From the NCBI RefSeq assembly GCF_006716645.1, contig NZ_VFPL01000001.1, positions 992,001-1,056,000 of the forward strand: DNA of 64,000 nt, given 5' to 3'. Positions 1-64,000 of this stretch are shown piece by piece. This DNA comes from Arcticibacter tournemirensis. GTDB lineage: Bacteria; Bacteroidota; Bacteroidia; Sphingobacteriales; Sphingobacteriaceae. Below the pieces are notes generated by a model. That model was not told the origin of the DNA and did not search any database. It was given only the letters and a program-made list of their open reading frames with translations. The position numbers and the translations under genes were made by a program. The stretch's first letter is position 1. Each line of letters opens with the position of its first letter.

Positions 1-128
1 GTGTCGCCGGCAGAAGGTAAAATAACTTCTGCCTTCTGAACATCCGGTGCCCATAATACAATCTCTGCCTCTCCGCCGTCATTAAATCTAAGCCCCGGCC
101 GGTATTTGTTCAAAATGCTGTTGTCCAT
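1..128 (-). CDS. treZ: malto-oligosyltrehalose trehalohydrolase, N-terminal fragment
   Basis: Only the first 42 codons are inside the window; the gene continues off the left edge. The ATG at 128-126 lies one base beyond the stop codon of the debranching enzyme, so the two are co-transcribed. The visible residues (MDNSILNKYRPGLRF, then EAEIVLWAP) match the N-terminal beta-sandwich of GH13 trehalohydrolases (GxxF...VWAP). TreZ releases trehalose from maltooligosyl-trehalose made by TreY. The partner debranching enzyme upstream supports this call. A 1,4-alpha-glucan branching enzyme starts similarly and cannot be excluded from so short a piece. Confidence 0.6.
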   Translation of the reverse strand, partial: MDNSILNKYRPGLRFNDGGEAEIVLWAPDVQKAEVILPSAGD

Positions 129-129
129 T

Positions 130-2262
130 TTACTTTTTCAAAGGTTGCTTAAGAAGCACTACCGACCTGCTTTCAACTTTTATTGAATCAAGTGGCTTGA
201 ATTTATCTCCCTCTTCCTTTATGGAGTTTTCGCTTGTGTCAAGTACCTTTATCCAGAGATTTCCATATTTCTCGGGAGGAAGCACAAAGCTGAGCGGTTC
301 GTAATGCGCATTGAAGATCACATAGAAGCTGTCGTCGTATATCTGTTCTCCCTTTGGACCGACTGCTTTGATCCCTTTTCCATTGAGGAATACGCCAAGC
401 GATTTAGCAAAATCGTGATTCCAGTTTTCGTCGGGCATTTCAGTACCGTTTGGTAAAAACCAGGCTATATCTTCCAGGCCTATTCCCTTGATCCTTTGCC
501 CGGTGAACCAGCGCCGGCGCCGGAACGCAGGATGTTTCTTCCGGAGATGAATGAGTTTTCTGGTAAAATCAAGCAGCTCTTTATCTGCTTCGGGCCAGTT
601 TAGCCATGATGTTTCGTTGTCCTGACAGTATGCGTTGTTATTGCCGTTCTGTGTGCGACTTATTTCATCGCCGGCAACGAGCATAGGTACACCTTGAGAA
701 AGAAAGAGCGATGTAAGGAAGTTCCGTTTCTGGCGGTTCCTGAGTTCAATTATCAACGGGTCGTCTGTAGGTCCTTCGGCACCGCAGTTCCAGGACCGGT
801 TGTGACTTTCACCGTCATTGTTATCTTCACCGTTTGCTTCGTTGTGTTTTTCGTTATATGAGACTAGGTCGTGCAGGGTAAAGCCATCATGGGCTGTAAT
901 AAAGTTAATGCTGGCAGTGGGACTTCTGTAGTCGTCTTTATAGAGGTCGGAACTACCTGTGAACCGTTCAGCAAATTCTGCAAGCATGCTGTCAGCACCA
1001 CGCCAGTAGTCGCGAAGGCAATCTCTGTATTTTCCGTTCCATTCTGCCCATCCCGGTGGGAATTTTCCTACCTGATAGCCTCCTTCACCGATATCCCATG
1101 GTTCTGCGATCAATTTTACCTGGGAGATTGTGGGATCCTGATGGATGATGTCGAAAAAAGATCCCAGCCTGTCGACCTCATGAAGTTCGCGCGCCAGGGT
1201 AGAAGCAAGGTCGAAACGAAATCCGTCGACATGCATGTCGAGTATCCAATATCGCAAACTATCCATGATGAGTCTCAAAACATCGGGCATCTGGGCGTTT
1301 AGCGTGTTTCCGGTACCAGTATAGTCCATGTAGTACCGTTTGTTGTCTTCTGTTAACCTGTAATATGAAGCATTGTCAATTCCTTTGAACGACAGCGTTG
1401 GTCCCAGTTGATTGCCTTCGGCAGTATGATTATACACAACGTCGAGAATAACTTCTATTCCGGCTTTATGAAGTTCTTTTACCATCGCTTTGAACTCCTT
1501 TACCTGGTCGCCTAAAACTCCGCTGCTGGAGTAGCGTACATCGGGCGCAAAGAAACCGATAGTGTTATATCCCCAGTAGTTCGTAAGGTCTTTTTCTGCA
1601 AGATAGGAGTCTCTTACGAAATGATGGACGGGCATAAGTTCTACGGCGGTGACCCCGAGGTCCAGCAGATATTTGATGGTTACCGGATGTGCAAGCGCGG
1701 CATAAGTACCGCGGATCTCTTCGGGGATATCCGGGTGTAATTGCGTGAATCCCTTTACATGGGTTTCATAAATAATCGATTTATGGTACGGAATGTTGGG
1801 TGCCTTGTCATCTTCCCAGTCGAAGTTAGGATCAATCACAGCTGATTTAGGTATATATGGCGCACTGTCTTCGTCGCTAAAGCTTAAATCGGCATCGGGA
1901 TGGCCAAGTTCGTAACCATAGAGCGATTTATGCCATTGAATTGTTCCTGCAATAGCTTTCGCGTAAGGATCAATCAGCAGTTTATTCGGATTAAAGCGAT
2001 GTCCGTTTTCCGGTTCGTAGGGGCCGTAGACCCTATAGCCATAAAGTTGCCCGGGTTTAATTTCAGGAACGTATACGTGCCATACATGATGAGATCTTTC
2101 TCTCATTCTTATTTTAACGTTTTCAACGGGATCTTCTGTTGTATTGAAAAGGCAGAGGTCTACTCCTTCTGCATTCTCAGCATATAAAGCGAAGTTTACT
2201 CCTTCACCATCCCAGGTAGCGCCCAAAGGATAAGGAGTTCCAGGGTATACAGTTGTATTCAT
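130..2262 (-). CDS. glgX: glycogen debranching enzyme GlgX/TreX (GH13 isoamylase type)
   Basis: Hydrolyses alpha-1,6 branches in glycogen or glycogen-derived limit dextrins in the cytoplasm. The 710 residues are a normal family length. A CBM48-like N-terminal domain (about 8-90) is followed by the GH13 barrel. Visible conserved regions are DVVYNHT (about 274-280), DGFRFDLAS with nucleophile Asp351, LIAEPWD with acid/base Glu387, and TAHDGF with transition-state Asp459. There is no signal peptide. It is first in a minus-strand operon with treZ starting one base after its stop, so its products probably feed the TreY/TreZ trehalose route as well as glycogen breakdown. No recognisable operator was seen in the 157 bases upstream. 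Confidence 0.93.
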   Translation of the reverse strand: MNTTVYPGTPYPLGATWDGEGVNFALYAENAEGVDLCLFNTTEDPVENVKIRMRERSHHVWHVYVPEIKPGQLYGYRVYGPYEPENGHRFNPNKLLIDPYAKAIAGTIQWHKSLYGYELGHPDADLSFSDEDSAPYIPKSAVIDPNFDWEDDKAPNIPYHKSIIYETHVKGFTQLHPDIPEEIRGTYAALAHPVTIKYLLDLGVTAVELMPVHHFVRDSYLAEKDLTNYWGYNTIGFFAPDVRYSSSGVLGDQVKEFKAMVKELHKAGIEVILDVVYNHTAEGNQLGPTLSFKGIDNASYYRLTEDNKRYYMDYTGTGNTLNAQMPDVLRLIMDSLRYWILDMHVDGFRFDLASTLARELHEVDRLGSFFDIIHQDPTISQVKLIAEPWDIGEGGYQVGKFPPGWAEWNGKYRDCLRDYWRGADSMLAEFAERFTGSSDLYKDDYRSPTASINFITAHDGFTLHDLVSYNEKHNEANGEDNNDGESHNRSWNCGAEGPTDDPLIIELRNRQKRNFLTSLFLSQGVPMLVAGDEISRTQNGNNNAYCQDNETSWLNWPEADKELLDFTRKLIHLRKKHPAFRRRRWFTGQRIKGIGLEDIAWFLPNGTEMPDENWNHDFAKSLGVFLNGKGIKAVGPKGEQIYDDSFYVIFNAHYEPLSFVLPPEKYGNLWIKVLDTSENSIKEEGDKFKPLDSIKVESRSVVLLKQPLKK

Positions 2263-2419
2263 ATGGAATAGAAAGCAATGATCAGGATAAAATGTTTGAA
2301 AAAATGAGATGTTTACGGCGCTTATTATAACAACTATTACGCTAAATAGTGATCGTCGTCATGTTTTAATACTGAAAATATCCAGTCTTTTGTAAGATAC
2401 ATTTAATGCCATTATTCCA

Positions 2420-4219
2420 ATGAGTCACACATTTCACATCCCGGTATTGGGGCTGGGATTTACTATAGATACTCCCCTTAAAGTTGCACGTTACGGCATT
2501 TCATCCGTTGTATCTATAGTGGACGATATTCTCATTGAACGAATGAGAAAATTTCATACAGAGCAGGAAGGGGAAGCTTTCACACCGATAACACCTACCG
2601 AGCCAGATTCGAGAGCAAAGCGGATTACTGCGTACCTGAATTTGTTAAACCGTCAGGTAAATCAGCAATTTGATGATTTAAAGCAGCAGGCCTTTGTTGA
2701 AGGCACTGATATTACCCGTTATTTTGATCTTTTACCGGATTCTTCTACATTGAAGATTCGTTATCAGCAGATGCTCGCGGAGACCGATTCCGTTTTACGT
2801 GGTGAGCTTGAGCGGAAGTTGCGGGAAGATATGGTAAAGGGCGAGATTGATGTGAATATCATGTCGAAAGTCGATAAGATGAATTATGCTGCTAATGGAG
2901 AACCACTGAGCGATGAAAATACCGATGCGCTGGCCGGTTTGAGAGGGTTTGCTCACAGCGATCTTAGCTCTTCTGTTGTTATGTCCGCAGGTATGAATCC
3001 CAGGCTTTACAGTTATCTTGAGAGTTTTGATGACTTTTTTCCTGACAGCAGCGGAAAACTAAATAAAAAGATTATTCTTAAAGTAAGCGATTTTCGATCC
3101 GCGTTTATACAGGCGAAATTCCTTGCAAAAAAAGGCCTTTGGGTTTCGGAGTTCAGAATAGAATCGGGTTTGAATTGCGGCGGACATGCGTTTGCAACTG
3201 AGGGATATTTGCTTGGCCCTATACTTGAGGAATTTAAGACTAAAAGACAGGAAATGATTGCTGATATCTTTGCAATCTACCAGTCGGCTCTTCAGGCTAA
3301 AGGTAAAGGTATAAACGAAGCCCCAAAAATGAGGATTACCGTGCAGGGCGGAATTGGGACGGCAGAGGAGAATAGTTTCCTTCTCAATTATTATCAGCTG
3401 GATGCCACAGGTTGGGGTAGTCCATTCCTTTTGGTTCCTGAAGCTACTAATGTAGACGAAGAAACCCTTGAAAATCTAACTCATTCTGACTCATCTGATT
3501 TCTATATTAGCGGTGCATCTCCATTAGGGATTCCTTTTAATAATTACAGGAAAAGCACTGCGGAGAAGCAGCGGATTGAACGTATCGAGAAGGGGAGGCC
3601 CGGAAGTCCCTGTAAAAAGAAATTCCTGGTGTCAAATACAGAGTTTACCGAAGAGGCGATATGTACAGCTTCGAGAGAATACCAAAATCTGAAGCTTAAG
3701 CAACTGGATACTCTAAATCTTCCGCAGGATGAATACAAGAGCAGATTTGATGCTATCACAGAAAAGTTATGTCTGTGTGAAGGCCTTTGCGCATCCGCAT
3801 ATATTAAAAACGATATATTGAACAGGAAGGAGAGCCGGGCCGTTGCAATTTGTCCCGGGCCTAATGTCGCATACTTCTCAAGAGTGTTCTCTCTTGACGA
3901 GATGGTAAAACATATTTACGGCAAGCTAAATTTGCTGCAAGGTGTGAGCCGACCGAGCATATTTGTTAATGAGCTTAAGTTATATGTTGAATACCTTAAA
4001 AAAGACATACTTCAGCATATAAAAACCCTGGATGCGAAAAAGCTAAAACAGCTTGAAAAGTTTAAAGAACAGCTGCTCCTGGGAATTGAGTATTATAAGA
4101 AGCTTATCGGCCATATTAATAATCAAACTGAGCAGTATCTGAACAGACTTCTTGAAGAATTACTTGAAATAGAGGCGCAGATTAAGCAGGTGCTGATTCA
4201 TGCAATAGTTCCTGCATAA
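2420..4219 (+). CDS. conserved hypothetical protein, 599 aa, possible FMN-type TIM barrel
   Basis: I do not recognise a named family. There is no signal peptide or membrane segment, so it is likely cytoplasmic. The opening (HIPVLGLGFTIDTPLKVARYG) and a central run near residues 248-345 (SGLNCGGHAFATEG; ITVQGGIGTAEE; DATGWGSPFLLVPEATN) look like strands and phosphate-binding glycine loops of FMN-dependent TIM barrels such as nitronate monooxygenase or the glutamate synthase FMN domain; this is an inference from motif style only. The second half carries a cysteine set (GSPCKKK about 399, EEAIC, CLCEGLC about 452-458, ICPGP) that could bind metal or an Fe-S cluster. The C-terminal 90 residues are rich in Leu/Lys/Glu and probably helical or coiled coil. 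It is a single gene, divergent from glgX, with no partner to suggest a role. Confidence 0.75.
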   Translation: MSHTFHIPVLGLGFTIDTPLKVARYGISSVVSIVDDILIERMRKFHTEQEGEAFTPITPTEPDSRAKRITAYLNLLNRQVNQQFDDLKQQAFVEGTDITRYFDLLPDSSTLKIRYQQMLAETDSVLRGELERKLREDMVKGEIDVNIMSKVDKMNYAANGEPLSDENTDALAGLRGFAHSDLSSSVVMSAGMNPRLYSYLESFDDFFPDSSGKLNKKIILKVSDFRSAFIQAKFLAKKGLWVSEFRIESGLNCGGHAFATEGYLLGPILEEFKTKRQEMIADIFAIYQSALQAKGKGINEAPKMRITVQGGIGTAEENSFLLNYYQLDATGWGSPFLLVPEATNVDEETLENLTHSDSSDFYISGASPLGIPFNNYRKSTAEKQRIERIEKGRPGSPCKKKFLVSNTEFTEEAICTASREYQNLKLKQLDTLNLPQDEYKSRFDAITEKLCLCEGLCASAYIKNDILNRKESRAVAICPGPNVAYFSRVFSLDEMVKHIYGKLNLLQGVSRPSIFVNELKLYVEYLKKDILQHIKTLDAKKLKQLEKFKEQLLLGIEYYKKLIGHINNQTEQYLNRLLEELLEIEAQIKQVLIHAIVPA

Positions 4220-4238
4220 AAGATTGTTTTTGTTCACC

Positions 4239-4424
4239 CTATAGCGAACAAACAATCGAAAGAATCAATACAATTGCCGTTAAAATGATGTAAACTAGTG
4301 CGTCCGATTTTCTTCGTTCGGCCATGCTAAGTCTCGACTTAAATCCGGGGTATGTTTTTGTGATCATGGAAATAGATTTGTTAATGTTATAACAATATCT
4401 GCGCCATATTATGCGGTAATTCAT
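4239..4424 (-). CDS. putative small membrane protein
   Basis: A 61-codon frame, or 42 codons from the internal ATG at 4367, that ends in one clear transmembrane helix (about residues 43-60: LVYIILTAIVLILSIV). A basic stretch (SRLSMAERRKS) precedes it, so the orientation would be N-in. It converges on the 599-residue gene with a 19-base gap. No family recognised. The hydrophobic helix next to a charged turn is typical of real small membrane proteins, but the coding call rests on this alone. Confidence 0.33.
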   Translation of the reverse strand: MNYRIIWRRYCYNINKSISMITKTYPGFKSRLSMAERRKSDALVYIILTAIVLILSIVCSL

Positions 4425-4743
4425 TGATGAAGAACTTCAAAGCCAGCTCGCTTTATATCAGCAATAAGAATTTTCTAAAATTGACCATATATAATTAGCA
4501 TTTTATTAAAACGCATAGTTATTAGTTCGCTTTTTTTAGATTGTTGTACAAATACGATTTTCAAAGCATTTAAGCGAATAGTGAAATCTTTTAATGTCTT
4601 GGTCTAAAAAACTGACAGTCAGCGGAAAGTGGATAGAAAAAAGGGCGACAACTGTATAAAAAGGAAAACGCCCGGTAGGGGATACCGGACGTTCTTACTT
4701 TCGATTTAATTAGCGGCTCAAATCAATTACTTCAAGCTTCTTA
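4425..4743. other. 319-base intergenic region
   Basis: AT-rich spacer between the small membrane protein and the sigma factor. The only structure seen is the terminator hairpin at its right end, listed separately. No further coding frame or operator was recognised. Confidence 0.6.
4657..4695 (-). terminator. rho-independent terminator of the ECF sigma gene
   Basis: Arms 4667-4677 and 4683-4693 pair over 11 positions with one mismatch around a 5-base loop (GC-rich core CCGGTA/TACCGG). Read on the minus strand the stem is followed by TTTTCCTTTTTA. It lies about 50 bases past the sigma factor stop. Confidence 0.75.
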
Positions 4744-5220
4744 TTATGATATGGTTTGCTTCAGAATTTTTCTGGCAATATGGATACGGTTTTTTATTGT
4801 TCCTAGCGGCACCAGCAGGCGTTCTGTGATCTCATGATACTTATATCCATCAAGATACATCGAAAACGGCTGATAATACTGACGCGGAAGATGATTTAAG
4901 CTTGTTTTAATGCCTTCGACCCTCATATTTGATTCACCCATATTCTCAACGTGAAGCTGGATAGCTTCTTCAACATCTATGGGACAGGTATGAAAACCAC
5001 GCTTTCTGTAATTGTTTACAAAAAGGTTGCGCATTATAGTGTATAACCAACCTTTGAGATTAGTCCCTTCACGAAATTTATCAGAGTTAAGAATAGCCCT
5101 CAATAACGTATCCTGAATCAGATCTTTAGCATCATCGGCATCTCTGGTAAATTTAAGGGCCTGCGGCGCCAGATACCTGCTTTGACTGGTCAACAGATGA
5201 TTAAATTGCGTCTTTTCCAT
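4744..5220 (-). CDS. ECF-type RNA polymerase sigma factor
   Basis: A 158-residue sigma-70 ECF protein. Region 2 (about residues 10-75) includes DADDAKDLIQDTLLRA and the DNA-melting run LKGWLYTIMRNLFVNNYRK. Region 4 (about 105-158) ends in an HTH with YHEITERLLVPLGTIKNRIHIAR. No anti-sigma factor gene is adjacent, unlike the sigma/FecR pair at 36.6 kb. It is divergent from the copper ATPase ccoI, and the 280-base spacer between them contains three FNR-like palindromes, so it may share the oxygen response. The target regulon cannot be read from the sequence. Confidence 0.9.
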   Translation of the reverse strand: MEKTQFNHLLTSQSRYLAPQALKFTRDADDAKDLIQDTLLRAILNSDKFREGTNLKGWLYTIMRNLFVNNYRKRGFHTCPIDVEEAIQLHVENMGESNMRVEGIKTSLNHLPRQYYQPFSMYLDGYKYHEITERLLVPLGTIKNRIHIARKILKQTIS

Positions 5221-5314
5221 CTCATTAAATTTTATTTAGAGATAATCTTCAACTTGTCATTTCCGCATCACTAGTATATCATATGCAAATAAAGGATTCG
5301 GCATTGAGTCAGTA

Positions 5315-5330
5315 AATGATATTAGTCATA
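5315..5330. promoter_or_regulatory. FNR-like palindrome, weak
   Basis: AATGAT-atta-GTCATA: half-sites TGAT and GTCA around a 4-base spacer, one mismatch from the FNR/FixK core TGAT-N4-ATCA. It is 95 bases upstream of the sigma factor start and 171 upstream of ccoI. The assignment is by resemblance and by its cluster with two better sites. Confidence 0.35.
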
Positions 5331-5336
5331 TTTCAC

Positions 5337-5352
5337 GTTGATTATAGTCAAC
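5337..5352. promoter_or_regulatory. FNR/FixK-like box between ECF sigma and ccoI
   Basis: GTTGAT-tata-GTCAAC matches TTGAT-N4-ATCAA with one changed base and is symmetrical out to the flanking G/C. It lies 117 bases before the sigma factor and 149 before ccoI. The receiver-FNR fusion encoded at 16.7 kb carries the E-x-x-S-R recognition residues that read this half-site in FNR. Confidence 0.5.
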
Positions 5353-5413
5353 ATGCGTATGTAAGGCAGAATGAGGCACATTGATGAATTCTTTCCAGTC
5401 GAATTCCTGTTTT

Positions 5414-5429
5414 AATGATGCAGATCATT
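5414..5429. promoter_or_regulatory. FNR-like box upstream of ccoI
   Basis: AATGAT-gcag-ATCATT is a perfect 6+6 inverted repeat with a 4-base spacer and the full TGAT/ATCA core. It ends 71 bases before the ccoI start codon, a distance similar to that of the matching site before ccoN (about 86 bases). Confidence 0.55.
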
Positions 5430-5500
5430 TTTTTACGCTAATGCCAGTCATTCTGATGTTTGAACTTATATTGCATCTTTGGTAGGATAAAAACTGATAA

Positions 5501-7894
5501 ATGAAATCTTCATCGACATCTACTGATACTTTATGCTTTCATTGCGGAAACGACATATCGGGGCCGATATATACAGCTGATGATAAACAATTTTGTTGTG
5601 CCGGATGTAAAGGAGTTTACCAGGTGCTGAGCAATAATAACCTTTGCAATTACTATCATTATAATCAAACGCCCGGCCAGACGAAGAAAGAGGTAGAGCA
5701 GCATTATGAGTTTTTAAACGAGCCTAAAATATTCTCCCAGCTCGTAGATTATACCGACCAGAACATCACTCTGATAACTTTTTATATTCCGGCTATCCAT
5801 TGCAGTTCATGCCTGTGGTTGCTTGAACATCTGCATAAACTAAACGGTGGTGTAATGCAGTCAAGGGTCGACTTTTTGAAAAAGCAGGTTGCTATTACGT
5901 TTAATCATCAAGAGATATCTCTGAAAGATTTGGTAGAACTTCTTGCTTCAATAGGGTATGAACCTCTGATAAGTCTGCAGGACATTGTTAAAGAGAAGAA
6001 AGATACGGTTAACCGGGATCTCGTCAGGAAAATTGCAGTGGCGGGGTTTTGCATGGGAAATGTAATGTTATTCAGTTTTCCCGAATATCTTGGGCTGTCG
6101 TCACTAGAGCATCAGTTTCAGTCGCTTTTTGGATGGCTGAATCTTGCATTTGCCATTGTGATTACTTTTTACTGCTGCCGGGACTTTTTTATGTCAGCCT
6201 GGGGTAGTATAAAAAACAAGGTCATCAATCTTGATACGCCTCTTGCCCTGATTGTTGCAGTACTTTTTCTACGTTCTGCTTTTGAAATAATTACTCAGAC
6301 AGGCCCGGGATTTACAGATACTTTAAGTGGGCTGGCTTTTCTTCTTTTAATGGGCCGTTGGGTAAAACAGAGGACTTATAATCATATTTCCTTTAACCGC
6401 GACTACCGCTCGTATTTTCCTGTTGCTGTTACTGTTATTAAAGATGGAGAGGAGAAACCAGTTCCAATTGCAGACCTTAATATAGGAGATCGGATCCTGA
6501 TCAGGAATAACGAAATAATTCCGGCTGATTCCATCCTGATGAAGGGTGAGGGATATTTTGACTTTAGTTTTGTTACCGGCGAATCTCAGCCAGTGAGTAA
6601 AGTGCTGGGAGAGATAATTTATGCCGGCGGAAGACAGATAGGTGAAGCTCTGGAAATGGAGATTGTAAAGCCTGTGTCTCAGAGTTATCTGACGAGATTG
6701 TGGAATAACGAGGCGTTTAAGGGGACGGATAGCAAGATCAAGAATTTCAATGACACTATTGCTCAATACTTCAGCGCTGCAGTGCTGTTCGTAGCCTTTG
6801 CTGCCGCTGGTTCGTGGTGGGTGCTGGGCGACACAACTAAGGCATGGGATGCTTTCTCGGCTGTTCTGATTGTAGCCTGCCCTTGCGTACTTGCTTTAAG
6901 TACCCCGCTGACATTGTCTACTGTTCTGGGGCTTTTTGATAAGAATAATTTTTATCTTAAAAATACAGACGTTGTAGAGCAACTTGCCCGGATCGATACA
7001 CTCGTTTTTGATAAAACGGGTACTATAACCTGTCCTAATGTTGTCAATCTTACATTTACAGGCCGGTTAAGTACAAAGGAAGAAGAAGTTATCGCTTCTG
7101 CTGCCAGGAATTCATCCCACCCGCTTAGCAGGGAAATTGTAAAATGGCTGAGTGTTAAAGAGGTTCGCCCTGTATTTGAATACCGGGAGATTGCCGGTAA
7201 AGGTATTGTGGCGATAGTTGATCATCAGGAAGTTCAGTTAGGAAGCCGCTCTTTTATTTCTGATGATAAAGACGCTGCCGACAGTTCATCGAGCGTTCAT
7301 ATTAGTATCAACGGCACCTATAAAGGCTTTTTTAAGGTTAAGCAGCAATGGCGGGCTGAGTTAAAAGGATTGATTGACGCCTTAAAGCCGCAGTTCAGAA
7401 TGCATCTTATTTCAGGAGATACTTTTTCGGAAAGGAAAAGCCTTGATGCTATCTTTCCCCCTTATGTTCCGATGTACTTTAAACAAAGTCCTCATGATAA
7501 ACTGAATTATGTTAAAAGGTTACAGAGTGCAGGAAATAAGGTTATGATGCTGGGGGACGGTTTAAACGATGCCGGGGCATTAAGGCAAAGTGATCTTGGC
7601 GTGGCTGTAACAGATAATATCAATAATTTTACACCCGGAAGTGATGCGATACTAAAAGGAGAGGCTCTTGCTAAACTGCCCTATTTTATCAGGCATGCAA
7701 AAAGTGCTGTGCGAATAATAGAGTATAGTTTTGTTATTGCTTCTGTGTACAATCTGATCGGTGTTTACTTTGCTGTGCAGGGTAAGCTCTCGCCCCTCAC
7801 CGCCGCAGTTTTAATGCCGCTAAGTACAATCACTATTATTATCTTTACGAATCTGACGAACCGCTATTTTGCTAAGAGGAACAAACTGAGATGA
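5501..7894 (+). CDS. ccoI: copper-transporting P1B ATPase of cbb3 oxidase assembly (CcoI/FixI)
   Basis: Pumps copper across the inner membrane for CuB assembly of cbb3 oxidase. The 797 residues hold an N-terminal cysteine-rich metal-binding domain (Cys12, Cys15, then Cys32-Cys33-x2-Cys36), one HMA-like domain with HCSSC (Cys101, Cys104), and the P1B core. The core shows ion-binding Cys460-Pro-Cys462 in TM6, the actuator loop TGES, phosphorylated Asp504 in DKTGT, the SSHP nucleotide motif and the hinge GDGLND. Its stop overlaps the ccoS start as ATGA, so the two are co-translated. The FNR-like sites upstream suggest induction at low oxygen. The cysteine-rich N-terminal domain separates FixI/CcoI from housekeeping CopA exporters. 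Confidence 0.93.
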   Translation: MKSSSTSTDTLCFHCGNDISGPIYTADDKQFCCAGCKGVYQVLSNNNLCNYYHYNQTPGQTKKEVEQHYEFLNEPKIFSQLVDYTDQNITLITFYIPAIHCSSCLWLLEHLHKLNGGVMQSRVDFLKKQVAITFNHQEISLKDLVELLASIGYEPLISLQDIVKEKKDTVNRDLVRKIAVAGFCMGNVMLFSFPEYLGLSSLEHQFQSLFGWLNLAFAIVITFYCCRDFFMSAWGSIKNKVINLDTPLALIVAVLFLRSAFEIITQTGPGFTDTLSGLAFLLLMGRWVKQRTYNHISFNRDYRSYFPVAVTVIKDGEEKPVPIADLNIGDRILIRNNEIIPADSILMKGEGYFDFSFVTGESQPVSKVLGEIIYAGGRQIGEALEMEIVKPVSQSYLTRLWNNEAFKGTDSKIKNFNDTIAQYFSAAVLFVAFAAAGSWWVLGDTTKAWDAFSAVLIVACPCVLALSTPLTLSTVLGLFDKNNFYLKNTDVVEQLARIDTLVFDKTGTITCPNVVNLTFTGRLSTKEEEVIASAARNSSHPLSREIVKWLSVKEVRPVFEYREIAGKGIVAIVDHQEVQLGSRSFISDDKDAADSSSSVHISINGTYKGFFKVKQQWRAELKGLIDALKPQFRMHLISGDTFSERKSLDAIFPPYVPMYFKQSPHDKLNYVKRLQSAGNKVMMLGDGLNDAGALRQSDLGVAVTDNINNFTPGSDAILKGEALAKLPYFIRHAKSAVRIIEYSFVIASVYNLIGVYFAVQGKLSPLTAAVLMPLSTITIIIFTNLTNRYFAKRNKLR

Positions 7895-8049
7895 ATATTT
7901 TGTATTTTTTAATAGGTTGCAGTATCCTGATGGCGCTCTTTTTTTTAGCAGCTTTCTTTTGGGCTTCAAAAAACGGTCAGCATGATGATGTTCATACCCC
8001 AGGGGTTCGTATGCTTTTTGATGATGATAAGCCGGAAGAAGAGGGTTGA
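7891..8049 (+). CDS. ccoS: cbb3 oxidase assembly protein CcoS
   Basis: A 52-residue protein beginning MNILYFLIGCSILMALFFL, one transmembrane helix followed by WASKNGQHDD and an acidic tail. Size, N-terminal helix with FLxxFxWA and position directly behind ccoI match CcoS, which is needed for cofactor insertion into cbb3 oxidase. The ATG overlaps the ccoI stop codon by four bases (ATGA). Confidence 0.88.
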   Translation: MNILYFLIGCSILMALFFLAAFFWASKNGQHDDVHTPGVRMLFDDDKPEEEG

Positions 8050-8116
8050 TTATTAAAGGATTGTAATATCCTGAAGTCTTTAGCAACAAGAATTCAGGAT
8101 ATTCTGACCTGAGAAA

Positions 8117-8515
8117 TTACAGTTTGTTATCGATTGAAAATTTTCCGGGTCCCGTTAGAAAAAGAACGACAAACATCCCAAAATAGATGAATGCTAGTTC
8201 TTTAACATTAAAAGGATCAGGAGCGTGTACTATCAGCAGCGCCACCAGCATTGTTATCATCAGTGGTACAAGCACAATTCTCGTTAGAAATCCTAAAACC
8301 AGCAGTAGCGCACACAGGAACTCAGCAAATATGGCCAGGTAAAGCGATGTCTCAGTGCCGATTCCAATGGGATCGCCAAACTGAAGATTTCCCGCCATTA
8401 CATTCTGGAGTTTTGCCCAGCCGTGGGAGAGCATCGTGCCTCCTGCTAATAACCGCAATAGTAACAATCCCGCATCTATCGAAAATGCCTTGCTGTTAAA
8501 AAGTGTTGATTTCAT
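8117..8515 (-). CDS. DoxX family membrane protein
   Basis: A 132-residue integral membrane protein with four predicted helices (about 15-33, 59-77, 80-96, 103-121). DoxX-family traits are LLLRLLAGGTMLSHGWAKL near the N-terminus and a central EFLCALLLVLGFLTR. Members are quinone- or thiosulfate-linked or of unknown function, so no reaction is assigned. It converges on ccoS across 67 bases. Confidence 0.87.
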   Translation of the reverse strand: MKSTLFNSKAFSIDAGLLLLRLLAGGTMLSHGWAKLQNVMAGNLQFGDPIGIGTETSLYLAIFAEFLCALLLVLGFLTRIVLVPLMITMLVALLIVHAPDPFNVKELAFIYFGMFVVLFLTGPGKFSIDNKL

Positions 8516-8829
8516 AATCGTTGTATTTGTGTTATTTGATTTGCTGTAACGCCGGCATTTGCCGGTAATACTAAGATACTAAAAAGCATGCGAGCATAGC
8601 GGTTTTATCAATTTTTACTTAAATCAAAATAGTGCTGAACGCCGTATCTCGTTTGTTCATGATACAATTTTCCCGGATCGTGTATAAATCCAGATTACCA
8701 GTTGTTTAACTACACATATAATCTAAAAATGTGATAATAATCATTTTCATACTACTACTCTCGTCATTAATTTAAAAGTTGCAACAAGCTATTTTTGACA
8801 ATCAGAAAACATTTCTATCCATTTGATTT
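8516..8829. other. 314-base divergent promoter region, doxX / ccoNO
   Basis: Contains a short hairpin-capable CCGGCATTTGCCGG near 8551-8564 close to doxX, and the FNR-like box at 8730-8745 on the ccoN side. No coding frame seen. Confidence 0.6.
8730..8745. promoter_or_regulatory. FNR-like box upstream of ccoNO
   Basis: TGAT-aata-ATCA occupies 8732-8743, a perfect match to the FNR/FixK core, ending 86 bases before the ccoN start. The same core precedes ccoI. Confidence 0.55.
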
Positions 8830-10959
8830 ATGCAGCTTGAGAAATTTAATTATGACAACAAGATTGTCAGAAACTTCGGTATCGCTACGATAATTTGGGG
8901 CATCGTCGGGATGACTGTAGGGCTTTTGATCGCCATGCAGTTATTTAAACCGGCACTAAACATGGGCTCCCAATACTCGACATTCGGGAGGATACGACCT
9001 TTGCACACCAACGCGGTAATATTTGCTTTTGTTGGTAATGGTATTTTTATGGGGGTATACTACTCTCTCCAGCGTTTGTTGAAAGCCCGTATGTTCAGCG
9101 ACATCCTGAGCAAAATTCATTTCTGGGGGTGGCAGCTTATTATCGTGGCTGCAGCAATTACTCTTCCTTTAGGATTGACTACCTCTCACGAGTATGCAGA
9201 GCTGGAATGGCCCATTGATATAGCTATTACACTCATTTGGGTGGTGTTCGGCATTAATATGTTTGGTACTATCATCAAAAGACGCGAACGTCATATGTAC
9301 GTGGCTATTTGGTTTTATATAGCCACATTTGTGACAGTAGCGGTGCTTCATATTGTCAACTCGTTCCAATTGCCTATTTCGTCGTTCAAAAGTTACTATC
9401 TGTATGCAGGTGTGCAGGACGCACTTGTGCAATGGTGGTATGGGCATAATGCAGTTGCATTCTTTTTAACAACTCCGTATCTGGGAATGATGTATTACTT
9501 CCTTCCGAAGATGGCCAATCGTCCGGTATATTCTTATAAGTTAAGTATCCTTCACTTTTGGTCGCTGATATTTATATATATATGGGCAGGCCCGCATCAC
9601 CTGTTGTATTCCTCTCTGCCTTCATGGGCACAGTCGCTTGGAGTGGTCTTTTCTATCATGCTTATCGCTCCGAGCTGGGGAGGTATGATTAACGGACTGC
9701 TTACATTGCGTGGAGCATGGGATAAAGTGCGTGAGGACGCCAAGCTGAAGTTCATGGTTGTGGGCTTAACAGCTTACGGTATGGCGACTTTCGAAGGTCC
9801 GATGCTTTCCTTGAAACAAATTAACGGGATCGCTCACTTTACAGACTGGATTGTTTCGCATGTTCACGTTGGCGCGCTTGGATGGAATGGCTTCCTTACG
9901 TTCGCTATTTTATACTGGCTGATACCTCGCATTTATCAAACTTCATTACATTCTAAAAAAGCCGCCAATTTCCATTTCTGGATAGGCACTCTCGGTATCT
10001 TGTTCTATGCAATACCAATGTACTGGTCGGGCTTCACCCAGGGATTGATGTGGAAGGAATTCACGCCAGAAGGGATGCTTAAATACCCGAACTTCCTGGA
10101 AACGACACTTAATATTATTCCAATGCATGTGTTCCGTGCCATAGGCGGTGCAATGTACCTCACGGGAGTGATTGTGATGACATGGAATCTCTGGAAGACG
10201 ATGGCCCAGGGTAAACTGCTTGGCAACGAAGCTGCAGAAGCCATGCCTCTTACTCCGGCTTTTGTTCCTCACGCTTCGGAAAAGGCATGGCACCGTGTGC
10301 TTGAGCGTCGCCCGATGCAGTTTCTTGTTCTCTCGTTAATTGTTATCCTGATAGGAGGACTGATAGAGATGGTGCCAACCTTTATGGTGTCGTCCAATAT
10401 TCCTACTATCTCAAGTGTAAAACCCTATACTCCCCTTGAGCTCCAGGGGCGGGATCTTTATATCAGAGAGGGCTGTGTAAATTGCCACTCTCAGATGGTG
10501 CGGCCATTCAGGTCGGAGACCGAGCGTTACGGCGACTACAGCAAAGCAGGTGAATTTGTATACGATCATCCATTCTTATGGGGCTCGAAGCGTACTGGTC
10601 CGGATTTGCACAGGGTTGGCGGAAAGTACTCGGATGCATGGCACTTCAATCATATGTTTGATCCTACAACCATGTCTCCGGGCAGTATCATGCCTCCTTA
10701 CCCCTGGTTGATCGAACAACAGCTTGATACTACGACTACTTCTTCAAAGATTTCAGCGATGCGAAAGCTAGGAGTTCCATACGAAGCCGACTATGAATAT
10801 GTAGCTAACCGTGATTTAAGTAAACAGGCTGAAACTATAGCAGCTGCTTTATCTAAAGACAATATTAAGGTTAAGAGCGATAGAGAGATTGTGGCAATTA
10901 TCGCATACCTGCAGCGTCTGGGAACAGATATTAAGGCAAATAAAACTGCCAGCAAATAA
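8830..10959 (+). CDS. ccoNO: cbb3-type cytochrome c oxidase, fused subunits I and II (CcoN-CcoO)
   Basis: The catalytic unit of the high-affinity terminal oxidase in the inner membrane. Residues 1 to about 480 are CcoN with a dozen helices. Visible haem/CuB elements are RPLHTNAVIFAF, WWYGHNAVAFF, WAGPHHLLY and SHVHVGALGWNG. After a linker and an anchor helix (about 496-518) comes CcoO, with the c-type haem motif CVNCH (Cys549, Cys552, His553) and a likely axial methionine in SIMPPYPWL. These subunits are separate genes in proteobacteria; the fusion is known in Bacteroidota. CcoQ and CcoP follow directly. Confidence 0.96.
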   Translation: MQLEKFNYDNKIVRNFGIATIIWGIVGMTVGLLIAMQLFKPALNMGSQYSTFGRIRPLHTNAVIFAFVGNGIFMGVYYSLQRLLKARMFSDILSKIHFWGWQLIIVAAAITLPLGLTTSHEYAELEWPIDIAITLIWVVFGINMFGTIIKRRERHMYVAIWFYIATFVTVAVLHIVNSFQLPISSFKSYYLYAGVQDALVQWWYGHNAVAFFLTTPYLGMMYYFLPKMANRPVYSYKLSILHFWSLIFIYIWAGPHHLLYSSLPSWAQSLGVVFSIMLIAPSWGGMINGLLTLRGAWDKVREDAKLKFMVVGLTAYGMATFEGPMLSLKQINGIAHFTDWIVSHVHVGALGWNGFLTFAILYWLIPRIYQTSLHSKKAANFHFWIGTLGILFYAIPMYWSGFTQGLMWKEFTPEGMLKYPNFLETTLNIIPMHVFRAIGGAMYLTGVIVMTWNLWKTMAQGKLLGNEAAEAMPLTPAFVPHASEKAWHRVLERRPMQFLVLSLIVILIGGLIEMVPTFMVSSNIPTISSVKPYTPLELQGRDLYIREGCVNCHSQMVRPFRSETERYGDYSKAGEFVYDHPFLWGSKRTGPDLHRVGGKYSDAWHFNHMFDPTTMSPGSIMPPYPWLIEQQLDTTTTSSKISAMRKLGVPYEADYEYVANRDLSKQAETIAAALSKDNIKVKSDREIVAIIAYLQRLGTDIKANKTASK

Positions 10960-11009
10960 GGCTGCCAAAAGAGTTAATGAAGAATAGATAATTAATTATT
11001 ATAAAAGAT

Positions 11010-11177
11010 ATGTTTAAGCAATTTATAGACAAAGTAGCAGGCAGTGAGATTTACCTGGTATCATCACTGGGTATATTTCTGATATTTTTCATTCTTGTTG
11101 CTGTAATGCTGTTTTTAATGAATAAGGATCATATAAAGCACATGAGTGAGCTACCTTTAAATAAAGACAAAAACTAA
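11010..11177 (+). CDS. ccoQ: cbb3 oxidase subunit CcoQ (FixQ-like)
   Basis: 55 residues: MFKQFIDKVAGSEIY, one transmembrane helix (about 16-36), then a charged tail ending LNKDKN. Size, single helix and position between ccoNO and ccoP match CcoQ, which stabilises the oxidase complex. The sequence itself is little conserved across the family, so context carries much of the call. Confidence 0.78.
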   Translation: MFKQFIDKVAGSEIYLVSSLGIFLIFFILVAVMLFLMNKDHIKHMSELPLNKDKN

Positions 11178-11181
11178 TTAT

Positions 11182-12066
11182 ATGAAAAGACTATCATACC
11201 TGTTGTTTTTACTTCTTCCTGGTGCCAGCGTATTTGCACAGGAGCAAGCTCCCGCAACTACTTCAGCATCATCTGGGAATATTATGATGGACATAGTCAT
11301 TGTTGTCTTTATTATAGCTGCTCTTGTACTGTTGGGCGTGTCCGTCGTATTACTAAATACTTTCAAGACGCTTTCAAAGGAATTGCTGAATCCTACAAGG
11401 ATTGAGGTTAAAGAGCCCGAGAGAAGGATGGAGTATGCCGAATGGGCTGCATTGAAAGCCGGTAAACCTGGTATCTGGTCGAAACTGCTTGGTCTTAAGC
11501 CGATTGAAGAAGAAAAGGATATCATGCTTGAGCATGAATTTGATGGCATCGCCGAATTGGATAACCCTACTCCTGCGTGGTTTATGTGGCTGTTCTATGC
11601 TTCGATTTTCTTCGCTGGCGCATACCTGTTAAACTATCATGTATTTAACTGGGGTAAGTTGCAGGACGAAGAATATGTTGCGGAGATGGAAGCTGCAAAA
11701 GTTGCCAAAGAAACTTATCTCGCAAAGGCAGCTAACCTGATTGATGAGAATTCGGTAAAAGAGAATCTTGACGGAAGTGTTGTATCGGCAGGAAAGGCGA
11801 TTTTTAATACGAACTGTGTAGCTTGTCACGGTGATAAGGGCCAGGGTATAGTTGGGCCTAACCTGACAGATGACTTCTGGATCCATGGCGGCAAGATCAA
11901 TAATGTTTTTAAGACGATAAAATACGGGGTTCCGGAGAAGGGAATGATCTCCTGGGAGAAAACATTGACGCCGAAACAGATATCGGAGGTCTCTAACTAT
12001 ATTATTTCTTTGAAAGGTACTAATCCTCCGGGGGCGAAAGAGCCTCAGGGCCAAAAGGAGTCATAG
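11182..12066 (+). CDS. ccoP: cbb3 oxidase subunit III CcoP, one-haem form
   Basis: Passes electrons to the catalytic subunit from the periplasmic side. A signal-like N-terminus (to about residue 20, VFAQ) precedes two membrane helices (about 35-57 and 130-150). The sequence TPAWFMWLFYASI is typical of CcoP. The periplasmic cytochrome domain has CVACH (Cys212, Cys215, His216) and a methionine in KGMISW. Proteobacterial CcoP has two CxxCH motifs; only one is present here. The gene starts 4 bases after ccoQ and is followed by a long palindrome before ccoG. Confidence 0.93.
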   Translation: MKRLSYLLFLLLPGASVFAQEQAPATTSASSGNIMMDIVIVVFIIAALVLLGVSVVLLNTFKTLSKELLNPTRIEVKEPERRMEYAEWAALKAGKPGIWSKLLGLKPIEEEKDIMLEHEFDGIAELDNPTPAWFMWLFYASIFFAGAYLLNYHVFNWGKLQDEEYVAEMEAAKVAKETYLAKAANLIDENSVKENLDGSVVSAGKAIFNTNCVACHGDKGQGIVGPNLTDDFWIHGGKINNVFKTIKYGVPEKGMISWEKTLTPKQISEVSNYIISLKGTNPPGAKEPQGQKES

Positions 12067-12068
12067 TA

Positions 12069-12125
12069 GTTTTAAGTAATAGGTTGTAAGTTATAAGTAT
12101 TGCCTTACAACGTATTACTTAAAAC
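12069..12125. repeat. heptad-periodic palindrome between ccoP and ccoG
   Basis: Arms 12069-12090 and 12104-12125 pair over 22 positions with a single mismatch around a 13-base loop. Within the left arm TAAGT/TAGGT recurs every 7 bases. It begins two bases after the ccoP stop and can form a stable mRNA hairpin that separates the structural from the assembly genes. It belongs to a family of five such elements in this window. Confidence 0.85.
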
Positions 12126-12149
12126 TTATTACCTCAAAATACACTACAA

Positions 12150-13565
12150 ATGGGAGAAGTTACAACATCGTTTAGGGATCACATTACTACCGTTACGGAA
12201 GATGGGAAAAAGCGTAAGTGGATCTATCCGAAGCTGATTAAGGGAAAATTATACAGATACAGGAATTATTTTGGGTGGGCTCTTCTTGCACTGCTCTTTT
12301 CCGGGCCTTTCATTAAGGTAAACGGAGAGCAGCTTATCTTATTTAACATAATCGAACGCAAGTTTGCGTTCTTTGGAGTGATTTTCTCCCCGCACGACTT
12401 TTATTTGTTTGTGCTCGGAATGCTCATCTTCGTAGTCTTCATTGTGTTATTCACTGTTGTATTCGGCCGGGTTTGGTGCGGATGGGCATGTCCACAGACG
12501 ATCTTCATGGAAATAGTATTCAGGAGGATTGAGAGATGGATAGAAGGAAACGCGCAACAGCAAAAGAAGCTCGATGAATCGCCGCTTTCATTAGAGAAAT
12601 TGGGTAAAAAGACTCTTAAACATTCAATATTTATTTTTATCTCCTTTTTAATTTCCAATATATTCCTAGCTTACATAATAGGTTCGGATTCACTTATTAC
12701 AATTATAAGTGAGCCGGTGAGTCAACATGTTGCCGGATTTATATCCATCTGCCTGTTTACTGCAGTGTTTTACCTTGTATTTGCAAGAATGAGGGAACTG
12801 GTGTGCATTGTTGCATGTCCCTACGGTCGTTTGCAGGGAGTTCTGCTCGATAATCATTCAATGATAGTTGCTTATGATTATAAACGAGGAGAGCCAAGAG
12901 GAAAAAGGAAACGGAATAGTCCTCTTTTTGATCCTGCATCGCAGGTCGCTACCGGAGATTGTGTCGATTGCGATTTATGTGTTCAGGTTTGTCCAACCGG
13001 GATAGATATCCGCAACGGAACGCAACTCGAGTGTATAAACTGTACTCTTTGCATAGACGCGTGCGACATGGTGATGAAGAAGATCAACAGGCCCCAGCGT
13101 CTTATTGGATTTATGTCTGAGGATCAAATCACCAGTCGTAATACGTTCAAGCCAGGTAAAAGATTGTACTCTTATGCCGCTGTATTACTGGTGATGATAT
13201 CGGTGCTCGCTGTGTTGCTAGTGAGGCGTACGGATATTGAGACGACAGTTCTGCGTGCCGGAGGTACTATCTACCAGCTTAGAGATGATGGCACTGTAAG
13301 CAACCTGTACAATGCTGAATTCGTAAATAATACAAATCAACCTATAGCGTTTCAGATAAAGCCTGCCGAAGACGGAACCAGAATTCAGTTTATACGGCAG
13401 GAGAATAGGGTAGAGAAGGGAGCCAGCACTAAGATGACATTCTTTGTTATTCGTCCTCAAAAAGCAATAAAAGCATATAAATCTGATATTGAATTGGATG
13501 TAATATCAGAAGGCGTGCTGCTTGATAAAATTGAGACTACCTTTATTGCACCTCCTAATTTTTAA
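12150..13565 (+). CDS. ccoG: cbb3 oxidase accessory protein CcoG (FixG/RdxA)
   Basis: A 471-residue membrane ferredoxin-like protein involved in copper handling during cbb3 assembly. It has an N-terminal helix (about 40-58) and further helices, with VWCGWACPQT after the second. Two [4Fe-4S] motifs follow, CVDCDLCVQVCP (about 271-282) and CINCTLCIDACD. The C-terminal part is an immunoglobulin-like periplasmic domain typical of FixG. It lies between ccoP and ccoH. Confidence 0.95.
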   Translation: MGEVTTSFRDHITTVTEDGKKRKWIYPKLIKGKLYRYRNYFGWALLALLFSGPFIKVNGEQLILFNIIERKFAFFGVIFSPHDFYLFVLGMLIFVVFIVLFTVVFGRVWCGWACPQTIFMEIVFRRIERWIEGNAQQQKKLDESPLSLEKLGKKTLKHSIFIFISFLISNIFLAYIIGSDSLITIISEPVSQHVAGFISICLFTAVFYLVFARMRELVCIVACPYGRLQGVLLDNHSMIVAYDYKRGEPRGKRKRNSPLFDPASQVATGDCVDCDLCVQVCPTGIDIRNGTQLECINCTLCIDACDMVMKKINRPQRLIGFMSEDQITSRNTFKPGKRLYSYAAVLLVMISVLAVLLVRRTDIETTVLRAGGTIYQLRDDGTVSNLYNAEFVNNTNQPIAFQIKPAEDGTRIQFIRQENRVEKGASTKMTFFVIRPQKAIKAYKSDIELDVISEGVLLDKIETTFIAPPNF

Positions 13566-13568
13566 AAT

Positions 13569-13994
13569 ATGAACTGGGGAACCAAGCTGGTCATTGCCAT
13601 GGCGTTGTTTATGGCCTTTATTATAGCACTAAGTACGAAGATGATTCTTAGCGACAAGGATGACCTTGTGGATAAAGATTACTATGAAAAGGGGCTGAAC
13701 TACGATCTTGACTATCAGCGCAAGCAAAATATGGAAAACGATAAGGCTGAACCTAGAATAGAGCTTGAGCCTAAAAGCATGAAGGTAGTTTTTGTTCAGC
13801 CGGCCACAGGGACTGTTACATTTGCACACTCCAAAGACCGGAGACTGGATAGAAAATTTACCATCAATACCGGAAACTCCTCCGAAGCCGTTATTTCGCT
13901 GATTGATATAGAACACGGTTCGTGGCATCTGACTTTCGAATGGAAAAGCGGAGATAAGATGTATATGTTCAAAAAAGAAGTATTTATACAATGA
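13569..13994 (+). CDS. ccoH: FixH/CcoH family protein
   Basis: 141 residues with an N-terminal helix (about 7-24) and a periplasmic beta-rich domain. The stretch DKDDLVDKDYYEKGLNYD matches the FixH signature in which KxYYxxGLxY follows the helix. CcoH stabilises the assembling cbb3 complex. It starts 3 bases after ccoG, and its stop overlaps the next start as ATGA. Confidence 0.9.
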   Translation: MNWGTKLVIAMALFMAFIIALSTKMILSDKDDLVDKDYYEKGLNYDLDYQRKQNMENDKAEPRIELEPKSMKVVFVQPATGTVTFAHSKDRRLDRKFTINTGNSSEAVISLIDIEHGSWHLTFEWKSGDKMYMFKKEVFIQ

Positions 13995-14674
13995 GTATCT
14001 GGGCATTAGCTTTTTTTACGGGGTTGTTTGGCAGTGTGCATTGCCTGGGAATGTGCGGCCCCCTGGCTTTTGCCGTTCCGTCTTTCCACTCAAACCGTGG
14101 TTTAATCCTGTTTGATAAGCTGATGTATCAATTTGGAAGGATTATATCCTATTCCGCGCTGGGAATTCTTGCTGGTTTTATTGGAAGGCAGCTTTGGCTT
14201 TCAGGACTGCAGCAGTCCCTGAGCATCGTCTGCGGGGTGCTTGTTATCATCGCCGCAGTTCAGCGTCTTTTTAAATATACCATTGCCTCTAACGCAGGAT
14301 CAGTTTTTCTAAAGCCCTTTAACAGACTTTTTGGATACTTGCTGAGGAATAAAGCAAATCATCTTTTTATTGGAATGCTGAACGGCTTATTACCCTGCGG
14401 ATTTGTTTACCTCGCTTTGGCCGGTGCCGTTAATACCGGTGATGTCAAAGACTCTACCGCTTATATGTTTTTATTCGGACTTGGAACCTTGCCTTTGATG
14501 CTTATCGCTGCTTTCAGTATGGGTATTGCTGCGCCATCTTTCAGACGCAGAGTAAACAGATTTATACCCTACCTGATGATTGTCCTGGGCTGCTGGTTTG
14601 TGTTAAAAGGCCTCACATTAAACATTCCCTATTTAAGCCCATCCAAGCAAATAGAGAGCGGAGTTTGTAAATAA
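13991..14674 (+). CDS. TauE/SafE or DsbD_2-like membrane protein of the cco operon
   Basis: 227 residues with about six helices. The first helix carries GSVHCLGMCGPLAF, and a later one LNGLLPCGFVYLAL, giving paired Cys/Met positions inside the membrane. This arrangement belongs to the UreH/DsbD_2 group, usually labelled sulfite exporter TauE/SafE by automatic annotation. Its translational coupling to ccoH (4-base overlap) argues for a role in cbb3 biogenesis, most simply copper import or thiol transport. That role is inference. It converges on hemN 8 bases later. Confidence 0.85.
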   Translation: MSIWALAFFTGLFGSVHCLGMCGPLAFAVPSFHSNRGLILFDKLMYQFGRIISYSALGILAGFIGRQLWLSGLQQSLSIVCGVLVIIAAVQRLFKYTIASNAGSVFLKPFNRLFGYLLRNKANHLFIGMLNGLLPCGFVYLALAGAVNTGDVKDSTAYMFLFGLGTLPLMLIAAFSMGIAAPSFRRRVNRFIPYLMIVLGCWFVLKGLTLNIPYLSPSKQIESGVCK

Positions 14675-14682
14675 CTTTTATA

Positions 14683-16050
14683 TTATTCAGCCATGCTGAA
14701 CATGGTTGTTTTCGGCTGGTTAGCCCAAAGCCTGGCGTCTAAGGCCATGCAAATATTCCTAAGGAATCGTTTACCGGCATTTGTTACCTTTAGGTGTTTG
14801 TCGCCAAGTTCAATCAGCCCGTCTTCAGCCACCGGGATCAATCGCTCTATTCCTGCAGAAAGTGAACTGCATACCATGGAAGAATCTTCCCAACTGGTTT
14901 CGCCTTTGCACATAATATTAAGTATGTGCTTTCTGATGATAAGATCCTCATCCGTGAGGAAGTGACCTTTAAACAGAGGGAATTTTTCCTGATGGATGAG
15001 CGCCTGATAATCTTCTACCTTTTTTACATTTTGACCAAAGGCTAACCACGTGTCACTGATGGAAGAAACACCAAGTCCGATCATTAATTGGGTGTACTGA
15101 TGAGTATAGCCCATAAAGTTACGATGAAGCCGACCATTTATTTCTGCCTGATAAAGACTGTCGCTTTTAAGCGAAAAGTGGTCCATTCCGATCTCCTCGT
15201 ATCCAGCGGCCGTCAGCATTTTTCTTCCGAGCTCGTAGAGCTGTCTTTTAAGCTCCAAAGAAGGAAGGTCTTTTTCTGTATACCTGCGCTGCCCTGGTTT
15301 AATCCATGGCACATGAGCATAACTGTAAAAGGCAATTCTATCGGGTCGGAGGGTTAAAGTTTGTTCAATAGTGCTTTCAATTCCTTCGAGTGTCTGGACG
15401 GGCAAGCCGTAAATCAGGTCGTAATTTATGGAAGAATACCCTATTGCCCTTGCAAGCTCAGTCACCTCCTTTACCTGCGTATACGACTGTATCCTGTTAA
15501 TAATTAATTGAACGCGGGGATCGAAATCCTGAATACCCAGGCTTAATCTCCGGAATCCCAGATCGAACAGCGTTTGCAAATGCGCCTCAGTTGTATTAGC
15601 AGGATGGGCTTCAAAGCTAAATTCGGCATCCTTATGAACGACAGAATTTTTAAGAAGTCCTTCAATGAGGTTCTGAAGATTTTCCGGGCTAAAAAAAGTG
15701 GGGGTGCCACCTCCAAGATGAATCTCTCTTATAACAGGTTTCGCGCTGAACAGGCCATTATAGAGTTCCCATTCCTTTAGTACCGCCTTGATATAGGGAT
15801 CTTCAACACTATGATTTCTTGTGATACGGGTATTGCAGCCACAATAGGTGCAAAGACTCTCACAGTATGGTAAATGGATATATAAGCTAATGCCGTCGGT
15901 AGCGTTACTCTGGTCAAATGAAATCTGAACAGATTCTTTCCAGCGCTCTATTTGCGGCGTCTCCTGATCCCAGTAAGGCACAGTTGGATAACTGGTGTAC
16001 CTTGGAGCGGGAACGTGATATTTGTCAATTAATTCTTTTGTAATCATCAT
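14683..16050 (-). CDS. hemN: oxygen-independent coproporphyrinogen III oxidase (HemN)
   Basis: A 455-residue radical-SAM enzyme that decarboxylates coproporphyrinogen III without oxygen, supplying haem under anoxia. The cluster motif CESLCTYCGC (about 67-76; Cys-x3-Cys-x2-Cys-x-Cys) follows PRYTSYPTVPYWD at the N-terminus. GGGTPTFF and an EAHP motif further on match SAM binding. The C-terminal HemN domain is present, so this is HemN and not the shorter HemW. It converges on the cco operon. No FNR-like palindrome was found in the 123 bases upstream. Confidence 0.95.
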   Translation of the reverse strand: MMITKELIDKYHVPAPRYTSYPTVPYWDQETPQIERWKESVQISFDQSNATDGISLYIHLPYCESLCTYCGCNTRITRNHSVEDPYIKAVLKEWELYNGLFSAKPVIREIHLGGGTPTFFSPENLQNLIEGLLKNSVVHKDAEFSFEAHPANTTEAHLQTLFDLGFRRLSLGIQDFDPRVQLIINRIQSYTQVKEVTELARAIGYSSINYDLIYGLPVQTLEGIESTIEQTLTLRPDRIAFYSYAHVPWIKPGQRRYTEKDLPSLELKRQLYELGRKMLTAAGYEEIGMDHFSLKSDSLYQAEINGRLHRNFMGYTHQYTQLMIGLGVSSISDTWLAFGQNVKKVEDYQALIHQEKFPLFKGHFLTDEDLIIRKHILNIMCKGETSWEDSSMVCSSLSAGIERLIPVAEDGLIELGDKHLKVTNAGKRFLRNICMALDARLWANQPKTTMFSMAE

Positions 16051-16173
16051 CCTGCGTCGATTCCATTGTCATTTGAACGATTATTCGCTGGTAAATGCGT
16101 TGCCGGCTCTAAAACCATAGTATGCATGGACAAATGTGCCGTCGAAAATATCCAACGAACGCCAGCGCTCGTG

Positions 16174-16641
16174 TTATTGTTTTCCCGTTTTAGCAGGTAT
16201 AATACTGTTGTTTGACATGCTGATATTTTCAGTTATATCAGTTATGTTTCTGCTTTCCTGCCAGCTATCGAGATTACGAACTGTGCTCGCTGCTATTTCA
16301 TATTGGTGTAATACAAACTCAGGACCGGTAACAGGTGCACCAGCCGGTATCGTCACCACAGCAATTTTGATATTTAACTTTGAAGCAGTTACATGATCGA
16401 TATTATCAGCATTCTTTGATCGGATAGTGATAAATCTGACTCCCAGGTCGGCTAACCGTATCATTACAGCTTCAGAAACATGGTCGTCTGCAGATATAAT
16501 TACAGCTTCTTTTCCAGCTGCATATTCAACAGTCTCCAGACCAATAGGATTGGAGATTAGTGTAATATCATGTTTCTTATGATTGGCTTTTGCCAGCGGT
16601 TCTTTTTCAAAAGACCTTATACTATAAGCTACGGCTCTCAT
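16174..16641 (-). CDS. stand-alone N-terminal domain of a D-2-hydroxyacid dehydrogenase
   Basis: 155 residues that follow the first domain of D-lactate dehydrogenase (LdhA): RAVAYSIRSFEKEPL, LETVEYAAGKEAVI, ADLGVRFITIRSKNADNIDH and LNIKIAVVTIPAGAP align with the usual start, alpha/beta strands and the RxxGxxNxD loop. Where the full enzyme continues into the NAD-binding Rossmann domain (about 330 residues in total), this protein has one more helix (GPEFVLHQYEIAAS) and then a polar tail. It therefore lacks the GxGxxG site and the catalytic Arg, Glu and His, and cannot be a complete dehydrogenase. The Arg usual in the RCAGFNN loop is replaced (RSKNADN). It sits between hemN and the two-component pair, all on the minus strand. 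It could be a remnant or a ligand-binding regulator. Confidence 0.7.
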   Translation of the reverse strand: MRAVAYSIRSFEKEPLAKANHKKHDITLISNPIGLETVEYAAGKEAVIISADDHVSEAVMIRLADLGVRFITIRSKNADNIDHVTASKLNIKIAVVTIPAGAPVTGPEFVLHQYEIAASTVRNLDSWQESRNITDITENISMSNNSIIPAKTGKQ

Positions 16642-16722
16642 TTTTAATAGATATTAGCTACAAAGTTAAAAATGAGAGTCCGGATCGCCGTTGAGGCTTA
16701 TCAGCGGAAAAAGTGATCTTAA

Positions 16723-17778
16723 TCAGTTTTTCATTGTTTGTAGTCTTTTTGCGTTAAGGATAACAATCTGACTGCCTTTCTTTTCGATTAATCCTTCGTC
16801 TTTAAAGTCGCTGAGCGTTCTGCTCACGGTTTCTGTTGCCATACCCGCCATAGCGGCGAGGTCGTCACGGGAGATTTTGAGTATACCTCCATCCGGATCA
16901 TTGCCGGCAAGCCGGATGAGGACCTGCGCCATTCGTTTCCTAACAGAATGATATGCCAGTTGCAAAAGCTGGTCTTCTTTTTCCTTGAGGTTGTTCGATA
17001 AAATCTTGATGAATTCTCTGCCCACCTCCGGATAGTTATTTATCAGCTGCTCAACAGTGTCTTTTGGCAGCATGCAAAGGGAAGTATCTTCAACCGCTTC
17101 TGCTGATTCATGATATGAATCGGTCATTAACAGGGCGTTCACTCCAAAGTATTCCTCGGGGCCATAGATAGCAGTGAGCAATTCTCTTCCGTCTTCACTT
17201 AATTTATAAGTCTTTACTCGTCCTCCTAAAATCAGATAGAGGCCGGCAGGCTGATCGCCTTCGTAATAAATAACCTGCTTCTTTTTAATATTCCTTATCT
17301 TCCGGTCTGATATGAGCTTTTGTAATTCGGCCATACCATCACCGTGACTTACCAGGTTATCGAGATTCTCAAGTGATTTGCTGTAAAACGCCTGCTGCTT
17401 ATCCCTCTTTTGCAGCCTGCTTTCGATCGCATTTAATAATTCGACATCATCAAATGGCTTAGTAAGGTAATCGTCAGCTCCCATTTCCATTCCCTTCCTC
17501 ATATCGATCCGTTCAGCTTTTGCAGTAAGAAAGATGAATGGGATAGTAGCTGTTTCAGGACTTTTATTAAGCAAATATAAAACACCATAACCATCCAGTT
17601 CAGGCATCATTATGTCGCATAATATCAGATCGGGATGATGTTTTATTGCAAGTTCCACTCCGCTTTTGCCGTTGTCGGCTGTAAGTACCTGGAAGTTTGC
17701 AAGTTCCAGGATCTCGGTGGTGCTTTCTCTGATATCGTCGTTATCCTCAATTATAAGAATAGTTGGTTTTTTCATCAT
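16723..17778 (-). CDS. response regulator fused to a CRP/FNR-type transcription factor (FixJ-FixK-like fusion)
   Basis: 351 residues in three parts. The receiver domain (about 5-125) has Asp12-Asn-Asp acidic residues, phospho-acceptor Asp55 in LILCDIMMPELDG, Thr85 and Lys in YLTKPF. A cyclic-nucleotide-binding-type beta barrel (about 150-265) follows. The C-terminal winged HTH (about 295-345) has SRDDLAAMAGMATETVSRTL, where Glu316, Ser319 and Arg320 match the E-x-x-S-R residues with which FNR reads TTGAT. There is no cysteine set for an FNR Fe-S cluster, so input should be phosphorylation. The start overlaps the end of the kinase gene by 32 bases. FNR-like boxes before ccoI and ccoN are the likely targets (inference). 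Confidence 0.93.
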   Translation of the reverse strand: MMKKPTILIIEDNDDIRESTTEILELANFQVLTADNGKSGVELAIKHHPDLILCDIMMPELDGYGVLYLLNKSPETATIPFIFLTAKAERIDMRKGMEMGADDYLTKPFDDVELLNAIESRLQKRDKQQAFYSKSLENLDNLVSHGDGMAELQKLISDRKIRNIKKKQVIYYEGDQPAGLYLILGGRVKTYKLSEDGRELLTAIYGPEEYFGVNALLMTDSYHESAEAVEDTSLCMLPKDTVEQLINNYPEVGREFIKILSNNLKEKEDQLLQLAYHSVRKRMAQVLIRLAGNDPDGGILKISRDDLAAMAGMATETVSRTLSDFKDEGLIEKKGSQIVILNAKRLQTMKN

Positions 17779-18961
17779 CGATCAAAAAAGATATGGTAAA
17801 TTTTGTGCCTTTATTAATTGTACTTTCAAAGTCTACTTCCCCATGCATTAAGCCTGCGTAACGTCTCACAATATTCAGACCCAGGCCGGTTCCCGGAATA
17901 TTACCGGTGTTATGTGCCCGGAAGAAGGGTTGAAACAAATGTTTCTGGTCTGCAGCAGGAATTCCGATCCCATTATCTTTCACTGTGATAATGTATTTTT
18001 CGGACGTTACTTCTGTATTAAATTCAATGAACGTATTTTCTCCTGAATATTTTATAGCATTGGCAATCAGGTTTATGATACAGTTTTTTAGAAGATTCTG
18101 GTCGAGGCGCACCATGCTGGTCAGCCCCGTATGTTCGTATATAATATTCTGATTTTGCTTTGTTATTAATTGCATCTCTTCCGTTATTTCTTCGGATAGT
18201 TTTACGAGATCAAAGTTAGAGAAAGTTGGCTCAACCCGGCCTGCTTCAAGCCGTTCGAGAGAAAGAAAATCGTTCAATATCGTGGTAAGGTTGCCCACTG
18301 CATTTTTTATCTTATTCACATGCTTAGAAATGTTGCGATGGTCTTCCTGCACCGCATACTTTTCTATCAGTGAAGCTGATAACTGAACGGAACTTAAAGG
18401 AGTCCGGAATTCGTGAGAAGCCATGGAAACGAAACGACTTTTTAGTTGATTAAGTTCTTTTTCTTTCTCCAAAGATAAACTTACTTCTTCTTTTGCTTCC
18501 TGTAATGCCCTAACGGTTTTCCTCAAAGATAAAGTACGCTCTTCTACCAGCTCTTCGAGTTGAGCCGCGTGGTTTCTGATACGTTCTTCTGCTTCTTTTT
18601 CACGCGTCAGGTCATTAATAAAACCGGCATAGATAACTCTATCAGACAATATTACTTCACTAACGGCGAGTCTGAAAGGAAACTGCGTCCCATCTTTTCT
18701 TAGTCCGCTTACTTCCCTTCCAATTCCTATAATTCTTCGTTCACCTGTCCTCTGATAGCGTTCGAGATACCCATCATGCCTTTCTCTGTCGGGGCTGGGC
18801 ATGAGCATTGAAATGTTTTTTCCAATTACTTCTTCCGGCGAAAAACCAAACAGATTACATGCTGAAGGGTTAATGGATTCGATCAATCCCCTGTTGCTGA
18901 TTGTTATGATGCCGTCAATAGCATTTTCTATTATCGCTTTTAAAAGGGCTGCATCGTTCAT
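17747..18961 (-). CDS. FixL-like haem-PAS sensor histidine kinase
   Basis: 404 residues, no membrane segment, so cytoplasmic. One PAS domain (about 5-118), a coiled coil (about 120-172), HisKA with phospho-acceptor His183 in SMASHEFRTPLS, and HATPase with NLIANAIKYS, DNGIGIP and GTGLGLNI. The PAS holds RERHDGYLERY and RIIGIGREVSG. His62, Arg68 and Arg82 have exactly the spacing of haem ligand His200, Arg206 and oxygen-contacting Arg220 in Bradyrhizobium FixL, which suggests an oxygen-sensing haem. Position 76, a haem-propionate His in FixL, is Arg here. The kinase overlaps the receiver-FNR fusion downstream and is near the cbb3 and hemN genes. Confidence 0.9.
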   Translation of the reverse strand: MNDAALLKAIIENAIDGIITISNRGLIESINPSACNLFGFSPEEVIGKNISMLMPSPDRERHDGYLERYQRTGERRIIGIGREVSGLRKDGTQFPFRLAVSEVILSDRVIYAGFINDLTREKEAEERIRNHAAQLEELVEERTLSLRKTVRALQEAKEEVSLSLEKEKELNQLKSRFVSMASHEFRTPLSSVQLSASLIEKYAVQEDHRNISKHVNKIKNAVGNLTTILNDFLSLERLEAGRVEPTFSNFDLVKLSEEITEEMQLITKQNQNIIYEHTGLTSMVRLDQNLLKNCIINLIANAIKYSGENTFIEFNTEVTSEKYIITVKDNGIGIPAADQKHLFQPFFRAHNTGNIPGTGLGLNIVRRYAGLMHGEVDFESTINKGTKFTISFLIDDEKTNYSYN

Positions 18962-19017
18962 TTTGTTGCTAAAATACCGTAAATACTTGTCAAACTTATA
19001 ATTTAAATGTCAATCGA

Positions 19018-19033
19018 TGTGATTTTGCTCACT
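19018..19033. promoter_or_regulatory. CRP/FNR-like palindrome upstream of the FixL-like kinase
   Basis: TGTGA-ttttgc-TCACT is one base from the classical CRP consensus TGTGA-N6-TCACA. Read with a 4-base spacer it is also TGAT-tttg-CTCA, close to the FNR core. It is 57 bases before the kinase start, so it could serve autoregulation or catabolite control. It is a single short match in an AT-rich stretch. Confidence 0.4.
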
Positions 19034-19106
19034 ATTCATACGTAAGTTTCTAAAAAATGTTATAAATCATATTATTGAAAATATTATTATATTATCTTTG
19101 TGTCGC

Positions 19107-19539
19107 ATGCAGTTTCTCAGGAGATATATTGTTTTAACACTCGCTTTGCTGATTACTCTCTCAGCGACAAATAAACGTCTCTGTTCACAGGTGCTGCGGC
19201 AAAATTAAGAATTTTACGCTTTTAGGAGATAACAAAGTTTGTAGTAAGGCTGCCCGGCCTGTTTTACTCAACTGCAGCCTTAAGCAGCATAATGTACAGC
19301 TTGAACCTCAGGGAAGGAAATGTTGTAGCGATCAGAAGATTAACGTGAGTAATGAGCTGGAAGCTTCACTTCAGAAAAATCAGATCAGTGAAAAACATGT
19401 TCAGCCATTTCTTTTTTCAATCAGCTTTTTCAAAAGCTTTTTCTCTCTTGACGAATTGCCGGCGGTTAAACTACGCCCTTTTATAGAAAAACATTTTAAG
19501 GAACCTCTCATAGTCCTTCTGCAACAGTTTCGGATTTGA
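19107..19539 (+). pseudogene. HYC_CC_PP-like periplasmic metal-associated protein, frameshifted
   Basis: A signal peptide is encoded from the ATG at 19107 (MQFLRRYIVLTLALLITLSAT), but that frame stops at 19206. The next frame, open to the TGA at 19539, reads NVSVHRCCGKIKNFTLLGDN, then CSKAA, KCCSDQKI and a C-terminal ELPAVKLRPF. The cysteine pattern and position ahead of a Cus operon match the small HYC_CC_PP family of Bacteroidota. Removing one A in the run at about 19169-19174 (ACAAATAAA) would join signal and mature part. Either the gene is broken by a one-base insertion or the base is a sequence error. Confidence 0.6.
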
Positions 19540-19713
19540 TTAGAACCTTCTTCACAATCAGCTATCAGTCGTTAGCGATTGTAATAGAATAATCTTTTCC
19601 AAAAATCATCATTTTTAACGGACGTGAATTGATCGTAAGCTATTGTTATTGAATAGAGCTTTTATCTTTCTTCAACACCGGCATTCAATTTACATTCTGC
19701 ATTTTACAAGAGT

Positions 19714-21012
19714 ATGGTTGAGAAACTCATTGCATTTTCATTGCGCAACAGGTTTCTGGTTTTACTGATTGCGACAGCAATATTTATCTGGGGTATTTAC
19801 TCAATAAAGACGAGTAAAATTGATGCTATCCCGGATCTTTCTGAAAACCAGGTTATCGTTTTTACTGAGTGGATGGGCAGAAGTCCACAGATCATAGAGG
19901 ACCAGGTAACGTATCCTCTGGTGACCAACCTGCAGGGCATTCCAAAGGTAAAGTATGTGAGGGCCAATTCCATGTTCGGTATGAGCTTTATCTATCTCAT
20001 TTTTGATGACGATACCGATATCTACTGGGCCCGTTCACGAGTACTGGAGCGTCTCAGTTCTATCGGGAATGTGCTCCCCCAGGGAGTCGCTCCTACGATG
20101 GGGCCTGACGGAACGGGCGTGGGGCATGTCCTTTGGTACACCCTCGATGCCCCGGGCGTCGATCTGGGCGAGCAGAGAGCACTACAGGATTGGTATATAA
20201 AGTTTGCTTTGCAGAACGTGGAGGGAGTAAGCGAAATCGCGTCTTTCGGTGGCTTTCAGAAGCAGTATCAAATATCCGTAGATCCCAATAAGTTGAGTTA
20301 TTATAAGCTTACAATTAGCGATATAATGAGAGCTGTGAATGCTAATAATAACGAAGCTGGAGGCCGTAAATTCGAGATGAGCGATATTGGTTATATCATA
20401 AAGACGACCGGATATCTGCAGTCCATCGATCAGATTGAAAATCTGTCGGTAAAAACTAATAATTCGATTCCTGTGAGAATAAGAGATATAGGTACGGTAC
20501 AGATGGCCGATGAAAGCAGGCTTGGCATCTTCGATTACAATGGAGAGGGAGAAACGGTTGGTGGAATTGCAGTGCTCAGGTATGGAGAAAACGCAGATCA
20601 GGTGATTCAAAGGGTCAAAGCGAAAATGGAGGAAGTGAGTAAAGGCCTTCCTAAGGGAGTGAAGTTCAATATAGTGTATGACCGCGGTGAGCTGATCGAA
20701 GAGTCTGTCTCTTCAATAAAGAATACGCTCATTGAAGAGATGATTGTTGTTTCTATAATCGTTATCGTTTTTCTGTTTCATTGGAGAAGCGCAATCAGTA
20801 TAATAATTCAGATTCCCATTACCATAGCAGCGAGTTTCATAGTCCTCAACTTCTTTGATATATCTTCAAATATTATGTCTTTAACAGGTATTGCTCTGGC
20901 TATAGGGGTAATCGTCGATAATGGAATCATCATGGCCGAAAATTCATATAAACATCTTGCCGTGCGACAGGATGAGTTAAACAGGCAACAGAAAGGAGGA
21001 GAACATGTTTAG
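19714..21012 (+). CDS. cusA: CusA/CzcA heavy-metal RND efflux pump, N-terminal part
   Basis: 432 residues covering TM1 (about 13-30), the first periplasmic porter half and TM2-TM4. Family features are SKIDAIPDLSENQVIVFTEW near the start, PDGTGVGHVLWYTL in the porter region, and the proton-relay region IGVIVDNGIIMAENSY in TM4. The frame ends soon after TM4, where normal members (about 1040 residues) continue. The missing part is encoded in the next frame, which overlaps by 8 bases. The break falls in the cytoplasmic loop between TM4 and TM5, where two chains could still assemble. The neighbouring CPMHP-domain adaptors favour copper or silver as substrate. Confidence 0.88.
   Translation: MVEKLIAFSLRNRFLVLLIATAIFIWGIYSIKTSKIDAIPDLSENQVIVFTEWMGRSPQIIEDQVTYPLVTNLQGIPKVKYVRANSMFGMSFIYLIFDDDTDIYWARSRVLERLSSIGNVLPQGVAPTMGPDGTGVGHVLWYTLDAPGVDLGEQRALQDWYIKFALQNVEGVSEIASFGGFQKQYQISVDPNKLSYYKLTISDIMRAVNANNNEAGGRKFEMSDIGYIIKTTGYLQSIDQIENLSVKTNNSIPVRIRDIGTVQMADESRLGIFDYNGEGETVGGIAVLRYGENADQVIQRVKAKMEEVSKGLPKGVKFNIVYDRGELIEESVSSIKNTLIEEMIVVSIIVIVFLFHWRSAISIIIQIPITIAASFIVLNFFDISSNIMSLTGIALAIGVIVDNGIIMAENSYKHLAVRQDELNRQQKGGEHV
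20992..20999 (+). promoter_or_regulatory. strong Shine-Dalgarno ahead of the second cusA frame
   Basis: AAAGGAGG lies 5 bases before the ATG at 21005, inside the end of the first cusA frame. Most genes in this window show no such motif. It could restart translation on the second half, or promote a ribosomal frameshift. Confidence 0.6.
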
Positions 21013-22954
21013 CAGATTGAAGAATCTCTTTAAGCGATCGGCTGTAAAGCCAGATTATGTAAAGCTGTCAGATGAAGAAAGGCTTGGGATAATAGAAAAG
21101 GCATGTAAGCAGGTGTCACGCGGAGTATTCTATTCCACCGTTATCATCATCACTTCTTTTCTTCCCGTATTTCTGCTGACGGGGCAGGAGGGTAAGCTTT
21201 TTCACCCGCTTGCATATACCAAGACATTTATCCTCGTTATTGATGCGTTCTTAGTAGTAACACTTGCACCGGTGCTGATATCCTTTTTTATGAAGGGCCG
21301 GTTCCGGTCTGAACACGAACACCCGGTGAACAGGTGGATGGAGAAGATCTACGAGCCGGTGATACGGAAGTGTATGAAGTTTCGTAAGACAACGCTTGGT
21401 ATTAATATTTTAGCCCTTCTAGTCAGCATTCCGCTTCTTTTAAGTATGGGAAAGGAGTTTATGCCGCCGCTGGATGAGCAATCCATCTTATTCATGCCGG
21501 TTACCCTGCCGGATATCTCTAATGCCGAAGCAAAAAGACTTCTGCAAGTGCAGGATAAAATCATAAAATCCGTTCCCGAAGTGGATAAGGTGCTTGGGAA
21601 AGCCGGCAGGGCCAACACGGCAACAGATAATTCTCCGATCAGCATGATTGAAACAATTATTAAACTAAAGCCTAAAAATGAATGGCGTGCCGGATTAACC
21701 AAGCAGGACATTATACGGGAGCTGGATGAAAAGCTTCAGATTCCGGGGGTAGTAAATGGATGGACCCAGCCTATTATCAACAGAATCAATATGCTTTCTA
21801 CCGGCATCCGTACGGATGTAGGAGTGAAGGTGTATGGACAGGACCTGAATAAAATTGATGACGTATCCCGGCAAATCCGCTCCCTCCTGGAAAATACCAG
21901 GGGAATAAAAGACCTGTATGTGGAGCCGGTTACTGGTGGAAAGTATCTTGAAATACGGATCAAACGCGATCAGCTTGAACGATATGGGCTTACCGTAGAC
22001 GATGTTAATTCAGTAGTGGAAACCGCTATCGGTGGTGCTCCTTTTGCTACGACCATTGAGGGACGCAGACGATTCAGTATACAACTACGGCTTGGTCAGG
22101 AGTACCGGAATAGCCTTGATCGCCTGAAACGTATCCCGCTCAGCTCTCCGGGTGCAGGAACTATTCCTTTGTCTGCTGTTACCGATATTCGTTTCGTCGA
22201 CGGACCTCCCATGATCACTTCCGACAATGCAATCCTTAGGGGCGCAGTAATGTTCAATGTACGTGATCGTGATTTAGGTACCACTGTACAGGAAGCAATA
22301 GATAAAATCAATGCTGAGCTCGATTTGCCTTCGGGATATTTTGTGGAATGGAGCGGACAATATGAAAACATGATCCGCGGACAGCAAACCCTCATTTATA
22401 TTCTGCCGATTGTGTTGTTGATTATTTTCCTTTCACTCTATCTCGCTTTTAAATCTGTGAGAGAAGCTTTCCTAAGTCTGATCACTATCCCTTTTGCGTT
22501 GATTGGAGGAGCCTATCTTGTATATTTCTGGGGGGTGAATCTTTCTGTGGCAGTAGCAGTTGGCTTCATAGCCCTCTTTGGAATAGCCGTTGAGACGGGA
22601 GTCGTCATGGTCATTTATCTGAATGATTCCATGCGTCAACTCGTGGCCTTAAAAGGAAATTCTTCAGAATCGATTTCTAAAGACGATCTGCGGGAGTATG
22701 TTATTGCCGGTGCTGCAAAAAGGCTGAGACCTAAAATTATGACTGTGTGTGTCGCTTTGTTTGGCCTTATCCCGGTTCTATGGTCAGGCGGAGTGGGGAG
22801 CGATGTAATGAAGCCTATTGTGTTGCCAATGATAGGAGGGGTTTTGACTTCGTCAACGCATATTCTCCTCGTTACCCCCCTGATTTTTTTAATGACTAAA
22901 GAATATGAACTAAGGAAGTTCGGAAAGCTGGAGGTGTATGATGTTAAGCATTGA
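21005..22954 (+). CDS. cusA: CusA/CzcA heavy-metal RND efflux pump, C-terminal part
   Basis: 649 residues beginning in the TM4-TM5 loop and containing TM5-TM12 and the second porter half. It starts MFSRLKNLFKRS, then joins the family sequence at ERLGIIEKACKQVSRGVFYST. HME-RND features include LTGQEGKLFHPLAYTK, the porter motif GRANTATDNSPISMIET, and the C-terminal helix ending GVLTSSTHILLVTP. The two halves sum to 1081 residues, near the usual length of one pump. Relative to the first half the frame is shifted by one base. It is either a naturally split pump coupled by the overlap and Shine-Dalgarno, or a frameshifted gene. Confidence 0.88.
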   Translation: MFSRLKNLFKRSAVKPDYVKLSDEERLGIIEKACKQVSRGVFYSTVIIITSFLPVFLLTGQEGKLFHPLAYTKTFILVIDAFLVVTLAPVLISFFMKGRFRSEHEHPVNRWMEKIYEPVIRKCMKFRKTTLGINILALLVSIPLLLSMGKEFMPPLDEQSILFMPVTLPDISNAEAKRLLQVQDKIIKSVPEVDKVLGKAGRANTATDNSPISMIETIIKLKPKNEWRAGLTKQDIIRELDEKLQIPGVVNGWTQPIINRINMLSTGIRTDVGVKVYGQDLNKIDDVSRQIRSLLENTRGIKDLYVEPVTGGKYLEIRIKRDQLERYGLTVDDVNSVVETAIGGAPFATTIEGRRRFSIQLRLGQEYRNSLDRLKRIPLSSPGAGTIPLSAVTDIRFVDGPPMITSDNAILRGAVMFNVRDRDLGTTVQEAIDKINAELDLPSGYFVEWSGQYENMIRGQQTLIYILPIVLLIIFLSLYLAFKSVREAFLSLITIPFALIGGAYLVYFWGVNLSVAVAVGFIALFGIAVETGVVMVIYLNDSMRQLVALKGNSSESISKDDLREYVIAGAAKRLRPKIMTVCVALFGLIPVLWSGGVGSDVMKPIVLPMIGGVLTSSTHILLVTPLIFLMTKEYELRKFGKLEVYDVKH

Positions 22955-24188
22955 TAGAATATTAATGATAGCCGGTTTCATCATGATTGCCAGTTCTGCT
23001 TATACTCAGGAAGTGTTAAGCATAGAACAGGTATTGAACAAAGTAGAAGAGAACAATCCGGCTTTAAAAGCCTACGAAACACGTATAAAGGGCCAGGACG
23101 CCCGGGTGCAGGGCGCAAAGGCGTGGATGGCGCCGATGATTGGGGCAGGAACTTTCATGACGCCTTACCCTGGTACTGAATTGATGCCTGATGCTGATAA
23201 AGGATCATTTATGGTGTCAGTAGAGCAGGATATTCCAAACCCCTCCAAAACGAGGGCTAAAGGAGAATACCTTGCCGCACAATCGGATATTACAAAGGCG
23301 GAAAGATTAGTTCGGTATAACCAATTACGCTTTCAGGCCAGGCAGCTGTATTATGATCTCATTATTGCGTATAGAAAAATCCGACTGCAAAATGAAAATC
23401 AGCAAATTATGAAGAACATGAAGAAGCTGGCGGAAATCCGTTACCCGTACAATCAGGGCAGTCTTAATCAGGTTTTTAAAGCCGAGGGAAGAGCCTATGA
23501 ATCAGAGAATATGATTTTGATGACAGAAGGAGAGATCTGGTCGAAGAAAATTGCACTAAATGCGCTGATGAACCGTTCTTCGGATACAGCTTTTGAGCCA
23601 GACACCGCCCTTCATGTAAATTTTAAAGTGGCAGGAGCTGATTCCTCTTATTTTGCTTCCAGCCGAAGTGATATAACGCAAATGGATCGTTCCATTAAGG
23701 CGATGCAGTTGAACATTGAGCAAATGCGTAAGGAGGCCAGACCTGACTTCAGGATCAGGTTCGACCATATGAAAAACTATTCAGGTATGATGCCGGCACA
23801 GTTTACCGCTATGGCCATGATTTCGGTGCCGATAGCTCCATGGTCGTCTGGAATGTATAAGTCGGAGGTTAAATCGATGAATTTTGAGATTGAGGCGATG
23901 AGGCAGCAAAGAAGTTCAATGCTGACTGAAATGGCTGGTATGACGAAGGCGATGGAAACTGAGCTGTTGACTATGCAGAAGCAGCTTGTTAATTACGAGA
24001 AAAAGATCCTCCCTGCGTTAACCAAGAGCCTGAATACGTCTATGCTCTCCTACCAGGAGAATAAGCTCGACCTGGGTGCTGTTATAGATGCATGGGAAGC
24101 TAAGAATATGGTCCAGATGAATTATCTTGATCAGTTGCAGAAATATTATCAAATGATTGCAGAATATGAAAAGAGTATTGAAAAATAG
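22938..24188 (+). CDS. cusC: TolC-family outer-membrane efflux protein
   Basis: 416 residues with a signal peptide (to about 23, SSAYTQ) and two long helical hairpins typical of outer-membrane factors. VLNKVEENNPALKAYETRI is the classical N-terminal repeat start. It supplies the outer-membrane channel for the RND pump encoded just upstream. It overlaps the cusA second half by 17 bases and the next adaptor gene by 23, so the operon is translated as a coupled series. Methionine is frequent, as in proteins handling Cu/Ag. Confidence 0.9.
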   Translation: MMLSIDRILMIAGFIMIASSAYTQEVLSIEQVLNKVEENNPALKAYETRIKGQDARVQGAKAWMAPMIGAGTFMTPYPGTELMPDADKGSFMVSVEQDIPNPSKTRAKGEYLAAQSDITKAERLVRYNQLRFQARQLYYDLIIAYRKIRLQNENQQIMKNMKKLAEIRYPYNQGSLNQVFKAEGRAYESENMILMTEGEIWSKKIALNALMNRSSDTAFEPDTALHVNFKVAGADSSYFASSRSDITQMDRSIKAMQLNIEQMRKEARPDFRIRFDHMKNYSGMMPAQFTAMAMISVPIAPWSSGMYKSEVKSMNFEIEAMRQQRSSMLTEMAGMTKAMETELLTMQKQLVNYEKKILPALTKSLNTSMLSYQENKLDLGAVIDAWEAKNMVQMNYLDQLQKYYQMIAEYEKSIEK

Positions 24189-25494
24189 TGCCTTCGCCGT
24201 CATCTTTTTTCTTTCTGCGCTTATTGGCTGCAAAGAGAAGCAGAAGGGAGCGCAAAGGAAAGAAGGCATACAATATACATGCCCCATGCATCCGGATGTT
24301 ATAAGCGATTCTCCCGGGCAGTGTCCCATTTGCGGAATGGACCTCGTGCCCTCACATAACCATTCTGCCAGCGACAGTTCCACAGTTCAGGACAGTTTAA
24401 AGTATCTTCTTAAGCCAACAGACCAGGTAGTTGTTTCGGATATAAACACAATACGGCCTCAGAAAGGGTCGCGGTATGAAGACGAAGTTTTCAACGGCGT
24501 AATCAACTATAACACGAGGAATCTCAATATGATCTCCTCAAGGGTAAGCGGCAGGATTGAGAAGTTGTATATAAAATACAATTTTCAGAAGGTGGCGAAG
24601 GGAAGCAAGCTTATGGATGTGTATAGTCCTGATCTTGTTAACGCACAGCAGGAGTTGCTTTTTCTTAAGGATAACGCAGATGCTGAATTGCTTAACGCGG
24701 CCAAACAGAAACTTCGCTTGCTTGGAGCTACGGATAGGCAGATCAGCGATGTTTTGTGGAGTGGAAAGGTCACTTATAGGTTTAGTATCTATAGCTCTTA
24801 TTCAGGTTACATTACCGAGACCTCTGCCCGCACAGGCACTTCCGCTTCTACAGGAAGCACCATGATTTCATCAGCTGATGCGGAATCGTCATCGGGATCA
24901 ATGGGATCCATGGGGGCTGGAAGTTCAAATATTCCGGCGCCGCAACCCGAAGTTGCCACCGCTGGTCCCGTCTCTGTGACAGAAGGTCAGTATATTGCAT
25001 CCGGCCAGAAACTGTTCAATGTGCTTAACGACAGTGAAGTATGGGCTGAGTTCTATGCCCGTTCCGAACAACTTCCCGCGCTTAAGCGGGGAAAAGATAT
25101 CCTCGTATCAGCTCCGAATTCGTATGGGCTCAAGACAACAGCAAAAATTGTTCTTGTACAACCCTATTATAAGGAAGGCACAAACTTTTCACTAATACGC
25201 GCAGCAATACGTAATACATCCCGGGTTTGGAAACCTGGCCAGCTGATAGAGGTGCGTACTACAGGAAAGAACAGGAGCGGGAACTGGCTGCCGCGGACAG
25301 CTGTTTTGGAGTTAGGCAGCCGTCAGGTAGTTTTCCTAAAAAAGAACGGAGTATTTGTTCCGGATTATGTTACGGTGCTAGGAAGGGCGGGCGATTGGCT
25401 TGATGTGGGGACTAGTATCAGCTCTGACACAGAGCTGGCTGACAATGCATGGTTTCTGGTTGATACTGAAAGTTTTGTGAAGGTTAAGAAATAG
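24166..25494 (+). CDS. cusB: CusB-like periplasmic adaptor lipoprotein with CPMHP metal-binding domain (1)
   Basis: 442 residues from the ATG at 24166, preferred over the in-frame TTG nine bases earlier. The lipobox is LSALIGC. A heavy-metal-binding domain follows at once (YTCPMHPDVISDSPGQ, then CPICGMDLVP, about residues 35-64). The membrane-fusion-protein core has SRVSGRIEKLYIKYNFQKV, a helical hairpin and a barrel with TEGQYIASGQKLFNV. A Ser/Gly/Met-rich insertion (about 215-255) interrupts the lipoyl region. It links the RND pump to the TolC channel and may bind and deliver Cu(I). A second adaptor gene follows 7 bases later. Confidence 0.9.
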   Translation: MKRVLKNSAFAVIFFLSALIGCKEKQKGAQRKEGIQYTCPMHPDVISDSPGQCPICGMDLVPSHNHSASDSSTVQDSLKYLLKPTDQVVVSDINTIRPQKGSRYEDEVFNGVINYNTRNLNMISSRVSGRIEKLYIKYNFQKVAKGSKLMDVYSPDLVNAQQELLFLKDNADAELLNAAKQKLRLLGATDRQISDVLWSGKVTYRFSIYSSYSGYITETSARTGTSASTGSTMISSADAESSSGSMGSMGAGSSNIPAPQPEVATAGPVSVTEGQYIASGQKLFNVLNDSEVWAEFYARSEQLPALKRGKDILVSAPNSYGLKTTAKIVLVQPYYKEGTNFSLIRAAIRNTSRVWKPGQLIEVRTTGKNRSGNWLPRTAVLELGSRQVVFLKKNGVFVPDYVTVLGRAGDWLDVGTSISSDTELADNAWFLVDTESFVKVKK

Positions 25495-25501
25495 AAAGCT
25501 A

Positions 25502-26677
25502 ATGAAGAAAATATTATTTCTATCGGTATGTATTTTGCTTGCGGTGTTGACCGCCTGCAAGAATAAGGAACAGGGGCATGCACATCAGCATGCTTCCTCA
25601 GAGAAGTATACTTGTCCCATGCATCCTCAGGTGGTACAGGACGGCCCGGGTACTTGTCCTATCTGCAAAATGGATCTCGTACCCATCAGGAACAACGGCG
25701 CCAAGGGCGAGTTACAACTCAGCCAGAGGGCGGTTCAGCTTGCTAATATAAAGACGGTAAAAACCGGAAAGGGCCAGTTTCAGGCTTCAAAGGTGCTGAA
25801 TGCGAGGATCGTAAACAACCCGGAATTGTCGGAAGCAGTATCAAGCCGTTATTCCGGCAGGATCGAAAAACTTTTTGTTAAAGAAACAGGCTATGCTGTT
25901 GCTGCCGGACAAGCGCTCTTCCAGATATATAGTGAACAGCTGCAATCGCTGCAGCAGGATTATTTACTGCAAGTAAGGCAATCAGAGGCTTTCCCGGGAG
26001 AGAAGATATATAAGGATTTGAAGGTGGCTGCTGCAAAAAAGCTTGGTTTGTTTGGTTTTACCCAGGCTCAGATCCGGGAACTTGTAAGGAATAACCGAAC
26101 CTCTCCTTTTATTACCGTTTACTCTCCTGCATCGGGTATTGTAAATGAGTTAATGGTTTCTGAAGGACAGTATGTTTCGGAAGGCATGTCTGTTATGCGT
26201 CTTGAGAACTACAGCTCACTTTGGGTTGAGGCAGATATCTATCCAAACGAATCTGCTGTTGTAAAGATAGGTAATGTAGTGAAGGTAAGGGTAAATGGCC
26301 TTTCGGGCCAGGAGCAGGAGTCGAAGATTGACTTTATTGCTCCTCAGCTAAATGCCTCAACGCAGATTCTTACAGTAAGAGCGCCATTGAGAAATTCCCG
26401 GAATTTGTTACAGCCAGGAATGCAGGCCGAAGTATTTCTTCCCCTGTCGGGAAAAGAAGAAGCCATTAAACTTCCTTTGAATGCAGTAATACGCGATGGT
26501 AAGGGGGCTCATGTGTGGGTTATGACAGGAAATAATAAATTTGCTCTGAGACAAGTTCATACCGGAAAAGAAGATGACGCGTCAATCCTGATTGATTCAG
26601 GTTTGTCAGGCAATGAGGAAGTAGTTATCAGTGGGGCCTATTTGCTATATAGCGAGTTCACACTCAAAAAAGGATAA
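25502..26677 (+). CDS. cusB: CusB-like periplasmic adaptor lipoprotein with CPMHP metal-binding domain (2)
   Basis: 391 residues. The lipoprotein signal ends AVLTAC; a His-rich run (GHAHQHASSE) leads into YTCPMHPQVVQDGPGT and CPICKMDLVP. The adaptor core shows SSRYSGRIEKLFVKETGYAVA and VSEGQYVSEGMSVMRLENYSS. It is similar to the adaptor just upstream but lacks the Ser/Gly/Met insertion, so the pair is an old duplication with divergence, perhaps forming a mixed adaptor ring. It is the last pump gene; a DUF3347 gene follows after 188 bases. Confidence 0.9.
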   Translation: MKKILFLSVCILLAVLTACKNKEQGHAHQHASSEKYTCPMHPQVVQDGPGTCPICKMDLVPIRNNGAKGELQLSQRAVQLANIKTVKTGKGQFQASKVLNARIVNNPELSEAVSSRYSGRIEKLFVKETGYAVAAGQALFQIYSEQLQSLQQDYLLQVRQSEAFPGEKIYKDLKVAAAKKLGLFGFTQAQIRELVRNNRTSPFITVYSPASGIVNELMVSEGQYVSEGMSVMRLENYSSLWVEADIYPNESAVVKIGNVVKVRVNGLSGQEQESKIDFIAPQLNASTQILTVRAPLRNSRNLLQPGMQAEVFLPLSGKEEAIKLPLNAVIRDGKGAHVWVMTGNNKFALRQVHTGKEDDASILIDSGLSGNEEVVISGAYLLYSEFTLKKG

Positions 26678-26865
26678 CATTGCAAATGGCTAACGACAGA
26701 AGTAGGTAGTGAAAGTTATACGTAATAAGTCGAAGTCTAGGTATAAACAAACTATAGTCTTCGCTTTATGAAAAAACAACAAGTCATTTTACCTTTAACA
26801 TAACATCAGTAACTTAATTAATATAAATAGGAAAACTCCCTTTGGGGAATTAACAGCTTAAAAGA

Positions 26866-27417
26866 ATGAAAATGAAAAAGAATCCATTAATGAAAGGCCT
26901 TTTGGCAAGCGGCCTGATTTTAGCGTTTACAGCAGTGACGGCCTGTTCTTCTGATGGCAGCAAACATCAGAGCTCACATTCTGAAAAGGAGCACGCCACG
27001 GAGAGTGCCGCAGGACCTGAATTCAGCGACGCAAAAGTAAAAGCCGTTTATTCTCATTATGTACATGTAAAAAATGCACTAATAAGCGCAGATGCAAAAG
27101 AAGCCGCAACTGGCGGAGCTGCGTTGAAGACAGCGCTTTTAAATATAGGTAATACAAAGGCCGCAGACCTAGCCGGCAAAATTGCCGGTGCCAAAACGAT
27201 AACAGAACAACGTGAGAAACTCGACGCATTGACCGCTGAAGTAGAGAAAGTTGTAAAATCAGCGAAGATCACAGGAGGGAAAATATATAAACAACACTGC
27301 CCCATGGCAAATGGAGGCAAGGGCGGTTACTGGCTTGCCAATGAGTCGTCTGTTCGCAATCCGTATTACGGCGACGATATGCTAAGTTGTGGAACAGTAG
27401 AAGAAGAGATTAAATAG
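26866..27417 (+). CDS. DUF3347 lipoprotein, likely copper-binding
   Basis: 183 residues, start MKMKKN with a second possible ATG two codons on. The lipobox is AVTAC, followed by a His/Ser/Glu-rich linker. The DUF3347 domain (about 58-180) has YSHYVHVKNALISADA, KQHCPMA, GYWLANE and NPYYGDDMLSCG. The Cys-Pro-Met and Met-Leu-x-Cys pairs resemble the C-terminal metal-binding region of CusB-type proteins. As a soluble lipoprotein beside a Cu/Ag pump, it probably buffers or hands over copper in the periplasm. It is closed by a strong terminator. Confidence 0.85.
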   Translation: MKMKKNPLMKGLLASGLILAFTAVTACSSDGSKHQSSHSEKEHATESAAGPEFSDAKVKAVYSHYVHVKNALISADAKEAATGGAALKTALLNIGNTKAADLAGKIAGAKTITEQREKLDALTAEVEKVVKSAKITGGKIYKQHCPMANGGKGGYWLANESSVRNPYYGDDMLSCGTVEEEIK

Positions 27418-27444
27418 CATTTCGTAAAAATAAACGTGGTGATG

Positions 27445-27474
27445 AAAGCTTCCTGTACCGGAAGCTTTTTTTGT
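27445..27474 (+). terminator. rho-independent terminator of the copper operon
   Basis: AAAGCTTCC (27445-27453) pairs perfectly with GGAAGCTTT (27460-27468) across a 6-base loop and is followed by a run of T to 27472. It lies 28 bases after the DUF3347 stop. Confidence 0.92.
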
Positions 27475-27571
27475 TTCAGAAAAGAGTATTTGCCATGACA
27501 GTACATGACGGATGTAAAAATCCGCTTTTCTATTTTAGCCTTCAGAACGACAATTATAAATTTCCTGATCC

Positions 27572-28648
27572 ATGCAAGTAATCTTTGGAGTAATTTTTCA
27601 TTTTATCGGAGGCTTTGCCTCAGGCAGTTTTTACATACCGTATAAAAAAGTTAAAGGCTGGGCATGGGAAAGTTATTGGATAGTAGGAGGTATCTTTTCA
27701 TGGCTTATTGTTCCCCCTCTTGCTGCATATCTCACTATTCCCGGATTTGCAGACATTATCAGGGGCACAGATGGGGGTATTCTCTGGATCACTTATTTCT
27801 TCGGAGTGCTTTGGGGTATTGGAGGCTTAACTTATGGCCTTGGAGTACGTTATCTTGGTGTTTCGCTGGGTAGCTCCATTATACTTGGTCTTTGTTCTAT
27901 CTTCGGGGCTCTTATTCCATCTATCTATTATGATCTTTTTCCAAAGGAAGGGAAGGACACTTTTTCTATGCTGCTCCATACCACCTGGGGACAGATGGTA
28001 TTAATTGGTATAGTGGTGTGTATTGCGGGGATTATAATTTGCGGAAAAGCAGGGACAATGAAGGAGAAGGAGCTTACGCAAGATGAGCGTGATGGGGGAA
28101 ATAAAGAATTCAATATTGCTCTTGGATTATTTGTTTCAATTGTATCGGGTGTGCTAAGCGCCTGCTTTAATTTCGGTCTGGAAGCTGGTAAGCCAATGGC
28201 TGAAGTTGCCAATTCGATTTGGAAGAGCTCAAATCCGGGGAAGGGGGAGTTTTTATTTCAGAACAACGTTACCTATGTTGTGGTGCTCTGGGGAGGACTG
28301 ACGACCAACCTCATCTGGTGTATGATCCTGAACGCCCGCAACAAAACTTTTGGTGACTATACGAATACTAAAACGCCAATACTTCGCAATATTGCTTTTT
28401 CAGCACTGGCGGGTACTACCTGGTTCCTGCAATTTTTCTTTTACGGGATGGGCGAGAGCAAGCTCGGAAACGGCGCAAGCTCATGGATCCTGCATATGGC
28501 GTTTATTATACTCGTGGCCAATGTATGGGGATTGGTGTTAAAAGAGTGGAGATCAGTAAGCCGCAAAACCTATGCTACGGTAGTAGCTGGTATACTGATT
28601 ATCATCTTGTCTGTATTAATCGTTGGTTACGGTAATTCATTAAAGTAG
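27572..28648 (+). CDS. rhaT: L-rhamnose/proton symporter
   Basis: 358 residues with ten predicted helices. The start FHFIGGFASGSFYIPYKKVKGW and the later LRNIAFSALAGTTWFLQFF match RhaT of the drug/metabolite transporter superfamily. It imports L-rhamnose with a proton. It is the first gene of the rhamnose set and lies 21 bases before the aldolase/dehydrogenase, with its own upstream region behind the copper-operon terminator. No known rhamnose regulator (RhaR/RhaS or a GntR protein) is encoded nearby. Confidence 0.93.
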   Translation: MQVIFGVIFHFIGGFASGSFYIPYKKVKGWAWESYWIVGGIFSWLIVPPLAAYLTIPGFADIIRGTDGGILWITYFFGVLWGIGGLTYGLGVRYLGVSLGSSIILGLCSIFGALIPSIYYDLFPKEGKDTFSMLLHTTWGQMVLIGIVVCIAGIIICGKAGTMKEKELTQDERDGGNKEFNIALGLFVSIVSGVLSACFNFGLEAGKPMAEVANSIWKSSNPGKGEFLFQNNVTYVVVLWGGLTTNLIWCMILNARNKTFGDYTNTKTPILRNIAFSALAGTTWFLQFFFYGMGESKLGNGASSWILHMAFIILVANVWGLVLKEWRSVSRKTYATVVAGILIIILSVLIVGYGNSLK

Positions 28649-28669
28649 TAAGATCAAAACAAAAAGAAT

Positions 28670-30787
28670 ATGTCTATAGTAACAGATTTTAAACACGTTA
28701 ATTATTTGTGGAATGATGAAGATGCCGCAAGGTTAGAAGGGGATGAAGTAGCGCTACTGATCTATCGTTCGAACCTGCTGGGAGCAGATCTTCGTCTCAC
28801 TAATTACGGAGGAGGAAATACATCCTGTAAGACTATTGAAAAGGATCCGCTCACAGGAGCAGAGACCGAAGTAATGTGGATTAAAGGGTCGGGTGGTGAT
28901 ATCGGTACTTTAAAACGAAGCGGCCTGGCGGGATTATATGTTGAAAGGTTGAGAAACCTCGAGAATGTTTATCGTGGTGTTGAGCATGAGGATGAAATGG
29001 TAGAGCTTTTCAATCATTGCATTTACGATCTCAAATCAAAAGCTCCTTCTATTGACACACCCCTGCACGGATTTTTGCCTTTCAAACATATAGACCATCT
29101 GCACCCTGATGCTGCCATTGCGATAGCAGCGGCGAAAGATGGGAAAAAAATTACAGAGGAGCTCTTCGGAGGAACGATCGGCTGGGTTGACTGGCAAAGG
29201 CCTGGTTTTGATCTTGGACTGCAGCTGAGGCGCTGTCTTGAAGAGAACCCTGGTATTCGTGGCATTATGCTTGGCTCTCATGGATTATTTACCTGGGGAG
29301 ATACTGCGTATCAATGTTATGTAAATAGTCTTGAAGTAATAGAGGCTTGTGCCCGGTTTCTTGAAGAGAACTATGGTAAAAAAGGACTTGTTTTTGGGGG
29401 ACAGCGGATAGAAAGTGCCAATCCGGAAAAACGTCGGCAGCAAGCTGCGGCTATTGCTCCTGTATTAAGGGGTTTTTGCTCAAGCGAGCGACACATGGCT
29501 GGTCACTTTACGGATGACGTGCGGGTGCTGGAGTTTATTAATTCAAGGGACCTCGACAGACTGGCTCCTATGGGTACCAGTTGTCCCGACCATTTTCTGC
29601 GCACCAAGATCAGTCCTCTTGTATTAAACCTTGAGCCTGATGCTGATCTGTCGGACGTGCAATTACTTAAAGAAAAACTTTCTCCTGCGTTCGAGGCCTA
29701 CAGGAAGATGTATGCCGAATACTATGAAAGCTGTAAGCATGAAAATAGTCCGGCCATCCGCGACTCTAATCCCGTTGTTATCCTTTATCCGGGAATTGGA
29801 ATGTTTACGTTCTCAAAGGATAAACAAACAGCAAGGGTCGCCGCCGAGTTCTACACCAATGCCATCAACGTGATGAAAGGGGCAGAGGCCATCTCTGAGT
29901 ACACCTCCCTTCCACGTCAAGAAGCTTTTGATATTGAGTACTGGCTCCTCGAAGAAGCCAAACTGCAAAGAATGCCTAAACCTAAGCCTTTATCCGGAAG
30001 GATCGCTTTAGTGACAGGCAGCGCCGGAGGTATTGGCAAGGCTATAGCCAAAAAATTTATTGAGGAGGGAGCCTGTGTAGTGATTAACGATAACGACGCC
30101 GGTCGTCTTGAAACAGCTAAAACAGATTTTGCCAGCCATTATGGAAAAGATGCATTTGCTGCAGTCCTTTTAGATGTTACGGACACAACAAAAATAAGCG
30201 CGGCATTTGATGAAGCGGCTCTTGCTTTCGGCGGAGTGGATATTGTGGTTAATTGTGCTGGTCTTTCGATATCAAAACCGATTGAGGAGCATACAGAAAA
30301 GGATTGGGATATTTTATACGACGTGCTGGTTAAAGGTCAGTTCCTTGTAACTCAGAAAGGAGTTGAAGTGATGCGGAAGCAAGCCCTCGGAGGAGATGTA
30401 TTGAATATCGTCAGTAAGAATGCCCTTGTATCAGGGCCTAATAATGCGGGGTATGGATCTGCGAAAGCGGCTCAGCTGCATTTAAGCCGATTGAATGCAG
30501 CAGAATTAGGTAAGGATGGAATCCGTGTAAATGTGGTAAATCCCGACGCTGTAATTTCCGATAGTAAGATCTGGGAAAGCGGTTGGGCCGAAGGAAGAGC
30601 TAAAGCTTACGGTGTTACCGTAGCCGAGCTTCCTGCTTATTATGCAAAACGGACTTTACTAAACAAAATAATTCTTCCGGAAGATATAGCCAACGCTTGT
30701 TTTGCTTTTGTTGGAGGTTTGATGGATAAATCAACAGGCAACGTGCTGAATGTAGATGGTGGAGTTGCAATGGCATTTGTAAGATAG
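28670..30787 (+). CDS. bifunctional rhamnulose-1-phosphate aldolase / L-lactaldehyde dehydrogenase
   Basis: 705 residues joining two enzymes. The N-terminal class II aldolase (about 25-420) has NYGGGNTSCK, zinc-type histidines in FLPFKHIDHLHPD and a third in LGSHGLFTWG. It cleaves L-rhamnulose-1-phosphate into dihydroxyacetone phosphate and L-lactaldehyde. The C-terminal short-chain dehydrogenase (about 440-705) has VTGSAGGIGKAIA, NCAGLS, and catalytic Tyr595-x3-Lys599; it oxidises lactaldehyde to lactate. The combined enzyme (RhaEW/RhaD-SDR type) is known in many bacteria. The downstream lutABC genes fit lactate as its product. Confidence 0.93.
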   Translation: MSIVTDFKHVNYLWNDEDAARLEGDEVALLIYRSNLLGADLRLTNYGGGNTSCKTIEKDPLTGAETEVMWIKGSGGDIGTLKRSGLAGLYVERLRNLENVYRGVEHEDEMVELFNHCIYDLKSKAPSIDTPLHGFLPFKHIDHLHPDAAIAIAAAKDGKKITEELFGGTIGWVDWQRPGFDLGLQLRRCLEENPGIRGIMLGSHGLFTWGDTAYQCYVNSLEVIEACARFLEENYGKKGLVFGGQRIESANPEKRRQQAAAIAPVLRGFCSSERHMAGHFTDDVRVLEFINSRDLDRLAPMGTSCPDHFLRTKISPLVLNLEPDADLSDVQLLKEKLSPAFEAYRKMYAEYYESCKHENSPAIRDSNPVVILYPGIGMFTFSKDKQTARVAAEFYTNAINVMKGAEAISEYTSLPRQEAFDIEYWLLEEAKLQRMPKPKPLSGRIALVTGSAGGIGKAIAKKFIEEGACVVINDNDAGRLETAKTDFASHYGKDAFAAVLLDVTDTTKISAAFDEAALAFGGVDIVVNCAGLSISKPIEEHTEKDWDILYDVLVKGQFLVTQKGVEVMRKQALGGDVLNIVSKNALVSGPNNAGYGSAKAAQLHLSRLNAAELGKDGIRVNVVNPDAVISDSKIWESGWAEGRAKAYGVTVAELPAYYAKRTLLNKIILPEDIANACFAFVGGLMDKSTGNVLNVDGGVAMAFVR

Positions 30788-30857
30788 TACATTGCCATTG
30801 AATAAGTAGAACAGCAATCAGGAGTGTTATAGATAGAATAACTAACAAAATTATATA

Positions 30858-32132
30858 ATGAAAATCGAGAGGTACCAGATCGAAGAGCACAATACAAATT
30901 TGTCTCAGGATCATAAGCGGAGGTTCGAATTCCTGGCACAGGATATTAGCCGTGCAGAAGAAATTATTCAGAAATTAATAAAGTTTCAGATTGCTATACC
31001 AAGCTGGGCTTTGGGTACCGGCGGTACGCGTTTTGGAAGATTTTCAGGAGGTGGAGAGCCGGGAAACCTCGAGGAGAAAATGGAAGATATAGGTTTATTA
31101 CACCAGTTAAACCAGTCGAGCGGTGCAATTTCTCTTCATATTCCATGGGATATTCCTGAAAATGCCCAGGCTGTAAAGGCGCTTGCCGCGCAATACGGTT
31201 TACGCTTCGATGCCATGAACTCCAATACCTTTCAGGATCAGCCTGACCAGAAGCTCAGCTATAAGTTCGGATCTATGCAACATGTAGATAAAGCAGTCAG
31301 GAAGCAGGCTGTGGACCATAATATCGAAGTAATAAGACATGGTATTGAGCTTGGATCAAAATCACTTACAGTTTGGCTTGCCGACGGATCTTGTTTTCCT
31401 GGACAGCTAAACTTCAGAAAAGCGTTCGAAAATACACTTGAAAGCCTTCAGGAAGTGTACGCGGCTTTGCCGGATGACTGGAAAGTGTTTGTTGAGTATA
31501 AGGCATTTGAACCTAACTTTTATTCTACAACGGTTGGCGACTGGGGTCAGTCTTTGTTATATGCAAACAAACTTGGTCCTAAAGCGTATACGCTGGTCGA
31601 TCTCGGCCATCACTTGCCAAATGCCAACATAGAACAGATTGTCTCCCTGCTGCTGATGGAAGGCAAGCTTGGTGGCTTTCATTTTAACGATTCAAAATAT
31701 GGTGATGATGATCTCACCGCCGGAAGTATCAAGCCATACCAGTTATTCCTTATCTTTAATGAGCTGGTAGCCGGAATGGATGCCAAGGGAATGGATCATG
31801 CTACCGGATTAGGCTGGATGATCGATGCCTCTCATAATGTAAAAGATCCTCTGGAGGATTTGTTACAGTCGGTAGAAGCTATCATGATGGCTTACGCCCA
31901 GGCGCTTTTAGTGGATGCAGATGCTTTAGAACGGGCACGGCAGGAAAATGATGTCGTTCGCTGTCAGGAAATTCTTCAGAACGCATTCCGCACGGATGTT
32001 CGTCCTCTGGTTGCCGAAGCAAGGTTAAGAAGTAATGCCGCTATTAATCCTGTTCAGTTGTTCAGGGAGCTGAAAGTGAGGGAGAAGCTGATTGCTGAAC
32101 GTGGGGTGAAAACAGTAGCAACGGGACTATAA
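30858..32132 (+). CDS. rhaI: L-rhamnose isomerase (RhaI type)
   Basis: 424 residues, TIM barrel of the Pseudomonas stutzeri-type L-rhamnose isomerases. It converts L-rhamnose to L-rhamnulose in the cytoplasm. Metal and substrate residues are visible in VEYKAFEP, LVDLGHHLPNANIE and GFHFNDSKYGDDD. The N-terminal loop IPSWALGTGGTRFGRFSGGG is characteristic and separates it from the E. coli RhaA branch. It is third in the operon, followed by a heptad-repeat palindrome before the kinase. Confidence 0.93.
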   Translation: MKIERYQIEEHNTNLSQDHKRRFEFLAQDISRAEEIIQKLIKFQIAIPSWALGTGGTRFGRFSGGGEPGNLEEKMEDIGLLHQLNQSSGAISLHIPWDIPENAQAVKALAAQYGLRFDAMNSNTFQDQPDQKLSYKFGSMQHVDKAVRKQAVDHNIEVIRHGIELGSKSLTVWLADGSCFPGQLNFRKAFENTLESLQEVYAALPDDWKVFVEYKAFEPNFYSTTVGDWGQSLLYANKLGPKAYTLVDLGHHLPNANIEQIVSLLLMEGKLGGFHFNDSKYGDDDLTAGSIKPYQLFLIFNELVAGMDAKGMDHATGLGWMIDASHNVKDPLEDLLQSVEAIMMAYAQALLVDADALERARQENDVVRCQEILQNAFRTDVRPLVAEARLRSNAAINPVQLFRELKVREKLIAERGVKTVATGL

Positions 32133-32134
32133 GT

Positions 32135-32224
32135 GTTGAAGGTTGAAGGTCGAAAGTTGAAGGGATGTCAAGCGATCTCGCTATCCATACCTCAACTTTC
32201 AACTTTCAACCTTCAACTTTGAAC
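32135..32224. repeat. heptad-periodic palindrome between rhaI and the kinase
   Basis: The left arm (32135-32162) is four tandem heptamers GTTGAAG, GTTGAAG, GTCGAAA, GTTGAAG. The right arm (32193-32220) is CAACTTT, CAACTTT, CAACCTT, CAACTTT. They pair over about 26 positions with one mismatch and one G-T. The element lies between the isomerase stop and the kinase start (32235) and would form a strong hairpin within the operon mRNA. Confidence 0.88.
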
Positions 32225-32234
32225 AAATAAGTAT

Positions 32235-33620
32235 ATGGCAATTCCTGTTATAGCAGTATTTGATGTTGGTAAAACCAACAAAAAGGTGTTCTTTTTTGAT
32301 GAACAATATAAGATCGTATTAGAAAGATCTGTCCGGTTTGAAGAAACGGTGGATGAAGATGGTGACCCCTGTGAAGATATCAATCTACTTGCATCCTGGG
32401 TCAAAGAAAGACTTCGGGAGCTGGCTTCTCTCAAAGAATTTGATCTGAAAGCGGTAAACTTTTCGGCGTATGGGGCAAGTTTTGTTCATATTGACGAAAA
32501 CGGCGATCCGGTCACTCCTCTTTATAATTATCTGAAGTCATACCCTGAAGAGCTCAAAAAACAGTTCTATGGTCAGTATGGAGGGGAATTAAAGATGTCG
32601 ACAGAAACCGCTTCGCCGGTGCTCGGCAGTTTGAATTCCGGTATGCAGTTATACCGGTTAAAACATGAAAAGCCGGAACTCTTTAAAAAGATTGAATATT
32701 CGCTTCATCTCCCGCAATACCTTAGTTACCTGATTACACGTAAAGCATACAGCGATATTACAAGTATCGGCTGCCATACAGGTTTATGGGATTTTTCAAA
32801 AAAGGACTATCACCGCTGGGTAAAAGAGGAGGGCATTATTGAAAAGCTTGCTCCCTTGTATCCATCAGACGCAGCACTCGAGGTGCGGGCCGAAGGCAAA
32901 AAGTATTTTACAGGGGTTGGTCTTCACGACAGTTCAGCCGCTTTCATTCCCTTCATCACAAGTTTTCAGAAACCCTTTGTGTTGCTTTCCACGGGTACAT
33001 GGTGTGTTAGCTTAAATGCATTTAATTCTTCACCGCTGACAGAAGAAGAACTGAAGAACGACTGCCTTTGCTACATCAGCTTCCGGGAAAACTTCGTAAA
33101 GGCATCTCGCCTGTTCGCCGGAAACGAGCATGAGCAGCAAAGTAAAAGAATAGCATCCCATTTTAACGTGGCAACCGGTTTTTATAACCGAATGCTGTAT
33201 AATTCTGAAATAGCCGCCCGCCTGAAGGCTGAAAGTGACATAGTTGAACCTGCACGGCATTCGGGCGACCTCATTACCTCCGGTTTTGAGAATCGCGACC
33301 TCTCCCTATTTACGTCAAAGGAAGAAGCCTACCATCAGTTAATTATGGACTTGCTGAAAATGCAGACAAAGTCGACAAAATTAGTGTTAAACGGAACTTC
33401 TGTAAGACGTATATTTGTTGATGGAGGATTTAGCAGAAATCCGGTATATATGAACTTGCTGGCTGCGGCACTTCCTGAAATGGAGGTTTTTGCTGCTTCG
33501 GTAGCTCAGGCCACTTCTATTGGTGCCGCCCTTGCCCTGCATAATCACTGGAATTCAAATCCGCTTCCCTCCAGCATTATAGACTTAAAGTATTATTCAG
33601 CATCAGAATTAACAATATGA
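32235..33620 (+). CDS. rhaB: L-rhamnulokinase-type FGGY carbohydrate kinase
   Basis: 461 residues with the two-domain FGGY/actin-like fold. The N-terminal phosphate loop is VIAVFDVGKTNKKVFFFD, a second nucleotide motif is VLLSTGTWCVSL, and the adenosine-binding region is RRIFVDGGFSRNP. Position among rhamnose genes makes L-rhamnulose the likely substrate; sequence alone cannot exclude another 6-deoxyketose such as fuculose. The stop overlaps the lutA start by four bases (ATGA). Confidence 0.87.
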   Translation: MAIPVIAVFDVGKTNKKVFFFDEQYKIVLERSVRFEETVDEDGDPCEDINLLASWVKERLRELASLKEFDLKAVNFSAYGASFVHIDENGDPVTPLYNYLKSYPEELKKQFYGQYGGELKMSTETASPVLGSLNSGMQLYRLKHEKPELFKKIEYSLHLPQYLSYLITRKAYSDITSIGCHTGLWDFSKKDYHRWVKEEGIIEKLAPLYPSDAALEVRAEGKKYFTGVGLHDSSAAFIPFITSFQKPFVLLSTGTWCVSLNAFNSSPLTEEELKNDCLCYISFRENFVKASRLFAGNEHEQQSKRIASHFNVATGFYNRMLYNSEIAARLKAESDIVEPARHSGDLITSGFENRDLSLFTSKEEAYHQLIMDLLKMQTKSTKLVLNGTSVRRIFVDGGFSRNPVYMNLLAAALPEMEVFAASVAQATSIGAALALHNHWNSNPLPSSIIDLKYYSASELTI

Positions 33621-34351
33621 CAGTCGGGTTATTTATACCCTGTTATGTAGATCAGTTTTATCCTCAGGCAGGCATTGCGACTTTACAGCTTCTCGAAAGG
33701 CTGGGAGTTGACGTTGTTTATCCTCCAAAGCAAACCTGTTGCGGACAGCCAATGGCCAATTCCGGCTTTTCTCATCTCACACAGGACTGTGATGATCTCA
33801 TTACAGAGAGTTTTGCGGAGTTCGATTATGTAGTTGTACCTTCGGGAAGTTGTGCCCTGCACATTAAAGATCATCTGCATTCGGATAAGCATCCAGACGA
33901 TGCCAGACATTTACGCACTAAGGTGTACGAACTGGTGGAATTCCTGACAGATATATTAAAGGTAAAAGATCTGAAGGCCCGGTTTCCGCACAAGGTTGGT
34001 GTTCATCAAAGCTGTCATGGCTTAAGAGGTCTCCATCTTTCGCAGATGAGTGAGCTGGTAGCCCCTCCGTTCTCTAAACCCGAACAGCTATTAAATATGG
34101 TGGAAGGGATCGAATTGATCCCTCTCAGCCGCGTCGATGAGTGCTGCGGTTTCGGCGGAACGTTTTGCGTGGCCGAAGAAGCCGTGTCTGCCAAGATGGG
34201 CAAAGATCGTGTCGCCGACCATATCAGTCATGGTGCAGAATATATTACTGGCGCCGACCTTTCCTGCTTAATGCATATGGAAGGTATTTTGCGCCGGCAA
34301 AAGAGTAACGTAAAGGTGATGCATATCGCTGAAATTTTGAATAGCTTATGA
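33617..34351 (+). CDS. lutA: lactate utilization protein A (Fe-S oxidoreductase)
   Basis: 244 residues with two CCG domains: QTCCGQPMANSGF (about 38-50) with an earlier CYVDQFYP, and VHQSCHGLRG followed by DECCGFGGTFCV. LutA, LutB and LutC together oxidise L-lactate to pyruvate as a membrane-associated Fe-S complex. ATGA overlaps link it to the kinase before and lutB after, so it is translated with the rhamnose genes. Confidence 0.93.
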   Translation: MTVGLFIPCYVDQFYPQAGIATLQLLERLGVDVVYPPKQTCCGQPMANSGFSHLTQDCDDLITESFAEFDYVVVPSGSCALHIKDHLHSDKHPDDARHLRTKVYELVEFLTDILKVKDLKARFPHKVGVHQSCHGLRGLHLSQMSELVAPPFSKPEQLLNMVEGIELIPLSRVDECCGFGGTFCVAEEAVSAKMGKDRVADHISHGAEYITGADLSCLMHMEGILRRQKSNVKVMHIAEILNSL

Positions 34352-35715
34352 AAGACCACGCAGCGTTATCCGAAGAATTCAATATTGACGAGCCCAGGGT
34401 AAACTGGCATGATGAGACGTTATGGCTTATCAGGCAGAAACGTGATAAGGCAGTCCATGGAATTCCTGAATGGGAATGGCTGCGTGAAACGGCTTCACAG
34501 GTAAAGAACAATGTTCTTTCTAACCTGAGCGCCTATCTTGAACAGTTTGAAGCGAATGCACTTGCTAATGGCGTTTTCGTTCATTGGGCCGCCGATGCGA
34601 ATGAGCACAACGAAATCATCCACTCTATTCTCAGAAAACATCAGGTGGAAAGGATGGTTAAAAGCAAGTCGATGCTTACTGAAGAGTGCCATCTGAATGA
34701 CTACCTAACAGAGAATGGAATCGAAGTGATCGATTCCGATCTTGGCGAGCGGATCGTTCAGTTAGGAAATGAGCATCCCAGCCATATTGTGCTTCCCTGC
34801 ATTCATAAAAAGAAGGAGGAAATAGGCGATCTCTTCCATAAATACTTGGGAACGGCGGCTGGAGAATCTGACCCGCAAATTCTTACTGAGGCGGCGAGGC
34901 AGCATCTCAGGGAAACATTCCTCACCCGCAAAGTGGCGCTTACAGGGGTAAACTTTGCCGTCGCCGAAACGGGCGAATTTGTGGTTTGTACGAATGAAGG
35001 CAATGCCGATATGGGCGCACATCTCGCTGATGTACATATAGCCAGTATGGGAATAGAAAAGATCATTCCCGAAAGAAAGCATTTAGGAGTATTCCTTCGT
35101 CTGCTCACACGAAGCGCTACCGGACAACCTATTACTACATATTCCAGCCACTTTAAAAGTCCCCGGCAGGGACAGGAAATGCATATTGTGCTGGTTGACA
35201 ACGGGCGCAGCAGGCAACTGGGCCGGGAGAACTTCAGGAACTCCCTTAAATGCATTCGTTGCGGCTCATGCATGAACACCTGTCCCGTTTACCGAAGAAG
35301 CGGTGGACATAGTTATCACTCTGTGATCAGCGGACCGATTGGCTCTATTCTGGCCCCTAATCTGGATATGAAAGAATTCGCTGATCTGCCTTTTGCGTCA
35401 ACGCTGTGTGGTTCCTGTTCTAATGTATGCCCGGTTAAAATAGACATCCACAATCAGCTATATAAATGGCGTCAGGTACTTGTGAAAGAGGGGTACGTAA
35501 GCAATACGAAAGCCATAAGTATGAAAACAATGACCTGGGTAATCTCTTTTCCTGCGCTATTCGCTTTTGCGGGTAAAACCGGGCGATGGGCGATGAAAAA
35601 CCTGCCCTTTTTAGTAAATAATAAACTGAATCCCTGGTATAAAGCACGTGAAATGCCTGTACCCCCGAAAGAGTCGTTCAGAGACTGGTATGTTAAAAAC
35701 CGGGGCCAGAAATAA
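34348..35715 (+). CDS. lutB: lactate utilization protein B (LutB/LldF, Fe-S and LUD domain)
   Basis: 455 residues. The LUD domain (about 70-295) contains LTGVNFAVAETGEFVVCTNEG and is followed by two [4Fe-4S] sites: CIRCGSCMNTCP from Cys302 and CGSCSNVCP from Cys354. The C-terminal part is LutB-specific (NPWYKAREMP). It transfers electrons from lactate oxidation. It overlaps lutA by four bases. A short heptad-repeat tract separates it from lutC. Confidence 0.94.
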   Translation: MKDHAALSEEFNIDEPRVNWHDETLWLIRQKRDKAVHGIPEWEWLRETASQVKNNVLSNLSAYLEQFEANALANGVFVHWAADANEHNEIIHSILRKHQVERMVKSKSMLTEECHLNDYLTENGIEVIDSDLGERIVQLGNEHPSHIVLPCIHKKKEEIGDLFHKYLGTAAGESDPQILTEAARQHLRETFLTRKVALTGVNFAVAETGEFVVCTNEGNADMGAHLADVHIASMGIEKIIPERKHLGVFLRLLTRSATGQPITTYSSHFKSPRQGQEMHIVLVDNGRSRQLGRENFRNSLKCIRCGSCMNTCPVYRRSGGHSYHSVISGPIGSILAPNLDMKEFADLPFASTLCGSCSNVCPVKIDIHNQLYKWRQVLVKEGYVSNTKAISMKTMTWVISFPALFAFAGKTGRWAMKNLPFLVNNKLNPWYKAREMPVPPKESFRDWYVKNRGQK

Positions 35716-35763
35716 AAGTCAGAATCTGAACGGATCAAAAAAGATATGCATATTGCTTTATCC

Positions 35764-35791
35764 CGCAACTCACAACATTCAACCCGCAACC
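35764..35791. repeat. heptad-periodic tract between lutB and lutC
   Basis: CAAC occurs at 35766, 35773, 35780 and 35787, exactly 7 bases apart, within degenerate heptamers CGCAACT, CACAACA, TTCAACC, CGCAACC. No complementary arm is present, so this is a one-armed or decayed member of the family seen elsewhere in the window. Confidence 0.65.
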
Positions 35792-35797
35792 CAGACT

Positions 35798-36376
35798 ATG
35801 TCGAGCAGAGAAAAAATACTAGCATTAGTAAAGGCTAATCAGCCTTCCTTAACGTCACTGCCATCGCTGGATATTCCTGTCGATGTACATTTGGATCTAG
35901 TAGAGAATTTTACTTTTATAGCCACCAATATCGGAAGCAGAGTGATGGAGGTAAGCGGCTTTGATGAAATAAAGGAGACGATAGCGAAGCTTTTTTTACC
36001 CGGGCGGATCGTGTCGTCATTTCCTGAATTAGCGGATATCGCAGAAATACAACTCACAGATCCGGATCCTCATTCCTTAGCTAACGTCAATCTTGCTGTT
36101 CTCGGAGCGGAACTCGGCGTTTCAGAAAACGGGGCTTTGTGGCTGTCTGAGAACAATATGATGCAACGGGTGCTTCCCTTTATCTGTCAGCATCTTGCCC
36201 TCGTTGTGAATAAAAAAAGCATAGTAGCGAACATGCACGAAGCTTACCGGGTTTTAGGCAACAATAACCCAGGCTTTGGGGCCTTCATCGCAGGGCCATC
36301 GAAAACGGCTGATATTGAACAGTCACTTGTGCTCGGAGCACATGGCCCGAGAAGTATGACGGTTTTTTTGATCTGA
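35798..36376 (+). CDS. lutC: lactate utilization protein C (LUD domain)
   Basis: 192 residues from the ATG at 35798 (MSSREKILALVKANQPSLTSLP). The same frame is open upstream to 35648, but that stretch overlaps lutB and the repeat tract and does not look like protein. The LUD domain shows ALWLSENNMMQRVLPFICQHLALVV and AGPSKTADIEQSLVLGAHGP, the usual LutC ending. It completes the LutABC lactate oxidation system behind the rhamnose enzymes. Confidence 0.92.
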   Translation: MSSREKILALVKANQPSLTSLPSLDIPVDVHLDLVENFTFIATNIGSRVMEVSGFDEIKETIAKLFLPGRIVSSFPELADIAEIQLTDPDPHSLANVNLAVLGAELGVSENGALWLSENNMMQRVLPFICQHLALVVNKKSIVANMHEAYRVLGNNNPGFGAFIAGPSKTADIEQSLVLGAHGPRSMTVFLI

Positions 36377-36556
36377 TTCACGACGATATTTTTACATTCC
36401 AGCTTCTTTAACCGGTTTTTTCTCCGTACGAGCAGGACAGTACAGGTTGCACAGGTGCTGCAGATTCGCTTATTTTTAGATAACCATAATATTATAAGAC
36501 CTGAATGCGGAAAAAACAACGAGTGTTTCCCATTTCGCTTTGACAATATTGTTCCT

Positions 36557-37153
36557 ATGACGTATACAATGAGGTACTTGGTGGAATTATCTGATCAGAA
36601 TTTGTTTGATCTTTGCCGAAATGGTGATTCTAAAGCATTTGAAGAGCTTTATAACAGGTATTGGTCTAAATTGTATTCAAGTGCTTTTAAGAGGATTAAG
36701 GTAAGAGAAGTTGCCGAAGAGATAGTCCAGGAGCTTTTTACGAGTTTATGGACTAACCGCGAGAAAATTGCCATTCATACATCTTTTCAGAATTATTTGT
36801 ACAGTTCGGTAACATATCTTGTCTTTGCTTACGTGCATAAAGAATGTAAACGCCGGTCATACGAAGAATTCACTCTTAGCAAAATAAATATTTTTGACAA
36901 TTCTACCGAGGAGACCATTGCATTTAATGATTTAGGAAAGAAATTAGAAAACGAATTAAAACAACTACCCGACAGATGCCGCTCTGTTTTCGAACTGAGC
37001 CGTAAGCAATATAAATCGAATAAGGAGATAGCTTCTGTAATGGGAATCTCTGAAAAAACGGTTGAAAATCAAATTACAAAAGCACTTAGGATATTACGTG
37101 TAAACTTAAAATATCTAAGCCTCCTACTGTTTTTCGTCTTTACCAGGGCTTAA
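36557..37153 (+). CDS. ECF RNA polymerase sigma factor of the polysaccharide locus
   Basis: 198 residues from the ATG at 36557; the ATG at 36569 (MRYLVELSDQ) is also possible, and the longer open frame from 36455 has no family similarity. Region 2 (about 18-85) has SKAFEELYNRYW and EVAEEIVQELFTSLW. Region 4 (about 135-185) has LPDRCRSVFELSRKQYKSNKEIASVMGIS. It pairs with the FecR-like anti-sigma gene downstream and probably drives the SusC/SusD genes once the outer-membrane receptor signals substrate. Confidence 0.92.
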   Translation: MTYTMRYLVELSDQNLFDLCRNGDSKAFEELYNRYWSKLYSSAFKRIKVREVAEEIVQELFTSLWTNREKIAIHTSFQNYLYSSVTYLVFAYVHKECKRRSYEEFTLSKINIFDNSTEETIAFNDLGKKLENELKQLPDRCRSVFELSRKQYKSNKEIASVMGISEKTVENQITKALRILRVNLKYLSLLLFFVFTRA

Positions 37154-37271
37154 TAACTTTCTCACCCGGGGCACTTAATCCTTACTTAAACTTTTTTTAC
37201 TATCGCATAGGGGGAAGCCGCCCCGTAACTCACTATATAGTATAAACTGATTATAAGCTTTACTCAATTAT

Positions 37272-38285
37272 ATGAGAACGAAGATCTCTTCTGAGTTATT
37301 AGAGAAATATTTAAGGAATGAATGCAGTTCTGAAGAACTGAAATTGTTGCTGGACTGGTATGCATCCTTTGAAGATGATCTGGACCCCGTTGACATGCTT
37401 CCGCAAATACAACAGAAAGAACTGAAAGAAAGGATGCTGCAGCATATTCGGAGTAATCTGAAATATAAGCAGTTCGCATCCGAAAAGAAACCGGATACCG
37501 CTAAGCGCAACCTATATTATTCGTTGGCAGCTCTCGCCGCGGCAATTATCGTAGTATTTTCAATAGTACATTATTTTTTGCCAAAATCAGGTTCTTCAAA
37601 ATCGGAAATAGTGCTGTCTGCCGATAAAACATCTTTCAGTAATGAATCTGGGAAATTAAAACACTGTACACTTCCCGATGGAAGTGATGTATGGCTTAAA
37701 CCTAAAGCTAAAATCAGTTACACTCATGTTCCCCAAAGTAAATTCCGTGAAGTTAACTTGACCGGAGAATGCTTTTTTGATGTCAAACGCGATGTGCTGC
37801 ATCCCTTCATTATTCGTACAGGAGAGTTGCGGACTAAGGTTCTCGGAACAAGCTTCAATGTAAAGGCATATAACAGTATGCGCTCTGCCGAAGTTTCCGT
37901 TGTTACAGGGAAGGTATACGTGTATATATCGAAGAATGGTTTTTCGGAGCGCAAAGGTATTATACTCTTACCTGCGCAAAAAGCGGTATATACACAAGGA
38001 CATAAAGATATTATACAAGTTAAGGAAGATAGCCCGGACTTAAGGATATGGGAGAAGAGAAATATCTTCTTTGAAAATAAACCGATACCCCAGGTAGTGA
38101 AAGCGTTGAATGCTAAATTTAATGTCAATATAGAAGTAATAGATCCCGAGATAAATGACTACACGTTGAAAGCGGATTTTACGGGACAGAACTTGCCTGA
38201 AATTCTAGAGATGATAAGCAAGTCCCTGGATGTAAACTATGAAATAACAGAAGAAAGAATATTTATAAAAAGTAATGAGGATTAA
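37272..38285 (+). CDS. FecR-family anti-sigma factor
   Basis: 337 residues. A cytoplasmic sigma-binding segment (about 1-75, ELLEKYLRNECSSEELKLLLDWY) precedes one transmembrane helix (about 82-100, LYYSLAALAAAIIVVFSIV). The periplasmic FecR domain (about 115-215) includes LPDGSDVWLKPKAKISY and VLGTSFNVKAY. A DUF4974-like C-terminal domain (about 260-335) matches the STN-type fold. It holds the ECF sigma inactive until the N-terminal STN domain of the SusC protein contacts it. Confidence 0.93.
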   Translation: MRTKISSELLEKYLRNECSSEELKLLLDWYASFEDDLDPVDMLPQIQQKELKERMLQHIRSNLKYKQFASEKKPDTAKRNLYYSLAALAAAIIVVFSIVHYFLPKSGSSKSEIVLSADKTSFSNESGKLKHCTLPDGSDVWLKPKAKISYTHVPQSKFREVNLTGECFFDVKRDVLHPFIIRTGELRTKVLGTSFNVKAYNSMRSAEVSVVTGKVYVYISKNGFSERKGIILLPAQKAVYTQGHKDIIQVKEDSPDLRIWEKRNIFFENKPIPQVVKALNAKFNVNIEVIDPEINDYTLKADFTGQNLPEILEMISKSLDVNYEITEERIFIKSNED

Positions 38286-38347
38286 ACAAGCCAATTAAAC
38301 CAACCAATATGACATGAAATAAAAAGCAGAATACTTCATAGAAAAAA

Positions 38348-38375
38348 GTTAAGAAGTGTGCGGGCACTTCTTAAC
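38348..38375. terminator. hairpin between fecR and susC
   Basis: GTTAAGAAGTG (38348-38358) pairs perfectly with CACTTCTTAAC (38365-38375) around a 6-base loop. Only a weak T-rich stretch follows, so it could be a terminator of the sigma/FecR unit or an element of the susC leader. Confidence 0.6.
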
Positions 38376-38396
38376 TAAAACCTTTAGTTGAAACTA

Positions 38397-38412
38397 TTGC
38401 ACGCGGGTGCAA
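38397..38412. promoter_or_regulatory. TTGCAC-N4-GTGCAA palindrome ahead of susC
   Basis: A perfect 6+6 inverted repeat with GCGG spacer, ending 48 bases before the susC start. It could be an operator or a small leader hairpin. Only the symmetry supports it. Confidence 0.3.
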
Positions 38413-38460
38413 AGTGGTTTTTATTGTCTCATTTTTCGTCAAAATAAAACATTTAAAATT

Positions 38461-41400
38461 ATGAAATTTTATTTACAACTTCCTAAAGACTTGTTGTTTA
38501 TTATGAGAGTTACCTTAAGTCAGCTGGTTGTATTAATTGTATTGAGCGGTGTCTCCTTCGCGAGAGTGGGCAAAGCGCAGGGAATATTAAATAATACCAT
38601 CAGTATTGATCTTACATCTTCCAACCTTCAAACTGCTCTTGCTGAAATAGAGAAATCAGCGAATGTTAAATTTGTGTACAGCAGAAATTTGATTAATATC
38701 GAACAAACAGTGTCCATTAAAGCGGATGACGAGAGATTATCAGAAATACTTAATTCCCTGCTCTATGAAAGGGGAATAAAGTACGACGTTATCAATAACC
38801 AAATCGTCTTAAGTAAGATGAAAAGAAAGGAAGCCCTGGAAAAAATAGACGGGCTGCTTACCCAATTATCTGAGGCGGCAGATATAATTATTTCGGGGAA
38901 AGTAACTTCGTCCCTCGGTGAGCCGTTAATTGGTGTAAGTATTAAGATAAAAGGGTCTAACCTTGGCGTAGCTACCGATGCAGGCGGTAATTACAGATTA
39001 AATGTTCCATCCGCTTATGCAAACGGAACTTTGGTAGTTACCTATTTGGGTTTCGCAACACAGGAACTGCCAGTTAATGGCCGCACCCGGATCGATATCC
39101 AGTTAAAAGAAGATGTAAGATCACTGGAGGAAGTTGTAGTGATAGGTTACGGCACGCAGAAAAAAGGAAACACGACGGGATCAATCGCTAAGATTACAGC
39201 CGAAGCGATAGAGGAACGTCCGATCACCCGTGTGGAACAGGCTTTACAGGGCCAGATGGCCGGCGTAAGTGTTCGAGCGACTTCCGGAGCCCCTGGCAGT
39301 GACATTACAGTAAGTGTAAGAGGTATCGCATCAATCGCAGGGTCTTCTGCGCCTCTCTACGTCGTCGATGGAGTTCCGCTTGATAACCTTTCGGGTATCA
39401 ATCCGAGTGATATTCAATCAATCGATGTTTTGAAAGACGCTGCATCAGCAGCTATATACGGGTCAAGAGGGTCTAATGGAGTTGTTTTAGTCACGACAAA
39501 ACGAGGCAAGACCGGCAAACCGGTGATTTCGCTATCAGCTTACTCTGCCGTGTCGAGCGTTGAAAGGAAAGTAGATGTGATGTCATCTGATCAATGGATT
39601 GAGTTTAACAAGAAATGGTATGACCGGCAGTGGATAATAAATAATCCTGGACAAAGCGCCTCCGCTACTCAGGCTGAAAGGATTGCTCTCCTAAGGAGCA
39701 AGACTGGCAAAGCCTATGGTACCAGAGATTCTTTATCTTCAATGAGAACCACGTATGGTATATATGATCCATTTTGGGGGACAGACGCGCTTGAGCGAAT
39801 TGACTGGCAGGACGAAATATTTCGTACAGCTCCAACACACGACGTCCAGCTAAATGCTTCAGGTGCCACTGAGTCTTTGAGCTATTCAGTTTCCGGAGGC
39901 CTTTTTAAGCAAGATGGTACAATTTACGGGTCGTCCTTTAACAGGTATTCCCTGCGGGCAAATCTGGATGCCAAAATTAATGAACGTATCAAAATAGGCT
40001 TTAGCCTTGCGCCATCCGTTGGTCTGAGGGACGGATCCAATGTCGATGGAAAGGATAATGCAGTCGCCCGTTCAATAAGTTTTCCGGGATGGGTACTTGC
40101 CGGAACAGGAAGAATGGCCGGTGCCGATCCGTATAAGTTTTATGATACATGGGGACCGGGAGCAAACAACGTGAGTCCGTATGTACAGGCTGTGTATAAC
40201 GAACGATACAATCGTGATACTCGTTTAAATACTTCGCTAAATGCCACGGTAAACGTAATTAAAGGATTAGATATCAATGGGCTTCTTGGATGGAATTACC
40301 GGGGCAACAGAGAACGGACTTACAGTCCCACCTGGATACAAGGGACATGGAATGCCGCCACTACTACACCAGGCTCACTATCCAGCTCAAAATATACCAC
40401 CTTAACCGGTAACAGTTTATTGACTCAGGTTACGGCAACCTATAACCGGAGTTTTGGCGATCATTCTGTTGACGGCCTGCTGGGGGCCAGCGAAGAATCG
40501 TATAAAGAAGAGAATACAGATCAGGGCCAATCGGGTTTCCCGAACGACAAAAGCTGGGTTTTTATAAACATGAGAGGTACTACAACCAATTCTAATACGA
40601 TTGGTTACACCGAAAATAGGTTAATATCCTATTTTGGCCGTTTTCAATATTCTTATAAAGAACGGTATTTGCTTTCTGCCTCCCTGAGATACGACGGCTC
40701 TTCTAAGTTCGGTCCGAACAATCGCTGGGGACTATTCCCCGCAGTTTCAGCAGGGTGGAAAATAAATGAAGAATCATTCCTGAGAGACGTCGATTGGCTG
40801 GGCACGGCGAAAATCCGCGCGAGCTGGGGGCAGGCTGGCAATGACCGGATCGGAACAGCATTGTTTCTTTCTAGTATGAGCGCTCTTAACTATCCTTTTG
40901 GCGACGCTCAGACCATGAATAATGGATTTGTGGTAGGGAATATTTCAAATTCTCTATTACGATGGGAAAAAACCAATAGCTACAATATTGGATTAGACTT
41001 CGGCATCTTGCGCGACAGAATATTCCTTTCTGCCGACTTTTATCATAAAAAGACTGTTGATTTATTGTTGAGTTCGCCTGTGTCGTTAACAACTGGCTTT
41101 GCCAATATGATGAGGAATATTGGAAATGTTGAAAACAGGGGCTTTGAACTTGAATTGAACTCGGTGAATCTTACAGGTAAATTCAGATGGAATACCTCGT
41201 TTAATTTATCCCTCAACAGAAACAAGATTACCAGCCTGACATCGGATAATGCCGATATAAGGTCTGGGCAGGGTAATACAATCATTCAAAGGGTAGGCAG
41301 TCCAATAAATTCCTACTATTTACTGGATGCTGTGGGGGTCTTGAGAGAAGCCGACTTTAATAAAGACGCCAGCGGAAACTGGATTGCTAAAGTCCCGGTC

Positions 41401-41985
41401 TTTTCTGGCCAGAAACCCGGGGATACCAAATACCGGGACGTGACAGGAGACGGAGTTATCAATGCGGCTGATTATATAGTTGCGGGAAACTACCAGCCAG
41501 ACTTTGAATGGGGCTTAACCAACACGTTTTATTATAAAAAATTTGACCTTTCAATCCTCTTGCAAGGAAGGGTTGGTGGAGATTTGCTTTCCATTGGATC
41601 AAGGGGATGGAACAGAGCTACAAATGATCCCCGCTGGCTGTATATGGAGCAATGGTTAACTAAGGCATATTGGTCTGAAGAAGAACCTGGAGATGGTAAG
41701 GTGCCTGCATTCTTCTCAGCAGTTACTAGTGAATACGATACAAACTGGTTGTATGATGCAACGTATCTGAGAATTAAGAATATTGCTCTCGGGTACAATA
41801 TTCCAATTAAAAATAAGGTGTTTAATAAGCTCAGGATTTATACCTCCTGCGACAATGTTTACATGTGGGATAACTACTATCCTGGTTTTTCTCCTGAAGC
41901 GGCAACACAGGATAATGCATCTTCCGATTGGGGTGCTTATCCTCAGGCAAGAACGTTTTCTTTTGGGATAAATGCAACGTTTTAA
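38461..41985 (+). CDS. SusC-like TonB-dependent transporter with STN signalling domain
   Basis: 1174 residues from the ATG at 38461; the open frame extends 54 bases further up but that part is not signal-like. A signal peptide (to about 42) is followed by an STN domain (about 48-105, LQTALAEIEKSANVKFVYS), which contacts FecR. A carboxypeptidase-D-like domain (about 143-225) has SGKVTSSLGEPLIGVSI. The TonB box/plug (from about 228, LEEVVVIGYGTQKK, VDGVPLDNLSGINPSD) and a 22-strand barrel complete it, ending in a C-terminal aromatic (GINATF). It imports oligosaccharides together with SusD. Pectin-derived oligosaccharide is inferred from the neighbours. Confidence 0.95.
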   Translation: MKFYLQLPKDLLFIMRVTLSQLVVLIVLSGVSFARVGKAQGILNNTISIDLTSSNLQTALAEIEKSANVKFVYSRNLINIEQTVSIKADDERLSEILNSLLYERGIKYDVINNQIVLSKMKRKEALEKIDGLLTQLSEAADIIISGKVTSSLGEPLIGVSIKIKGSNLGVATDAGGNYRLNVPSAYANGTLVVTYLGFATQELPVNGRTRIDIQLKEDVRSLEEVVVIGYGTQKKGNTTGSIAKITAEAIEERPITRVEQALQGQMAGVSVRATSGAPGSDITVSVRGIASIAGSSAPLYVVDGVPLDNLSGINPSDIQSIDVLKDAASAAIYGSRGSNGVVLVTTKRGKTGKPVISLSAYSAVSSVERKVDVMSSDQWIEFNKKWYDRQWIINNPGQSASATQAERIALLRSKTGKAYGTRDSLSSMRTTYGIYDPFWGTDALERIDWQDEIFRTAPTHDVQLNASGATESLSYSVSGGLFKQDGTIYGSSFNRYSLRANLDAKINERIKIGFSLAPSVGLRDGSNVDGKDNAVARSISFPGWVLAGTGRMAGADPYKFYDTWGPGANNVSPYVQAVYNERYNRDTRLNTSLNATVNVIKGLDINGLLGWNYRGNRERTYSPTWIQGTWNAATTTPGSLSSSKYTTLTGNSLLTQVTATYNRSFGDHSVDGLLGASEESYKEENTDQGQSGFPNDKSWVFINMRGTTTNSNTIGYTENRLISYFGRFQYSYKERYLLSASLRYDGSSKFGPNNRWGLFPAVSAGWKINEESFLRDVDWLGTAKIRASWGQAGNDRIGTALFLSSMSALNYPFGDAQTMNNGFVVGNISNSLLRWEKTNSYNIGLDFGILRDRIFLSADFYHKKTVDLLLSSPVSLTTGFANMMRNIGNVENRGFELELNSVNLTGKFRWNTSFNLSLNRNKITSLTSDNADIRSGQGNTIIQRVGSPINSYYLLDAVGVLREADFNKDASGNWIAKVPVFSGQKPGDTKYRDVTGDGVINAADYIVAGNYQPDFEWGLTNTFYYKKFDLSILLQGRVGGDLLSIGSRGWNRATNDPRWLYMEQWLTKAYWSEEEPGDGKVPAFFSAVTSEYDTNWLYDATYLRIKNIALGYNIPIKNKVFNKLRIYTSCDNVYMWDNYYPGFSPEAATQDNASSDWGAYPQARTFSFGINATF

Positions 41986-42007
41986 TTCACACTAAATTTT
42001 GAAAGAG

Positions 42008-43531
42008 ATGAATCCATTGAAAATAAATTTATCGTTAATCGCAGCAACTGTTATAATCGTTTTCATTTCCTCATGCGAAAGCAAACTGGATATTACACCG
42101 GTCGAAAATAACACATCCGGTCAGTTCTATACCAATGAAATTGAGATGAAACAGGCCGTCGTCGGAATATATGCCAGACTTGGCAGAAATGGCACAAATA
42201 CTGATTTTGCAACCGATTATTTCTGGCTTGCTTCAGAAAACAGGTCTGATTTGTTGTACATAGCTGGCGAAACTTCTGCGCAAAATGATCAGCTTGAGCT
42301 CAGAAAGTATATCATTTCTCCTAATTCAGGAACAGTTTCTGCTATTTTTTCCCGGCTTTATGCACTTATTAAAGACGCAAATAACCTTTTGTACAATACA
42401 AAAGACGGCGAATATATGCGCTACAGAGCAGAAGCAAGCTTTCTAAGAGCGTATGCCTATTTTGAATTAGTTAGGTCGTTCGGTCCGGTTGCCCTGATTA
42501 CAAAACCCATTGAGACCGAAGAAGCTGCAGGGCTTCCGCGCGAATCACCGGAGAATATATATGCTCAAATTATTGCCGATTTGCAATATGCTGCGGCAAA
42601 TCTGTCTAAAGTCTACACTGGTGCTGAATCTGGAAGAGTTGGAAGCCTTGCTGCAAATGCACTACTGGGAGAAGTGTACATGACTATGGCTGGTTATCCG
42701 ATGAATGATGCCTCCGCTTATGGAAAGGCTGAGGCTGCGTTAGCTGGAATTATTACAGATGTTAATGCCAGGTTCGGACCTGTATATTCTCAATTATTTA
42801 CACTGGCCAATGAGAATAAGTACGACCTGTTTTCCATTCAGTTTGCTTCGGGGAATTCCACTACCGGATCCAGCCTCCCTGGTTACATTACGAGTTCCAG
42901 TGCTTCGGGAACACCATTTCCCGATTGGGCTTTTTCCTCTTTTAACCAGCAAGGCCAGGATATGAGAGTCGACACTATCTTGATTAAGGAGATGAAGGCA
43001 AATAACGATCTGCGGTTCAGTGCAAGTATTGATACCGGATTTTGGAGTACTTCCGTACCAACTACAAGGACATGGATTTCAAAGAATATTATTACTAAGT
43101 TTCTTGAAAAGGACAATACCAATTCTAGAATTAAAGCATGGAATGACTACCCGAGAAATTTTCCGATTATAAGGGATGCTGACGTATTCTTGTTATATGC
43201 CGAAGCTCTTGTCAGGAACAACAAAGCATCTCTGGCGAAACAATATGTTGACCGGATCAGGACCAGGGCCGGGCTTAATGCTTTGGCCAGCGATCCAACG
43301 ATAGATGACATCAAGAGAGAAAGAAAATATGAATTTATCGGCGAAGGCCGGCGCTACTTTGATCTTGTGAGATGGGGCGAAACAGAGGCTATTTCCATAT
43401 TGACAAACTTTGCGCGTAATTATCATTCCAAAACAAACGGGCAGCTTCCAACTAAAAAGGATTTACTGTTACCCATCCCTCAAAATGAACTGAAAACCCG
43501 GAATAACTGGGATCAGAATTTTGGGTATTAA
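42008..43531 (+). CDS. SusD/RagB-like outer-membrane glycan-binding lipoprotein
   Basis: 507 residues from the ATG at 42008; an in-frame TTG at 41999 is less likely. The lipobox ends at Cys23 (VFISSC). The TPR-type helical SusD fold shows RAEASFLRAYAYFELVRSFG and, near the end, RERKYEFIGEGRRYFDLVRWG and LLPIPQNELKTR, all classical. It caps the SusC channel and captures the glycan. A 16-bp hairpin follows. Confidence 0.95.
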   Translation: MNPLKINLSLIAATVIIVFISSCESKLDITPVENNTSGQFYTNEIEMKQAVVGIYARLGRNGTNTDFATDYFWLASENRSDLLYIAGETSAQNDQLELRKYIISPNSGTVSAIFSRLYALIKDANNLLYNTKDGEYMRYRAEASFLRAYAYFELVRSFGPVALITKPIETEEAAGLPRESPENIYAQIIADLQYAAANLSKVYTGAESGRVGSLAANALLGEVYMTMAGYPMNDASAYGKAEAALAGIITDVNARFGPVYSQLFTLANENKYDLFSIQFASGNSTTGSSLPGYITSSSASGTPFPDWAFSSFNQQGQDMRVDTILIKEMKANNDLRFSASIDTGFWSTSVPTTRTWISKNIITKFLEKDNTNSRIKAWNDYPRNFPIIRDADVFLLYAEALVRNNKASLAKQYVDRIRTRAGLNALASDPTIDDIKRERKYEFIGEGRRYFDLVRWGETEAISILTNFARNYHSKTNGQLPTKKDLLLPIPQNELKTRNNWDQNFGY

Positions 43532-43544
43532 ACAAACTGCTTGC

Positions 43545-43578
43545 AGTAAATGGTCTTGTTTTAACAGGGCCATTTACT
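43545..43578. terminator. hairpin after susD
   Basis: Two 16-base arms (43545-43560, 43563-43578) pair throughout with two G-T pairs. There is no clear T-run. It probably protects or ends the susCD transcript, lowering read-through into the enzyme genes. Confidence 0.6.
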
Positions 43579-43792
43579 CACTTATACCCTCCGAAAATGT
43601 GCATAGACCGGCTTTGAATACCGCCTCTGTTTCGTTCTAAAATCGCTCTTTGTTGCTACATCCCATTTATTGCTCCCACTCTCTGGATGGAGCAAAATTT
43701 TTGCAAAAACGGGATACGGCAGGTTGCCGTTGGCAAACATCCGTCATGATTTTAATGATTTGAAAAACGATAAACCAATTATATCTATAAAT

Positions 43793-45037
43793 ATGACAAT
43801 TCAAGTGAGGAAAACGGCGAAAGCCTCTGTTATAGTCCATAATTATAAGATGGCGGTCTGCCTGATGGTTACCCTGGTGCTGACAAATGTTGCCATGTCG
43901 CAGAAAATTTTAGAAACTGGCTCTGTAAGTCCAATGCCTGAAGAGTGGATCGATAAAGATACCGGGCATAAAATAGTCCGCCTATCCAGGTTGCAGGGTA
44001 ACAACGCAAGTTTTTATTTTCACAACAATCCGTTTTTAAGACCAGATTTGATGGCGTTCTTCCATTCAGACGAGGCAGGCGACAGACAGATTCATACTGT
44101 GGACCTAAATACTTTAAAGACAACTGCACTTACAAATTCTCCATCCAGAAAGGGAGCAGAAATAGTTTCTCCGTTAACATCCGAGGTTTTTTATCAAACA
44201 AAAGACAGTGTTTTCGCCGTATCTGCAGTTACCAGAAAAGTAAGGCTCGTTTATGTTTTTCCGGCAGATTTTAAAGCAAACATCACCACATTAAATGCTG
44301 ATGCAAGTATGCTGGCTGGCACATATGCTACAAAGGAGCAACAAGATATACTGAAGCGATATCCTGAAAAGCGTGACTTTTTCACGAGGATATATGATGC
44401 CCACTTACCTAATACCTTGTTTACAATCAATATTAAAACGGGCGAGCTGAAAAAGATCCATACAGAAAACACATGGCTGGGACACGTTCAGTTTTCGCCG
44501 GTAAATCCTAAGCTGCTGATGTTCTGTCATGAGGGGCCCTGGCATAAGGTTGATCGTATCTGGACTATAGATATAGGGAGCCGGGAGGAGAAATTAATGC
44601 ACAAGCGTTCAATGGATATGGAAATAGCAGGACACGAGTTTTTTAGTCCGGATGGTCAAACAATCTGGTTCGACTTGCAGAAGCCGCGGGGAGAGACCTT
44701 CTATCTGGCTGGAACCGATATTAAAACCGGAAAAGAGCGATCCTTTCAGTTAAGCCGCGACGAATGGTCTATTCATTACAATATATTTAAAAACGGAGAA
44801 ATATTTGCGGGAGATGGCGCCAATTCATCGCAGGTCGCTAAGGCCGAAAATGGTATGTGGATATACCTTTTTAAACCAGATGGTGAGCGATTCAAATCAG
44901 AGAAGCTTGTTAATATGAAGAAACATAATTATGCGTTAGAGCCAAATGTCCACTTCTCACCTAACGGGAAGTGGATTATTTTCAGAGCTAACTTTGAGGG
45001 AAGCGAGCAGATATACGCCGCTGCGATTAATAAATAA
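43793..45037 (+). CDS. oligogalacturonate lyase-like protein (PL22)
   Basis: 414 residues from the ATG at 43793; the frame is open further upstream only with a TTG start at 43670. A late hydrophobic segment (MAVCLMVTLVLTNVAMSQ, about 20-37) is a signal peptide, so an ATG at 43850 is also possible. A seven-bladed propeller follows. Family features are WLGHVQFSPVNPKLLMFCHEGPW, then GHEFFSPDGQTIWFDLQ and the His in SIHYNIFKNG, which match the Mn-binding and base histidines of PL22 enzymes. It splits unsaturated digalacturonate by beta-elimination. This is the clearest pectin marker in the locus. Confidence 0.9.
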   Translation: MTIQVRKTAKASVIVHNYKMAVCLMVTLVLTNVAMSQKILETGSVSPMPEEWIDKDTGHKIVRLSRLQGNNASFYFHNNPFLRPDLMAFFHSDEAGDRQIHTVDLNTLKTTALTNSPSRKGAEIVSPLTSEVFYQTKDSVFAVSAVTRKVRLVYVFPADFKANITTLNADASMLAGTYATKEQQDILKRYPEKRDFFTRIYDAHLPNTLFTINIKTGELKKIHTENTWLGHVQFSPVNPKLLMFCHEGPWHKVDRIWTIDIGSREEKLMHKRSMDMEIAGHEFFSPDGQTIWFDLQKPRGETFYLAGTDIKTGKERSFQLSRDEWSIHYNIFKNGEIFAGDGANSSQVAKAENGMWIYLFKPDGERFKSEKLVNMKKHNYALEPNVHFSPNGKWIIFRANFEGSEQIYAAAINK

Positions 45038-45373
45038 TTTCCCATGTCAGCGAATGAAGAAATATCATGACTAACAGGATAGCTATAAGACGAAACCAGT
45101 CTTAGCAGAAGCCGCTGCTCTGAGCGACGGTCCTATTTCCGAGGTTTGTACGAAGTTAAAATTTATAGACGGAGCTTGAAATGGAAGGCTAGCATGTTTA
45201 GTGCAATAATTATGTAACAGAACCGACACTTCCGCCGTATTTAAAGCGTTATGGACGATTAGAAAGGTCTCAGCTTCTTTTCCTTGATGTTTTATGAAAA
45301 ACCGGGTAACTTCATCCCAACGATCAGAAACGTTTGGGTTGAAAATCTCGACGTCGAAAGAGGGGGAACTTAA

Positions 45374-45550
45374 GGCCTCCTTGTCCTCGTTTACAAGGAA
45401 TCGCCCGTAGAAGATCTCAGGATGATTAATTGTACGATAAAAGGAGTCAATACTCCTTATAAAGTAGATTATGTACGAAGTTTGCACCTGGAAAATGTAA
45501 AGATAAACGGTGAAATGGTAATATTGCCTGATACGCTGAAGGTAAGGTGA
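45374..45550 (+). pseudogene. C-terminal remnant of a GH28 polygalacturonase-like gene
   Basis: A frame open from 45374 to the stop at 45548-45550 reads ESPVEDLRMINCTIKGVNTP, then a VDYVRSLHLENVKING stretch. This resembles the closing beta-helix coils of Bacteroidota GH28 enzymes (C-x-x-x-GV ... V-x-x-L-x-L-x-NV-x-ING). No start codon or catalytic part precedes it. The 650 bases between the PL22 and DUF4450-like genes otherwise hold no convincing coding sequence, so most of a former GH28 gene seems lost. Confidence 0.5.
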
Positions 45551-45552
45551 GG

Positions 45553-45682
45553 AAGGTTGAAAGGCATAAAGTGGGAAGGTAAGAGGTTAAAGGTTAAAGC
45601 AAAAAGCGACTGATATAGGTGTTAAATTGAGGCATGCAAGCAGGAAGCTTTTAACTTTAGACTTTAAGTTTTCTGCTTAAAA
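45553..45682. repeat. heptad-periodic imperfect palindrome upstream of the DUF4450-like gene
   Basis: The left side holds AGGTTAA, AGGTTAA and related words (about 45584-45600). The right side runs CTTTTAA, CTTTAGA, CTTTAAG, TTTTCTG, CTTAAAA at 45648, 45655, 45662, 45669 and 45676, exactly 7 apart. The sides are roughly complementary. It ends a few bases before the next start codon and overlaps that gene's leader. Confidence 0.7.
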
Positions 45683-45686
45683 TATA

Positions 45687-48600
45687 ATGTTCATGATAAA
45701 AAAACGCGTTTCAGTATTTATAATAGGGTTACTGGTAGGTTGGAGAAGCACAGGGATGGCACAGCAACCGGTATCGCAGCAGCAGGGATGGTGGCATGGT
45801 ATTGAACGTGAGATGCATTACAAGCCAGACGGAGCTGACTTTCTACTGGTAAATGGGAAGAAACGTTTTAACCGTGCCTTGTATGGAACAAATACGGCGT
45901 TCAGGGTTGAAGCTGGAGACCTTCCTGAATTTGCGTTGTACATGCCTGGAATGGGAGGAAATCTGAAATTCGGATTAATCGCTGGAAACACGAGTAAATG
46001 GCTGATCGATGCGAAGGAAATCATAACAAGGTACAGCCCAGGAGAGATGCACTATGATATTAAGGATCCCATTCTTGGAAACGGATCGCTTCACCTTACA
46101 GTACTTGCTCTCTCTGCTGCCGAAGGTATTGTTGTAAAAGTCAACTCAACAGGCATAGCACATAACGTGGAGCTGTTTGCTGCTTTCGGTGGTGCCACAG
46201 GTAGAAAATTTAGCCGCGATGGCGATATAGGGGCTGATCCAGAGTCATCATTTTATTTGAATCCCGACTATTGCAGAGGAAATATCTACACTATAAAGAA
46301 GAACGGGTTTAAGTTAACTTTTGGAGGAGGAAAAGACATCAGGCAATCGGCAGGCGTCTTCCCTTCGGGTATGAAGCTTAAGCTTTCTGCTGCCGACAAA
46401 CAGGCATCGCCCCTGGGACTCTATCTTTCTGTACAGAACGCCTTGCCCCTGGTTTGCGGCAGGATGAATATAAAAGCCGGAAAGGCAACTTATTTTATGG
46501 TGCAGAATGCAGCCGATAAGAAAGCTCCCTCGTATTCAAAGCTTCGCGATCTCTTTAATAAATCCGAACAGGCGCGAATGGCTCTTGTTCAGCGGGTAAA
46601 GGTCAATACTCCTGATCCTTATATCAATACACTGGGAGGAGCGCTGGCAATGGCTGCAGATGCAATATGGGAAGAACCTTCTTATATGCATGGCGCCATA
46701 GCCTGGAGAATGCGCCTGCCTGCCTGGCGTGGACCGTACATCGCCGATCCGCTTGGATGGCACGACCGGGCCCGAACTCATTTCAGTAGCTATGCCAAAT
46801 CGCAGGTGGTGACGCCCGAAAGGGGGCCTGTTGTTCCGGATACGGCCCTGCATCTGGCCCGGCAGCAGGAACAAATGGGCACAGCTATATTTGGCAGCGG
46901 CTATATCTCCCGTAATCCAAATGATAACAGCAAACCGCACCATTACGATATGAATCTGGTGTACATTGACGCATTACTCAATCATTTCAAATGGAACGGC
47001 GATCTAAAATTTATTAAAGAGATGTGGCCGGTGATCAGCCGGCACCTCGACTGGGAAAAACGGAACTTCGATGCCGACGGAGATGGTTTGTATGATGCCT
47101 ATGCTGCCATCTGGGCCAGCGACGCACTTCAATACAGCGGTGGTGGCGTCATGCACAGTTCTGCGTATAATTACCGCGCAAATCGCATGGCAGCAGAGAT
47201 CGCTGCGCTGATCGGCGAAAACCCTGTGCCGTACAAACAGGAGGCCGATAAAATAATAAAAGCTATAAACTCCAGTCTCTGGATGCCCCAAAAAGCTTGG
47301 TATGCCGAGTACAAAGATTTATTGGGAGAGAAGCTTGTTCATCCTTACGGGGGCTTATGGACGGTATATCACACTATCGATTCTAAGGTTTCCGATCCCT
47401 TCCAGGCCTACGGGGCAACCCGTTATGTGGACACAGAAATTCCTCATATCCCCATTAGAGCTAAGGGATTGGAGGAGAATAACCTCTATACACTTTCTAG
47501 CTCTGCCTGGCAGCCTTATACCTGGTCCGTGAATAATGTTGCCTTGGCGGAACTGCTGCATACCTCCCTGGCATACTGGCAAACTGGCCGTATGGACGAT
47601 GCTTTTCGGCTGTGGAAGAGTAGTCTGGTCGAAAGCATGTATCTGAGCTCCAGTCCCGGAGGATTTGAACAACTTTCTTTCTATGATGCTCAACGCGGAG
47701 AGTTATACCGTGATTTTGCTGATCCCATTGGTGTGGCGGGTCGTACCCTGGTTGAAGGTCTCTTCGGTATATTGCCCGATGCGCTGGCTGATACCCTTAC
47801 GCTCCGCCCGGGCTTTCCTGCTTCCTGGGATTTTGCCTCCCTCCAGGTCCCTGATATCTCATTTGAATTTAAAAAATCCGGCGACAAAGACTCGTATACG
47901 ATTGTCACCTCTTTTAAAAAGGCAATGAATTTAAAGATGTTACTCCCAGCCAGAACTGTTGCCGTTCGCTCGGTATCGATAAATGGAGAGAAGGTCAGCT
48001 GGAAGAGCTCCGGTGAGGTCGTGGGAACTCCTCAGCTCGAGATTGCTGCGCCTAAAGCACAGCGTTACCACGTCGAAATTGAGTGGGATGGTGTAGCCCC
48101 GGATAAGCCTAAGGTAAGAGCGCCGGTGTTTGATGCTCCATTTAACGTGTCGTTTTCACAGGCCAGTATCGAAAAGTATTACGACCCGCAGCGTGCATTG
48201 TCAGGGGTTCGGATTGTTGATGGTAATAGCCTCAATGTCGACCGCCTTGCCGGAAGGGATCATGCAACCATCTTTGTTAAGCTAAGGCAAAGGGACTTTA
48301 CCTGGTGGGAGCCAATATCTCTCGACATAAAGCCCGAAGTGGAGTTCACTTTTCTTGCTGATCAGACAACGGCCGGCCTTAGATTCACAGTAACGAATAA
48401 TGAGGGAATCGTAAAAAGAGGAATCCTGCGTGTGAATCAGGGGGTAAGGGATTTTTCTCAAACACTGGAGATTAATAAGGGTGCGTCGGCAGAGATTACC
48501 GTACCGGGAGCTTATACGCTCACGGGGACCAATAAAATACGCTTTGAATATGGTCGTGGTTATTCAGCTGATACTACAATCGTGAACTGGAATGCACGAA

Positions 48601-49334
48601 CCGCTGGTCCCCTTTGGCAGAAAGTGGACTTACAAGCCTATTTTAACGATAAGGTTAGTTCTATTTTTAAGAATAAATACCTTTCGCCGCGACCATCTTC
48701 ACCCACTCTGCAACTGCCATGGCAGGGAATTGGCAACTGGTGTTATCCGCTTACAAGCGCTGAGATAGACGACTCCGGACTTCGGCGTATGGCTTTTGGA
48801 AAAGGACAGGTACAGCTTCCTGTTGGAGTTCCTTTAGCTACTCCCGGCGCAGCGCTGCTTAAGAATATCGTTTTTACGTCCAAATGGGATAACTATCCCG
48901 ATTTCGTGTCCATTCCCTTAAACGGGAGGGCGTCGCATGCTTACTTTATGATGGCCGGCTCTACCAATCCCATGCAAAGCCGGTTCGATAATGGAGAACT
49001 GCTCATTTACTATACAGATAATACATTTGAGCGCCTTGCTTTGAGAAATCCGGAAAACTGGTGGCCTATAGAGCAGGATTATTATGTGGATGGAGCCGCG
49101 TTTACTACAGGAGCCCCGCAACCTTATCGGGTGTATCTTAAAACTGGCACAGTTGGGCGGTATAATACTAATTATGGAACGATCAACGGCTTCACAAACC
49201 GGGCAATTGATGGAGGGGCTGCTACTGTACTCGATCTCCCGCTCAATCCTGCGAAGGAGCTAAAAGAGTTAAGATTGAGAGCCCTTGCAAATGATGTTGT
49301 GATTGGCTTGATGAGTGTGACCTTACAAAGGTGA
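45687..49334 (+). CDS. large secreted DUF4450-like protein with a six-hairpin (alpha/alpha)6 region
   Basis: 1215 residues with a signal peptide (to about 25, STGMAQ). The N-terminal part (about 35-290; WWHGIEREMHYKPDGADFL, PGMGGNLKFG) matches proteins labelled DUF4450. The middle (about 310-700) looks like an (alpha/alpha)6 glycosidase barrel: YDMNLVYIDALLNHFKWNGD, FDADGDGLYDAYAAIWASDA, SYNYRAN-type helices and the typical end VEGLFGILPDALADTLTLRPGFP. The C-terminal 400 residues are beta-rich. Candidate acids are in the DGDGLYDAY and IPHIPIRAKGLEENN regions, but I cannot assign a mechanism. Its position in a pectin locus suggests a glycoside hydrolase acting on a rhamnogalacturonan chain. 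No reaction is established here. Confidence 0.78.
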   Translation: MFMIKKRVSVFIIGLLVGWRSTGMAQQPVSQQQGWWHGIEREMHYKPDGADFLLVNGKKRFNRALYGTNTAFRVEAGDLPEFALYMPGMGGNLKFGLIAGNTSKWLIDAKEIITRYSPGEMHYDIKDPILGNGSLHLTVLALSAAEGIVVKVNSTGIAHNVELFAAFGGATGRKFSRDGDIGADPESSFYLNPDYCRGNIYTIKKNGFKLTFGGGKDIRQSAGVFPSGMKLKLSAADKQASPLGLYLSVQNALPLVCGRMNIKAGKATYFMVQNAADKKAPSYSKLRDLFNKSEQARMALVQRVKVNTPDPYINTLGGALAMAADAIWEEPSYMHGAIAWRMRLPAWRGPYIADPLGWHDRARTHFSSYAKSQVVTPERGPVVPDTALHLARQQEQMGTAIFGSGYISRNPNDNSKPHHYDMNLVYIDALLNHFKWNGDLKFIKEMWPVISRHLDWEKRNFDADGDGLYDAYAAIWASDALQYSGGGVMHSSAYNYRANRMAAEIAALIGENPVPYKQEADKIIKAINSSLWMPQKAWYAEYKDLLGEKLVHPYGGLWTVYHTIDSKVSDPFQAYGATRYVDTEIPHIPIRAKGLEENNLYTLSSSAWQPYTWSVNNVALAELLHTSLAYWQTGRMDDAFRLWKSSLVESMYLSSSPGGFEQLSFYDAQRGELYRDFADPIGVAGRTLVEGLFGILPDALADTLTLRPGFPASWDFASLQVPDISFEFKKSGDKDSYTIVTSFKKAMNLKMLLPARTVAVRSVSINGEKVSWKSSGEVVGTPQLEIAAPKAQRYHVEIEWDGVAPDKPKVRAPVFDAPFNVSFSQASIEKYYDPQRALSGVRIVDGNSLNVDRLAGRDHATIFVKLRQRDFTWWEPISLDIKPEVEFTFLADQTTAGLRFTVTNNEGIVKRGILRVNQGVRDFSQTLEINKGASAEITVPGAYTLTGTNKIRFEYGRGYSADTTIVNWNARTAGPLWQKVDLQAYFNDKVSSIFKNKYLSPRPSSPTLQLPWQGIGNWCYPLTSAEIDDSGLRRMAFGKGQVQLPVGVPLATPGAALLKNIVFTSKWDNYPDFVSIPLNGRASHAYFMMAGSTNPMQSRFDNGELLIYYTDNTFERLALRNPENWWPIEQDYYVDGAAFTTGAPQPYRVYLKTGTVGRYNTNYGTINGFTNRAIDGGAATVLDLPLNPAKELKELRLRALANDVVIGLMSVTLQR

Positions 49335-49430
49335 GCGTGTAAAGTTATAACGATCAGTATTGGCAGCAGGATACAACAGGATGGAAATAGATCAAAATCC
49401 TGTTAATTTAGACTCATAAAACCAATTATA

Positions 49431-50834
49431 ATGGACGCCATTAGCTGCCGGTTGCCTTACTTGTTGAAGACCCAGGTACATATACCATACCTTGTCTTCA
49501 GGCAGAAAAGTTGGGCTGTATTAAGCGTTGTTCTGATGACATTGCTCTATCTCCCTTCAGTTTCGGCTCAGGTTACTTCTTTTAAGTTTGATTTTGGAAA
49601 CGGTAAAACAGCAAAGGGATATAAGCAGGTAATTTCTGAAATGCAGTACACTGCTGAAAGAGGGTATGGCTTTCTCCCTGGCGCCAGCCTGAAAGCTTCG
49701 GACCACCGGGGTAAAGATCCTTTAACTACCGACTTTATTAGCAGCGAAAAACCTTTCTTTTTCTCGGTGAGAGTACCCGAAGGAAATTATAATGTGACCG
49801 TCACTATGGGTGATGAAAAAGGATCGTCTGTTCAGACGATCCGGGTAGAGAACCGGCGGCTGATGGTGGAAAACACACTTACCCGAAACGGAAAGATTAC
49901 TAAAAAGACCTTTACAGTTCATGTCCGTACTCCTGATATCGCCGGTAGCGGTGAGCGGGTAAGGCTCAAACCACGGGAATCAGGCTATTTTCATTGGGAT
50001 GATCAGCTTACCATTGAGTTTAACGGAAAAGAACCTAAAATTTGCGGTGTTGAAATAGAGAGGACAGATAAGTCGGTAAGTGTTTTCCTCGCGGGGAACT
50101 CGACAGTGGTAGACCAGGCTGATGAACCTTATGCCGCCTGGGGGCAAATGATCCCCGTATTCTTTCAGCCGGGGAAAGTCGTAATCGCCAACTATGCCGA
50201 GTCGGGTGAAACTCTTAAAGCATTCAGGGCTGAAAGAAGGCTAGCGAAAATATTAAGCCTGATCAAAGCAGGAGATTATCTTTTTATTGAATTTGTTCAT
50301 AATGACCAGAAGCCGGGAGGAAATCACCTGGATCCTTTTACTACCTATAAGGAAACAATTAACGAATATATCCAGGCAGCACGTCAAAAGGGAGCTTTTC
50401 CTGTTTTAATTACTTCTATGCATCGCCGGAACTTTGATGAAAATGGGAAAATCATAAACACGCTTGGCGATTATCCTGAGGCAATGCGGCAGTTAGGCAA
50501 ACAAGAAAACGTCCCGGTTATAGATCTCAACGCCATGAGCAAACAGCTATACGAAGCCTGGGGGCCTGAGGCGTCATTGAAAGCGTTTGTCCATTTCCCT
50601 GCAAATACGTTCCCCGGACAAATCCAAAAGCTGGAGGATAATACTCACTTTACACCTTACGGCGCTTATGAACTGGCAAAATGTATGGTCGAAGGGATAA
50701 AGAAAGAAGTCCCTGGTTTAGCTAAATACCTTCGGAGCACTTCGACTTTCAACCCATCAATGCCTGATCCTGTGGATCAATGGGACTGGCCCCTGAGTCC
50801 GAAGGTGTCTGTAGCCAAACCAGACGGAAATTGA
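49431..50834 (+). CDS. rhamnogalacturonan acetylesterase (SGNH hydrolase, CE12-like)
   Basis: 467 residues. A hydrophobic signal segment (about 27-46, ending VSAQ) is preceded by an unusually long N-terminal tail, so the start may be later than annotated. A beta-sandwich domain (about 50-215, FKFDFGNGKTAKGY) precedes the SGNH domain. Its four blocks are LAGNSTVVDQ (nucleophile Ser), NYAESGET (Gly), EFVHND (Asn) and DNTHFTPYG (Asp and His). It removes acetyl esters from galacturonate in rhamnogalacturonan so that other enzymes can act. The sulfatase gene follows after 15 bases. Confidence 0.92.
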   Translation: MDAISCRLPYLLKTQVHIPYLVFRQKSWAVLSVVLMTLLYLPSVSAQVTSFKFDFGNGKTAKGYKQVISEMQYTAERGYGFLPGASLKASDHRGKDPLTTDFISSEKPFFFSVRVPEGNYNVTVTMGDEKGSSVQTIRVENRRLMVENTLTRNGKITKKTFTVHVRTPDIAGSGERVRLKPRESGYFHWDDQLTIEFNGKEPKICGVEIERTDKSVSVFLAGNSTVVDQADEPYAAWGQMIPVFFQPGKVVIANYAESGETLKAFRAERRLAKILSLIKAGDYLFIEFVHNDQKPGGNHLDPFTTYKETINEYIQAARQKGAFPVLITSMHRRNFDENGKIINTLGDYPEAMRQLGKQENVPVIDLNAMSKQLYEAWGPEASLKAFVHFPANTFPGQIQKLEDNTHFTPYGAYELAKCMVEGIKKEVPGLAKYLRSTSTFNPSMPDPVDQWDWPLSPKVSVAKPDGN

Positions 50835-50849
50835 TTTAAGAGCTTTATT

Positions 50850-52460
50850 ATGCGAAGGAGATATATTACAGCTATTCTTACCCTTACATGCTTTTCTTTT
50901 TCGGGCTATCCGCAAACAAAGAAGCGGCCTAATATCATAATCATTCTGGCAGACGATATGGGCTATTCTGATATAGGTTGCTTTGGATCGGAGATTCAAA
51001 CCCCTAATCTGGATGACCTGGCAAGGAACGGACTGAAGATGACGAATTTCTATAATGCTTCACGTTGTTGTCCCAGCAGGGCGTCCCTTCTTACTGGACT
51101 GTTCCAGCATCAGGCAGGTGTGGGAGATATGATGAATACGCGTCCGCAGTCAGCTTACCAGGGTTATCTGAATAATAACTGCGTAACGATTGCCGAAGCG
51201 CTGAAACGTGCTGGTTATAATGCTTTTATGACTGGGAAATGGCATGTTGGTCAGGCCCCCGAGCACTGGCCGTTAAAGCGCGGTTTCGATCGCTATTACG
51301 GATTGATAGATGGCGCCGCCAGTTATTTCGGACTTTATCCTTACCGGCCTAACCAAAAGTTAACTATAGCACTCGGCGATAAGCCTGTCACTCCGGGCGA
51401 GAATTATTATTCTACAAATGCTTATACCGATTATGCAATTAAGTTTATAGAAGAGAGCGAACCATCAGGTAAACCATTTTTTCTTTATCTGGCTTACCAG
51501 GCCCCGCACTGGCCCCTTCATGCCTTGCCTGAAGATATTGCCAGATATCGGGGTGAATATAAAGAAGGTTGGGATAAGCTTCGCGAAGCGCGGTTTAAAA
51601 AGATGAAGCAGTTGGGCATTCTGGATAAGAATTGTGAGTTGTCGCCCCGGGATAAACAGGTAAGCGATTGGGAAAGTTTGAGTCAGGAAGAAAAAGAAAG
51701 CTGGGAAGAGAAGATGGCGGTATATGCTGCGATGATTGACAGGATGGATCAGAATATTGGCAGGATAAAAAGTAAGCTGAAGGAGTTGGGGGAAGACCAA
51801 AATACAGTAATTATATTCCTGTCCGACAATGGAGGAAGCAACGAGTCTATAAGAGGCAATGGATTTCTTCCGGACATCATTGAAGCGGCGAAGAAACCGG
51901 CCAGCGACCCTGCGTCTTTTACGTCTTACGGATTCGCAGGAGCGAACCTAAGTAATACTCCGTTCCGCCTGTTTAAACACTGGGAATATGAAGGAGGGAC
52001 GGCCACACCCTTTATTGCATGGGCCCCTTCGGTAATTAAAAAGGGAAATGTTAGCAGTCAGCCGGCCCATATTATTGATATCATGCCGACCTGCCTCGAT
52101 CTTGCCGGTGCGAAGTATCCGAAAGCATATAAAGGAAATACTATTAAACCCACTGAAGGACTTAGTCTTATTCCCCTTTTTAATGGAAAGGAATGGAAGG
52201 GCCACGATGCTTTATATTTTGAGCATGAAGGAAACAAAGCCGTAAGGCATGGCGACTGGAAAATTGTTTCTGAGTTTCCGGAGAATAAATGGCGCTTATA
52301 TAATCTAAAAGCAGATCGTTCTGAGTTGGTTGATTTAAGCGATAAGCATAAGGCCAAAGTAAAGGAGCTAGCTTCCTTATATGAATCATGGGCTAAGAGA
52401 GCAGAAGTAATTCCCTTCGAAGAGTTGAATAGCAACAGGGGAGACAAGTTTCAAAACTGA
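50850..52460 (+). CDS. secreted arylsulfatase (formylglycine, Cys type)
   Basis: 536 residues with a short signal-like start. The alkaline-phosphatase-superfamily fold has metal ligands in IILADDMGYSD (Asp35-Asp36) and the sulfatase signature NASRCCPSRASLLTG, where Cys73 would become formylglycine; the signature C-x-P-S-R is intact. GKWHVG and FLSDNGGSNE give further active-site residues. It needs an anSME or SUMF-type maturase, not encoded in this window. A sulfatase is unexpected for ordinary pectin and suggests a sulfated substrate. Confidence 0.93.
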   Translation: MRRRYITAILTLTCFSFSGYPQTKKRPNIIIILADDMGYSDIGCFGSEIQTPNLDDLARNGLKMTNFYNASRCCPSRASLLTGLFQHQAGVGDMMNTRPQSAYQGYLNNNCVTIAEALKRAGYNAFMTGKWHVGQAPEHWPLKRGFDRYYGLIDGAASYFGLYPYRPNQKLTIALGDKPVTPGENYYSTNAYTDYAIKFIEESEPSGKPFFLYLAYQAPHWPLHALPEDIARYRGEYKEGWDKLREARFKKMKQLGILDKNCELSPRDKQVSDWESLSQEEKESWEEKMAVYAAMIDRMDQNIGRIKSKLKELGEDQNTVIIFLSDNGGSNESIRGNGFLPDIIEAAKKPASDPASFTSYGFAGANLSNTPFRLFKHWEYEGGTATPFIAWAPSVIKKGNVSSQPAHIIDIMPTCLDLAGAKYPKAYKGNTIKPTEGLSLIPLFNGKEWKGHDALYFEHEGNKAVRHGDWKIVSEFPENKWRLYNLKADRSELVDLSDKHKAKVKELASLYESWAKRAEVIPFEELNSNRGDKFQN

Positions 52461-52534
52461 AAAAAACATATAGCCCTTTAGTAGGAGCGATTACTGAAAT
52501 AAATCATTTTAAGCCATCGATTAACATTAAAAAC

Positions 52535-55402
52535 ATGAATATAAAACGTACGCTTTTCTTACTTATAGTACTCCTGGGAACTGGCATTGCTGCGCGGGCA
52601 CAAAAAGGGATATCCAAAGAAGTACAATATCTCTCGGGAACGGACAACCGAAACACCGTTACCTGGGACTTCTGGTGTACCGGGGGAAGAAAAAGCGGAA
52701 GCTGGGCTACTATCCAGGTACCCTCACATTGGGAACAACAGGGCTTTGGCGCTTATAATTATGGCCGGGACTATGTGACTTATGGAAAGAATTTCCGCTT
52801 TGCTGATGAAAAGGGTATTTATAAATATGGATTTTCCGTACCTCGAAGCTGGGAGGAAAAGGATGTTTATATCGTATTTGAAGGGTCAATGACCGACACA
52901 GAGGTTAAGATTAATGGCAAGCTTGCAGGGCCCGTACACCAGGGGTCTTTCTACCAGTTTAAATACAATATCAACGACAAGCTCAAATTCGGCGGCGTGA
53001 ATCAGCTTGAGGTGCTGGTTAGTAAGATGTCTGCTGATGCTTCTGTGAATAATGCGGAACGACTGGCGGATTACTGGATATTTGGGGGGATCTTCCGGCC
53101 GGTGTATCTCGAAGCCCTGCCTAAGGAACATATCGGCTGGACTGCCATCGACGCTAAAGCCGATGGCTCGTTTAATATGAACGTATACCTTAAGAATGTT
53201 GCAGCGGGTAGGGAAATCATAGCGGAGATTGTTGATTCAAAGGGAAATATAGCCGGGACAGCAAAGGCTATGACTCGCGGAAACGATTCCCTCGTTAATT
53301 TGAAAACTAAAATAAAGAACCCGCTTTTATGGACCGCCGAAACGCCGAACCTTTACAAGGCGGTAATCTATATAAAAGAATCCGGCAATCCGGTGTATCA
53401 GACTTCAGAGATATTCGGATTCAGAACAATTGAAGTTAGACGGCAGGATGGCATCTACGTGAACGGGACAAAAATAAAAATGAAAGGAGTTAACCGTCAT
53501 GTTTGGTGGCCTGAAACCGGGAGAGCAGTAAACTCTGAGATAGATCTCAATGATGTGAAACTGATGAAGGAAATGAATATGAATGCCGTTCGGTGTTCGC
53601 ATTACCCGCCCGACAAGAGCTTTCTCAATATCTGTGACTCACTGGGCCTTTATGTGCTTGATGAGCTTGCCGGATGGCAAAAGGCGTACGGTACAAAAGC
53701 CGGAGCTCCGCTGGTAAGAGAAATGGTGATCCGGGATGTCAATCATCCTTCAATCATTTTCTGGAGCAACGGGAATGAAGGGGGACATAATTTCGACCTC
53801 GACGACGATTATGGACTTTATGATCTTTCTAGAAGGCCCGTTATTCATGCCCACCATAAGCCGGGGAATGCCTTTAGGGGGATAGATTGTAATCATTACG
53901 AAGATTATTACAGCAGCCGAAGTATACTGGCTGATACGAATATTTATATGCCTACCGAATTCCTGCACTCCCAGGATGACGGTGGCGGAGGCGCCTCGCT
54001 GGCTGATTTCTGGGAACTTCATTGGAATTCGAAAAAAGGCGCTGGTGGCTTTATCTGGGCATTGGTGGATGAGGGGATTGTTCGTACCGACCTGAATGGG
54101 ATGATTGATGTGAATGGTGTAAATGCACCGGACGGGCTGGTAGGACCGCATCGCCAGAAGGAGGGAAGTGTAAACGCTATCCGCGAGATTTATTCGCCGG
54201 TAAAGATCACTATGAAAGAGTTGCCTGCAAACTTCAAAGGCGAGATCATACTAGAGAACCGCTATCATTTTACGAACCTAAACCAATGCACATTCAAATG
54301 GGAACTCGTAAATTTTAAAAAACCTGCTGACTTCTATACTGATTATACTGTTTTAAAGGAAGGAGATGCTAAAGCGCCTTCAGTAGCTCCTGTTGGAAAA
54401 GGTGTTTTAAAGTTAAACCTTCCTTCCAACTGGAGAGAGTTTGATGGCCTTACCCTGGCAGCTTATGATCCGTTTAAAAATCAGGTCTATAAATGGACAT
54501 GGAAGGTTAAAAGCAATGTAACTTTGCTGGATAGTCTGGTGCTCACTAAAAGCACTGATCCGGTAAACGTTACAGAAACTGATAGCACTGTTACGCTTAA
54601 GGCAAGCGGCATTGCAGTAACTTTCAGTAAAAAGACGGGTCGATTAGCGGGTTTGGCGAACGACTACAGCGCCAGGTTGTCGTTTTCAAACGGGCCGGTA
54701 CTCGTAAGTGGTAATGCGGTATTCACCGGGTTAAAGCATTATAAAGAGAACGATGCTTATGTTGTGGAGGCTTCCTATAGCGGCGACATGAAATCAGTAC
54801 GATGGAAAATGTATGGCAGTGGGTGGCTTGAGATGGCTTATGAATACAGCCTGGAAGGAACTTACCCTTTCGCCGGCGTAAGCTTCAGCTATCCTGAAAA
54901 CTATATTTTGGGTGCTAAGTGGCTGGGAAAAGGACCTTACAGAGTGTGGAAGAACCGGCCGCAGGGAGTAACCTATAACGTATGGCAGAACCGAAATAAT
55001 AATAGCCAAACTGGCAGCGCTCCCTGGGCTTACCCGGAGTTTAAAGGATATTATGCAGATATCACCTGGATGGAGATAAACACTGTGGAAGGCAAATTTA
55101 CAGTGGCCAGTAAAGATAAAGACTTGTTTGTAAGACTATTCGATTTTTACGCATTGTCTGGTCCAAAACCGCACCCCTCACTCCCGGCGGGCGATATTTC
55201 TTTCCTGGATGCGATTCCTCCCATTGGAACTAAATTAGCGCTAAACATCAGCGCCAACACATCAAGGCTTGGCCCTGAAAGCGAAATGAACAAGCTAAGT
55301 GGCATAACAAAAAGAACCCTTTATTTCTATTTCGGACTGCCGAAACATTCGATGGAGAATAAACAGTTTGTTATGCCAAAGGAAAATATATTGACAGATT
55401 AA
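52535..55402 (+). CDS. GH2 glycoside hydrolase, beta-galactosidase-like
   Basis: 955 residues with a signal peptide (to about 22, IAARAQ). Order: sugar-binding beta-sandwich (about 50-215), immunoglobulin-like domain, TIM barrel (about 305-570), then a C-terminal beta domain as in large LacZ enzymes. The acid/base is Glu415 in WSNGNEGGHNF and the nucleophile Glu475 in MPTEFLHSQ. MKGVNRHVWWPETGR is the usual barrel entrance. Beta-galactosidase action on galactan side chains fits the locus; beta-glucuronidase or another GH2 activity remains possible. It converges on the antisense GH43 gene 4 bases later. Confidence 0.92.
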   Translation: MNIKRTLFLLIVLLGTGIAARAQKGISKEVQYLSGTDNRNTVTWDFWCTGGRKSGSWATIQVPSHWEQQGFGAYNYGRDYVTYGKNFRFADEKGIYKYGFSVPRSWEEKDVYIVFEGSMTDTEVKINGKLAGPVHQGSFYQFKYNINDKLKFGGVNQLEVLVSKMSADASVNNAERLADYWIFGGIFRPVYLEALPKEHIGWTAIDAKADGSFNMNVYLKNVAAGREIIAEIVDSKGNIAGTAKAMTRGNDSLVNLKTKIKNPLLWTAETPNLYKAVIYIKESGNPVYQTSEIFGFRTIEVRRQDGIYVNGTKIKMKGVNRHVWWPETGRAVNSEIDLNDVKLMKEMNMNAVRCSHYPPDKSFLNICDSLGLYVLDELAGWQKAYGTKAGAPLVREMVIRDVNHPSIIFWSNGNEGGHNFDLDDDYGLYDLSRRPVIHAHHKPGNAFRGIDCNHYEDYYSSRSILADTNIYMPTEFLHSQDDGGGGASLADFWELHWNSKKGAGGFIWALVDEGIVRTDLNGMIDVNGVNAPDGLVGPHRQKEGSVNAIREIYSPVKITMKELPANFKGEIILENRYHFTNLNQCTFKWELVNFKKPADFYTDYTVLKEGDAKAPSVAPVGKGVLKLNLPSNWREFDGLTLAAYDPFKNQVYKWTWKVKSNVTLLDSLVLTKSTDPVNVTETDSTVTLKASGIAVTFSKKTGRLAGLANDYSARLSFSNGPVLVSGNAVFTGLKHYKENDAYVVEASYSGDMKSVRWKMYGSGWLEMAYEYSLEGTYPFAGVSFSYPENYILGAKWLGKGPYRVWKNRPQGVTYNVWQNRNNNSQTGSAPWAYPEFKGYYADITWMEINTVEGKFTVASKDKDLFVRLFDFYALSGPKPHPSLPAGDISFLDAIPPIGTKLALNISANTSRLGPESEMNKLSGITKRTLYFYFGLPKHSMENKQFVMPKENILTD

Positions 55403-55406
55403 ACGG

Positions 55407-56387
55407 CTAACGACCTACACCCTCTGAGGTCATCTGTATCCGTTTGATGGTTCCGTCTTTATTGTAGAAAAGTTTATCAATACATACAGAACGGCGGTAG
55501 CTGCCGCCTTCTGTATTAATGCCGCCGTTGTGGTAAACGAAATACCAGTTATTCTTAAATTGAACGATGGCTTGATGATTCGTATTTGAATTGCCCGCGA
55601 TCTCGTTAAGGATACCTTTATACTCCCAGGGCCCCGCTATATTTCTGCTCATTGAATAAGCTATCTTTTCCGGAAATCCTACCGCGTACGAAAGGTAATA
55701 CCAGCCCTTGTATTTATGGATCCACGGCGCTTCCGTGAAATGGGGCAGGTTAGTTACAGGAATGATTGGACCATCCGTTTCAATCATATTTTCTTTGAGT
55801 TTGACGTAATAGCACTGCGTGTTACCCCAGAAAAGATAAGCCTGGCCCTTATCATCGATAATTACCGTAGGGTCGATATCGTCCCAGCTGATCTTTGTAA
55901 ACTGGGTGGTCATGTTGTTGGTAATGAGCGCTGAGCCGCGTGCATCCTTGAAAGGACCGGTAGGGCTGTCTGAAACCGCTACTCCAATCGATTTCCCATG
56001 TATGTCTTTATGCTCAGCAGCAACGTACCAGTAGAATTTCCCATTGCGTTCAATTACCTGCGATGCCCAGGCATCCCCCTTCGCCCATGTAAAAGCGGAA
56101 GTATTCAGTGGTATCGGATGTTCAGTCCAATGTACCAGGTCCTCCGTCGAAAATACCAGCCATTCCTTCATCACATATCGGTTTTCGCGCGGCGGACACT
56201 CGTCGTGTCCAGTGTATAGATAGAACTTGTCCTTATAAACAAGTACGGCTGGATCAGCTGTATATTTATGCGTGATAACCGGATTTCCGTTGGATGTGAA
56301 AGTCGTATCGCCGTTTGCTTGTTCAGCGTGAACAGTAATAGCTGTCAAAATAAAGAGGAAAGAGAAAATGATGGAAAGCTGCTTCAT
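55407..56387 (-). CDS. GH43 glycoside hydrolase (arabinosidase/xylosidase-like)
   Basis: 326 residues with a signal peptide (to about 21, TVHAEQ). A five-bladed propeller with the three acidic residues in ITHKYTADPAVLVY (base Asp), DDIDPTVIIDDKG (pKa-modulating Asp) and HFTEAPWIHK (acid Glu). An alpha-L-arabinofuranosidase on pectic arabinan fits the neighbours. It is the only locus gene on the minus strand, convergent with one GH2 gene and divergent from the other, so it must have its own promoter. Confidence 0.92.
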   Translation of the reverse strand: MKQLSIIFSFLFILTAITVHAEQANGDTTFTSNGNPVITHKYTADPAVLVYKDKFYLYTGHDECPPRENRYVMKEWLVFSTEDLVHWTEHPIPLNTSAFTWAKGDAWASQVIERNGKFYWYVAAEHKDIHGKSIGVAVSDSPTGPFKDARGSALITNNMTTQFTKISWDDIDPTVIIDDKGQAYLFWGNTQCYYVKLKENMIETDGPIIPVTNLPHFTEAPWIHKYKGWYYLSYAVGFPEKIAYSMSRNIAGPWEYKGILNEIAGNSNTNHQAIVQFKNNWYFVYHNGGINTEGGSYRRSVCIDKLFYNKDGTIKRIQMTSEGVGR

Positions 56388-56613
56388 GTTGTCTGAATAT
56401 AATCGGTTTTTGAGAGTTAAATGTCAGTTAAACATTTATATTCTCTCGCCTAAAAATAGATAGTTTTATTATAAAATGCAATAACCAAAGACTTTAGCGG
56501 GCCAGCACGTCAGTATAGTACGGGATGGTAAATTGATCTTTCTGCATTAATTTTAGAACGAGGTGAAATTCTTTAAAGAACCTCCTGCTTAATAACCAAT
56601 TATAATCAATCTC

Positions 56614-59532
56614 ATGGGAATATTTTTGAAGTACATCAGAGTCATTCTTTTGATCTCTCTTCTGCTTGTAAATAAAGCGATATATGCTCTTCATTATACT
56701 GATACGATATCAATAACAGGGGTATGGAGTTTTCAGGCTGATCCATTGGATGCTGGTGTTTCGCAGCGCTGGTTCGAAAAGCAGTTAAAGGAAGATATAA
56801 CACTTCCTGGTTCTATGGCAGAAAACGATAAGGGGGATGAGATAACGTTGAATACAAAGTGGACCGGCAGTATATACGATAGCTCTTTCTACTTCAATCC
56901 CCGGCTCGCAAAATACAGGGAACCAGGCAACATTAAGATCCCCTTCTGGCTCACTCCCCGTAAGCATTATGTGGGCGCCGCATGGTATCAGAAGGAAGTT
57001 GATATCCCTGCCGGATGGAAGGGGAAGCATGTTGTATTATATCTGGAAAGGGCACATATCGAAACGCGTGTGTGGGTTGATGGCAGGGAAGCAGGCATGC
57101 GAAATAGTCTGGTTTCTCCCCATGAATACAATCTGTTGAAGTTATTAACACCGGGAAAGCATAAGATTACTATCCGCGTGGATAACCGGATTAAAGAAAT
57201 TAACGTCGGGCCCGACTCGCACAGCATCACTGATCATACACAGGGGAACTGGAATGGCATCATTGGGAAGATGTTCCTGAGATGCGGTTCTAAAGTTAGT
57301 ATTCGTAATATTCAGGTTTTTCCTGATATAGCGAACCGGATTGCCAGGGTAAAGATAAGCCTTGACAATGCGGATAATGCAGGGTTCAGGGGGATTATTT
57401 CTGTTTCGGCCCGCAGCTTTAACTCACCCTTTGTCAATGAGGTCAGTCCTGTAAAAAGTATGTACGAACTTAAAGGTACGAAGTCTGAAGAGCTTGAAGT
57501 CGTTCTCCCTATTGGTGATAAGATGCAGTTATGGGATGAGTTTAATCCCTCTCTGTACCGGCTTACTGTCAGACTTGAGGGAAGGAAGGAGATTATTGAC
57601 TCAAAAGAGATTCAGTTTGGAATGCGCGAATTTAAAACGGAAGGGAATAAGTTTCTGATCAACGGCAGGCCCGTTTTTCTAAGGGGAACAGTGAATAACT
57701 GTGAGTTCCCTTTAACCGGTTTTCCTTCGATGGATGTGCCTTCATGGGAGAGAATTTTCAATGTTGCAAAAGCACATGGACTCAATCACATGAGGTTTCA
57801 CTCGTGGTGCCCTCCAGAAGCAGCGTTTATAGCGGCCGACAAAGTTGGATTTTATCTTCAACCTGAAGGGCCAAGCTGGCCTAATCATGGTTCTGCTATC
57901 GGGCTGGGGCGCCCCATCGACCAGTATCTTTATGACGAGACAAACAGGATGACAAACTATTATGGAAATTACGCCTCCTTTTGTATGCTCTCTGCAGGGA
58001 ATGAACCGGCAGGAAAACAGGTAGAATATCTTAATGCCTTTATTGATTACTGGAAGAAAAAAGACAGCAGGCGGGTGTATACAGGGATGTCTGTCGGGGG
58101 CAGCTGGCCGGTGGTGCCGGATGCGGAATATCAGGTACGCGGGGGGGTACGGGGTCTTACCTGGGATAAGAGGCCTGAAACTGTTTCCGATTTCAGCGAA
58201 GGTTTAAATAAGTTTAAGGTTCCTTTTGTTGCGCATGAAATGGGGCAGTGGTGTGTATTTCCTGATTTCAAAGAAATAGAACAGTATACCGGTGTTTACA
58301 GAGCGAAAAATTTTGAGCTTTTCCGGCAGGACTTAACAGACCGGGGCATGGCTGACCAGGCTGATGACTTTCTAAGGGCGTCAGGTAAGCTCCAGGTTTT
58401 ATGTTATAAAAATGAAATAGAGAAGACCCTTCGTACACCGGGATACGCCGGCTTTCAGCTATTGGGATTACAGGACTTTCCGGGACAGGGAACGGCTTTG
58501 GTGGGAGTATTGAATGCTTTCTGGCGTGAAAAAGAGTATATTTCATCAAAAGAGTTTTCACGATTTTGCAACTCTGCCGTACCCCTTGCCAGGATCCCGA
58601 AGTTTGTATATACCTCAGATGAAACTTTTGAAGCAGGGATTGAGGTTTTTCATTCAGGCGCCCGGCCTTTGGAAAATGCACTATTAAAATGGAGAATTAA
58701 AGGCACCGGCGGAACCATTCTTGCATCTGGTACCTTATCGCCATTAACCAGCGGAAATGCGAACGGTATTCCGGCTGGTAAGATAAGCTTTCCCTTGTCA
58801 GAGATCACCAAAGCATCAAAGTTAAACCTGGAAGTATCGATTGAGAATACGGACTTCGTAAACGACTGGAATTTCTGGGTGTATCCCGCAACACAGGAGC
58901 CTTTTAAAAATGAGGTATACTACACCACTTCGCTGGACGCGAAGGCAAAGAATGTTCTCGACAAAGGAGGAAAGGTTTTTCTGAATGCGGCAGGAAAAGT
59001 GGTGAAAGGAAAAGAAGTATCGATGCATTTTGTTCCTGTTTTCTGGAATACTTCTTGGTTTAAGATGAGGCCCCCTCATATAACGGGAATGCTTATACAA
59101 TCCGGGAGCGCTGCATTCGCCGATTTTCCTACCGATTTTCACTCCGATCTGCAATGGTGGGAAATTGCCAACCGTTCGCAGGTCATGATCCTCGAAGACT
59201 TTCCTCCCGGTTTTAGACCATTGGTGCAGCCAATTGATACATGGTTTTTGAATCGCCGCTTAGGACTGATCTTTGAAGCCAGGGTAGGAAAGGGAATGCT
59301 GATTGTTTCGAGCGCCGATCTCGGTCCTGAAAGCAAAAGAGATCAGCCTGCGTCCAGACAATTGTTCACAAGCTTGATCCGTTATATGTCGTCCGGCCAA
59401 TTTAACCCGACTGCAGAAGTCGATTTTGACACAGTAAGGGATATATTTGAAACTCCGTCAAAAGAACGGTACGGTACATATACTAAAGATAGCCCTGACG
59501 AGCTGAAACCCGTACTTCATCAAAAGAAGTAA
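56614..59532 (+). CDS. GH2 glycoside hydrolase (second, divergent)
   Basis: 972 residues with a signal peptide (to about 26, NKAIYA). The sugar-binding domain has GVWSFQADPLDAGVSQRWFE and WYQKEVDIPAGWKGK. The barrel has FLRGTVNNCEFPLTGFPSM, acid/base Glu464 in SAGNEPAGKQ and nucleophile Glu542 in VAHEMGQW. It is distant from the first GH2 enzyme and belongs to the group annotated as sugar-binding-domain proteins in rhamnogalacturonan loci. Substrate is unknown; a beta-galactosidase or beta-glucuronidase activity on a decorated chain is plausible. Confidence 0.9.
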   Translation: MGIFLKYIRVILLISLLLVNKAIYALHYTDTISITGVWSFQADPLDAGVSQRWFEKQLKEDITLPGSMAENDKGDEITLNTKWTGSIYDSSFYFNPRLAKYREPGNIKIPFWLTPRKHYVGAAWYQKEVDIPAGWKGKHVVLYLERAHIETRVWVDGREAGMRNSLVSPHEYNLLKLLTPGKHKITIRVDNRIKEINVGPDSHSITDHTQGNWNGIIGKMFLRCGSKVSIRNIQVFPDIANRIARVKISLDNADNAGFRGIISVSARSFNSPFVNEVSPVKSMYELKGTKSEELEVVLPIGDKMQLWDEFNPSLYRLTVRLEGRKEIIDSKEIQFGMREFKTEGNKFLINGRPVFLRGTVNNCEFPLTGFPSMDVPSWERIFNVAKAHGLNHMRFHSWCPPEAAFIAADKVGFYLQPEGPSWPNHGSAIGLGRPIDQYLYDETNRMTNYYGNYASFCMLSAGNEPAGKQVEYLNAFIDYWKKKDSRRVYTGMSVGGSWPVVPDAEYQVRGGVRGLTWDKRPETVSDFSEGLNKFKVPFVAHEMGQWCVFPDFKEIEQYTGVYRAKNFELFRQDLTDRGMADQADDFLRASGKLQVLCYKNEIEKTLRTPGYAGFQLLGLQDFPGQGTALVGVLNAFWREKEYISSKEFSRFCNSAVPLARIPKFVYTSDETFEAGIEVFHSGARPLENALLKWRIKGTGGTILASGTLSPLTSGNANGIPAGKISFPLSEITKASKLNLEVSIENTDFVNDWNFWVYPATQEPFKNEVYYTTSLDAKAKNVLDKGGKVFLNAAGKVVKGKEVSMHFVPVFWNTSWFKMRPPHITGMLIQSGSAAFADFPTDFHSDLQWWEIANRSQVMILEDFPPGFRPLVQPIDTWFLNRRLGLIFEARVGKGMLIVSSADLGPESKRDQPASRQLFTSLIRYMSSGQFNPTAEVDFDTVRDIFETPSKERYGTYTKDSPDELKPVLHQKK

Positions 59533-59822
59533 CAGCAGCCTGCACCTTTCTGAAGAACTTGATCACTCTGTTTCCCGAACCGCGTGAGGCTATCCCCGGT
59601 GCAGCTTACCGCTCGCTCCGCTGCTGCTCAGGTTTTTATCGAAGGAGCACAAGACACGATAAAGGATGGTCGCTAAGTGGTGGCTTTCGTGTCCGAACCC
59701 TTTCTGATGCGGGTGCGAAGCGGGTACCCCCGTTCTCATAGGGCGGTTGCTCTGTAAAAAAGACATGACATAACTCTAAGTTGAAAGCAATTTGTATATT
59801 TATGCCTTTCTATTAACCGTTT
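59533..59822. other. 290-base GC-rich intergenic region
   Basis: Richer in G+C than its neighbours and holding several short inverted words (for example GCGGGTACCCCCG near 59719-59731). The only open frame (60 codons at 59559) shows no protein character. No RNA family recognised. Confidence 0.4.
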
Positions 59823-60956
59823 ATGAGAGTTCCTAGACTATTTGCTGTTTTAAATTTCCTTGCAATTTTATCATTATCAAGCCTCGCTGCTGCCCAGACT
59901 TCCGCAGCTAATAAGCTTTCGAAGAAAACGTATAAAAATCCTCTTAAAGTAGCCTTGGGCGATCCCTATGTGCTGCATGATAAGGGAACCTATTACATGT
60001 ACGGTACAGGTGGTGGCGCAAAAGATGGTTTTCTGGCCTATTCGTCCAAAGATCTCGTTAACTGGAAAAACGAGGGTCAGGTATACTTTGGGAATACGAA
60101 TAATTCATGGAGTACAGACGCTTTCTGGGCACCGGAGGTATATCAGGTGAAAGGTAAGTATTATATGTTCTTCAGTGCTCAATGGAGGCATAATCCAACA
60201 AACGAGGAAGAGAATTTTCGCATTGGGGTTGCTGTGGCTGATAAGCCTACCGGTCCTTTTAAGGACCTTAGTGATCGTCCTGTTTTCGATCCCGGATATC
60301 CGATAATTGATGCCAATGTGTTTTTTGATAAAGATGGAAAAGTTTATTTGTACTATTCCCGTTGCTGTTATAAACACGCCGTGGAAAGCGAAGTAGCGGA
60401 TTGGGCGCGTAAAAAGGGATGGTATAATAAAATCGAGGAAAGCTGGATATATGGTGTAGAGCTTAAACCTGACTTTAGCGGTGTAATTGGAAAGCCTGTC
60501 ATGATTTTACGTCCTCCTGTGAGTATGAAGGATAAGCAGGCCGAATGGGAAAGCCGTTCGGTTACATCCAAAGAGGTAAACCGCCGGTGGACAGAAGGGT
60601 CCACAACCTTTAGACGCGGTAATACTTATTATATGATGTATTCTGCCAACCATTTTGGCGGGGAGCACTATGCCGTTGGATACGCTACTTCAAAAAGTCC
60701 GCTTGGCCCGTATACTAAGGCATCAAACAATCCGGTACTTCAAAAGAATACAGAAAAAGGTGGCGACGTAACCGGAACAGGCCATAATAGTATAACGTAT
60801 TCTCCCAATGGCAAAGAAATGTTCTGCGTTTACCATGGTCGCACTACCTCCACAGGAAAAGAAAGGGTAGTTTTTATAGATCGCATGGATATTCTTAAAG
60901 ACGGCAGACTGGTGGTGAACGGCCCAACTACGTCTGCTCAGCCGGTACCATATTAG
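59823..60956 (+). CDS. GH43 glycoside hydrolase (arabinan/galactan-directed)
   Basis: 377 residues with a signal peptide (to about 24, LAAAQT). Five-bladed propeller; base Asp in VALGDPYVLHDKG, second Asp in IIDANVFFDKDG, acid Glu in RWTEGSTTF. The FWAPEVYQVKGKYYMF blade is typical of arabinanase-like and galactosidase-like GH43 subgroups. It is last in the polysaccharide locus and followed by the longest heptad-repeat palindrome. Confidence 0.92.
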   Translation: MRVPRLFAVLNFLAILSLSSLAAAQTSAANKLSKKTYKNPLKVALGDPYVLHDKGTYYMYGTGGGAKDGFLAYSSKDLVNWKNEGQVYFGNTNNSWSTDAFWAPEVYQVKGKYYMFFSAQWRHNPTNEEENFRIGVAVADKPTGPFKDLSDRPVFDPGYPIIDANVFFDKDGKVYLYYSRCCYKHAVESEVADWARKKGWYNKIEESWIYGVELKPDFSGVIGKPVMILRPPVSMKDKQAEWESRSVTSKEVNRRWTEGSTTFRRGNTYYMMYSANHFGGEHYAVGYATSKSPLGPYTKASNNPVLQKNTEKGGDVTGTGHNSITYSPNGKEMFCVYHGRTTSTGKERVVFIDRMDILKDGRLVVNGPTTSAQPVPY

Positions 60957-61140
60957 AGTATCAAGACACTAGTATCAAGTATCAAGACGAGAATCATAAT
61001 TTAGTATCAAGTATCTGGTATGAAGTATCGAGATAAGAATATAGAGCACTAACCTTAATGCGTATATCTTGATACTTGATACTTGCATCTTGATACTTGA
61101 GTTATATCCCGATACTTGATACTTGTGTCTTGATACTAAC
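60957..61140. repeat. long heptad-periodic palindrome after the polysaccharide locus
   Basis: TATCAAG starts at 60959, 60973, 60980 and 61005, continued by TATCTGG, TATGAAG, TATCGAG at 61012, 61019 and 61026. The other side has the complement CTTGATA at 61068, 61075, 61089, 61115 and 61129, with variants CTTGCAT and CTTGTGT in phase. All steps are multiples of 7 within each block. The whole 184 bases between the convergent GH43 and pflA genes is made of this. Confidence 0.88.
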
Positions 61141-61923
61141 CTATTTCAGCACCACATTCCCAAAATACTTGCTGAAAATGCTCAATGCTGTTTGCTTTAT
61201 CTCCTCTGATGGAGAGGGTGTATCTTTTAGTGGATACTTCATATTTAGGAGTTCCCACTTATGAAGGCCTAATTGATGGAACGGGATAATTTCCACCCTT
61301 TCCACAGTTTTATAATCTGTAAAACGCTGGCCCCATTCTTCGAGGTATTGCTCCTGATCCGTCCATCCCGGTACCAGAACGTAGCGCAGCCACATCCGTT
61401 TTCCGGAAGATTCTCTATAGGCAGCGAGATCTAAAGTATTCTTGTTTGTTAAACCCGTAAGCTTGTGATGAATATCGTCATTGATATGCTTTACATCAAG
61501 CAGCACCAGGTCTGTATGTTCCAGCAACTCATGAACCTGTGCATTGTTCAGCCTTCCGTTGGTGTCGAGGCAGGTGTTGATACCTTCCTCATGCAGCAAC
61601 TTAAAAAACTTAAGCAACTTACTGCGTTGAAGCAGAGGCTCTCCTCCCGATACTGTTACCCCACCTTCTTTTCCAAAATAGGTTTTCTGACGGATAGCTC
61701 GGTTCACCAGCTCTTTAATCTCTACCATTGTTCCCCCTCTGACATCCAGTGTATCGGGGTTTTGACAATAAAGACATCTGAACTGACAACCCTGTACAAA
61801 TATCACCATCCGTATGCCCGGCCCGTCGTGCGTACCAAATGTCTCAAGAGAGTGGATCCGTAAATGATCCGGATCATCTATATTCAGTTTTGCTGCTTCT
61901 ATATCCTGTAATGGAAAATACAT
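61141..61923 (-). CDS. pflA: pyruvate formate-lyase activating enzyme
   Basis: 260 residues, radical-SAM enzyme that places the glycyl radical on PflB. The sequence GTHDGPGIRMVIFVQGCQFR leads into the cluster motif Cys-x3-Cys-x2-Cys (CQFRCLYC). TVSGGEPLLQ and LDTNG match SAM binding. It follows pflB on the same strand after 114 bases that include a terminator-like hairpin. Active only under low oxygen, in line with the cbb3/HemN block in the window. Confidence 0.94.
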   Translation of the reverse strand: MYFPLQDIEAAKLNIDDPDHLRIHSLETFGTHDGPGIRMVIFVQGCQFRCLYCQNPDTLDVRGGTMVEIKELVNRAIRQKTYFGKEGGVTVSGGEPLLQRSKLLKFFKLLHEEGINTCLDTNGRLNNAQVHELLEHTDLVLLDVKHINDDIHHKLTGLTNKNTLDLAAYRESSGKRMWLRYVLVPGWTDQEQYLEEWGQRFTDYKTVERVEIIPFHQLGLHKWELLNMKYPLKDTPSPSEEIKQTALSIFSKYFGNVVLK

Positions 61924-61970
61924 ATCTCGAATTTAATCGTGTAAATATCGGTGTAATCCATCGATAATAA

Positions 61971-62005
61971 CAAAAGCCAGGCCGTTTTACAGAACCTGGC
62001 TTTCT
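61971..62005 (-). terminator. terminator-like hairpin between pflB and pflA
   Basis: AAAGCCAGG (61973-61981) pairs with CCTGGCTTT (61995-62003). Read on the minus strand the stem ends in TTTTGTTATT. It would end most pflB transcripts, leaving pflA at a lower level. Confidence 0.75.
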
Positions 62006-62037
62006 ATCTATGAAAAATGAAATAAATGGACTTGTTA

Positions 62038-64000
62038 TTACATACTTTCGTGGAAAGTACGGGCAATTACCTCCAATTGGTGAGCGCGCGAAAGGCGTAC
62101 AAAGTTTACAGCGTAACCTGAAACGCGGATCGTTAACTGTGGATAATTTTCTGGATGGTTGTAAGCATCCATCAGTGTTTCCCTGTTAAGAACGTTCACA
62201 TTCAAGTGATGTGCCATATGCTTGAAGTATCCTTCCATGGTGTTCACCAGGTTGTTGATCTGCTCTTCCCTTGTATCTCCCAGTGATTTCGGGATCATAG
62301 AGAAGGTGTTTGAAATTCCGTCCTGAGCATCATTATAATTAAGTTTTGCTACAGAATTCAATGACGCAATAGCACCGCTGCAGTCGCGTCCGTGCATTGG
62401 ATTTGCACCAGGAGCAAATGACTCACCTCCCTTACGTCCGTCAGGAGTTGCACCTGTATTGCTTCCATACATCACATTAGAGGTAATGGTAAGCAATGAA
62501 AGAGTAGGAGTAGAGTTTTTGTATGTCTGGTGTTTACGTAATTCATTAATAAAGAAATGAGTTACTTCCTGTGCAATGCTGTCGGCACGATCGTCGTCAT
62601 TACCGTACTGAGGGAAGTTTCCTTCAATTTTGAAGTCAACAGTCAGTCCTTTTTCATTACGAACCGGAGTTACTTTGGCATACTTAATAGCAGATAAAGA
62701 GTCTGCGATAATAGATATACCGGCAGCGCCGTAAGCTATATCAATCCGGGGATCGGAATCAATCAGAGCCATTTGAGCTCTTTCGTAATAGTATTTATCA
62801 TGCATGTAGTGAATGATAAACATTGCTTTAGCATATACCCTTGCCAGCTCACTTAAAGTGCGTTTGAACAGGTCGAATACCATGTCATAATCAAGAGTAC
62901 CGTCAGGCAGCTGAGGAATGTTCTTAATTACTTCAACGCCGTCATGTTCTTCGCGGCCTCCGTTTAATGCAATTAATAATGCTTTAGGCAGGTTGGCTCT
63001 TGCACCGAAATGCTGAATAGCCTTTCCTATTTCCTGGTAAGATACACAGCAGGCAATTCCATAGTCGTCAGAACCACGGTTCGGACGCATAAGGTCATCG
63101 TTCTCGTATTGAATAGAGGAAGTATCAATAGAAACCTGAGCACAGAATTTCTTAAAGCCTTCAGGTAGTTTGTCAGACCAAAGTACTGTCAGGTTTGGTT
63201 CCGGAGAAGCTCCTAAGTTATAAAGCGTCTGAAGGAAACGGAAAGATGTTTTAGTTACTTTCGTACGACCGTCATGCAGGATACCACCAATTGATTCGGT
63301 AACCCATGTAGGATCGCCACCAAAGATCTCATCGTAAGAGGCAGGGCGTAAATGGCGTACAGTACGTAATTTCATTACGAAATGGTCGATCATCTCCTGA
63401 GCTTCTTCTTCAGTGATCACTCCGGCTGCAAGGTCTCTTTCAATATAGATATCAAGGAATGAAGATACATTTCCTAATGACATAGCAGCACCGTCTTGCT
63501 CTTTAACAGCAGCAAGGTAGGCGAAATATACCCACTGTACAGCTTCAAGAGCGTTAGCAGCAGGACGGCTGATATCGAAACCATATTCGGCAGCCATAAC
63601 GATCATGTCCTTTAAGGCGCCAATCTGTGTATTGATCTCTTCGCGAAGACGAACTTTATGTTCAGTCATTTCACCGCTAACTTTCGCGAGATCTGCTTTT
63701 TTAAATTTGATCAGCTGATCTACACCATAAAGGGCCAGACGACGGAAGTCACCGATGATACGGCCACGTGCGTAGTTATCAGGAAGGCCTGTTAATACGT
63801 GTTTTGAACGGAATGCCCTGATCTCAGGATCGTAAGCGTTAAATACGCCTTCGTTGTGGTTTTTTGCGTAAGTGAAAATATCCTTTACTCGGTCAGATAC
63901 CTCTAATCCACGCTCTTTAACTGCAGATTCAACCAGCTTAATACCACCAAAAGGTTTCATTGCCCTTTTGAGGAATTGATCTGTTTGAATACCTACAATA
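62038..64000 (-). CDS. pflB: pyruvate formate-lyase (formate C-acetyltransferase), 5' end outside window
   Basis: Converts pyruvate and CoA to acetyl-CoA and formate in anaerobic growth. The active-site pair is GIACCVSYQ and the glycyl-radical loop near the C-terminus is RVSGYAVNF. The ATG at 63960 is not the true start: the frame stays open to the window edge and encodes [13 protein letters not shown] before MKPFGGIK, as in PflB of E. coli (IVGLQTD, then PFGGI). About 653 residues are visible; roughly 90 N-terminal residues lie beyond the edge. Confidence 0.95.

Follow-up and report, generated by a model that had tools for sequence, protein, structure and literature searches.

Inverted heptamer arrays behind stop codons in Bacteroidota keep their step while their words change

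STRR sequences of filamentous cyanobacteria are intergenic, hairpin-forming repeats, usually with 7-bp units, that occur inside operons such as hupS-hupL (PMC2670836), and the STRR csR1.1 of Nostoc is ttgtcagttgtcagttgtca (PMC2408588). In Xanthomonas, GGGAATC heptamers are found in intergenic regions, not far from the upstream gene's 3' end, with 70-75 convergent pairs, and GGGGA(C/T)T heptamers occur in Nostoc (PMC4692102). TAACTGA repeats of Beggiatoaceae, Cyanobacteria and some Bacteroidetes are likewise intergenic and display 7-nt indels between strains (PMC4679880).

The elements described here, from a Sphingobacteriaceae genome and other Bacteroidota, work like an STRR, and the heptameric STRRs of cyanobacteria and the GGGAATC repeats of Xanthomonas are the closest known systems. 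As in STRRs, 7-bp tandem units lie in intergenic regions and several words are dispersed in one genome; the csR1.1 heptamer is the same as that in the rhaA-rhaB gap of Hufsiella, a likeness of the word alone. Unlike STRRs, our elements belong to Bacteroidota, use far more words, form inverted pairs with a fixed polarity and have a period of 8 in one genus at the rhaA-rhaB site, and their change of word was measured in orthologous gaps. Pairing of repeats in convergent orientation, which in Xanthomonas we read as G-rich first, is shared with the repeats of that genus, but a single G-quadruplex-forming word is repeated there and in Nostoc, whereas few of our 123 words have G-tracts. The heptamer step and the intergenic location are shared with the TAACTGA repeats; those, however, are direct repeats of one word with a single inverted case and lie mostly just upstream of start codons, whereas ours lie behind stop codons. 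Like REPs and REPINs, the elements are palindromes dispersed in high number between genes. In place of a conserved 20-40 bp palindrome with a terminal tag and many near-identical copies, however, they have many words and no common sequence or loops, and neither a tetranucleotide tag nor a RAYT gene was seen. In the literature searched, we did not find described this number of words, the replacement of words in orthologous gaps, a genus-wide period of 8 at one site, a count of polarity or mirrored units.

The window (64,000 nucleotides, positions 992001-1056000 of contig C1) is part of a 5.66-Mb genome in two contigs, whose relatives include Pararcticibacter and Arcticibacter. Five of its gaps had been singled out as carrying degenerate tandem heptamers (Table 1). 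Dinucleotide shuffles were used to evaluate the lag-7 sum and the palindrome of each, and the lag-7 signal was significant in all five (p<0.002 to 0.014). The longest member does occupy, as the original prediction had it, the whole gap between two convergent genes, from the GH43 stop codon to the radical-SAM stop codon. It has a lag-7 sum of 32 (1.0 when shuffled; p<0.002), a palindrome of 26/27 (p<0.005) and a predicted RNA fold of -75.3 kcal/mol. Four of the five gaps had also been said to fold back on themselves. This was clear for three: the 60.96 kb gap, the rhaA-rhaB gap at 32.14 kb (lag-7 sum 34 vs 0.3 shuffled; palindrome 24/26; -46.1 kcal/mol) and the ccoP-ccoG gap at 12.07 kb (lag-7 sum 10, p=0.004; palindrome 22/23; -26.2 kcal/mol). 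The 45.55 kb gap was strongly periodic (lag-7 sum 22, p<0.002) with a marginal palindrome (17/21, p=0.05). The array at 35.76 kb (lag-7 sum 8, p=0.014) had no palindrome against the same shuffles; a like array is found in the lutB-lutC gap of the nearest relative, L051. A BLAST search of the 60.96 kb element against plasmids and an Rfam search of the window at gathering score returned no match.

Table 1. Heptamer elements of the window and genes adjoining them (positions in the window)
Feature	Position	Strand	Remark
Two-armed heptamer element, GTTTTAA/GTAATAG/GTTGTAA	12067..12138	.	between ccoP and ccoG
rhaA-type L-rhamnose isomerase gene	30858..32132	+	upstream neighbour in orthologue comparison
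Two-armed heptamer element, GTTGAAG / CTTCAAC	32133..32228	.	rhaA (stop 32130-32132) to rhaB (32235)
rhaB-type FGGY kinase gene	32235..33620	+	downstream neighbour of 32.14 kb element
One-armed short heptamer array (CCCGCAACTCACAACATTCAACCCGCAACCC)	35763..35797	-	precedes lutC
Degenerate heptamer array, AAGGTTA/AAGTGGG ... CTTTTAA/CTTTAAG	45529..45686	.	weak palindrome
GH43 glycoside hydrolase gene	59823..60956	+	left neighbour of 60.96 kb element
Two-armed heptamer element, TATCAAG / CTTGATA	60957..61140	.	184 bp, between two convergent genes
Radical-SAM / 4Fe-4S protein gene	61141..61923	-	right, convergent neighbour of 60.96 kb element

The autocorrelation check proposed with the original prediction was run on 1.66 Mb of the genome as a search for local lag-k self-similarity segments (score of at least 15), with plain open reading frames of at least 80-100 codons taken as genes. 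A coarser scan, over 42 bases and with a high threshold, had given nothing at any lag; it was too strict, and local segments were used instead. Intergenic sequence contained 64 segments at lag 7, 57 at lag 14, 41 at lag 21 and 32 at lag 28, and between 0 and 8 at each of the remaining lags from 4 to 30; coding sequence contained 5 at lag 7. A small intergenic excess was also seen at lags 11 (8 segments) and 22 (7 segments), which are not multiples of 7. Perfect tandem dimers followed the same pattern, with 110 at period 7 vs 44 at period 6 and 6 at period 8. The same scan of 80 loci from other Bacteroidota found 61 segments at lag 7, 14 at lag 8 and 0-5 at each of the other lags from 4 to 13. 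A 200-kb control from E. coli K-12 gave none at lag 7 and one match in all at lags 4-22. The strong lag-7 signal in this genome and in other Bacteroidota, together with its absence from the E. coli control, indicates that the period is a property of the lineage.

The sampled part of the genome yielded at least 123 canonical heptamers, spread over 232 places, and long arrays frequently change word internally. The original statement that the word differs at each place was too strong: AAAGTTG recurs at 15 places, AAGTATC at 11, and AGGTTGT and AAGTTGT at 7 each. The words are therefore not all independent, and recurring families exist. A near-perfect long GTTGAAG array at L202:4552-4750 (C1 ~1984552-1984750; lag-7 score 180, more than 20 identical copies) is far more uniform than the others and is likely a recent expansion. 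Counting overlapping matches inside one array separately, GTTGAAR arrays gave 50 matches in this genome, 319 in one genus mate and 0 in four others. GTTATGA arrays were present in 14 of 198 Bacteroidota genomes, scattered across different families. They recur in distant families (G122, G190, G260, G276) and are absent from the near relatives of the window species, a distribution that may reflect repeated invention or transfer.

The strongest result came from orthologous gaps. Using a rhaB motif, the rhaA-rhaB gap was excised from 79 genomes; the two genes abut (<30 nt) in 38 of these, and 40 gaps were readable. The best lag was 7 in 24 of the readable gaps, against a mean of ~0.1 for shuffled gaps, and 8 in 7, to which L094 was added by hand; lags 5, 6, 9, 10 and 11 were best in none of the 40. 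Strong palindromes numbered 22 (0.1 when shuffled). Among 32 periodic gaps there were 27 different words: GTTGAAG in the genome of the window, GTTATGA in its nearest relative L051 (93% RhaA identity), AGATATG in Paradesertivirga, GTTGTCA in Hufsiella, GTTACAG in Niastella and GAATGAGT, with a period of 8, in Larkinella. All six Larkinella species have period 8 in this gap. Mapped onto the RhaA tree, period 8 can be explained by 3 changes, compared with 7.8 after shuffling, while period 7 is only weakly clustered (18 vs 20.8). Because period-7 arrays stand alongside period 8 elsewhere in the Larkinella genome, the 8 is a trait of the rhaA-rhaB site and of one word family, not of the whole genome. 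Within the genus of the window species, the ccoP-ccoG, lutB-lutC and GH43/radical-SAM gaps hold another word at the same gap or no element, L051 combining a different word in its rhaA-rhaB gap with a like word in its lutB-lutC gap. The expectation that the period would hold while words change between relatives was thus borne out in all four gaps. Runs of N lie within the rhaA-rhaB and lutB-lutC gaps of L246 (G004 contig C62), and the same was seen in L052; they may reflect hairpin arrays that break short-read assemblies, or masking.

The distance from the upstream stop codon to the start of an element has a median of 1 nt. Most are in codirectional and convergent gaps, and divergent gaps are under-represented (7/77 vs 136/630, p=0.01). 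Periodic hairpins from this genome, from related loci and from Larkinella lead with the arm that has more G than C in 66 of 69 cases; non-periodic hairpins of the same sequences gave 92:56 (Fisher p ~3e-8 for the difference). One-armed arrays are similar in number to two-armed ones and have no coding-strand preference (17:13), which ties the polarity to the two-armed geometry rather than to transcription. The order of units was mirrored exactly between the arms in 20 of 45 palindromes (p<0.1 when units were permuted within an arm, with ~60 shuffles per palindrome). This test was scored at a mismatch penalty of -2, as a penalty of -1 was powerless, long imperfect off-register pairings then scoring equally. 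The mirrored palindromes included two of mixed units, one perfect over 41/41 bp and one matched over 44/45 bp; in palindromes without exact mirroring, the arms have a common word alone. Periodic hairpins have median loops of 18-42 nt and a median arm GC of 0.32-0.39, and a T-rich tail follows 8 of the 69. Intrinsic terminators were rejected on these grounds (long loops, AT-rich arms, few T tails). A Rho-binding ladder with a period of 7 was dropped on argument, since the YC step is missing from some words and would be hidden by the other arm.

Between Larkinella punicea and L. humicola (93% identity over aligned DNA) the arms are identical and the loops differ (L116/L125), and in L. rosea the same altered unit is present in both arms (GAATGATA for GAATGAGC). 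Other layouts were also seen. Larkinella has inverted arrays with a period of ~10 (L116:9795-10035, L125:9805-10035 and L268:13158-13250; GAGTTAAGCA; CTCTGATNNN), the last with its C-rich arm first, and a Niastella array (L105:21051-21255) has long units like ATGAAAACAATTATAGCTATA and an inverted stretch, unlike plain heptamers.

We consider it an even prospect that these elements are heptameric short-tandem-repeat hairpins generated by the cell's own copying errors, through slippage with a fixed step and fold-back copying. Slippage in 7-nt steps, or 8-nt steps at the rhaA-rhaB site in Larkinella, would duplicate a short stretch behind a stop codon into a tandem array. Next, the strand being extended, poor in C and rich in G and T, would fold back and copy itself into an inverted arm. 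Through further rounds of slippage, point mutation and correction by fold-back, period and pairing would persist as the word drifts or gives way to another, and occasional exchange with other arrays would add to the turnover. Arrays would be tolerated solely where no gene or promoter is hit, selection thereby setting their place behind stop codons, where mRNA 3' ends or junctions may make use of the hairpin. The original prediction had left the choice between a copying process and a structure selected for its geometry. Exact mirroring in 20/45 palindromes, together with the G-first polarity, speaks for slippage with strand switching; the polarity would follow if the G/T-rich strand can prime itself by G-T and A-T pairs and its complement cannot. 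Slippage with fold-back would account for the period, the inverted layout, the mirrored units, the polarity and the free choice of word, though not for the value 7. According to a published suggestion (PMC4692102), 7 corresponds to the stretch of DNA that the polymerase holds, an origin with which our data are compatible. Against slippage and fold-back stand the palindromes without exact mirroring and the better conservation of arms than loops in close pairs, which selection on the stem would explain equally. The replacement of whole words between close relatives also counts against it, as this looks more like replacement of an element than slow drift.

In the main rival, structure takes precedence: selection would act on a hairpin that follows the stop codon and works as a 3' UTR stabiliser, a processing site or a two-way terminator, and heptamers would be its cheapest raw material. 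This is a possible account but a rather unlikely one. The position directly behind stop codons, the filling of convergent gaps and the strong RNA folds on both strands agree with it, as do the ordinary hairpins in some orthologous gaps free of heptamers (L054, L086, L124) and the Larkinella arms, more conserved than loops and altered in matched fashion. It leaves the period and the G-first polarity unexplained, however, and the ordinary hairpins of the same genomes are largely without them. The scarcity of T-rich tails, the abutting of rhaA and rhaB in nearly half of the genomes (38/79) and the abundance of one-armed arrays also speak against it.

An improbable alternative is a REP- or MITE-like family, moved by a transposase and diverged into many subfamilies. 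Words do recur at many sites, and their presence is patchy among relatives. In Larkinella one octamer pattern was matched 66 times, its family has dozens of copies whose site-specific variants frequently appear in mirror image in the two arms, and a pair of loops from separate sites look similar (score 10 vs 4.6 for shuffles). These octamer copies and loops suggest that copying or conversion between sites probably contributes in Larkinella, and the octamer family looks partly dispersed in this way. No Y1/RAYT protein (Y1_Tnp, PF01797) was present in the complete genome of the window species or in five genus mates, which makes REP-type mobilisation very unlikely. The elements of this genome, including those with the same word, lack a common sequence, terminal tag or common loop, and so do not stem from a single mobile sequence, an outcome that would have refuted the original prediction. 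In a comparison with MITEs, inverted arms were seen, and inspection by eye revealed no target-site duplication at the single filled/empty gap compared (ccoP-ccoG).

Two further readings would have the repeats written onto DNA ends. The first, a long shot, is a dedicated or specialised polymerase activity of Bacteroidota with a step set by the lineage (7; 8 in Larkinella), which would write tandem repeats on G-rich 3' ends and close them into inverted pairs, a telomere-like process inside a bacterial chromosome. The other, which we regard as very improbable, resembles telomere fusion: a polymerase that adds repeats would lengthen each 3' end of a break with G-rich repeats, after which the two ends would be joined. 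The latter predicts exactly the polarity (66:3) and the unrelated loops, and agrees with arms that often have a common word without exact mirroring, but the perfect mirroring of mixed units (41/41, 44/45) requires templating, and many words per genome do not suit one template. An array of binding sites for a protein reading one site per 7 bp would suit the strict period and the fixed strand orientation but is highly improbable given the absence of a common word (at least 123 in the sampled part of this genome; 27 in 32 orthologous gaps) and the period of 8 in Larkinella.

Returning to slippage and fold-back, the period, the position, the polarity, the mirroring of arms and the replacement of words in orthologous gaps are observations; step-locked slippage, fold-back copying and any role in mRNA go beyond them as inference. 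At many operon junctions the hairpins may influence transcript ends, and they may break assemblies. For decades, heptamer repeats have been recorded across several bacterial phyla with the number 7 left unexplained. The rhaA-rhaB gap, in which the step is kept and the word changed across dozens of species, the genus that uses 8 there, and the near-absolute polarity make the question of why seven a testable one.
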